The notes under the pieces were generated by a model, which ran no database searches, was not told the origin of the DNA, and was given only the letters and a program-made list of their open reading frames with translations. This document shows positions 1 through 37,471 of a DNA stretch of 37,471 nt, one piece after another; position 1 is the stretch's first letter, and each line of letters opens with the position of its first letter. The position numbers and the translations under genes are program-made. Origin of the DNA: Acidobacteriota bacterium (GTDB lineage Bacteria; Acidobacteriota; Terriglobia; Terriglobales; SCQP01); assembly GCA_021826505.1 (NCBI GenBank), contig JAKAZV010000011.1, positions 1 to 37,471 of the forward strand, given 5' to 3'.

Positions 1-1338
1 CTGGGCTGGCCGGAGGCGACGGCGGATCTAAAGCAGTTTTATCCCACCGATCTGTTGATCACCGGCTTTGACATTTTGTTTTTCTGGGTGGCGCGGATGA
101 TCATGATGGGCGTCCACTTCGAGCCCGGCGGCGCGGGCTCGCTCCCAGGCGCGGTTCCCTTCCGCAAGGTCTATATCCACGCCCTGGTGCGGGACGCGGA
201 TAAACAGAAAATGTCAAAAACCCGGGGCAACGTGATTGACCCTTTGGCCATGACCGAAAAGTACGGCACCGACGCGGTGCGCTTCACGCTCGCCGCCATG
301 GCCGTGCCGGGCACCGACATTGCGCTCTCGGAAGAGCGCATGGCCGGCTATGCCGCCTTCGCCAATAAAATCTGGAACGCGTCAAGATTTATCTTCGGCA
401 GCTTGAATCGATTGGAAGAAGGTGGCATTTGGAACTTGGATGAATGGCGAAATCAAGCCAATAGCTACTGGCAAGGCATTCCAACTCCATATTTTAATGA
501 CAACCTGAAAAATATTCTGCCCCATCAATGGATTGGCAAACGATTCGATGAAACTTTTCGAGCGGTCCAGCATAACCTTTCAATATATCGTTTTCATGAA
601 GCCGCTGACTTAATCTACCATTTCATATGGAATGATTTTTGCGATCGCTATATCGAGTTAATCAAAAACGATCTGGCAAACGGAGATGCAGCCGCCGCAA
701 ATCGTGTTCTGCTGGTTTGGGAAGCCACGCTGCGCCTGTTCCATCCCTTCATGCCGTTTATTACAGAGACTCTGCTTCGTGTCATTACAGGCAAAACGGA
801 AGTCTGGAGATTGCCGCGTGAATTTTCATTTACCTCAAATGAAGAATGGGGATCAATTTTTCAATTATTTAATTTGCTCGACGATCTCGTGATGCGCATC
901 CGTAGCATTCGGTCAGAATATAAAATTCCGCCATCCGCGGAATTGCATGGAGAAATAACCTTTTCCGGCAATCTCACTTTAAGACAAGTAGACCTTGACT
1001 GGAATGTTCCGGCCATGGCTAAAACAAAATTAACGATAACAAATCATGCTGATCGCCGATCCCTTGGATATATATCCACTGCAAATTTTCAATTACAATT
1101 AGACTTAAATGAGTTTCCTGAAAGCTTAACGGCAGAGAAAAATCGGCTTCATGCTGAACATCAGCATCTCTATCAGGGTATTTCCAACCTGGAAAAACAG
1201 CTAGCCAATTCCAACTTCCGCCAGCGCGCCAAGCCAGAAGTTGTGGCCAACACTGAAGTTGAGCTGGCGCGGCGCAAGGCCCAACTGGAGCAGATTGAAG
1301 CCAGTCTGCGCGCCCTGGAAGAAAAACCAGCATGCTAA
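1..1338 (+). CDS. valS: Valine--tRNA ligase, C-terminal part (5' end outside window)
   Basis: Class I aminoacyl-tRNA synthetase that charges tRNA-Val in the cytoplasm. The reading frame is already open at base 1 and continues through the class I core (ITGFDILFFWVARMIMMG) to the KMSKS-loop variant KMSKT at bases 208-222, followed by RGNVIDPL. Next comes the helical anticodon-binding domain (NKIWNASRF, then WNDFCDRYIELIK, then LFHPFMPFITE). The C-terminus is the coiled-coil arm typical of ValRS (AEKNRLHAEHQHLYQGISNLEKQL, ending in ARRKAQLEQIEASLRALEE). The N-terminal Rossmann half and HIGH motif lie before the window. Base composition is odd: roughly bases 400-1200 are much richer in A/T than either flank (hand counts 35-37% G+C on lines 481 and 1021, against 65% on line 241), although the protein remains a normal ValRS. 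Uma2 follows 22 bases downstream. Confidence 0.97.
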   Translation: MGWPEATADLKQFYPTDLLITGFDILFFWVARMIMMGVHFEPGGAGSLPGAVPFRKVYIHALVRDADKQKMSKTRGNVIDPLAMTEKYGTDAVRFTLAAMAVPGTDIALSEERMAGYAAFANKIWNASRFIFGSLNRLEEGGIWNLDEWRNQANSYWQGIPTPYFNDNLKNILPHQWIGKRFDETFRAVQHNLSIYRFHEAADLIYHFIWNDFCDRYIELIKNDLANGDAAAANRVLLVWEATLRLFHPFMPFITETLLRVITGKTEVWRLPREFSFTSNEEWGSIFQLFNLLDDLVMRIRSIRSEYKIPPSAELHGEITFSGNLTLRQVDLDWNVPAMAKTKLTITNHADRRSLGYISTANFQLQLDLNEFPESLTAEKNRLHAEHQHLYQGISNLEKQLANSNFRQRAKPEVVANTEVELARRKAQLEQIEASLRALEEKPAC

Positions 1339-1360
1339 TCTGAAGGCAATGGAGCTGTCT

Positions 1361-1897
1361 ATGGCCAGTCAAACGGTCTTGTCGCTGGCGGAATTTGCCC
1401 GGATGGAAGACCCTCCCGGCAAGATTCTGGAGTTGAGCGCGGGGGAACTGATTGTGAGTCCTTCATCGAGCCAGATGCACAACACCGTGCGCGACAATAT
1501 CAATGCCCGTTTGCGGGCCTTTGTCAAAGAACATGACCTGGGAATTGTGGCCTGCGAAGCCGATTTGATTCTCGCGCCCCATACCGTGCGCCGGCCGGAT
1601 GTGGCCTGGATTGGCAAGGACAAAATCACCGGCCTCGATCTCGATCAATCGCCCTTGCCGGCCGCGCCGGACGTGGTGATTGAAATTGTTTCCCGCCATG
1701 ACCGCGCCCCGGATCTGGAGTTGAAAACGCGGCAGTATCTGGCCGCGGGCGCGCGGGCTGTCTGGCTGCTGGATCCGCGGGCGCGGACGGCCCGGCGCTA
1801 CCGTCCCCAGAGCACGGAACCGGAATTTCGCGACCGTTGGGAAGAACCGCAACTGCTGCCTGGGTTTACTTTTACCTTATCTGAAGTCCTGGAATAA
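1361..1897 (+). CDS. Uma2 family endonuclease-like protein (DUF820)
   Basis: A 178-residue protein of the Uma2/DUF820 family, which has a PD-(D/E)XK nuclease fold; the biological role of the family is unclear. Visible family features are ELSAGELIVSPSS near the N-terminus, the RRPDVAWI strand carrying a likely catalytic Asp, PDVVIEIVSRHD carrying the E-x-(V/S) catalytic strand, then the helix with LKTRQYLAAGARAVWLLDP. I chose the ATG at 1361 because GGAG lies six bases upstream (1351-1354) and the protein then begins MASQTVLSLAEFARM, as expected. An in-frame ATG at 1349 is the alternative. The frame stays open upstream to 1241, but that stretch overlaps the end of valS and does not look like protein. 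It probably shares a transcript with valS. Such genes often occur as scattered paralogues in cyanobacteria, acidobacteria and planctomycetes. Confidence 0.88.
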   Translation: MASQTVLSLAEFARMEDPPGKILELSAGELIVSPSSSQMHNTVRDNINARLRAFVKEHDLGIVACEADLILAPHTVRRPDVAWIGKDKITGLDLDQSPLPAAPDVVIEIVSRHDRAPDLELKTRQYLAAGARAVWLLDPRARTARRYRPQSTEPEFRDRWEEPQLLPGFTFTLSEVLE

Positions 1898-1904
1898 ATT
1901 ATGA

Positions 1905-1929
1905 CCGGACGCAAATCCCTTGCGCCCGG
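1905..1929. terminator. Hairpin between convergent genes, possible terminator
   Basis: The arms CCGGACGCAA (1905-1914) and TTGCGCCCGG (1920-1929) form a ten-pair stem with one mismatch and a five-base loop. It lies between the stop of the Uma2 gene and the stop of the convergent small secreted gene. Neither side has a long T-run, so it is only a candidate bidirectional terminator. Confidence 0.4.
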
Positions 1930-1950
1930 CCGGTTGAATTAAATTCAAAA

Positions 1951-2253
1951 CTACAGCTTGGTCACTTTCCGGACGACCAACCGATGATGCCGGAAGACTC
2001 CGACCACCTTGACCCAGTCGCCGGCAAAGGGGGCCAGGGCTTTGGGGTTGGCGACAGGATAAATGTGATTCCGGGCAAACAGCACCGGGGCAATGCCCTT
2101 ACGCACGCACCGGCGGGCGCAGGCGGGGCTGAAGTCAACTTTGGCGCGGTTCGGCGCGCATTTGGCGTCTTCCACGCGGCCGCGCAGCACCACGCCAAAA
2201 GTAAACATGCCCAGGGTTGCAACCAGCAACAGCAAACGCACAAAAAGCTTCAT
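1951..2253 (-). CDS. Small secreted Cys-containing protein, unknown function
   Basis: A 100-residue protein. The N-terminus is a signal peptide or membrane anchor (MKLFVRLLLLVATLGMFTFGVVL). The remainder has DAKC, then about 15 residues, then the C-x3-C pair CARRC, and RKGIAPVLFARNHIYPVANPKALAPFAGDWVKVVGVF, ending in a short beta-rich tail. This layout resembles a group of small exported proteins in acidobacteria and myxobacteria that have an extracytoplasmic OB-like fold (pattern D-x-KC, then C-A-x-x-C, then a strand-rich V-x-V-x-G region). No catalytic function is known to me. The start is well supported: AAGGAGAT sits about seven bases upstream of the ATG. It is transcribed towards the valS-Uma2 unit. 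Confidence 0.75.
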   Translation of the reverse strand: MKLFVRLLLLVATLGMFTFGVVLRGRVEDAKCAPNRAKVDFSPACARRCVRKGIAPVLFARNHIYPVANPKALAPFAGDWVKVVGVFRHHRLVVRKVTKL

Positions 2254-2289
2254 TTTTCACATCTCCTTGATTTAGCTTCCCGCCGGCTA

Positions 2290-2310
2290 AGTGGCGGGGC
2301 CACTTTTTTT
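2290..2310 (+). terminator. Candidate intrinsic terminator (plus strand)
   Basis: AGTGGC, loop GGG, GCCACT, then a T-run to 2310. The shape is that of a rho-independent terminator reading on the plus strand. Its position is odd, because it lies 36 bases upstream of the start of a minus-strand gene with no plus-strand gene directly before it. It could stop read-through from valS-Uma2 before the next promoter. Confidence 0.45.
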
Positions 2311-2511
2311 GCTTCGCCGTTCCAGGGTCCGGCCTCGGCGGCAAAACATGGCCCCATTTCATTCCACCGGCACCGGACGGGATCCGGCCGGCACCCCGGC
2401 CCTCGGCCTGCGATCTCGCAGGGCTTTGCCCACGACTCGTCCGGTGCATCGCAGTGTATACCCAAAGCGGATTTTGCCCAAGCGGCATTGGCTTATTAAA
2501 TTTGTAAAATT

Positions 2512-2567
2512 GCTCGCAATCTCAGCAAGTATTCAGGAACCGGAGCGTAATTTGCTATATTGCGAGC
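2512..2567 (+). promoter_or_regulatory. Candidate promoter with 9-bp inverted repeat upstream of VWFA gene
   Basis: GCTCGCAAT (2512-2520) and ATTGCGAGC (2559-2567) are perfect inverted repeats 38 bases apart. Between and over the second arm lies a sigma-70-like pair: TTCAGG at 2532-2537, an 18-base spacer, and TATATT at 2556-2561, so the right arm overlaps the putative -10 box. The translation start is 36 bases after the -10 box. The arrangement would suit a repressor that bridges two half-sites; this is inference from sequence alone. Confidence 0.35.
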
Positions 2568-2596
2568 TATTAGCCTTTACAAATTCGAGGGGTGCA

Positions 2597-4630
2597 ATGA
2601 AAGCTGATACTTTGTCGCCGCGGCTGACTTCCAGCATTACCGGATGGAGAGCCGTTCTGGCCGGGTGCGGGATGCTGGCGCTGGCAGCGCCGGCTCAGGC
2701 GCCGCGGCATGTCTTCCACGCGCAGGTGCGGGAAGTCATGGTGGATATGGTCGTAACCAACCAGCACGGTAAAACCGTGCGCAACCTGCAGCCCAGCCAG
2801 GTCGAGGTGTTTGACAATGGCGTGCGGCAGAAACTGGTCAGCTTTCAGCTGGTATCCCGCTCGGTCAGCCTGAATTATCCGGGCGGCGGGGGCGGCCGCC
2901 TGAGCACCAACTCATTGAATCCGCTCAAGCTGCCGAAAATCAATCTTATCGCGCTGGTGTTTGAGCCTTTGAGCCAATTTCAGGAACTGCTGGCCGAACG
3001 CGGCGCGCTGCATTTTATCCAGCACGATCTGCAGCCCGGCGATTATGTCGCGGTCTTTGATCTCTACCATCGCATGATTCCCCTGCAGCCGTTTACCCAG
3101 AACCGCCGGCGGCTGGAAGAGGCGGTGGAACTGGCCACGGTGGCGCAGAACCGCAGCTTCAAGAACTTCGAAAATTTCGCCCAGCAAAGCGCGGAGCAAT
3201 CGCAGATTGCCTCCAATCTGGCCATCCCCACCGGCGCCCAGGGCCAGCCCAGCGGCGGGGCGCAGGCGGATGCCTTAATGGCCGCGGCGGTTTCTCACCT
3301 GGATCATGACGACGCGGTGATGCTGCGGGAACAGCGCACCTGGGCGACGCTGCCGGCACTGCTGCAGCTGGTGCGGGCGCTGGGGCTGGCCCACGGGCGC
3401 AAGGAGATGGTGTATTTCACCCAGGACCTGGTGGTGGATTCCAACTCGAGCTTTATCTATCAGCACGTCATGCGCTCGGCCAACCGGCACCACGTCACGA
3501 TCTATATCGCCGATCCCAACGGGCCGGGGGGAGATCAGGACAATACCTACCAGCAACTGCAGATGGCGGCTTCTTTGAGTCTGGTGCACAGCGGCGCGGT
3601 CAGCCAGCGCGAGGCGCACTCCTTCGACACGATCCAGAACGCGCGTTACAGCAACTCCCTGGCCATCATGCGGGGCCTGGCCGACAACACCGGCGGTTCG
3701 GTCATTTCCGACACCAACAACCTGGCTCCCGGACTCGACCGGGTGGCGCAGGATATGGAATACCACTATGAGATGACTTTTGTGCCCAGCAACCCGCAGC
3801 CAGGCAATCATCTCATCACGATTCAGATTCCCGCACACCCCAACTGGCGCATTTATTCCCGCAAAAATTACACCGCGCACGCTCCGGGATTTGTGCGCCT
3901 GCATGTGGAACCGCAGACGCTGGAATTCCCGGAGAACCCGGTGGCCCCGGAAGTGGAGCTGCTGGAGCGCATCACCAGCCCGGGCACCCAGCCGCTGCCG
4001 CCGGCGCTGGCCGCCACCGCCCTGGTCAAAGACGGTTCGGGCGCCGTGGTCGAGACGGTGAAACAGCAATGGTCCACGCCCGGCGCTTCCGTGCGCTGGC
4101 TGACGCCGCTGCAGTTGCCGCCCGGCGTTTATACGGTGGAAACCCGGCTGCAAATCGGGAAACGGACGAGCACCGTGGTGCGCCAACCGCTGGTGCTGCC
4201 GGCGCTGCCGCCGGAGGCTCCGCGGCTGAGCAGCGTGGTGCTGGTGCGGCGCATGCAGCGGGATACGCCGCAACGGCCGGCCACCGGCCCCTTAGAATTC
4301 CGCGGCTTCAAGGTGATTCCGCATGCCGGGGTTCCCCGCTTCACGAATACCGGCAAAGCCATTGGGTTTTATATGGTGGCCTATGTGCCCACGTTCCTGA
4401 ATTATAAAGACCCGACTTTTATGCCCCATCTGATCCTGCATCTCCGTCACGATGGCCAGCCGTACAAAATATCGGCCGTGCCGATCGAGCCGCCCGACGC
4501 CCAGGGCCGCATTCCGGTGCTGCTGACCCTGCCGGAAAGCACCTTCCAGCCCGGCCGCTACCGGGCCCGGTTCGAACTGTGGCTGGATGGGCATACCGCC
4601 CAGAGCCGCACGGAATTCATCATGCAATAA
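2597..4630 (+). CDS. Secreted VWFA-related protein of the acidobacterial type
   Basis: A 677-residue exported protein. A signal peptide covers about residues 1-35 (hydrophobic VLAGCGMLALAAPAQA, then APRHVF). It is followed by the family opening strand EVMVDMVVTNQHGKTVRNLQPSQVEVFDNGVRQKLVSF, characteristic of the acidobacterial VWFA-related domain, and a VWA-like region (about residues 110-380). The usual metal-binding D-x-S-x-S is degenerate (VFEPLSQFQ), so metal-dependent adhesion is doubtful. The C-terminal half is beta-rich, with a typical YHYEMTFVPSNPQPGNHLITIQI segment. Function is unknown; such proteins are abundant in acidobacteria and presumed periplasmic or surface-exposed. The ATG at 2597 is preferred because GAGGGG precedes it and the signal peptide starts there. 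It converges with the M1 peptidase gene; the 31-base gap is a G+C palindrome without a T-run. Confidence 0.88.
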   Translation: MKADTLSPRLTSSITGWRAVLAGCGMLALAAPAQAPRHVFHAQVREVMVDMVVTNQHGKTVRNLQPSQVEVFDNGVRQKLVSFQLVSRSVSLNYPGGGGGRLSTNSLNPLKLPKINLIALVFEPLSQFQELLAERGALHFIQHDLQPGDYVAVFDLYHRMIPLQPFTQNRRRLEEAVELATVAQNRSFKNFENFAQQSAEQSQIASNLAIPTGAQGQPSGGAQADALMAAAVSHLDHDDAVMLREQRTWATLPALLQLVRALGLAHGRKEMVYFTQDLVVDSNSSFIYQHVMRSANRHHVTIYIADPNGPGGDQDNTYQQLQMAASLSLVHSGAVSQREAHSFDTIQNARYSNSLAIMRGLADNTGGSVISDTNNLAPGLDRVAQDMEYHYEMTFVPSNPQPGNHLITIQIPAHPNWRIYSRKNYTAHAPGFVRLHVEPQTLEFPENPVAPEVELLERITSPGTQPLPPALAATALVKDGSGAVVETVKQQWSTPGASVRWLTPLQLPPGVYTVETRLQIGKRTSTVVRQPLVLPALPPEAPRLSSVVLVRRMQRDTPQRPATGPLEFRGFKVIPHAGVPRFTNTGKAIGFYMVAYVPTFLNYKDPTFMPHLILHLRHDGQPYKISAVPIEPPDAQGRIPVLLTLPESTFQPGRYRARFELWLDGHTAQSRTEFIMQ

Positions 4631-4661
4631 GCGGCGGCCGCGGCCGGCCTAGCTTTCGCCC

Positions 4662-7115
4662 TCAGCCGCGCACATGCACCAGCATGTCTTCAAACTCATT
4701 AGCAATGACTTTTTTCGGCACATAGGGCAGGTGGACATGAACGTTGACCTGCGGCTGGTTCACGCGAATCACCGCGCGGACAATCCGGTGATGGCCCAGG
4801 TGTAAATAGACCGGGAGCAGCCCGATCCAGCCCTGCGGGTTGGCGATTTGCAAATTCAGGGTTGCGCCGCCCGCGGGCGCCGGCGGCGCGCTCCAGGTCA
4901 CGCGCAGCGTGGGCACCCGGCGGTGAAATACGTACTCATTAAAAAACCAGGCCAGCGTGTGACTGGAATCGAGCGCCAGACCGGGCGGCATATACTGATC
5001 GGCTATTTGCTCAAAATCCGCCAGCGATGCGGCTTTGCCCCAATACGCGTGAGTGAAAGCCCGCATCATCTTCTGAAAGGGCAGAAACGGGTCCTTTAAA
5101 CGCGGATCGAACATCAGATTGCAGAGCATATAAAAGATGTAGCCGCCCTTGTCATAGGTGACGATCTGGTAACCCTGCGGATCCACCGCGGAAGCCAGGC
5201 GGGAGCCCAGCCAGACGGCGCCGAGCTGGTTGGGGACATGGCCAAAGACATCCTTCTGAAACAGATCGCGGCGCCATTCCCGCAAAGTATGCAGCGCGGA
5301 TTTGGGACTGACCCGCAGCTCCTCATAGAGCAGGGCCGAGCCGTTGGCGAAGCCTTCCGACATCCATTGATCGTGCGGCGTGGCCCAGCGCACCACGTGC
5401 CCCCACCATTGATGCGAGGTCTCATGGGCGCGGAAGGTGTCGGAGAGCTGGCGCATGGCGGCGGGCGGAAAACCCAATTCCTCCAGCTGGGTGGGATCGA
5501 GAAAGCTCAGGCTGGAAAGATAAAGCAGCGAGGGCCAGCCCTGGCCGTAACTGCCGGGAATATCCACAACCGCCAGTTTGCTATAGGGATAAGGGCCAAA
5601 GAACAGGCTCATGAACTGAACCGCGCTGGCGACTGCGTTGAGCGCCTGCGGGGCCATGCGGGCAGGGTTCAGATTGGCCAGCCCGGGAGGCATGGTCAGG
5701 CCGCGGTCTTCCATGGAGGGCAAGGTGCTGAGATTTTCAATGGCGGTGAGGTCGTAATCGGCGTGCCGGTTGGCATAGACCTCAATCGGCAACTTCGTGC
5801 CATTGGGCATGGGCACCAGGCCGGTTAGCTTGTGATAATCCCCCACCGCAAAGCCGGCCACCGCCGACGGCGGCTCACTGCGCCATTGCGTAACGCGGTC
5901 ATTGCCGTGGACCGCATTGCTCACGCGCCGGCCGGTGGCAATGACGCGGTAGCGTTTGGGCACGATTATGGTGAGATCGAAACGGGCTTCATGAAACGGC
6001 GTGCCGTAGGGATACTGCGGATACCAGCCTTCGCTGGGCATGAAAATGTTGCCGCGGCCGGCGCTTTCGGCCACCCACTTGCCCTGGCAGTCGAGCGAGA
6101 CGGTAATTTTCTGGCCGCGCCGCAATGCCGCCGGCAACTGCAGATAGAGCCAGCCGCCATAATAATGCACCGGCCAGCGGCGGCCGGGATTGCGCGGCTG
6201 CAGCCATTGCATCACTTGGCCGTCCCCGGCATGGGCGGCGACGACCCGCAGGTTGGGGTCGAGGCTCAGGAGCACGCCAGGGCCGGCGGCCTGCAGGGCG
6301 GTCAAGGTAAAGCGCGTCTGCACGCGCAGCCGCAAATTGCCGGGCACCGATACGCGCAGGTGATAATCGCCGAGATGCCAGAGCTCGGGATGAATCTGCG
6401 AAGGCGGCAGATGAGCCTGGCGATGCGCCCGGTCTGCAAAGCGGGTCCAGACATTCTGAAACTCATACAGCCCAACCCGATTATTTTCCGCGTGCTGGGT
6501 GACCGCGACCGCCTCGGTGCGCAGGGGATTGACCGAAGCATCAATCCAGCCAAAACGCCGGGTTTTCATCGCCACCAGCCAGGGAGTAGCGCGGCCGGGT
6601 TGAGCGCTGAATAACCCTCCCAGCTCGAGCGCGGCATCGGACAGGCCCTCGTGCCGGATGCGCCGGGAGCGATGCTGCAAAATGGCGGAGAGCCGCCGGA
6701 TGCCGCCGCTTTCGGGCTGGAAGCGCGCCTGCCGGCCCAGCCGGGCCAGCAGTTCGCTGGCGCGGGGAAAACGAAAAACCGCCTGCGTGAAATGAACCTG
6801 AATCCGGGGCTGGCCCAGCATGAGCCGCATCTGCTGGGCATTGATGGGGTCGGGCGGAAGCACCGTGAGCACCCCGGAGCCGGAAAAGACCGCGGCGGTC
6901 ACGTGCCCCTGCACCGGCCGCGCCAGCCCCAGAAACCCTTGCTGCAGCTGAAAATGCAGGCGGTCGCGGTGAAAATGAACCGCTTCAACCACCGCGATGC
7001 GGTTGGAATCAAGCGCGGGGTTGGCCACCTGCCGGTATAGCGGAGTGAGTTGCTGCGCCGAAACGGCCGCGCCCAAGCCCAGTCCACAGAGCAAAACCCG
7101 CAGGAATGATTTCAT
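4662..7115 (-). CDS. Secreted M1-type (gluzincin) metallopeptidase
   Basis: An 817-residue exported zinc peptidase. The signal peptide is MKSFLRVLLCGLGLGAAVSA. The catalytic region carries HETSHQWWGH (zinc ligands H564 and H568, general base E565) and, 18 residues after the second His, the third ligand E587 in WMSEGFANGSALLYEE. This HExxH-18-E spacing defines M1 aminopeptidases and relatives. The canonical GAMEN exopeptidase motif is not obvious, so true aminopeptidase activity is uncertain. The long N-terminal region (about 450 residues) is beta-rich with PSEGWYPQYPYGTPFHEARFDLTI, as in M1 N-terminal domains. The start at 7115 gives a clean signal peptide, with GGAG very close upstream; an in-frame ATG at 7139 adds eight residues without a ribosome-binding site. 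The gene is divergent from kdgK with a 119-base shared upstream region. Confidence 0.88.
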   Translation of the reverse strand: MKSFLRVLLCGLGLGAAVSAQQLTPLYRQVANPALDSNRIAVVEAVHFHRDRLHFQLQQGFLGLARPVQGHVTAAVFSGSGVLTVLPPDPINAQQMRLMLGQPRIQVHFTQAVFRFPRASELLARLGRQARFQPESGGIRRLSAILQHRSRRIRHEGLSDAALELGGLFSAQPGRATPWLVAMKTRRFGWIDASVNPLRTEAVAVTQHAENNRVGLYEFQNVWTRFADRAHRQAHLPPSQIHPELWHLGDYHLRVSVPGNLRLRVQTRFTLTALQAAGPGVLLSLDPNLRVVAAHAGDGQVMQWLQPRNPGRRWPVHYYGGWLYLQLPAALRRGQKITVSLDCQGKWVAESAGRGNIFMPSEGWYPQYPYGTPFHEARFDLTIIVPKRYRVIATGRRVSNAVHGNDRVTQWRSEPPSAVAGFAVGDYHKLTGLVPMPNGTKLPIEVYANRHADYDLTAIENLSTLPSMEDRGLTMPPGLANLNPARMAPQALNAVASAVQFMSLFFGPYPYSKLAVVDIPGSYGQGWPSLLYLSSLSFLDPTQLEELGFPPAAMRQLSDTFRAHETSHQWWGHVVRWATPHDQWMSEGFANGSALLYEELRVSPKSALHTLREWRRDLFQKDVFGHVPNQLGAVWLGSRLASAVDPQGYQIVTYDKGGYIFYMLCNLMFDPRLKDPFLPFQKMMRAFTHAYWGKAASLADFEQIADQYMPPGLALDSSHTLAWFFNEYVFHRRVPTLRVTWSAPPAPAGGATLNLQIANPQGWIGLLPVYLHLGHHRIVRAVIRVNQPQVNVHVHLPYVPKKVIANEFEDMLVHVRG

Positions 7116-7220
7116 GACTCCGGCTCTGCAGGCCATCATAACAGCAGAGGCAAGTCATGAAACACCCGGCAACTAAAGGCCGCGCGCGTTCATGGCCGGC
7201 TCAAGCGCCTTCGCATCCCC

Positions 7221-7226
7221 TACAAT
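7221..7226 (+). promoter_or_regulatory. Candidate -10 box for kdgK
   Basis: TACAAT lies nine bases before the kdgK ATG. If used, transcription would begin at or next to the start codon and give a leaderless mRNA, which fits the absence of a clear ribosome-binding site. No good -35 hexamer is visible at the right distance. Confidence 0.25.
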
Positions 7227-7234
7227 GCAAAGAT

Positions 7235-8266
7235 ATGGCATATGACCTGGTGACGTTTGGCGAGGCCATGCTGCGGCTGACGGCGCGGCATGAGACGCGG
7301 CTGGAGCAGGCGGCGCAGTTTGATGCCCAGATCGGCGGCGCCGAGTTCAATGTGGCCTGCGGGGCGGCGCGGCTGGGGCTGCAGACGGCCTGGGTCTCGC
7401 GCCTGCCCGAGAACGCGCTGGGGCGCATGGCGCGCAATCAGGCGCGGCTGCACGGCGTGGAGACACGCCATCTGGCCTGGAGCGAAGCGGAAAGACTGGG
7501 CATCTATTTCGTCGAGACGGGCGCGGCGCCGCGCGCTTCGGGCGTGCTCTATGACCGGGCGCACTCGGCTTTGGCCGCTTGCCAGGCCAGCGATTTTGAC
7601 TGGCCCGGCATACTCACCGGCGCCCGCGGCTTTCATGTCACCGGCATCACGCCCGCGCTGAGCGCGGGCACGGCGGCGGCCACCGTGGCCGCACTGCAGG
7701 CCGCCCGCAAGGCCGGTTGCCTGGTCAGCTACGACCTGAATTACCGGCGGAAGCTGTGGACGCCGCAACAGGCGCGAGCCACCCAGGAGCCGCTGCTGTC
7801 CCATGTGGATCTGCTCATCACGAATGAGGAAGACGCGCATCTGGTGCTGGGCATTTCGGCCGGCGGCGCAAACGACAGCCGGTATGCGAACAAGCTCGAG
7901 CCCGCGCACTATGAACCCGTGGGACGGCACCTGTGCGAGCGCTATGGGCTGCAAGCCGTGGCCATTACCTTGCGCGGCAGCCCGTCGGTATGGCGCAACC
8001 ACTGGTCGGGAGTGGTCTATGCGGAAGGCAAAATGCACGCCGCGCCGGAGTTTGAGCTGGAGGTGGTTGACCGCATCGGAGGCGGCGATGCCTTTGCCGC
8101 AGGTCTGCTGGCGGCGCGGCTGGAAGGCGGCGACTGGAGCTCCGCGGTGAGCTTTGCCGTGGCCTATTCCGCCCTCAAGCACTCGCTGCCGGGAGATGTC
8201 AACTGGGCCAGCCGAAGTGAAACGGAAGCCTTATTGAAGGGCGGCAGCCTGCGGGTGGCGCGCTGA
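7235..8266 (+). CDS. kdgK: 2-keto-3-deoxygluconate kinase (PfkB family)
   Basis: A 343-residue cytoplasmic sugar kinase that phosphorylates 2-keto-3-deoxygluconate to KDPG, the substrate of the aldolase encoded next. PfkB features: N-terminal DLVTFGEAMLRL, the sugar-binding GGAEFNVACGAARLG at about residues 34-48, SYDLNYRRKLW near 165-175, the LLITNEEDA nucleotide-region motif, and the C-terminal anion-hole signature DRIGGGDAFAAGLL with catalytic Asp285. The strand SYDLNYR and context favour a KDG kinase over fructokinase or ribokinase. The ATG at 7235 is chosen because the family N-terminus begins there; the frame is open from 7157 but the extension lacks similarity. eda starts 21 bases after the stop, so the two probably form one transcript. 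The pair serves uronate/pectin or gluconate catabolism by the Entner-Doudoroff end reactions. Confidence 0.88.
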   Translation: MAYDLVTFGEAMLRLTARHETRLEQAAQFDAQIGGAEFNVACGAARLGLQTAWVSRLPENALGRMARNQARLHGVETRHLAWSEAERLGIYFVETGAAPRASGVLYDRAHSALAACQASDFDWPGILTGARGFHVTGITPALSAGTAAATVAALQAARKAGCLVSYDLNYRRKLWTPQQARATQEPLLSHVDLLITNEEDAHLVLGISAGGANDSRYANKLEPAHYEPVGRHLCERYGLQAVAITLRGSPSVWRNHWSGVVYAEGKMHAAPEFELEVVDRIGGGDAFAAGLLAARLEGGDWSSAVSFAVAYSALKHSLPGDVNWASRSETEALLKGGSLRVAR

Positions 8267-8287
8267 AGACCACGCTCGGCAACACAT

Positions 8288-8956
8288 ATGAACCGATCGC
8301 AAACTCTACAGTCGCTATTGCAATGCGGGCTGGTGCCCGTTATCCGCGCCCGCAGCCGGAGCCAGGCCGAGGCCATTGCCACCGCCCTGCTCGCCGCCGA
8401 TGTGCCGGTGCTGGAAATTACCTGCACCGTCCCCGGCGCGATCGAATGCATCGCCGCGCTCGCCGCGCAGCATGGCGAGCGCGCCCTCATCGGCGCCGGC
8501 ACCGTGCTCGAAGCCGCCACGGCTCGCCAAGCCATCCAGGCGGGCGCGCGCTTTATCGTCAGTCCGCATCTTGATCCGGCCATCATCGCCGCGGCCCACG
8601 CCGAAAACTGTCCCGCCATTCCGGGGGCCCTGACCCCCACGGAAGTTGTGCAAGCCATGGCCGCGGGCGCCGATTTGATCAAAATTTTTCCCTGCGACGC
8701 CCTGGGCGGACCGGCCTATATCAAAGCCCTGCTGGCTCCTCTGCCGCAGGCGCGCCTGTTCCCCACCGGAGGCGTTACGCTCGCAACCGCCGCGGCTTAT
8801 CTGGAGGCCGGCGCCGTCGCCCTGGGCGCCGGCAGCGCCCTGCTCAACCCCGAGCATGTGCGCCAGGAAAACTGGCCGGCCCTGCAAGCGGTGGCCCGGA
8901 AATTTCTGGCCATCCTCGCCGCGCACCGGGCCAAAACCGCAAGCGAACACGCATAG
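8288..8956 (+). CDS. eda: KDPG / 4-hydroxy-2-oxoglutarate aldolase
   Basis: A 222-residue class I aldolase that splits 2-keto-3-deoxy-6-phosphogluconate into pyruvate and glyceraldehyde-3-phosphate. The TIM-barrel landmarks are all visible: GLVPVIRA at the N-terminus, VLEIT with catalytic Glu43, GAGTVLEAATARQAIQAGARFIVSP, GALTPTEV, DLIKIFPCDALGG with the Schiff-base Lys132, and PTGGV for phosphate binding. The length is normal for Eda. It follows kdgK by 21 bases on the same strand, so the two enzymes act consecutively (KDG to KDPG to triose phosphate plus pyruvate). The ribosome-binding site is weak, which suggests translation may rely partly on coupling with kdgK. No clear intrinsic terminator follows. 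Confidence 0.95.
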   Translation: MNRSQTLQSLLQCGLVPVIRARSRSQAEAIATALLAADVPVLEITCTVPGAIECIAALAAQHGERALIGAGTVLEAATARQAIQAGARFIVSPHLDPAIIAAAHAENCPAIPGALTPTEVVQAMAAGADLIKIFPCDALGGPAYIKALLAPLPQARLFPTGGVTLATAAAYLEAGAVALGAGSALLNPEHVRQENWPALQAVARKFLAILAAHRAKTASEHA

Positions 8957-9034
8957 ACGCAGCGGTAGAACTGCCTATTTCCGGAAGGTTTTTGTTCTCC
9001 GCGCGGGTGGCGATTGAAGCGGCGGCGCTGTTAT

Positions 9035-9235
9035 ATGGCAGTATGGCTTATGGCAGTTAAGAAGACTTTCATAGCCAAATCAGATCGCCTGAGCCTTCAG
9101 AAGCAGCAACGGATGCTGGCGGCGCTGGATGGTTATGCGAAGACGCCCATCGGCAGCCAGACCAAGGCCCAACGGGAGCTTCATGAATTACGCCGCGCAC
9201 GCCGGCAGGGTGGGCGAAAAACCCGATTCGAGTAA
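9035..9235 (+). CDS. Small basic protein upstream of PIN toxin, putative antitoxin
   Basis: A protein of 61-66 residues (start at 9035 or, better matched to a compact protein, 9050: MAVKKTFIAKSDRLSLQ). It is helical and highly charged, with a basic tail (ELRRARRQGGRKTRF). It ends three bases before the GTG of the PIN-domain gene. This spacing and order are typical of VapBC-type toxin-antitoxin pairs, in which the antitoxin comes first and neutralises the PIN ribonuclease through its C-terminus. I do not recognise an AbrB, ribbon-helix-helix or Phd domain, so the antitoxin role rests on position and size. The central QKQQRMLAALDGYAKTPIGSQTKAQRELHE may be one long helix-turn-helix-like segment. 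Confidence 0.55.
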   Translation: MAVWLMAVKKTFIAKSDRLSLQKQQRMLAALDGYAKTPIGSQTKAQRELHELRRARRQGGRKTRFE

Positions 9236-9238
9236 AGA

Positions 9239-9610
9239 GTGATATTGCTGGATACTTCCGTCCTGATTGCATCTTTGACCAATCCCCGTCCCCTGGCAGC
9301 CAATTTATACGAACGGATTCAGCGGCGGGAGCGTATCCTGATGCCCGCAATATGCCTCTATGAATGGCTACGCGGGCCGCGACGGCCTGAAGAACTTCAA
9401 ATCCAGGAAGATTTATTTCCGGCCCGGCTGGCGTTGCCGTATGGTCCGGACGAAGCGCATGTCAGCGCCCGGTTGTATCGCGGCTTGCCGCGTGCGCGAG
9501 GCCGGGAAATAGATATTGCCATTGCTGCCTGCGCCATCTGCCATGACGCGCGTTTATGGACCATCAATCGCAAGGATTTTGCCGATATCCCCGGATTACA
9601 GCTTGTATAA
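9239..9610 (+). CDS. PIN-domain ribonuclease, VapC-type toxin
   Basis: A 123-residue PIN-domain protein, predicted Mg-dependent ribonuclease. The acidic cluster is visible: Asp5 in ILLDTSVLI, Glu42 in CLYEWLRG, Asp92 in REIDIAIAACAI and the C-terminal pair N110/D113 in LWTINRKDFADI. Length and motif order match VapC toxins, many of which cut tRNA or rRNA. The start is GTG at 9239, right after the stop of the small upstream gene, so translation is probably coupled. Together they would form a toxin-antitoxin module. The next gene, an HNH nuclease, lies 68 bases downstream on the same strand. Confidence 0.85.
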   Translation: MILLDTSVLIASLTNPRPLAANLYERIQRRERILMPAICLYEWLRGPRRPEELQIQEDLFPARLALPYGPDEAHVSARLYRGLPRARGREIDIAIAACAICHDARLWTINRKDFADIPGLQLV

Positions 9611-9678
9611 ATTGACTTCTGGCCGAGTCAGGCTAATATGGTGCGCACCGGGCGTTCGATGAATGTGCCTCGGTCTTC

Positions 9679-10608
9679 ATGCGCATTTTTGTCGCTATTA
9701 CCGATCGGGACTGGTTTACCCACATCGCGCAACGGGTTGCGTCTGGCCTGCTGGATGCCAACTTCTGGCGTCCATCAGGAAACCCTTATTCCGCGGAACC
9801 GGGTGAATTGTTTCTGTTTCACCTGCGCGAAAAGCATGAGATCGCCGGCGGCGGATTTTTTGCACGCAGTGCCCGGCTGCCCATCCATTTTGCCTGGGAC
9901 GTTTTTGGCGGAGGAAATGGCGTAGACTCGGAGGCAAAATTAAGGGCCAAAATTCAATCGAAAAAAACGGATCCGGCGGCCGTTACCAGTCTGACGGAGA
10001 TCGCTTGCAATGTCCTGAGCGAGGTTTTTATCTTACCCGCTGAACGGCGCTTCCCCGTTTTACATACTCCAAATTCTCCGTATAAAACCTACGTGGCGGA
10101 AGCGGGTGACGGAAGAAGGCTTTGGCACCAAGTTTCCGAAGCTCTGCAATCATCTCAGGATCTGGCGCCTAATCCGGGTCCGGCCAGTCAGGCATTATTT
10201 GAACCTGCATTTGGTCCTCCCCGCCTGGTTTTACCGCGGCTTGGTCAAACTGGATTCCGCGCCGTCGTGCTCGATGCCTATGCTCGCCGATGCGCCATTA
10301 CCGGGGAACGCACACTGCCGGTTCTGGAAGCGGCGCATATTCGACGATATTCATCGAGTGGAGACCACTCGCTTACCAACGGAGTGTTGCTGCGCAGTGA
10401 TCTTCACCGCCTGTTTGATCGCGGCTATTTAGGCATTCATCCCCAGGATCGGAGCGTGCATGTCAGTCATCGAATTCGAGAAGAGTTCGAAAATGGCCGC
10501 GATTATTATGCGCTACAAGGGCGGGCCATACGGCTCCCCAATGCTATTTCGGATCATCCCAGCGAGGAACAATTGAGTTTTCACTGGCTGAATATCTTTC
10601 AGCGTTAA
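9679..10608 (+). CDS. HNH endonuclease with EVE/PUA-like N-terminal domain
   Basis: A 309-residue protein with two recognisable regions. Residues about 190-255 form an HNH domain of the HNH_2 type: FRAVVLDAYARRCAITGE, then EAAHIRRY with His220, TNGVLLRSDLHRLFDRGYLGI with Asn234, His243 and Asp247. Residues 1-80 (MRIFVAITDRDWFTHIA, FWRPSGN, GELFLFHLR, AGGGFFARSARLPIHFAWDVFGGGNG) resemble the EVE/PUA-like fold used by readers of modified bases. In similar proteins this pairing suggests a modification-dependent restriction enzyme; no experiment is known to me for this exact architecture. No methyltransferase is adjacent, which fits that reading. The start at 9679 has no strong ribosome-binding site. 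The upstream toxin-antitoxin-like pair makes this a small defence-type pocket. Confidence 0.8.
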   Translation: MRIFVAITDRDWFTHIAQRVASGLLDANFWRPSGNPYSAEPGELFLFHLREKHEIAGGGFFARSARLPIHFAWDVFGGGNGVDSEAKLRAKIQSKKTDPAAVTSLTEIACNVLSEVFILPAERRFPVLHTPNSPYKTYVAEAGDGRRLWHQVSEALQSSQDLAPNPGPASQALFEPAFGPPRLVLPRLGQTGFRAVVLDAYARRCAITGERTLPVLEAAHIRRYSSSGDHSLTNGVLLRSDLHRLFDRGYLGIHPQDRSVHVSHRIREEFENGRDYYALQGRAIRLPNAISDHPSEEQLSFHWLNIFQR

Positions 10609-10704
10609 TGCAATGGATAAGTTGGCGTGTGGAATCCGCGTCTGGTCCGTGGCCGGATATCTGCGAAATCAAAGTGCAAGTCAATTTTTCTTCGGCTGAG
10701 CGCC

Positions 10705-11847
10705 TTAGGGCTTGACAAGAACGGTCTCGCCGTCGCGCAGCTCCTCATTGCCGGGCACCACCACGCTTTCGCCCGGGCGCAGAGCGCCGAAGACTTCGGT
10801 CAAATTTTTGTCATCCATGCCCGCTTCGACGGGAACGCGCCGAATCCTGCCCCGGCGCACCGCTTCGACATAGGTCGCCTCGGTGCTGTTGACAATCGCG
10901 CCGGCGGGAACCAGCAGCGAGGGCGCGGGGCGCCGCATGGGCCAGAAGACGTGCGCGTACATGCCGGGTGAGAGCTGCAGCCTGGGATTGGGAACGTCCA
11001 ATTCGATGGGCATGGTGCGGGTGGCGGGGCGCAGTGAATGGCTGACGCGGGCCACCACGCCGTAGAAGTCCTGCCCGGGAAAAGTGGTTACCTGAAATCG
11101 GACCTGGTTCCCTTTTTGAAAGCCGGCGGCCTGGGCTTCGGGCACATCCAGCACCAGACGGAGCGGATTCAGCTGCTGCAGATCAAACAGCGCCAGTCCG
11201 GCAGGGCCGACCAGACTGCCGGCGCTCACCATGCGCTTGACCACCATGCCGCTAAACGGCGCCTTCACCTGCAAGTAAGCCACTAACGATTCGAGCGAAA
11301 TCATCTCGCGGCCGGCGGCGCGCTCGGCCGCCTGGCGGGACTGCAATTCCGCCTGATCGGCGGCGACGGTCTGGCGGGCGACGGTAATATCGTTGCCGGC
11401 GACGGCGCCCGGCATTTCCCGGGCCGCGCCCCGCAGGCGCTGCAGCATCGCCTGATCGCGGGCCAGATTGGCCTGTGCCTGCACCGACTGCGCGCGGGCC
11501 GCGCCCAGGCGCTGCTCGGCCGCGGCCCGGCGGGCGACCAGGTCGGGAGCTTCGATCACCGCCATGAGCTGGCCGGCCCGCACCGCGCTGCCACGGTCCA
11601 CATAGAGACGGCGCACAAAGCCGGAGACGCGCGCGGCGATGATCGCGTCCTGAAACGGCGCGAGCTCAGCCGGCAGATTCATGGTGAGCACCGGCCGGGC
11701 CCGAATCACACTGGCCACCGTGACTTGCGGCAGTGCGGGCGCGGAATGGATGGCCTGGGCGTCCGAGCTTTCACGGCATCCCGTTCCGGCCAGAGTTGAA
11801 GCCAGCGTCAGCGCCAGAACAGCGGCGATGGATTTAAGAGTTTTCAT
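10705..11847 (-). CDS. RND efflux periplasmic adaptor (membrane fusion protein)
   Basis: A 380-residue adaptor that links the inner-membrane RND pump to the outer-membrane channel. The N-terminus is exported and may be lipidated (TLASTLAGTGCRES, with Cys24, although the lipobox lacks Leu at -3). Domains in order are a lipoyl half (ARVSGFVRRLYVDRGSAVRAGQLMAVIEAPDL), an Ala/Gln/Arg-rich coiled-coil hairpin (about residues 100-185), the second lipoyl half (LQVKAPFSGMVVKRMVSAGSLVG) and a beta-barrel/membrane-proximal domain ending in LRDGETVLVKP. It is the last gene of the three-gene operon, starting six bases after the stop of the pump gene. The substrate cannot be told from sequence. Confidence 0.92.
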   Translation of the reverse strand: MKTLKSIAAVLALTLASTLAGTGCRESSDAQAIHSAPALPQVTVASVIRARPVLTMNLPAELAPFQDAIIAARVSGFVRRLYVDRGSAVRAGQLMAVIEAPDLVARRAAAEQRLGAARAQSVQAQANLARDQAMLQRLRGAAREMPGAVAGNDITVARQTVAADQAELQSRQAAERAAGREMISLESLVAYLQVKAPFSGMVVKRMVSAGSLVGPAGLALFDLQQLNPLRLVLDVPEAQAAGFQKGNQVRFQVTTFPGQDFYGVVARVSHSLRPATRTMPIELDVPNPRLQLSPGMYAHVFWPMRRPAPSLLVPAGAIVNSTEATYVEAVRRGRIRRVPVEAGMDDKNLTEVFGALRPGESVVVPGNEELRDGETVLVKP

Positions 11848-11853
11848 GCATTT

Positions 11854-14800
11854 TCATCCAATGGGGTTTTCTCCGGCCGCATCGCCGGGATCGAGCGAGA
11901 TGGAGGCGGCATCGCGGCCGCCCTGCAGAACCACAAAGATCAACGGCATAAGAAACAGCGTGGCCAGCGTGGAGGCGGCCAGCCCGCCGATGACGGCGCG
12001 GCCGAGCGGGGCCGACTGTTCTCCGCCGGTTTCGAGCGCCAGGGCCATGGGAATCATGCCGGCAATCATGGCGCTGGTGGTCATCAGGATGGGCCGCAGG
12101 CGCAGGCCGGCGGCTTCCACCGCCGCTTCGCGGGCGGACTCGCGGCGGCGCTGGCGCGCGGTCGCGGGCAATTCCTCCGCGCCGGCTTCTAAAACCAGCA
12201 TTTCGCTTTGGATTTGCCGCCGGCGCTTTTCCGCCACCGTGACCAGCAAGATGCCATTGGCGACGGCAATGCCGATGGCCATGATCGCGCCCATGAAGGA
12301 TTCGATATTCAAGGTGGTACGGGTCAGGGCCAGCGCCAGCAACACACCGACCAGCACTGCCGGGGCGGCCGAAACGACGACCACGGCCAGGCGCCAGGAC
12401 TGAAAGCTGGCCATCATGAGCAACAAGATGACGAAAACCGCCAGCACCAGCCCCACCTGTAAACCGGACAGGGTCTGATCCATCGGCAACACCTGGCCGA
12501 TCAGCTCGACGCGCACGCCACGCGGCGGCGCGGGCAGCGAAGCCAGCATCCGGCGGATATCGCCGGCGGCATGGCCCAGATCGGCGTGATCAATATTGGC
12601 GGTGAGGCTGACCATGCGCTGCATGTTGTAGTGATCGTATTCGCCGGGAATAAAACCCAGCTCCGGCTGCACGATGTCGCCCAGCATGACGGGCTTCGAG
12701 GGCGCCCCGGGGCCTTCTTCACGGCGGGGATCGGCCAGCGGCAGATTGCGAAGCTGATCGAGCGAGATCATCTGGGCCGGCGGCACCTGCACCTGCACCT
12801 GATAGGTGATGCCGGTGCGGGGGTTTTGCCAGAAATTGCGCGCCACAAAGCGGCTGGAAGCGGTGACTTCGGTGAGGGAACGGCCGATCTGGGCCAGGCT
12901 GACGCCCAACTGCCCGACCCGGTCGCGGTCCACATGAATCAGTACGGCGGGGTAGCGATACGGCTGCCCGTACTGGATGTCGCGCAATTCGGGAATCCGG
13001 GCGAGGGCCACGCGAATGGTTTGCGCATAGGCATGGTCGGCGGAGAGATTGAAGCCGGTGACGTTGATGGCGACCGGAGTGGGCGAACCCAGATTCATGA
13101 CCTGGCTGATGATGTCGCCCGCTTCAAAGGAGATATGCAGCTCGGGCATTTGACGGGCGAACTCCCTCCGCAGTTTTTCCTCGAAGGCCTGCAGCCGGAT
13201 ATGGGCCCGGGGGCGGAGGGCGACCTGCATGACGGCCTCATACGGCCCGCTGGTCCAGAGATAGATGGTATTGATCGGATAGGAGCGCGGCTGGGTGCCG
13301 ACGAACCCCAGCGTGGCCCGCACGTTGCCCGGGCCGGCGGCCTGTTGCACCAGCGCCAGCGCCTGCCGGTAATCAGCCTCGGTGCGATGCAGGCGGGCGC
13401 CCACCGGAGCGCGCAGACGAAGCTGAAACTGTCCGCTATCCACGCGCGGAAACAGATCGGTTCCCACCCAGCCGGCCAGCAGGCCGATCAGCAGCAGTGA
13501 AAGCCCCAGATAGCCGGCCAGCATAGCCCGGCGGCGCAGCATCCACCAGCGCAGCCAGGACTGAAAACGCAGACGCAGATGATCAAAACCCGCGCGGGCG
13601 CCGGCCGGAGCTTCGGGCGCCAGCAGAGAAGCCGCGGGCGTGGCGTGATGGCGCAGAAAGCGCGCCGCCAGCACCGGCACCAGACTGATGGTCAGCAGAA
13701 AAGAGGCCACCATGGCGAAGCCCACCGCGAGCGACAGCGGAATAAACAAAGAGCGGCTGACCCCCGTCATGAAAAACGACGGCAAAAAGACCGCGATCAC
13801 ACAGAGCATGGCCAGCAGCTGCGGCACAAGAACTTCGCCGCCGGCGTTGACCACGGCGAGCCGCACCGGTTCGCCCAGGCTGAGATGGGTGTGCAGATTT
13901 TCGATGGTTACGGTGGCTTCATCCACCAGGATGCCGATGGCGAGGGCGAGCCCGCCCAGGGTCATGATATTCAGGGTCTGGCCGGCGGCCCATAATCCCA
14001 CCACGGCCGCCAGCAGCGCGAACGGTATGGTGAGAATCACGATCAACGAACTGCGGCCGTCGCGCAAAAACAGCCAGACCACCAGGCCGGTAAGCAGCGC
14101 GCCCAGCAACCCTTCGGTCAGCAGCACGTGCAGGGCGTTGCGCACATAAACCGACTGATCGAACGAGAACTCGACCTTCACATCGCGGGGCACCTGCTGG
14201 CGCATTTCGGGCAGCGCGGCTTTGACTTCATCCACAACCTTGAGGGTCGAGGCTTCGGCGTGTTTGGTCACGGGAATGTAAACCACCCGGCGGCCATTCA
14301 GCTCGGCATAGCCACTGACGATGTCGGCGGCATCTTCGATGGTGGCCAGATTGCGCAGCAGGACGGTGGGGCCGCCGCCGATTTTCAAAGGCAAATTCAG
14401 CAGATTCTGATATCTCGCGACCACGCTGTTGGCGTGCACGATGAGGTTTTGCCGGCCCAGCCGCAGATTGCCGGAGGGCAGCACGACGTTGCCGCGGGCC
14501 ACCTCGCGCACGACATCATCGGGCGAAAGATGATAGGCGTTCAGCTTATCGAGATTCAGGGTGATGATGATGCTGCGGGGATTGCCGCCGAAGGGCGGCG
14601 GCGCGGAGACGCCGGGCAGGCCCGCAAAAAGCGGGCGGATGCGGATCTGGGCAAAATCATCGAGCTCGCCCTGCGAGCGCCGGGAGCTGGACAGAATCAG
14701 ATCGCCCACCGGCACGCTGCCGGCGTCGAAGCGCATGATGAACGGCGGGGTGGTGCCCACGGGCATATAGGCCAGGGCGCGGGTCACGTAGGCGCTGGTT

Positions 14801-15120
14801 TCCGACATGGCCTGGCTCATATCGGTGCCGGGATGAAAGGTCAGCTTGATGAGCCCGACGTTCTGAATGGATTTGGACTCGATGTGGTCAATGCCCGAGA
14901 TATAGAGAAAGTTCTGCTCGTAATAATTCACGATATAGCCTTCCATCTCGGCCGGCGCCATGCCGCCGTAGGGCTGTGCGACATAGATGACAGGCAGATC
15001 GAGGCGGGGAAAAATATCCACCGGCATGCGCAGCATGGCCAGCACCGCGGCGCCGATGATGGCGATAACCAGCACCACCACGGTAAAGGGACGGCGCAAG
15101 GCCGCGCGTATGAGATTCAT
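11854..15120 (-). CDS. RND efflux pump, inner-membrane permease
   Basis: A 1088-residue proton-driven antiporter of the AcrB/HAE1-like superfamily. Typical N-terminus (MNLIRAALRRPFTVVVLVIAIIG, then MPVDIFPRLDLPVIYVAQPYGG), two large periplasmic loops and 12 predicted membrane helices. In helix 4 the acidic pair is Asp-Glu (GILVDEATVTIENL) in place of Asp-Asp. In helix 10 the relay lysine of AcrB is replaced by Ala (AIGIAVANGILLV). Such variants occur in a subgroup common in acidobacteria and planctomycetes, so the proton path may differ from AcrB. The start at 15120 matches the family N-terminus and lies one base after the TGA of the upstream channel gene; the frame extends to 15240 but that part is not family-like. 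Confidence 0.93.
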   Translation of the reverse strand: MNLIRAALRRPFTVVVLVIAIIGAAVLAMLRMPVDIFPRLDLPVIYVAQPYGGMAPAEMEGYIVNYYEQNFLYISGIDHIESKSIQNVGLIKLTFHPGTDMSQAMSETSAYVTRALAYMPVGTTPPFIMRFDAGSVPVGDLILSSSRRSQGELDDFAQIRIRPLFAGLPGVSAPPPFGGNPRSIIITLNLDKLNAYHLSPDDVVREVARGNVVLPSGNLRLGRQNLIVHANSVVARYQNLLNLPLKIGGGPTVLLRNLATIEDAADIVSGYAELNGRRVVYIPVTKHAEASTLKVVDEVKAALPEMRQQVPRDVKVEFSFDQSVYVRNALHVLLTEGLLGALLTGLVVWLFLRDGRSSLIVILTIPFALLAAVVGLWAAGQTLNIMTLGGLALAIGILVDEATVTIENLHTHLSLGEPVRLAVVNAGGEVLVPQLLAMLCVIAVFLPSFFMTGVSRSLFIPLSLAVGFAMVASFLLTISLVPVLAARFLRHHATPAASLLAPEAPAGARAGFDHLRLRFQSWLRWWMLRRRAMLAGYLGLSLLLIGLLAGWVGTDLFPRVDSGQFQLRLRAPVGARLHRTEADYRQALALVQQAAGPGNVRATLGFVGTQPRSYPINTIYLWTSGPYEAVMQVALRPRAHIRLQAFEEKLRREFARQMPELHISFEAGDIISQVMNLGSPTPVAINVTGFNLSADHAYAQTIRVALARIPELRDIQYGQPYRYPAVLIHVDRDRVGQLGVSLAQIGRSLTEVTASSRFVARNFWQNPRTGITYQVQVQVPPAQMISLDQLRNLPLADPRREEGPGAPSKPVMLGDIVQPELGFIPGEYDHYNMQRMVSLTANIDHADLGHAAGDIRRMLASLPAPPRGVRVELIGQVLPMDQTLSGLQVGLVLAVFVILLLMMASFQSWRLAVVVVSAAPAVLVGVLLALALTRTTLNIESFMGAIMAIGIAVANGILLVTVAEKRRRQIQSEMLVLEAGAEELPATARQRRRESAREAAVEAAGLRLRPILMTTSAMIAGMIPMALALETGGEQSAPLGRAVIGGLAASTLATLFLMPLIFVVLQGGRDAASISLDPGDAAGENPIG

Positions 15121-15121
15121 A

Positions 15122-16570
15122 TCAATGCCCTCCGTTCGCGGCCTGGGCCTGGACCGCCTGCAGCCAGGGCCGCAGGCTGCCCTGGGCGTAAGCGGTTTCG
15201 AGTTCGGCCCGCCAGATGGCGAGCCGGCTGAGGCTGTCATCGCTTTGCGCCTGGCTCAGCAACTGCTCGGCATTCGCCAGATCCACAATGCCCGCCAGGC
15301 CGGCGCGGTAACGGGCGCGGGCCTGCGCCTCGCCGGTTTGCGCCGCCCGCAGCTCGATGGGCGAATTGAGCTCCAACTGACGGGCGGCCACGAGATCGGC
15401 GGCGGCCTGCCGGCGGGCGCGGCGCAAGAATTGAATTACCTGCTGGTATTGCGCCTGGGCGCGCTGTATGCGGGCGCGCGCCACGGCCTGCCGGCGGTGA
15501 ATCAGGAAATGGCGGGTCAAGGAATATTCGATTCCCAGCCCAACCGCCCAATTGCCGGCGGAATCAGGCCAGAGGCCATTGAGATGAGCGGCGAACTGGC
15601 CCGGGTTCTGAATGCCGGTGCCGCGACCGTAGGCGGCGGCCAATAAGTACGCCCGGGGGCGATCGGCGCGGGCCAGTTCCTGAAGCTGAAAACGGCTGGC
15701 TGTGAGCGCGGCATGGCGAGCGCGGGCCTGGGGATGCGATGCCGCCGCCGGCCGCGCCCGCAACTGCGCCGGCGTGAGGGCCCGCGAAGCATGCGCCAGC
15801 AGACCATCGGGCTCGAGGACCAGCCGGGCGCGGGCGCTGCCGACGGCCTGGGCCAGCAGGGCGCGGGTGTTTTGCAGGCGGGCCAAGGCACTGGCCTGGC
15901 GAATGCGTGCCCCGGCCAGCTCGGCATCGGTGCGGGAAGCATCGGCGCCGGGGCGAAGCTGCTGGTGAACCAGCACGCGCACGATCTGATCGAGCGTATG
16001 CCAGCGCGCCACATCGGCGCGCGCCACCTGCAACCCGGCCCGGGCCGCGAGCACGGACAGATAGGCATCCGCGGCGTGAGCGCCGGCTTGCAAACGGGCC
16101 AAGCCCGCCTGGCGCGCCGCTTGCCGGGCGAGAGCCTGATAAAACGCCACATCCGAATGGCGGCGGCCGAAATCGTAGAGCTCCCAATTAAAGTAAGCCC
16201 CGGCCGAGCTGGTCCAGACGCTGTTCCAGGCATAATATTTGCCCGCCACCGTGCCGCTGATCGAAGGCAGGGCGGAGGGAAACAGCAGGCCGGCGGGGCT
16301 GTTGTCGGTGCCGCGGTCAAACTGCGAGACCAGACCGAGGCTGGGCAGATATTGCGCGCGCGCCAGAGCGGCAGCGAACTCGCCGGCCCACTGACGGGCA
16401 AGCGCGGCCGCCACCCGCGGATAACGGCGCTGAGCGCGGCGCACGGCCTGGGCCAAGGTGAGATGCAGCGGGGTTTGCACTGCTTTCGGCGGCGATTGCG
16501 CCGGCCCCGGCAGAGCCGCAAGAATGCAGAAGAAAAAAAACACTATAACCTTCACGGAACACAACTCCAT
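15122..16570 (-). CDS. TolC family outer-membrane efflux channel
   Basis: A 482-residue outer-membrane factor with a signal peptide (VIVFFFFCILAALPGPAQS) and two Ala/Arg/Gln-rich repeats that form the alpha-barrel of TolC-type trimers: LTLAQAVRRAQRRYPRV and LARAQYLPSLGLVSQF in the first half, and ARARIQRAQAQYQQV, AQTGEAQARARYRAGLAGIVDLANAEQLLSQAQ near the C-terminus. The first gene of the operon, it overlaps in function with the pump and adaptor behind it. The ATG at 16570 is listed; a GTG at 16555 has GGAG about nine bases upstream and starts exactly at MKVIVFF, so the true start may be there. The order channel-pump-adaptor differs from the common adaptor-pump-channel order. Confidence 0.92.
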   Translation of the reverse strand: MELCSVKVIVFFFFCILAALPGPAQSPPKAVQTPLHLTLAQAVRRAQRRYPRVAAALARQWAGEFAAALARAQYLPSLGLVSQFDRGTDNSPAGLLFPSALPSISGTVAGKYYAWNSVWTSSAGAYFNWELYDFGRRHSDVAFYQALARQAARQAGLARLQAGAHAADAYLSVLAARAGLQVARADVARWHTLDQIVRVLVHQQLRPGADASRTDAELAGARIRQASALARLQNTRALLAQAVGSARARLVLEPDGLLAHASRALTPAQLRARPAAASHPQARARHAALTASRFQLQELARADRPRAYLLAAAYGRGTGIQNPGQFAAHLNGLWPDSAGNWAVGLGIEYSLTRHFLIHRRQAVARARIQRAQAQYQQVIQFLRRARRQAAADLVAARQLELNSPIELRAAQTGEAQARARYRAGLAGIVDLANAEQLLSQAQSDDSLSRLAIWRAELETAYAQGSLRPWLQAVQAQAANGGH

Positions 16571-16633
16571 TCATGAGTTAGCAGCAAGCTAACCAGAAAG
16601 AACAAATGGATTGGAACAAGAGCGGGGTGAAGG

Positions 16634-16873
16634 TCAGCAGGTGGGCGGACGAATACGCTGGGGAGTGAGCCAGGGGCGGTGCAGCCAGGGCTGGGGCGCG
16701 GTCAGCGGCTCCAGAATCAATGCGGTGCTGGAGACCGGCAGATTGAACCGCTGGACAGGGATCCAAACCAGCACCCGGCGCCGTCTATGATGGCCGGCAA
16801 AGGGCAGGAAAAGCACCAGCAGCAGAAGAATTCCCGCGCTCCAGCGCCTCCAGGTTTGGGTGCCCATGGTCAT
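16634..16873 (-). CDS. Hypothetical single-membrane-span protein
   Basis: A 79-residue open frame starting MTMGTQTWRRWSAG with one hydrophobic helix (ILLLLVLFLPFAG), then a basic patch (HHRRRR) and a Pro-rich tail. It lies 63 bases upstream of the efflux operon on the same strand. No homologue is recognised and the ribosome-binding site is poor. The membrane helix plus positive charges look protein-like, but the frame could be fortuitous in this G+C-rich DNA. Confidence 0.35.
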   Translation of the reverse strand: MTMGTQTWRRWSAGILLLLVLFLPFAGHHRRRRVLVWIPVQRFNLPVSSTALILEPLTAPQPWLHRPWLTPQRIRPPTC

Positions 16874-17034
16874 TATATTGAGTTATGCCAGCTCCAGACT
16901 TGAGGATACATGAAAATCAAAGGAGAGAAAATCCATTTTTTGTATCCCTGCCATCAGGAACGCTGTCTGGAACGTTACTTTCACGAAACCGGCCGGACCA
17001 TTACAAATATTTAATGCGGCCGATGTGCGCGGAT

Positions 17035-18339
17035 TTAGATTTGCAGGTCGCCGCGGGTGATTTTGACCCCGTTCAGGTTGCCCAGCACAGTCAGGCCAAT
17101 GCGCTCGGTGTGGAAGCAATCCTGGGCGATGGCCTGAATTTCCTCGGCCGTCACCGCCTCGATGCGGGCCAGCATTTCATCGAGCGTGACGTAGCGGTCA
17201 AAGTAGATTTCCTGCCGCGCCAGATTGGACATGCGCGAGCCGGTGGATTCCAGCCCCAGCATCAGGCTGCCCTTGAGATTGTCCTTGGCGCGGCGCAACT
17301 CCTCGGCCGGAACCGGGCGCGATTTGAAGTCGCGCAGCTCGCTCAGGATGGAGGCAATCACCTGCGGCACGGTCTGGGCGCTGGTGCCGGCAAAGGCGAG
17401 AAAGACGCCGGTGTCACGGTAGGGGTTGAGATCGCTGAAAACCGCGTAGGCCAGGCCCTGCCGCTCGCGAATATTCTGGAAAAAGCGCGACGACATGCCC
17501 CCGCCGGCGATGGTGTTGAGCAGCGACCAGGCATAGCGCATTTCATGATTGAGCGGATAGGCGGGCAGGCCGAGACAGACCTGGACCTGCTCGAGCTGCT
17601 TTTTATTGCGCAGCACGATGCGGGCATGATTGCGGGGCGAGGCCTGGGCATGGTCATTGGTGTGCGGGGCAAGTGAAGAGAACTGGCGCGCCGTCATCTC
17701 GACCAACTGCGAATGCTCAAGATTGCCGGCGGCCGAGATGACCAGATTGCCGGAGGTGAAACATTCGCGGTAGTAGCGGAATAAAAGATCCTGCGCCATT
17801 TTGCGCATTGTCTCTTTGGTGCCCAAGATGGGCCGGCCGAGCGGATGCTCGCGCCAGAAGTTCTGGGTAAAGATTTCGTGGACGAGGTAATCGGGGTTGT
17901 CCTCGTCCATTTTGATTTCCTGCAGAATCACCCCGCGTTCGCGGTCAATATCCTCAGGGCGAAACAGGGGATGGCTGACAAGATCGGAGAGAACATCGAA
18001 GGCAATCGGCAGATGCTCGTCCAGCACCTTGGCCGAAAAACAGACGATTTCCTTGGCGGTAAAGGCATCAAGATTGCCCCCGATGGCGTCCACGGAGCGG
18101 GCGATCTGCTCGGCGCTGCGGTTTTCTGTGCCTTTGAACAGCATGTGTTCGATGAAATGCGTTATGCCGTTTTCTTCCTCCACCTCGCGGCGAGAGCCGC
18201 TACGCAGCCAGACCCCGAGCGATACCGACCGCACGTGCGGCATCCGCTCGGTCACAATGCGGAGTCCATTCGGCAGCACAGTGCGCTGAATGGATGAATT
18301 TTCCGGAATGGGCACTGGTTTGAGCATGGGGGATGACAC
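17035..18339 (-). CDS. M16 family zinc peptidase (insulinase/processing-peptidase type)
   Basis: A 434-residue cytoplasmic-looking peptidase of the one-domain-pair M16B size (like YmxG of Bacillus). The inverted zinc motif HFIEH is at residues 61-65 (H61, H65 ligands, E64 base), and the third ligand E141 in GVILQEIKMDEDNP lies 76 residues later, the family spacing. Other landmarks are TVLPNGLRIVTE at the N-terminus, GGNLDAFTAKE, the RP-x-x-G-T substrate strand (LGRPILGTKE), and the C-terminal R-Y motif region GGGMSSRFFQNIRERQGLAYAVFS. No signal peptide is visible. Start choices are 18339 or Met5 at 18327. It stands alone between A/T-rich gaps. Confidence 0.93.
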   Translation of the reverse strand: MSSPMLKPVPIPENSSIQRTVLPNGLRIVTERMPHVRSVSLGVWLRSGSRREVEEENGITHFIEHMLFKGTENRSAEQIARSVDAIGGNLDAFTAKEIVCFSAKVLDEHLPIAFDVLSDLVSHPLFRPEDIDRERGVILQEIKMDEDNPDYLVHEIFTQNFWREHPLGRPILGTKETMRKMAQDLLFRYYRECFTSGNLVISAAGNLEHSQLVEMTARQFSSLAPHTNDHAQASPRNHARIVLRNKKQLEQVQVCLGLPAYPLNHEMRYAWSLLNTIAGGGMSSRFFQNIRERQGLAYAVFSDLNPYRDTGVFLAFAGTSAQTVPQVIASILSELRDFKSRPVPAEELRRAKDNLKGSLMLGLESTGSRMSNLARQEIYFDRYVTLDEMLARIEAVTAEEIQAIAQDCFHTERIGLTVLGNLNGVKITRGDLQI

Positions 18340-18574
18340 AGGCAGCTCTTTCTTTGAATGCCGGACCGGACGTTTACGTGCGAGGAAAAAATCCGAAGCA
18401 GTACGATGCAGCCAACCCGATCAGAAACCTATATATATTCTGACACAAAGAAGGCGGGCGATCCGGAATGGGTAATTTTGTAGTGTATTATTGTCCACAT
18501 TAAGGGGGCGTGCTTCACTTTAATAATTTATAAGTATTTTAGATTCAACTATATAAAAAAGACTTTCCTGTGTA

Positions 18575-20530
18575 TCAGCCCGAAGCCTGGGCGCGGCGGC
18601 GTTCGAGTTCAAGCGTGATCTGCAGCAGAGAAAGCGCGGCGGGGGTAACGCCGGGAATGCGGGAAGCCTGGCCGAGAGTGAGGGGGCGGATGCGGCCGAG
18701 TTTTTCTCGCATTTCGCGCGAAAGCCCGGGCAGGCTGGAGTAGTCGAAGCCAGGCGGGATGGACTTGCCCTCCGCGGCGCGGAGTTGATCCATCTGGCGC
18801 CGCTGCTGGGTGAGATAGCCCTCGTATTTAATATTGGTTTCAACCGTTTTCCATTCCCATCCGGCGGGATCGGCGCGGCGCTGCTCGGCGATCAGGCCGG
18901 GAGCTTCGGATGCGAGCAAAGGCAGACAGTCCTGGAATGTGATTTCGGGGCGCTTGAGCAACTGCGCCAGCGCAGGCCGGTCGGGCAAAGCGCCGCCCAG
19001 CTTGGCATAGAGCGGGCCGGCGGCCGGCTGCGCGGGATCGGGACGAGTGCGGGCACACCAGGCCTCAAGCCAGGCAATGCGCTGCTGGCGGGCCTCAAAA
19101 GCCTGCCAGACATCGTGCGCCAGCAGGCCGGCGCGGCGGGCATGCGGCATGAGGCGGGCATCGGCGTTATCAATGCGCAGGAACAGACGGAATTCGGCGC
19201 GCGAGGTGAACATGCGATACGGCTCGTCGGCGCCGCGGGAGGTGAGATCATCCACCAGAATGCCCAGATAGGCTTCGGTGCGGTTGAGCCGCAGCGGCGG
19301 CTGGTTTTTGACTTGCAGCCCGGCGTTGATGCCGGCCATTAATCCCTGCGCAGCCGCCTCTTCGTAACCCGTGGTGCCGTTAATCTGGCCGGCAAAATAC
19401 AAACCCGATATGGCTTTCGTTTCGAGCGAGGTCCACAGCTCGGTGGGCTGCACAAAGTCATATTCAATGGCGTAGCCGGGACGCAGCATCTCGGCCTTTT
19501 CGAGGCCGGGAATCGAGGCGATCATGCGCGCCTGCACGTCCACCGGCATGGAGGTGGACATGCCGTTGACATAGATTTCGTGGGTATCGAGACCTTCGGG
19601 CTCCAGAAAAATCTGATGCCGGTCTTTATCGGGGAATTTGACGATTTTATCTTCGAAGCTGGGGCAGTAACGCGGTCCCACCCCGGCGATCTGGCCGGAG
19701 TAAAGCGGGCTGCGGGTCAGATTTTCGCGGATGGCGGCGTGGGTTTCGGGGGTGGTATAGGCGATATGGCAGAGCACCTGCTCGCGCTCGATGCGGCGGG
19801 TGGAAAAAGAAAACGGAGTGGGTTCGGCATCTCCGGGCTGAGGCTCGAAGCGGGACCAGTCAATGGTGCGGGCATCGAGCCGGGGCGGGGTTCCGGTTTT
19901 GAGCCGGCCGCAGGCAAAGCCGAGCCGTTTGAGTTCTTCGCCTAAAAGCTGCGCGGCGGGTTCGCCGGAACGGCCGGAGGGATAGGTAGTCTCGCCGATA
20001 TGAATCAGGCCATTGAGAAACGTTCCGGTGGTGAGCACTACGGCGCGGGCCGCAATCAGCCGGCCATCGCGCAGGCGCAGGCCGCGCACGCGGCGGGCGG
20101 GCTCATGAGCCGTGCATTCTCCGCTCTCGACCGGCTCGACCCACAGGCCCTCCACCTCGGCCTGGCGAATGCGCAGCTCGGGCCGCGCCTCGAGCAACTG
20201 GCGCATGCGAATGCGGTACTGCTTTTTATCGGCCTGGGCGCGGGGCGCCCAGACGGCGGGACCGCGGCTGGTGTTGAGCAGGCGAAACTGGATGCCGACT
20301 TCGTCTATGACCTTGCCCATGGCGCCGCCAAGGGCGTCAATTTCGCGCACCAGATGGCCTTTGCCTATGCCGCCAATGGCGGGATTGCACGACATCTGCG
20401 CGATGAGATCGAGATTGAGGGTGAAAAGGGCGGTTTTCAGCCCCTGGCGCGCGGCGGCGAGCGCGGCCTCGCAGCCGGCATGGCCGGCGCCGACGACGGC
20501 GACATCATATTGTTCGGCTACTGGAAGCAT
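18575..20530 (-). CDS. mnmG: tRNA uridine 5-carboxymethylaminomethyl modification enzyme MnmG
   Basis: A 651-residue FAD enzyme that, with MnmE, installs the cmnm5 group on wobble U34 of certain tRNAs. Clear signatures: FAD-binding [20 protein letters not shown] at residues 9-28, [42 protein letters not shown], the second nucleotide region [42 protein letters not shown] and [21 protein letters not shown], and a helical C-terminus with [22 protein letters not shown] for tRNA/MnmE contact. Length is within or slightly above the family range. It follows fmt by eight bases, so both are likely cotranscribed; both act on translation through tRNA modification. Confidence 0.98.
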
Positions 20531-20538
20531 TTTAAAAA

Positions 20539-21480
20539 TTATTCCAGGCGCAGGCCGGGAGGCTGGCCGCGGAGATATTCCGCAGCGCTCATGCGCCGGC
20601 GGCCGGCGAGCTGTACTTCTATTATCTCCAGAAGCTCGTGACCCGAGCCGCAGCCGGCCAGAACGCGTCCTTGAAATTCAGACACTTCGCCGGCCGCCAG
20701 AGGGCCCGGCAAAGCCAGCGGACGCTCAGCCGGAACACATTGATGCAATATGAGCGGCTGGCCATGGGCCAGCGCGAAAATGCCAGGCCAGGGCTGAAAG
20801 CCGCGCCAGCGATTGTAGATTTGGGCCGCGGACTGGCGCCAGTCCATGCGGCCATCCTCGCGCTTCAACAGCGGCGCCAGCGTCGCCTGGGCATCATTCT
20901 GCGGCTGGAGCGTGATCGTGCCCGCAGCCAGACCGCGCAGGGTGCGAGGCAAAAGCCGGGCCGCGAGCGCGGCCAGCCGGGGCGAGAGTTCGCGGGCCGT
21001 TTCACGCGGGCCGATGGCAAGTTTTTCCGATAGCAGCATGGGGCCGGTGTCGAGGCCCGCCTCGATGCGCATGGTCGTCACGCCGGTCTCGGTTTCACCC
21101 TGTGCGATCACCCACTGGATGGGCGCGGCGCCGCGATAGCGGGGCAACAGCGAGGCATGCGCGTTGATGGCGCCGAGTGGGGGTAAATTGAAGACGCCGC
21201 GGGGAAGAATCTGCCCATAGGCAACAACGGCGAGCGCGTCGGGCCGGCGCTCGCGCAGCCAGTGAACGCTCGCTTCTTCCTTGATTTTTTCCGGCTGAAA
21301 AACTTCGATCCCCAAGCTCAAGGCGGCGGTTTTTACCGCCGGCGGACGCAACTCACCCTTCCGGCCGGCCGGGCGGTCGGGCTGGCAGATGACGCCCACA
21401 AGTTCGAAATCCGGCTCATGCGCCAGTTGTTCGAGCGCGGGAACGGCAAATTCAGGCGTACCGAGAAACAGGATGCGCAC
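20539..21480 (-). CDS. fmt: Methionyl-tRNA formyltransferase
   Basis: A 313-residue enzyme that formylates initiator Met-tRNA using 10-formyl-tetrahydrofolate. N-terminal Rossmann domain with [19 protein letters not shown]; catalytic residues Asn106 and His108 in [19 protein letters not shown] and Asp144 in GLDTGPML; the lid loop DRPAGRKGE; and the OB-like C-terminal domain with [15 protein letters not shown]. Normal length. It lies directly upstream of mnmG. A def gene, often next to fmt, is not present here. Confidence 0.98.
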
Positions 21481-21694
21481 AGAACGATTTTATCTATTTA
21501 TGAACACCAACAATTTATGTAGTGGCTGCGAAGTGGCCGGCCACAAGGCAAATGAGCCATGAGTGAGTTTAAAACCGTGAAAAATACCGTCACTAGCGAC
21601 GCAGACGGTTAACCCTTTACTCCTTAATAGTTTAAGTGTGACGGCATTCCGCATTTTTACTGAAAACCTTATCGACGCAAGACCGGTGCGCCGT

Positions 21695-22905
<1,211 letters not shown>

Positions 22906-22914
22906 AGGACAAAG

Positions 22915-23904
22915 CTACTTTTCCGGGGGCAGCCCCTGGAGGGCGCGCCGGACGCGGTCCTGAGCGGCGTGGATGCGAGCCAGAGCCTGGCTTTGCAGTT
23001 GCATCTGGCGCCGGGCGGCGGCGGCGTGGCCGGTGTGAAGATCGGCGAGGGCCAGATAATAATGCGGGGTGGGATTGGCGCCATCCAGGCGCACGGCCTG
23101 GCGCAGCGGCGCCCGCGCGGCGGAATATTGATGCGCCGCGACCAGGGCGCGGCCGAGGCCAAGTTGAGCGTCGGCAAAGGCCGGGTTGATATGGCAGGCG
23201 CGGCGGAAATCGGCGATGGCGGGCAGAAATTGCCGGGCCTGAAAATGCATGACGCCCAGAATGTAGAGCGCGCCGGCGTTGGAGGGATCAATTTTCAGCT
23301 CGGCGTGAAATTCCTGCCGGGCGGCGGCCAACGATGCCGGGCTGGGATGAGGCACGGAGAGCAGCAGCCGTCCGATGCGGTAATGGATTCCCGGCAGGCC
23401 GGGATGGAGCTTTAACACCCGGCGATATTCGGCCGCGGCCTGCGTCCATTGGCCCATGCTTTCGAGCGCCTCGGCATGCAATTCATGCACCTGATATGAA
23501 CCGGGGGCGACGCGAAGCAAACGGGCCGAAGCCGCCGAGGCCAGCTGGGAATAGATGTGAACGGCTAAAAAGCTCACCTCAGCGTCCCGGGGAAAGGCGG
23601 CCTGCAATGGGGGCAAAAAATGCAGCGCCTGGCGCGGTTGATTGAGCAGCATGGCGCAGCGGAGAGCATCGAGACCGGCCCGGCGGTAGACGGAGCGCGG
23701 CAGGCGGGCGGCGGCGGGCCAGCCAGCCCGCAACGCGGGCAGGGCCTGGGCGCAGCGGCCCCGGGCGGCCAGCATCAGACCGCGGCGCAACTGGACGAGC
23801 GCCGGGGTGACGGCTGGCGCCGCCGGCAATGACGCTGCCGCCAGAACCGCGGCAGACAGGAAAAGCGCCCGAAGACCTGACCGAAGTGGATTGCTTAGAT
23901 TCAT
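22915..23904 (-). CDS. Secreted tetratricopeptide-repeat protein
   Basis: A protein of about 329 residues with a signal peptide (PLRSGLRALFLSAAVLAAASLPAAPA) and several TPR units in the second half, such as ALESMGQWTQAAAEYRRVLKLHPG, NAGALYILGVMHFQARQFLPAIADFRRACHINPA and FADAQLGLGRALVAAHQYSAARAPLRQAVRLDGANP. TPR arrays bind proteins; the partner is unknown. The ATG at 23904 is used here; a TTG at 23919 would add five residues. Family I copy 1 lies just downstream and family II copy A just upstream. Neighbouring secreted proteins (esterase, TonB receptor) suggest an envelope or polysaccharide role, but no direct evidence. Confidence 0.8.
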   Translation of the reverse strand: MNLSNPLRSGLRALFLSAAVLAAASLPAAPAVTPALVQLRRGLMLAARGRCAQALPALRAGWPAAARLPRSVYRRAGLDALRCAMLLNQPRQALHFLPPLQAAFPRDAEVSFLAVHIYSQLASAASARLLRVAPGSYQVHELHAEALESMGQWTQAAAEYRRVLKLHPGLPGIHYRIGRLLLSVPHPSPASLAAARQEFHAELKIDPSNAGALYILGVMHFQARQFLPAIADFRRACHINPAFADAQLGLGRALVAAHQYSAARAPLRQAVRLDGANPTPHYYLALADLHTGHAAAARRQMQLQSQALARIHAAQDRVRRALQGLPPEK

Positions 23905-23939
23905 CAGCTTAAATCGCAATGCTCATCCATCCAGCAAAA

Positions 23940-24115
23940 GGATCACGCTCAGAGATAAGCATCGCATAGCGGCGTTGGAACCCGCTCGGCAACCCTCACA
24001 TACATCCAGATATGTTGCGGTTGCCTCGCGGTTTCCGTCTTCGCCTGCTCGCAGCTTTTCATGAAGCAATTCCTTCGGAATTGCTTTTCCCTGAGCGCTC
24101 AGCATCGTTCAACGC
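23940..24115. repeat. Repeat family II, copy A
   Basis: About 170 bases align without indels to copy B (34621-34795), with 16 differences counted by eye. The core 23946-24097 has imperfect inverted ends (CGCTCAGAGATAAGCA on the left; the right end reads CGCTCAGGGAAAAGCA on the other strand). Inside are a perfect hairpin AAGCAATTCC-TTC-GGAATTGCTT, a GGCAACC/GGTTGCC pair and a variable short hairpin (ACATA/TATGT). It lies between the TPR gene start and the terminator of the TonB receptor gene. Confidence 0.88.
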
Positions 24116-24148
24116 AGGCCACCTCTCAATGATTGAAACAGCGATTGC

Positions 24149-24184
24149 AAAAAAATGCGGCGCTGCCCGCAGAGGCAGCGCCGC
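24149..24184 (-). terminator. Intrinsic terminator of the TonB receptor gene
   Basis: Read on the minus strand: GCGGCGCTGCC, six-base loop, GGCAGCGCCGC, then A and seven T. The 11-bp perfect stem and T-run make a textbook rho-independent terminator, 27 bases after the receptor stop codon. It separates the receptor transcript from the downstream TPR gene. Confidence 0.9.
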
Positions 24185-24210
24185 TTGCCGGTTCAGGGGT
24201 GATTGACGGC

Positions 24211-27200
24211 TTAGAAATAGAACTTCAACCCGAACTGGATATTGCGGGCTCCCTGTGAGCTGGTGATCTGGCCCATCGAGGAACCGCCGTACACGGCGGG
24301 CGCGCCCAGGATCGGAGTATTGAAGAAGTTGAGAAATTCCGACCGGAACTCGATGCGCTTACCTTCACCGAAGGGAAATTCGCGCTGCAGGCTCAAGTCG
24401 AGAGTATCCATCCCGGGGCCGCGGATATCACCCACGCTGCAGGTGCCGAACTGGCCGGGCAGGGCGTTGGAAAAAGTGGATCCGCTGAACCACTGGATGC
24501 CGCCGGTCGAGGCGGGTTTGTTTTCGTACTGCACCGGACCGTTGCAGTCAAGGCGCATGCCGCGGGAATTGGTATGGGTATTGTCGGGACCCTCGGTGGT
24601 GAGCGGGAAACCGCCATGCCACTGCACGATGCCGCTGAGATTCCAATTGCCCAGCACGGCATTGCCGACAGAACCGAGATTCACGGATTTACCTTTGCCG
24701 ACCGGCATGGCATAGACGGCATAGGCGCTGAGCGAATGGGTTAGATCGTAGTAACAGGGGCCCCATTCAGCTTTCATATTGTAAAGATTTTGAAAATAGG
24801 GCGAGGTGGGGATGGTTTCTCCGCCCCAGGAGCCGAAATAGCCGCTCGAGTTGGTCATGCATTTCGAGTAGGTATAAGCCAACTGGTACTGCAAGCCATT
24901 TTGAAAGCGGTGCAGGAACGTGGTCTGCAGTGCGTCGTACTCCTGGTTGCCGTTGGTCGCGGTGCCGGAGATTTCGCCGATATCGTTGACCAGCGTGGGG
25001 TTTCCCGCCATGTAGATGCTGGGCGCGGTCTTGCCGCCCGGCAAGAGCTGAAGCTGGGCGTAGGGCATGGGAACCATGAGATGGGTCACATGCTCACCCA
25101 CATAGCCCACCTGCCAGGTCGTGCTGTTGGAAAACTGATGCTGCAGGGTCAGATTCCATTGCTGATCCACCGCGGGTTGGATATTGGGATCCCAGAGCCG
25201 TATGACCGCACCGGCGAAGGGATCGGTGGGAGATTTCAGTTTGCTGAACCCCTGATCGAGCGTGGTCGCAGGCAGGGCCGTGCCGGCGTAGTTAGCGTTG
25301 GCCTCGGTCTGGAAGGGAGGGTTCAAGGGCAGGCGCAGGTTGGTGCCGGTGCCTTCAAGATAGGTGGAAATGGCATAGCTGCCGCGCAACACATTGCGAT
25401 TGTTCAGCCCCCATTCGAAACCCAGGCGGGGCTGGAAGTCGGCGCCGGCGTTATAGGAATTGTAAAGAGCCCGGTTGTTGCTGTAAGGAGTATTGGTTTG
25501 ACCGGCGAAGTATTCGGTGCCGCTTAAAAGGCCGAAGTTGGCCTGGCGATTGTGCACTTCGACCCAGGGGGTATGGTCTTCGTACCGAAAACCCAAATTC
25601 AATGTCAGATTGGGAGAGAACTGCCAATTGTCCTGCAGATAGCCCGCTAAAATGCTGGCCCGCTGGCCCCAGGTTCCACTTTGCACGCCCAGGCCAAGCG
25701 AATCGGGCAGCCCGAGCATGAAATCCGCTTCGGCCAGTCCGGAAGCGGTGCTGGCGCCGCCCGGGCCGGTATATTGGCCGTTGAAGTCAAAATAGCCGGC
25801 GCGGCCGTTGTTGCCGGAATAAAAAATGTCAATGCGGTCGCGCCAGTACTGGAAGCCGGTATGGAAGGTATGGGCGCCGTGAGTGATGACCATCTGGTCT
25901 TCGTATTCAATTACGGTATTGGCGAACAACTGCTGCGGGCCGCCGGAATTGGAACTGCCCAGATTGGTGACGAGCGAACCGCCGCTGAATTGAATGGCGG
26001 GGAGTCCGGGACCGCTGCCGTTGCCGTCCTGAATGCCCAGCTTCTGCGCCAGATCCCCGAGGTTGGAGCCGAGATTGCCGTTGTCGTTATCGCTCCAGTT
26101 GACGCCCACCCGCATTTCATTAATAAAATTCGCGCTGATGGTGTGGGTCCAGTCGGCGACTTCATTATAGACATCGACATCGGCATAGGAGCCGATCAGG
26201 AGCGGCTGCGAGTTGTTGCTCGGATTGCTCATGTAGGCGTGGGAGAAGCGCACAAATAAATGATCGTTCTGGCTGAGATTGCCATCCACCTTCACATCTT
26301 CCTGGTTGACATTGGTGTAGGAATCGCTGGTATTGAATGCATTCTGGGTCAGATTATTGTTGACCACGGCGGGGTAAAACGAAGACGCAAGCAGCGCCTT
26401 GGCCGCAGGGCTTTCGACCGGATTCGGACAGACGCCCGGCGCGGGATTGGCCAGAATATTATTCCCGGGGAAGGGCATGCGCTGGTTGGCGACCACGCAA
26501 AAAGGATCATAGAGCTGGGTCGTGACGGCGGAAAAATTCCCGGCGCGCTCGGCCGGCGTGAGCACGGTGAACGCACCCGTCGAGGCGGGAAAATCGTAGC
26601 GTTCGCCCTCATAATCACCGAAAACGAAGAGCTTATTGTGCAGGATGGGGCCGCCCAGGGTGCCGCCGAACTGATTCCAGCGCATTTTGGAGCGGGGCGC
26701 GCCCTGCCAGTTGGCCGCCCAGTCATTGGCATTCAGAACATCGTTGCGCAGGAACTCATATAAATCGCCATGCCAGTGGTTGGTGCCGGACTTGAGGACG
26801 ACGCTGACGATGCCACCCTCGAAGTTGCCGAATTCGGCCGAAGGATTGGCGGTGATCAGGTTGAATTCCTGGATGGCGTCGGGGGCGGGAGAGACGCCGA
26901 CTCCGTTTTCATCCACTTGATTGTTGTCCATGCCGTCGAGAATGAAGTTGTTGGCCTGTTCCCGGTTGCCGTTGATATAGGGCCGGCCGGTATAAATACC
27001 CAGGCTCTGGCCACTGGTGAAGTGCTGCGGGTTGGGCGTCACCGAGCCGGCGGACAGAAGCGTGAGTTGAACGTAGTTGCGGCTGGCGAGCGGCAGGGCG
27101 TTCGTGGTGCGGCTGCCGATGATGGTGCCGACGGTGGCGCTGCGGGTCTGCAGCAGGGGCTGCGCGGCGGTGACCTGGACGGTTTGCGAGACCGAGCCCA

Positions 27201-27555
27201 CCACGAGTTGAAAGTTCAACTGGGCGTTTTGATTGATCTGCAAACTGAAGCGCGGATGAACGGCGGTTTTAAAGCCATGGGCGCTGACCGTCACTTGATA
27301 ATCGCCGATCGGCACCCGGGGCAGCGTATAAAGACCGTGTCCATTGCTCTGGGTGGTGAAGCGCAGACCCTGCTCGAGATTCGTGGCGGTGATGCGCGCT
27401 CCGGGCACGGTGGCACCGGAAGCATCGGTGATGCGGCCGCTGATCGCGGCCATGACTTGCTGCGCCCGCAGGGCCAGCGGGCAGGCAAAAAATAAACTGC
27501 CGGCGAGGATCCACACGCGCCAATACAGCTGGAATTTCAGATGATCTCTCCTCAT
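24211..27555 (-). CDS. TonB-dependent receptor, Oar-like, with carboxypeptidase-regulatory domain
   Basis: A 1114-residue outer-membrane protein. After a signal peptide (WILAGSLFFACPLALRAQQ) comes a CarboxypepD_reg beta-sandwich (residues about 35-115: ISGRITDASGATVPGARITATNLEQGL, GLYTLPRVPIGDYQVTVSAHGF), a plug domain (about 125-240, with NFILDGMDNNQVDENGVGVSPAPDAIQEFNLITANPSAEFG) and a long beta-barrel ending in the aromatic C-terminus NIQFGLKFYF. This is the acidobacterial Oar/SusC-like architecture, thought to import or handle large oligomers using TonB energy. The ligand is unknown and no SusD-like partner is adjacent. The ATG at 27555 gives a normal signal peptide. It is divergent from the membrane-anchored regulator at 27820, and the shared intergenic region carries phased repeats. 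Confidence 0.93.
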   Translation of the reverse strand: MRRDHLKFQLYWRVWILAGSLFFACPLALRAQQVMAAISGRITDASGATVPGARITATNLEQGLRFTTQSNGHGLYTLPRVPIGDYQVTVSAHGFKTAVHPRFSLQINQNAQLNFQLVVGSVSQTVQVTAAQPLLQTRSATVGTIIGSRTTNALPLASRNYVQLTLLSAGSVTPNPQHFTSGQSLGIYTGRPYINGNREQANNFILDGMDNNQVDENGVGVSPAPDAIQEFNLITANPSAEFGNFEGGIVSVVLKSGTNHWHGDLYEFLRNDVLNANDWAANWQGAPRSKMRWNQFGGTLGGPILHNKLFVFGDYEGERYDFPASTGAFTVLTPAERAGNFSAVTTQLYDPFCVVANQRMPFPGNNILANPAPGVCPNPVESPAAKALLASSFYPAVVNNNLTQNAFNTSDSYTNVNQEDVKVDGNLSQNDHLFVRFSHAYMSNPSNNSQPLLIGSYADVDVYNEVADWTHTISANFINEMRVGVNWSDNDNGNLGSNLGDLAQKLGIQDGNGSGPGLPAIQFSGGSLVTNLGSSNSGGPQQLFANTVIEYEDQMVITHGAHTFHTGFQYWRDRIDIFYSGNNGRAGYFDFNGQYTGPGGASTASGLAEADFMLGLPDSLGLGVQSGTWGQRASILAGYLQDNWQFSPNLTLNLGFRYEDHTPWVEVHNRQANFGLLSGTEYFAGQTNTPYSNNRALYNSYNAGADFQPRLGFEWGLNNRNVLRGSYAISTYLEGTGTNLRLPLNPPFQTEANANYAGTALPATTLDQGFSKLKSPTDPFAGAVIRLWDPNIQPAVDQQWNLTLQHQFSNSTTWQVGYVGEHVTHLMVPMPYAQLQLLPGGKTAPSIYMAGNPTLVNDIGEISGTATNGNQEYDALQTTFLHRFQNGLQYQLAYTYSKCMTNSSGYFGSWGGETIPTSPYFQNLYNMKAEWGPCYYDLTHSLSAYAVYAMPVGKGKSVNLGSVGNAVLGNWNLSGIVQWHGGFPLTTEGPDNTHTNSRGMRLDCNGPVQYENKPASTGGIQWFSGSTFSNALPGQFGTCSVGDIRGPGMDTLDLSLQREFPFGEGKRIEFRSEFLNFFNTPILGAPAVYGGSSMGQITSSQGARNIQFGLKFYF

Positions 27556-27633
27556 AGTTCCCCCATTTCAGAATTGCTACTACCGGACTCTGGGCAGGAG
27601 TAAACCACCCGAGTTGCATGAGGGCAAGTGTGT

Positions 27634-27672
27634 AACCGTTGCCGAACCGTTATTGACCCGTTCGAAACCGGT
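27634..27672. promoter_or_regulatory. Phased direct repeats, probable regulator-binding array
   Basis: AACCGTT at 27634, AACCGTT at 27645, ACCCGTT at 27656 and AACCGGT at 27666. The first three start exactly 11 bases apart and the fourth 10, so all sit on one face of the helix. This spacing is known for OmpR/PhoB-type winged-helix proteins. The array lies between the divergent receptor and regulator genes. Confidence 0.6.
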
Positions 27673-27749
27673 GTATGTCCATGACGGCAAAAAGGTTTTG
27701 CCGCGAAACCGCACATGAGCGCGGATAAAATTTTTCCGCTCGGGCCTTC

Positions 27750-27761
27750 CGGTTCGAACCG
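27750..27761. promoter_or_regulatory. 12-bp palindrome in the receptor/regulator intergenic region
   Basis: CGGTTCGAACCG is a perfect palindrome. Its right half followed by T matches the AACCGTT unit of the array about 80 bases away, so it may be a second binding site, with half-sites in inverted orientation. It lies about 58 bases before the regulator's start codon. Confidence 0.5.
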
Positions 27762-27819
27762 TTCAGTGAGACCCGCCACAGGGTTTCGTGATACGATTCA
27801 CACCCTGGGAGAGTAAGTT

Positions 27820-29037
27820 GTGGCCGAAGAAAAACTGACAGCGGTCACTCACCCTGATTGGGCCGGTTTCAGCGCGACGGAAATTCGCTCCGCCCTCCAA
27901 ACCATCCTGGCCAGCAAAGAATTCCGGGCCAGCCGGCGCTGCCAGGATTTTCTGCGCTATGTAGTGGAAGCCACCCTGCATGGGGACGCACAAAATTTAA
28001 AAGAACGGACGATTGGAATCGAGGCCTTCGGCCGTTCGCACGATTACGAGCCCAGTGACGATGCTTCGGTGCGAGTCAAAGCCGGCGAGGTGCGGCGGCG
28101 GCTGGAGCGCTATTACGCCACGGAAGGCCACACGGACCGGTTGCGGCTGGAGCTTCCGGCCGGCTCCTATGTGCCGGAATTTCACTGTGCGCCGAGTCCG
28201 GGAACGGTCTCCGTCGCCGCTGTCACCCCAAGCCGGCCGAAGTGGCAAACTCAAAGCCGGTTGTGGGGCTCCGTTCTGGCCGCGGGCCTGATTTTAGCGG
28301 GTCTGGCATGGTATTTACAGCAGCGGGGCGCCCGCGGACCCAACACCCGCGCCCAGCGCGTCCTGACCGAATTCTGGGGGCCCTTGCTGCGGGATCCCAA
28401 GCCGATTCTTTTGACCTCGGCTTACGTGCCGGTATATGCCCCGCAGTCTCCGGCCCTGAATACCGCCGCACCCGGCCAGCCCATGATCCTGCTCACCGAT
28501 CAGTTTGTCGGGGGCGGCGATCTGCTGGCCAGCTCCAGAATCGCCTCGTTATTGACCCGGCTGCGGCATCCATATCAAATCCGGCTGGGCAACCAGGTCA
28601 GCTTTCTGGATTTGCGCGCGGCGCCGGCGGTGCTGATCGGGTATTCCTATACCCGCTGGCATGGCCTGACGCATGCGCTTCCCTATTCGATTCAAACCCG
28701 GAATCAGCCGTTCAGCATTACCGATAACGGCAACCCCACCGGCTGGGCCTTGACCCAGTTACAAGATAACCGCCATACGCCGGAGGATTACGCTCTGATT
28801 TCGCGCGTATATGACCCGACGACCCACGCCAATTTAATTGAAGTCGCCGGCATTACCCAGTACGGAACCGCGGCCGGTTCCCGCCTGATCTGTCATGCCC
28901 GGCTTCTGGCCAACGCCCTGCGCAATGCGCCGGACAAGTGGTATCAGGATAATCTGCAATTGATTCTGCATGTGCGGGTCATCCGCGGAATACCGGCGCA
29001 GGCGCACGTGGTGGCGCAGCACTTCTGGGCGCGCTGA
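27820..29037 (+). CDS. Membrane-anchored one-component regulator-like protein (acidobacterial family)
   Basis: A 405-residue protein. Residues about 17-121 form a conserved domain seen often in acidobacteria: ASRRCQDFLRYVVEATLHGD, LKERTIGIEAFGRSHDYEPSDDASVRVKAGEVRRRLERYYATEG, then LRLELPAGSYVPEF. The closing beta segment recalls the wing of OmpR/CadC winged-helix domains; this is inference. A single membrane helix follows (about 148-167, WGSVLAAGLILAGLAWYL), then a C-terminal domain of about 235 residues with no recognised motif, presumably periplasmic and possibly a sensor. The GTG start at 27820 has GGGAGAG upstream. It is divergent from the TonB receptor gene, with phased repeats between them, so it may control that receptor and itself. 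The exact molecular function is unproven. Confidence 0.7.
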   Translation: MAEEKLTAVTHPDWAGFSATEIRSALQTILASKEFRASRRCQDFLRYVVEATLHGDAQNLKERTIGIEAFGRSHDYEPSDDASVRVKAGEVRRRLERYYATEGHTDRLRLELPAGSYVPEFHCAPSPGTVSVAAVTPSRPKWQTQSRLWGSVLAAGLILAGLAWYLQQRGARGPNTRAQRVLTEFWGPLLRDPKPILLTSAYVPVYAPQSPALNTAAPGQPMILLTDQFVGGGDLLASSRIASLLTRLRHPYQIRLGNQVSFLDLRAAPAVLIGYSYTRWHGLTHALPYSIQTRNQPFSITDNGNPTGWALTQLQDNRHTPEDYALISRVYDPTTHANLIEVAGITQYGTAAGSRLICHARLLANALRNAPDKWYQDNLQLILHVRVIRGIPAQAHVVAQHFWAR

Positions 29038-29138
29038 TAGAGGAAGGTGTAGGGGAAAACCTGTAACTTTTATTTACATCAATCCAGCCAGACGGAAGAA
29101 CATAAAATCTAAACTGTTGAAAATGAATTAATTAAACT

Positions 29139-29155
29139 TTGGCAGGGTAAATGCT
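29139..29155 (+). promoter_or_regulatory. Possible sigma-54 promoter before the minor-pilin operon
   Basis: TTGGCAGGGTAAATGCT matches the sigma-54 consensus at 15 of 17 positions by hand comparison, with GG and GC ten bases apart. It overlaps the first possible ATG (29151). If functional, transcription would start near 29166 and translation at the ATG at 29169. The GGCAGGG could instead simply be the ribosome-binding site for 29151. Confidence 0.3.
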
Positions 29156-29774
29156 TCAATTCACGCCGATGAGCGCCACGGAGCTAAAGCGGCTGAGGTG
29201 TCGGCCCATACAAACGGGCGAAAATCCCCACCACAATGCGGGATTTACCCTGCTGGAATTGATCATGGGGCTGGGCTTCATGGTGGTGATGAGCGCGATC
29301 ATTGCCCCTAATTTACAGGCCAGCCTGAGCGCGTACCGCTTGAATTCAGCCCTGAGCAGTCTGGCGGGCAAAATCACGGTGGCTCATTACAAGGCCATGT
29401 CGGGCAATACCGACTTTGAGGTCGCGATCAGCACCACAAGCAACAGCTATCAGCTCGACCAACTCACGAGCAGCAATCCCCGCACCTTTGGACTGGCGGC
29501 GGGCGAAGAATCCATTAATCTCCCCACAAGCGTCAGTTTTGGCTATGGCACGGTGACCACGGCGGCCGGCGATGCCGGCGAACAGCCTTCATTGGCGCAG
29601 TCCTCGGCCATTGCCTTCAACTCACTGGGCATGCCCGTGGACAGCAATGGCAACCCCACCCCCGCCAATGCCTTTTATCTGACCTGCAACGGCCAGGTTG
29701 GCGCGGTAACCGTCTCCCAGGCTGGTAAAGTGGAGTCCTGGTTATGGAACGGAAATGCCTGGGTGGCGCTTTAG
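29151..29774 (+). CDS. Minor prepilin, FimT/GspH-like
   Basis: A 207-residue type IV pilus or type II secretion pseudopilin. The prepilin peptidase site is HNAG-FTLLELIMG (cleavage after Gly31, Glu at +5 of the mature protein), followed by the conserved hydrophobic helix and the globular GspH-like domain (ALSSLAGKITVAHYKAMSG, IAFNSLGMPVDSNGNP, AFYLTCNGQVGAVTVSQAGKVE). The last pattern, with a Gly-rich strand near the C-terminus, is usual for FimT. Start alternatives are 29151 and 29169. It is the first of four pilin-like genes. Its TAG stop at 29772-29774 is formed where repeat family I copy 2 begins. Confidence 0.88.
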   Translation: MLQFTPMSATELKRLRCRPIQTGENPHHNAGFTLLELIMGLGFMVVMSAIIAPNLQASLSAYRLNSALSSLAGKITVAHYKAMSGNTDFEVAISTTSNSYQLDQLTSSNPRTFGLAAGEESINLPTSVSFGYGTVTTAAGDAGEQPSLAQSSAIAFNSLGMPVDSNGNPTPANAFYLTCNGQVGAVTVSQAGKVESWLWNGNAWVAL

Positions 29775-29928
29775 AACCTGACTCATAAAGCCATGTCTAT
29801 TAAAATTCACGCCATGCATGCGGCTTTTCTTGCGCTCACCATTCCGCCCACTCCGCAGAATGGTTTCGCGGGAAAAGCCGCAAACCTAACCCTGATCTGA
29901 TGGCCTGCACCATTTATGAGACAGGTTC
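29773..29928. mobile_element. Repeat family I, copy 2, MITE-like, inside the pilin operon
   Basis: A 156-base element with termini AGAACCTGACTCATAAA and TTTATGAGACAGGTTC. Nested inside are TGCGGCTTTTC/GAAAAGCCGCA and a central ACCATTC/GAATGGT stem. The left tip overlaps the stop codon of the FimT-like gene. The right tip contains the ATG (29916) that opens the PilV-like frame. It has the same orientation as copies 1 and 3. Confidence 0.9.
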
Positions 29929-30464
29929 CAATCACCCGCCAGATTCAACCCGGCCGCATGGCCCGAGGGCCGCATCGCAGCGGCGCGGGATTTACGCTTC
30001 TGGAAGTGGTGGTGGCGCTGGCGGTGCTGGGCATTTCTGTGCTGGCTTTTGCCGGTGTTTTCGCCATCGGCGCCTCTACTTCGCACGCGCAATCCGACCA
30101 GAGCCAGGCGGTGGTCATTTGCCAGAGCAAGATGGAGCAACTGCGGACCCTGAGCTTCAGCGACACCGAATCTGATACCACGCAATCAGCGCCTTATCCC
30201 TGCACGGGCACGGGGTTGGCGCCGGGCGGCAGCACCAGCCAGGCGATCACCGGCTATTCCGATTATGTGGATGCCGCGGGCGATGAAGTCAATGCGCCTG
30301 CGTCGCAGTTCGAGCGCTTTTGGGCGATATCCGATCCGAGCGGCAATCTCGATACCATCGCGGTTTACTGCAAACAGATCAACTCGGTCAGCCCGCTGAA
30401 TGTGCATGTGACGCTGACCACGGAAAAGACCGATAACGGATTGATTCCCGCCAATTGCCCCTAA
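29916..30464 (+). CDS. Minor prepilin, PilV/GspI-like
   Basis: A protein of up to 182 residues with prepilin signature GAG-FTLLEVVVALAVLGISVLAFAGVF (cleavage after Gly25, Glu at +5) and KMEQLRTLSF, typical of PilV/GspI. The rest is a short beta-rich domain with Cys residues. The ATG at 29916 lies in the terminal inverted repeat of family I copy 2, so the first four or five residues (MRQVP) are encoded by the repeat. An in-frame ATG at 29958 would give an 11-residue leader MARGPHRSGAG and avoid it. Neither has a good ribosome-binding site. Second of four pilin genes; its stop is at 30462-30464 and the next gene's ATG follows at 30473. Confidence 0.85.
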   Translation: MRQVPITRQIQPGRMARGPHRSGAGFTLLEVVVALAVLGISVLAFAGVFAIGASTSHAQSDQSQAVVICQSKMEQLRTLSFSDTESDTTQSAPYPCTGTGLAPGGSTSQAITGYSDYVDAAGDEVNAPASQFERFWAISDPSGNLDTIAVYCKQINSVSPLNVHVTLTTEKTDNGLIPANCP

Positions 30465-30472
30465 CCACGCCC

Positions 30473-31384
30473 ATGACGCGCCGGCTGACATCCCGCGGCT
30501 TTACCATGATCGAGCTGATGATCAGCGTCGGCGTGCTGCTGGCGGTGCTGGGCCCGGTGATGGCCATGTTTTCCCAGCTTGAACACAGTTATTCCGGGAC
30601 GCAGCAGGGCATGGCGGTGCAGGTGCAGGCCCAATCGGCGCTGAGCCTGATCGCCAATGAAATCGAGCTGGCGGGCAGCAACGCCACCACCGACACCGTT
30701 CTTTCCACCGACGTTGGCCCCTGCAGCCAGGGCTGCGAAGTGAACGTGGCCTCGGGCGCCGGACTGAATGTGGGCGATCAGGTGCAGGTGGACACCGGCA
30801 GCAAGCAGGAACTGGTCACGGTGACCAACACCGGCATCACCAGCGGGCAGGCCTGGTTCTCGGCGGTTTTGAAAAACGGTCACACCAAGGGCGCCACGGT
30901 GGTGTATCCCGGCTATCCCTATCAGGACGGAGTCTATGCGGTATCCGGCAGCTATACCGGAACTTGTCCCGCCAATGCCGAGTGCGGCAGCGAGCTGCAG
31001 ATTTTCGGCAACCTGCAGGGCGATGGAACCATTAATTTCGCGGAATACAAATACAATGCGGCCTCGCAAACCCTGACCCGCTCGATCACGCCGGTGGCCG
31101 ACACCAGCATCAACGCCGCTTATCCCATTTGTGATCATGTGACCAACGTGGAATTCATTGCCTATCCCATCAACGACAGCTCGGTCTATGGCGAGTTGAA
31201 TGTAAGCCTGACGGTGCAAAGCCCGTATTTGAACCCGCAAACCGGGCAATACGACCAGTTCAACCTGCACCGGGGCGTGCTGGAGGCGCGCGACGAAGCC
31301 GTGGCCGCGGCCATGATGAATTCCTGGGAAGCCAGCAACCTGGCCCCCACGCCCGGCAACGTGGCCACGCTGGCCACACAGTAG
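30473..31384 (+). CDS. Minor prepilin, PilW-like
   Basis: A 303-residue pilin-like protein with a short leader (MTRRLTSRG) and FTMIELMISVGVLLAVLGPVMAMFSQLE after the cleavage site, Glu at +5. The globular part has QAQSALSLIANEIELAGSNAT, a typical PilW pattern, followed by an unusual inserted beta-rich stretch (VNVASGAGLNVGDQVQVDTGSKQELVTVTN) that reads like a small beta-sandwich. It has paired Cys (PCSQGC, TCPANAEC). The ATG at 30473 is preferred over a TTG at 30455 that would overlap the upstream gene. Confidence 0.85.
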   Translation: MTRRLTSRGFTMIELMISVGVLLAVLGPVMAMFSQLEHSYSGTQQGMAVQVQAQSALSLIANEIELAGSNATTDTVLSTDVGPCSQGCEVNVASGAGLNVGDQVQVDTGSKQELVTVTNTGITSGQAWFSAVLKNGHTKGATVVYPGYPYQDGVYAVSGSYTGTCPANAECGSELQIFGNLQGDGTINFAEYKYNAASQTLTRSITPVADTSINAAYPICDHVTNVEFIAYPINDSSVYGELNVSLTVQSPYLNPQTGQYDQFNLHRGVLEARDEAVAAAMMNSWEASNLAPTPGNVATLATQ

Positions 31385-31401
31385 CGATGAGGGAGGAACT
31401 C

Positions 31402-32976
31402 ATGAATCTGAAGGCATACCGCAAGCAAGCGCCGCAGGGCCGCCGGCAGGAAGGCATCGCGCTGATTACGGTTCTGTTCCTGATGACCGTGCTGGGCCTG
31501 CTGGGCGGCGCCATACTCTATGCCACGCAGCTGCAGACCATCTCCACTTCCAGCTATGCCGCTTCCTCGCGCGCCTATTACATCGCCGACGCCGGCCTGC
31601 AGCAAGCGGTGAACTGGTTCCATTACACCTACCCCACCTACCAGGCCAGTGATTCGGGCTATACCAGCGCCAGCGTCAACAATAAGCCGGTGGAGGAATA
31701 CAGCAGCAACCCGGTGGAATTGGTCAGCTCCGGCAGCGGTTCCAATTATCCCAGCAGCGGCGCAATTTCCAGCTTTCAAACCGCCATCGGCGCCGTGGGC
31801 GCGAACGGCACGGTCAGCATCACGGCCACGCTGGTGACCATAGAAAACATCACGCTGAATGAAGACGTCAGCAACGTGCTGACGCCGGAAAATTTTACGG
31901 TCGAGCGCTGGAAGCTGGAGTCCGCGGGCACCTGGAACCAGACGGCGCAGGCGCAGGTGGATGGCTATGTTGAACAGGGAGTGTACCTGAATAATGAAAC
32001 CATCCCCATCTCCAACTACGCCCTGTTCTCAACCGGCAAGACCTGCGGCAGCATCACGCTTTCCGGCGGCGTATCCACCAACAGCTACAATTCCAACGTC
32101 TGCAGCTACAGCAGCTCCGGCTGCGCCCAGAACAGCGGCGGCGATGTGGGCTCTTACGGCAACGTCAACGCCAGCGGCGGCGTAACCATCAATGGAAATT
32201 TTTATGTCCCGGGCGGGCAAAAAGTCAGCAGCTGCAACAGCAGCAATCCCCAGGGGCTGCAGGAACCGCAGTATATGAATGGCAGCGTGATGAGCCTGCC
32301 CAGCACCAACACATTGCCCTCCCCGCCGCTGGCCACCACCAATACCAGTCTCAGCCTGCCCGCGCCAACTTCCTGCAACGGCGGCTCCAATAACTGCTAC
32401 ACGCTGGCGGCCAACTGCACGCAATCCGGTTCGGGCAGCAGCTTCAGCAGCTCCTGTTCCTCCAGCACCGACGGATACGGCAATATCAACCTGACCAGCA
32501 ACAATGTGCTGGTGCTGCCGGGAGGCTCGGGCGGCGCGACGAATGTGTATTACATCAACAGCATTTCCTCGGCGGGCGCGGCCGACATAGAAGTCAGCCC
32601 CGCCGGACCGGTGATCATCAATCTCGTCGGCAGCAATTTGGTCAACAATCAGCTTTTGAATCTCGATGGCGGCTCGGTCAGCAATACTTCCAGCCCGCTG
32701 GTGCCGGCTGATCTGCAGATTCTGTCACCCTCCAGCGGCAACATCAGCATTGCGGGGGGCGCCGAAGCGGCTTTTGTCCTCTATACCCCCAATGCCAGCC
32801 TGAATGTTTCAGGCGGTTCGGACATTTTCGGATCCCTTGTGGCCGCCAGCATCGCCGACACCGGCGGCACTCAGATTCATTTTGACCAGGCGCTGCGCAA
32901 CACCAACACCATCACGATCAGCAATAACACCACCTATCCGTTTTATCTAGTGAGCTGGAACCGGGTAGTGAACTAA
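31402..32976 (+). CDS. Large PilX-like pilus protein
   Basis: A 524-residue protein, long for PilX (usually about 170-200). The N-terminus after the leader is GIALITVLFLMTVLGLLGGAILYATQLQTISTSSYAASSRAYYIADAGLQQA, the PilX hydrophobic helix, which, as in PilX and GspK, lacks Glu at +5. The rest is low-complexity, rich in Ser, Asn, Gly and Thr, with many beta strands and repeated Cys (NVCSYSSSGCAQNSGG, SCNGGSNNC, SSSCSSS). It ends in a beta-helix-like region (INLVGSNLVNNQLLNLDGGS, NISIAGGAEAAFVLYTPNASLNVSGGS). Such tip-associated proteins could be adhesins at the pilus end. The start at 31402 has GGGAGGAA upstream; an ATG at 31387 is the alternative. No PilY1 follows. Confidence 0.85.
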   Translation: MNLKAYRKQAPQGRRQEGIALITVLFLMTVLGLLGGAILYATQLQTISTSSYAASSRAYYIADAGLQQAVNWFHYTYPTYQASDSGYTSASVNNKPVEEYSSNPVELVSSGSGSNYPSSGAISSFQTAIGAVGANGTVSITATLVTIENITLNEDVSNVLTPENFTVERWKLESAGTWNQTAQAQVDGYVEQGVYLNNETIPISNYALFSTGKTCGSITLSGGVSTNSYNSNVCSYSSSGCAQNSGGDVGSYGNVNASGGVTINGNFYVPGGQKVSSCNSSNPQGLQEPQYMNGSVMSLPSTNTLPSPPLATTNTSLSLPAPTSCNGGSNNCYTLAANCTQSGSGSSFSSSCSSSTDGYGNINLTSNNVLVLPGGSGGATNVYYINSISSAGAADIEVSPAGPVIINLVGSNLVNNQLLNLDGGSVSNTSSPLVPADLQILSPSSGNISIAGGAEAAFVLYTPNASLNVSGGSDIFGSLVAASIADTGGTQIHFDQALRNTNTITISNNTTYPFYLVSWNRVVN

Positions 32977-33012
32977 ATAAGGATCACGCTCAGAGATACG
33001 CAGCGTGTGACG
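32977..33012. repeat. Repeat family II, remnant copy C
   Basis: GGATCACGCTCAGAGATA (32981-32998) matches the left end of copies A and B, directly after the PilX-like stop. The following CGCAGCGTGTGACGG resembles the right end of copy B, as if the middle were deleted. The result can fold as CACGCT/AGCGTG with an 11-base loop. Confidence 0.55.
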
Positions 33013-33110
33013 GCTGAAGTCCAGACCCTAACAGAAACCCCGGCCTTCCCAACCGATACGGCTTTTATATAGTGAATGCTAAACTCGTGGGCCACCGCTA
33101 TTCGCAACTT

Positions 33111-33556
33111 TTATATATCTTTTTTCCAGTTGCCGATGCCGGGGATCATGCCCGCAGGCCAGAGTTCTTTCAGTCCAGCCCGAATGAACGCGCGCCGCCG
33201 CCAGGCGGGATGGGGCAGGCAGAGACCCGGCGCGCAGAGATGCAGCCGGCCATAGAACACAATGTCCAGATCCAGCGTGCGGGACTGCCCGGACGGCCGC
33301 GGGGGCAGGGGACGGCCGGCGCGATGCTCAAGCTGATGCAGACGCGCGAGCAACTCGCCGGGAGCCAGCCGGGTTTCCGCCTCGACCATGGCATTGAGGA
33401 AGTCCCCGCCGGCGACGCCTTCAACCGGAGCGGTGACTTGAAATTTTGAGACCCGCCGCACCCGCACCCCGATGGCCGGCAGCCCATGCAGCGCCTGGCG
33501 CAGATAATGCCGGCGGGGCTCGATATTGGAGCCGAGCGAAAAAACGACGGGGATCA

Positions 33557-33557
<1 letters not shown>
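33111..33557 (-). CDS. folK: 2-amino-4-hydroxy-6-hydroxymethyldihydropteridine pyrophosphokinase
   Basis: A 148-residue HPPK enzyme that activates the pterin precursor with ATP in folate biosynthesis. Motifs: FSLGSNIEPR at the N-terminus, FQVTAPVEG (the V-Y-x-T-x-P counterpart), FLNAMVEAETRLAPGELLARLHQLE, the catalytic RTLDLDIVFYG and LPHPAWRRRAFI. Length is normal. Its ATG overlaps the last base of the ruvB stop (TAATG), so translation is coupled with ruvB. Confidence 0.96.
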
Positions 33558-34600
<1,043 letters not shown>

Positions 34601-34616
34601 GCGCCCAGAATAACAA

Positions 34617-34795
34617 ATAAGGTCACGCTCAGAGATAAGCATCGCATAGCGGCGTTGGAACCCGCTCGGCAATCCTCATGTACATCTATGTACACTGCGG
34701 TTGCCTCGCGGGTTCCGCCTCCGCCTGCTCGCAGCTTTTCATGAAGCAATTCCTTCGGAATTGCTTCTCCCTGAGCGCTCAGCAGCGTTAACGGC
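34617..34795. repeat. Repeat family II, copy B
   Basis: Collinear with copy A without indels. The inverted ends are clearer here: left CGCTCAGAGATAAGCA (34626 on) and, on the other strand from the right, CGCTCAGGGAGAAGCA, matching at 14 of 16. The internal hairpin AAGCAATTCC-TTC-GGAATTGCTT is identical to copy A. The variable stem is TGTACAT-CT-ATGTACA, perfect here. It fills nearly the whole gap between the SFPASDPP gene and ruvB. Confidence 0.9.
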
Positions 34796-34818
34796 GAAGA
34801 AAGGGCCAATCAATATTT

Positions 34819-35022
34819 TCAACCTTTGCCGGGAGGGCCGATATGGCTGGGGCCGGGCGGAGGATCACTGGCGGGAAAAGATTCATCTACCACTTCGTCA
34901 TAATCAGGTCCGGGCGGCGGCGGAGCCGGAACCGGGGCGATGGGCTGGGGAGTATCGGGTTCCGGCGCATGCGGGTGGGGAAGACGAGGATCACCACCGC
35001 GCTTTGAAGCTGAATCCCGCAT
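34819..35022 (-). CDS. Small SFPASDPP-motif protein
   Basis: A 67-residue, Pro-rich, acidic protein. The C-terminal half has DEVVDESFPASDPP, a motif found in many short bacterial proteins of unknown function (pattern D-E-x-x-x-E-S-F-P-A-S-D-P-P). The N-terminal half is Pro/His-rich and probably disordered. GGGGAA eight bases upstream supports the start. It lies between repeat family I copy 3 and family II copy B, upstream of ruvB on the same strand. Confidence 0.75.
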   Translation of the reverse strand: MRDSASKRGGDPRLPHPHAPEPDTPQPIAPVPAPPPPGPDYDEVVDESFPASDPPPGPSHIGPPGKG

Positions 35023-35044
35023 GCAATTATTCCCCGGCCCGCTA

Positions 35045-35233
35045 CAACCTGTCTCATAAAGCCGTGTGCAGTAAAGTTCACACTATGCATGCGGCTTTTC
35101 TTTCGCTCGGGCCCAATTGCCGGCATAGCCGGCAATTGGGCACCTCTCCGCCAAACGCGCGGAATTGTTTCGCTGGAAAAGCCGCATACCTACCCTGATT
35201 TGATGCTATGCACCATTTATGAGATAGGTTCTA
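35045..35233. mobile_element. Repeat family I, copy 3 (long form), MITE-like
   Basis: A 189-base element with termini CAACCTGTCTCATAAA and TTTATGAGATAGGTTCTAG. It contains ATGCGGCTTTTC/GAAAAGCCGCAT and a perfect 14-bp inner hairpin (GCCCAATTGCCGGC, loop ATA, GCCGGCAATTGGGC). The right tip coincides with the stop codon (TAG) of the SPW-type gene read on the minus strand. Confidence 0.9.
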
Positions 35234-35620
35234 GGCCGCGCGCCGGCCAATGTCGCCGGTGTCGCGATAAGCCCCGACCGTGACGCCGGTTTCCCGTGTG
35301 GCCAGATACGCGAAAATCAATACGATAATGCCGGTCACAATGTTATTCCAGCGCAGTCCTGATCCCACGAAACCCAGAATGAACGGCGAGATGATCAGCC
35401 AGATGCCAAAGATGAAATTAGCCCAGCTCAAGCCCTGCGCCGACGGATTGGCCATGCGGCCTATGGCGCAGGCCAGAATCAGAATGCCAAAAATGACATC
35501 ATTCCAGCGCGCGCCGGTGGCCGCGCCAACCGCGAACGGGGCAATGATCATCCATATTCCTGCTAGAAGATTGATGACCGTATAAAACGTCAGGTTTTTG
35601 GAGCGAATCGCAACCGCCAT
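35231..35620 (-). CDS. SPW-repeat integral membrane protein
   Basis: A 129-residue protein with four predicted membrane helices arranged as two similar halves: NLLAGIWMIIAPFAVGAATGARWNDVIFGILILACAI and NFIFGIWLIISPFILGFVGSGLRWNNIVTGIIVLIFAY. The repeated W-hydrophobic-(A/S)-P-F pattern followed by W-N-(D/N) defines the SPW repeat family. Function is unknown. The ATG at 35620 has AAGGAG eight bases upstream, so the upstream extension of the frame to 35713 is not used. The stop codon lies in the tip of repeat family I copy 3, which may have trimmed or slightly changed the C-terminus. Confidence 0.85.
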   Translation of the reverse strand: MAVAIRSKNLTFYTVINLLAGIWMIIAPFAVGAATGARWNDVIFGILILACAIGRMANPSAQGLSWANFIFGIWLIISPFILGFVGSGLRWNNIVTGIIVLIFAYLATRETGVTVGAYRDTGDIGRRAA

Positions 35621-35740
35621 GGCAGACTCCTTGAAAATGCCGCTATAAGAGCAGACGCGGAAGGGGTCATGGCTGGTTATCCGGGACGTGGGAAAATCCC
35701 TTGTGGCTGGCATGGTGAATCAACCGAGACCCCCTGGCTC

Positions 35741-36316
35741 TCAGGATTGACGCCAGCGGGGCAAAAATAATCCGGTGTGGCGCTGGTGCTCACGGAATGC
35801 ATTTCCGAAAATCGGCGCCAGCAATTGCTCCTCGGCCTGAGCCTTAATCCAAAGGCCGGCGAAAATCAGGACAAACCCTAATATCCCCGACCAGCGGCAG
35901 GTTGCGGTCAGTGTGCCCAATGCGGCTAAAAGGATACCGGTATATATGGGATGACGAATGCGGGCGTAGGGCCCGCGGCGGATCAGTTCATGGTCTTGTT
36001 TAATGACAATGCGCGCTGACCAGTTCGCGCCCAGAGCGAAACGCGCCCAGAAGGTCAGTGCGATGCCCGCGACCACTGTGCACAGACTGGCCCATAAAAG
36101 CCATGCTGTCGGGTGGTAAAAGCGGTAAAGCAAAATTGCTGGCCGAAATGGATCCCAGAGCAGCACAAAACCGGCGATGACCAGGATTCGATGGCCATAT
36201 TCGATCCGGGGCGAGGCAGTCTGCCGCACCGGTTTGTGCCAGAACGCGAGCAGCCACCAGGCAATGAACCAGGCCAGCCAAAGCCAGCTTATCCAGTGCA
36301 GGATTTGATTGGGCAT
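35741..36316 (-). CDS. Isoprenylcysteine carboxyl methyltransferase-like membrane protein
   Basis: A 191-residue integral membrane protein with about five hydrophobic helices (HWISWLWLAWFIAWWLLAF, ILVIAGFVLLW, WLLWASLCTVVAGIALTFWARF, GILLAALGTLTATC, GILGFVLIFAGLWI) and the ICMT/NnrU-like signature LIRRGPYARIRHPIYTGILL followed by AEEQLLAPIFGNAFREHQRHTGLFLP, which holds SAM-binding and active-site residues in this family. Bacterial members probably methylate lipids or small molecules, since bacteria lack prenylated CAAX proteins. The start at 36316 fits family length; an ATG at 36380 adds 21 residues. Divergent from the acetyltransferase gene. Confidence 0.85.
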   Translation of the reverse strand: MPNQILHWISWLWLAWFIAWWLLAFWHKPVRQTASPRIEYGHRILVIAGFVLLWDPFRPAILLYRFYHPTAWLLWASLCTVVAGIALTFWARFALGANWSARIVIKQDHELIRRGPYARIRHPIYTGILLAALGTLTATCRWSGILGFVLIFAGLWIKAQAEEQLLAPIFGNAFREHQRHTGLFLPRWRQS

Positions 36317-36424
36317 AGTTTTAATCAGTCCAAAGTAGTAAAGGCTTACACCCGAATATACGGAAAGAATACGCGGCATGTTTCCACAACCTGGCAGCCG
36401 CAAACAGATTCTCAGCCGAACAGG

Positions 36425-37360
36425 ATGGAAAAAAATGGCTGGCGTCTTTATGCCGATGCGGATTTGAGCTCGCTCCAGGCGCTGTGGCAAAGGGCATATA
36501 GCGAGCATATTTTCCAGCAATATGAGCTGAACGCCGCGTGGGCGCGCATTTTTGGCGAATCTCGCCCGCGGAATTCCAAGGGTTATCAGATACGCATCTG
36601 GATTCATGAATCGCCGCCGATGATACTTCCATGGGCACAGCGAGACGGCAACCTGCATTGGCTGGGGCATGGGCTTATGGACTATGCCGATCCGCTGGGT
36701 CCGCCGGGCGAGCTGGCGGAGGCAATTTTGCCCGAAGAAGCCGGCGTCTGGAACCTTCGGGGCATTCGGGCGCATTCACCCTGGCAACCGGTGTTTCAAC
36801 GTCTCGCGCGGGCCACGCGAAGTGAATTCAAATATTTGAGCTCCGCGCCCTTTTGCGGGGAGATGACCGCGGCTGAGTTGGAGAACAAGCATGGGCGGGT
36901 TGCCGGGCGCTGGCACGATCTCGAGCGCCAGGGAGTAGGATGTGAAGCCGTGCGGGAAGTGACGGAACGGCAGCAATTGCTGCGTCAAATGCTGCAATGG
37001 AAACAGCAGCGCATGGGCGAAGACAATATCCTGCGCGAACTCGAAGCCGCCTGGCTGGACGAAGCGGCCGCCCATGAATTTTGCGAATTGTGGCGATTGG
37101 GCAACGATGCGGCCTGGGCGGGTTTTCTCACCTGGCGGCAGGGCCACACGCGTTATGGTTACCTGCTGGCCCATGATCCGGCGCGGGCGCGGGCTTCGCC
37201 CGGCATCATGCTGCTCTACGCGGTGCTGCGGCGGACGCTGGCGGAGGGAATGCGGTTTGATTTTTTAACCGGCGAGCAGGGATTCAAGATGCGCTTTGCC
37301 ACGGGACGGGAGGAGTTGTTTTGCCTGCGGGGCAGTGCACGCGTAGATTTCCAGCGATAA
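36425..37360 (+). CDS. CelD/BcsL-type GNAT acetyltransferase
   Basis: A 311-residue protein of the GNAT superfamily group linked to cellulose and exopolysaccharide synthesis (CelD/BcsL; Acetyltransf_6). The N-terminal half has LQALWQRAYSEHIFQQYELNAAWARIFGE and IRIWIHESPPMILPWAQRDGNLHWLGHGLMDYADPL. The C-terminal half carries the acceptor-side strand GYLLAHDPARARASPGIMLLYAVLRRTLAEGMRFDFLTGEQGFKMRFA, where the D-F-x-x-G-E-x-x-F-K-x-x-F pattern is diagnostic. The ATG at 36425 begins the family region; the long upstream extension to 36113 overlaps the divergent membrane gene and is not coding. A PHP-type phosphatase gene starts 10 bases downstream, so both likely belong to a polysaccharide locus. 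Confidence 0.85.
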   Translation: MEKNGWRLYADADLSSLQALWQRAYSEHIFQQYELNAAWARIFGESRPRNSKGYQIRIWIHESPPMILPWAQRDGNLHWLGHGLMDYADPLGPPGELAEAILPEEAGVWNLRGIRAHSPWQPVFQRLARATRSEFKYLSSAPFCGEMTAAELENKHGRVAGRWHDLERQGVGCEAVREVTERQQLLRQMLQWKQQRMGEDNILRELEAAWLDEAAAHEFCELWRLGNDAAWAGFLTWRQGHTRYGYLLAHDPARARASPGIMLLYAVLRRTLAEGMRFDFLTGEQGFKMRFATGREELFCLRGSARVDFQR

Positions 37361-37370
37361 TAGAACCCAG

Positions 37371-37471
37371 ATGAGTGAAAAAACCGCCCATAACAGCAGC
37401 CACGGTGAAACGGATGAGAGCGGCTTCGCCGACATCCACTGTCATATTCTGCCCGGGCTCGACGACGGCGC
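37371..37471 (+). CDS. PHP-type tyrosine-protein phosphatase (CpsB/YwqE-like), 5' part
   Basis: The last 101 bases open a new reading frame (MSEKTAHNSSHGETDESG) that leads into FADIHCHILPGLDDGA, the metal-binding N-terminal motif of the CpsB/YwqE/CapC family. These PHP-domain phosphatases dephosphorylate bacterial tyrosine kinases that control capsule and exopolysaccharide assembly. The start ATG at 37371 follows the acetyltransferase stop by 10 bases. Only 33 codons are in the window, so length and the rest of the active site cannot be checked. Confidence 0.8.
   Translation, partial: MSEKTAHNSSHGETDESGFADIHCHILPGLDDG

Follow-up and report, generated by a model that had tools for sequence, protein, structure and literature searches.

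The 37,471-nt stretch of DNA analyzed here (the window, corresponding to contig C15 of the draft genome) contains a short repeat lodged between genes for a FimT/GspH-like and a PilV-like minor pilin. The left tip of this repeat coincides with the TAG stop of the first gene and its right tip carries an ATG in frame with the second, while a further copy has one tip on the stop of a gene for an SPW-domain protein. The question that this locus raises is whether the repeat is built to settle within coding sequences with little damage, by closing one reading frame and starting the next, as put forward in the original prediction, or whether a simpler property brings gene ends and repeat tips together.

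The draft genome is acidobacterium-like, and comprises 2.75 Mb in 183 contigs with 89.6% completeness. Site counts and codon usage were obtained from a background sample of 434 kb, with a G+C content of 61.6%, and genes around every copy of the repeat were called using a simple codon-usage script trained on this sample. A DNA search retrieved 29 matches, and searching for the end pattern gave 44 ends, versus 2 for the reversed control, for a total of approximately 30 copies genome-wide. The copies are dispersed, short (about 85–190 bp overall and most of them 136–187 bp, with an 86-bp form resulting from an internal deletion), non-coding and hairpin-forming; their ends are inverted (AACCTGTCTCATAAA) and are common to transposase-bearing elements from the relatives G006, G007, and G052. 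The repeat is therefore a new MITE family of known kind, and its initial identification as a mobile-type element is well borne out by the matching inverted ends and TA duplications of these copies. Acidobacteria MAGs make up most of the named records in which these repeat ends occur; matches in records from Actinomycetota and Calothrix were treated as probable chance. The window contains three copies (Table 1), and the minus-strand gene at 22915–23775 has its TAG stop 9 bp beyond the duplicated dinucleotide of the first of them. Another repeat family, 174 nt long, also occurs in the window, with two copies that are 90% identical (23936–24109 and 34616–34789) and a shorter match, a 36-nt partial copy, at 32979–33014.

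Table 1. Position of the MITE copies and of the associated genes and sites in the window.
Feature	Coordinates	Strand	Remarks
MITE copy 1	22818..22903	+	86 bp, internal deletion
FimT/GspH-like minor pilin gene	29151..29774	+	Full length, ends at the MITE tip
TAG stop of the FimT-like gene	29772..29774	+	Target-site TA plus the G tip of copy 2
MITE copy 2	29774..29928	+	155 bp with G...C tips; separates the FimT-like gene from the PilV-like gene
Right terminal inverted repeat of copy 2, TTTATGAGACAGGTTC	29913..29928	+	Outward ATG at 29916
Right target duplication of copy 2	29929..29930	+	Now CA; probable T-to-C change from TA
PilV-like minor pilin gene	29958..30464	+	Favored start ATG 29958, with an 11-residue leader; ATG 29916 would give a 25-residue leader
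MITE copy 3	35045..35231	+	187 bp, extra internal stem
SPW-domain gene	35231..35713	-	Native TAG stop (35233-35231) at the right tip of copy 3

Alignment of the junctions of all copies produced the consensus ...YTA^GAACCTGTCTCATAAA...TTTATGAGACAGGTTC^TAR... (in short, YTA^GAACCTG...CAGGTTC^TAR, where ^ marks the limits of the element), with TA duplicated within a YTAR target. On the left, 19 of 28 junctions have exactly TA as the duplicated dinucleotide, and on the right 18 of 25 do; TA is present on both sides in most intact copies. The base preceding it is C or T and the base following it is mostly G or A. In copy 3, for instance, the TA duplications occupy positions 35043–35044 and 35232–35233, and the target reconstructs as CTAG. 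The G and C tips of the element remain unchanged where the outer flanking bases vary (e.g., TTA^G...C^TAA), and the duplication is therefore TA and not 4 nt; on these grounds we ruled out a 4-nt duplication, as for MITEPsy1. Nine intact copies located away from stops show the same target (Y in 9/9, R in 7/9), so that the consensus was not created by the copies situated on stops. Both ends begin with G (inward GAACCTG...) and read TAG inward, on opposite strands; hence, any targeted TAA or TAG codon would be rebuilt as TAG, in either strand and with the element in either orientation.

The relatives G006, G007, and G052 contain IS copies (858, 898, and 864 bp) with the same ends and target as the MITE, and in which an ORF matching DUF4096 (PF13340) overlaps an ORF matching DDE_Tnp_1 (PF01609). 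These ISs are mostly inserted in CTAG, and their flanks (C/TTAG...CTAG) are consistent with a TA duplication. In a survey of Paracoccus, members of the IS427 group of the IS5 family measured ~832–865 bp, with inverted repeats of 13–21 bp, mostly 2-bp direct repeats and, in many of them, two overlapping ORFs (PMC3281130). The ISs from the relatives are alike in their size (~0.83–0.9 kb), in their overlapping ORFs giving a DDE transposase, and in their 2-bp duplication; the domains, size, and duplication length thus fit an IS427-like member of the IS5 family as the parent element. In contrast to members of this group, the element in the window is non-autonomous (86–187 bp), and a matching DUF4096 transposase was not found in the 89.6%-complete draft, where the two DDE_Tnp_1 matches have no matching element ends nearby. 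Judging from the relatives, mobility of the MITE would most likely depend on an IS427-like transposase of the IS5 family acting in trans.

The two coincidences first noticed in the window are real: the TAG at 29772–29774 ends the ORF at 29151–29774, with the left tip of copy 2 contributing to it, and the right tip of copy 3 lies on the stop of the SPW-domain gene (35233–35231). Their interpretation as insertions inside coding regions did not hold, however. With the TA in frame, the codon present before insertion can be reconstructed by adding to TA the base that follows the duplication on the other side; by this procedure, the target codon was TAA or TAG in the five readable cases (copies 2 and 3 of the window and those from contigs C85, C71, and C79), with fimT yielding a native TAA under the assumption of one T-to-C change, its right duplication being CA. 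The genes themselves are full length: from a shared anchor to the end of FimT there are 52 residues in the window, as there are in G002 and G007, two relatives without the repeat at this position; LeuC matches TIGR00170 up to position 465 of 466, FabH matches TIGR00747 up to 322 of 322, and the aldehyde dehydrogenase from contig C119 covers its Pfam domain. A truncation model, in which the TAG at the tip is a premature stop, was rejected in view of these native targets, the completeness of LeuC and FabH, and the match of FimT to its relatives up to the last residue. As a separate observation, the element always leaves TAG, which is the rarest stop in this genome (47/333), and a native TAA was apparently turned into TAG in three of the five readable cases.

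A predicted gene stop falls exactly at a MITE tip in 7 of the 30 copies. The genes concerned are fimT and the SPW-domain gene from the window, those for the aldehyde dehydrogenase (C119) and for a transpeptidase-domain protein (C125), leuC (C85), fabH (C79), and a 64-aa ORF without a family match (C71); the copies from contigs C90 and C151 lie 1–2 nt from a stop. Independent cases occur in relatives G001, G009, G012, G013, and G032, as well as in a proteobacterial MAG, and involve genes for flavin reductase domain, TPR-like, ActD, RNB-domain, and beta-lactamase-domain proteins, and for a pair of S66 peptidases. The latter two genes, from the proteobacterial MAG, are convergent and flank an element with the same ends (locus L150, 6914–7176); one of their stops is exactly at a tip and the other is 1 nt from the opposite tip. 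In G012, two genes (PIN domain and MraW family) end instead at the TAA located 14 nt inside the element.

Placing the copies uniformly in intergenic DNA would leave an expected 0.10 of 30 on a stop versus the 7 observed (P about 7e-12), and so the enrichment of gene ends at the tips that would be anticipated from the original prediction does exist. One way to account for it is active targeting, by the transposase or the MITE, of stop codons or of the 3′ ends of genes (e.g., terminator structures) beyond the tetranucleotide, and the observed number also exceeds the 2.75 copies expected if any intergenic-or-stop TA were equally available (P 0.017). Nevertheless, the excess is gone when the null considers the YTAR target (7.3/30 expected, P 0.62), because 99 of the 406 YTAR sites of the 434-kb sample that are not in the interior of coding sequences are stop codons; in the relatives, approximately 6 of 45 junctions are on stops, which is not above the 14–30% available from CTAG sites. 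An active search for stops is, in our opinion, very unlikely. We saw no MITE copy splitting a predicted gene, or ending one inside the element, in this genome, even though 60% of all YTAR sites are inside genes, which fits a loss of damaging insertions. Together, YTAR specificity and the loss of gene-breaking insertions suffice to predict 7.3 of 30 copies on stops, and therefore no additional stop-seeking or gene-shaping property is needed.

The idea that the element is built to insert in coding regions, with the left tip ending one frame and the right tip opening another, finds some backing in its sequence: two of the three incoming frames meet a stop, either the TAG of the tip or a TAA located 14 nt further in, and in four cases the frame of the tip ATG continues open into the gene that follows. 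Yet the codons hit were native stops of full-length genes, and random in-frame truncation should use the internal TAA as often as the TAG at the tip, whereas the predicted genes from this genome that end at each of them are zero and seven, respectively. As to the opening of frames, the ATG belongs to the terminal inverted repeat TTTATGAGACAGGTTC and hence is present at most tips. For the 20 outgoing genes within 200 bp, 12 of the tips retain the ATG, and in 5 of these 12 usable cases it shares the frame of the following gene, as against 4 expected by chance. It is both in frame and open for pilV (copy 2), leuD (C85), and genes from contigs C39 and C79, but a conventional start exists 18–30 nt further on in three of these four cases. 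The original prediction was thus right in that ATG 29916–29918 lies in the inverted repeat and is in frame with the ORF at 29916–30464, but this arrangement is not enriched among copies; with stops explained by the target and selection, and the ATG by being a fixed part of the repeat, a structure devised to end one frame and open another appears extremely improbable. Two of these copies deserve description. That from contig C85 (locus L071, 2796–2980) occupies the stop of leuC in what looks like a leuC-leuD pair; it lies 24 bp ahead of leuD, and its outward ATG shares the frame of that gene. That from contig C79 (locus L086, 2331–2483) is located between two genes; its right tip is the fabH stop, and a minus-strand ORF of 185 aa is predicted to start at the ATG of its left tip, this ATG being the best candidate for a start truly supplied by the element.

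It could still be that the PilV-like precursor starts at ATG 29916, in which case the insertion would have disrupted a stop-start overlap and provided the leader with a new start. Indeed, in relatives G002, G007, and G019 the start of pilV overlaps the stop of fimT (ATGA), and this coupling is absent here, where the tight junction is replaced by a predicted hairpin of ~155 bp; additionally, after the in-frame TGA at 29898 the only possible ATG, GTG, or TTG starts for pilV are those at 29916 and 29958. A leader of 25 residues is possible for a type IV pilin. Conversely, the leaders of the relatives, counted from the ATGA start, have 13–16 residues, nearer to the 11 residues obtained from ATG 29958 than to 25; ATG 29916 is base-paired with the left repeat in the stem of the predicted RNA hairpin of copy 2 (-61.9 kcal/mol, z -8.3) and has no Shine-Dalgarno-like sequence, and codon usage selects the start at 29958. 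An obvious ribosome-binding site was not found in the sequence of either ATG. A start at ATG 29916 is consequently unlikely, and pilV most likely starts at ATG 29958, as far as can be judged from the sequence. Incidentally, the codons for the conserved end of FimT (LWNG; 29743–29774) contain an ATG in the frame of pilV, as also occurs in two relatives, and this frame now runs into a TAA inside the MITE.

The reading that we favor, and that is very probably correct, is that a MITE with a YTAR target often lands on native stops and rebuilds them as TAG, that gene-breaking copies are lost, and that the ATG is incidental. The putative IS427-like transposase would insert the element at the TA within YTAR, with CTAG as the best target, duplicating this dinucleotide. 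YTAR is uncommon in a GC-rich genome, yet it is present in every TAA or TAG stop preceded by C or T; intragenic insertions would be purged, leaving about a quarter of the surviving copies on native stops, and the ATG near each tip would be simply the terminal inverted repeat read outward. A bolder version would have the YTAR target and the G/C tips as an evolved stop-preserving strategy, with stops serving as safe harbors in GC-rich genomes and being rebuilt in either orientation, TAA thus becoming the rare TAG. Copies would then be maintained at the 3′ ends of genes, and the hairpin that they form there may change how operon mRNAs (fimT-pilV, leuC-leuD) decay; we regard this as speculative and quite unlikely.

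The favored reading offers a simple and checkable rule for small repeats overlapping gene ends, which is that their target tetranucleotide holds a stop codon on both strands. For annotation purposes, repeats of this type should be expected to supply harmless TAG stops, and their outward ATG should not be taken as a start without evidence. In the case of the pilin operon, the consequence is that two genes that are stop-start coupled in relatives are separated by a strong predicted hairpin.

Repeats that supply gene stops without truncation have a precedent in the BOX elements of Streptococcus pneumoniae: 36 annotated genes have their stop inside the repeat, with no strong evidence of truncation in comparison to orthologues (PMC3049150). 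BOX belongs to an unrelated repeat family with a different architecture, and the passages considered do not give the coincidence of target and stop as an explanation. The pneumococcal RUP is, like the element described here, a MITE with a TA target; it contains stops in all six frames, and its presumed source of transposase in trans is an IS sharing its ends, IS630-Spn1 (PMC2229807). The ends of RUP are, however, of the IS630 type and not of the IS5 type. MITEPsy1 from Pseudomonas syringae is a non-coding element of 100 nt, with inverted repeats of 18 nt, that inserts at CTAG or YTAA (PMC3189936). The sequence of its inverted repeats is different and a 4-nt duplication was reported for it, versus only TA here, but both elements have in common a target of the YTAR type.
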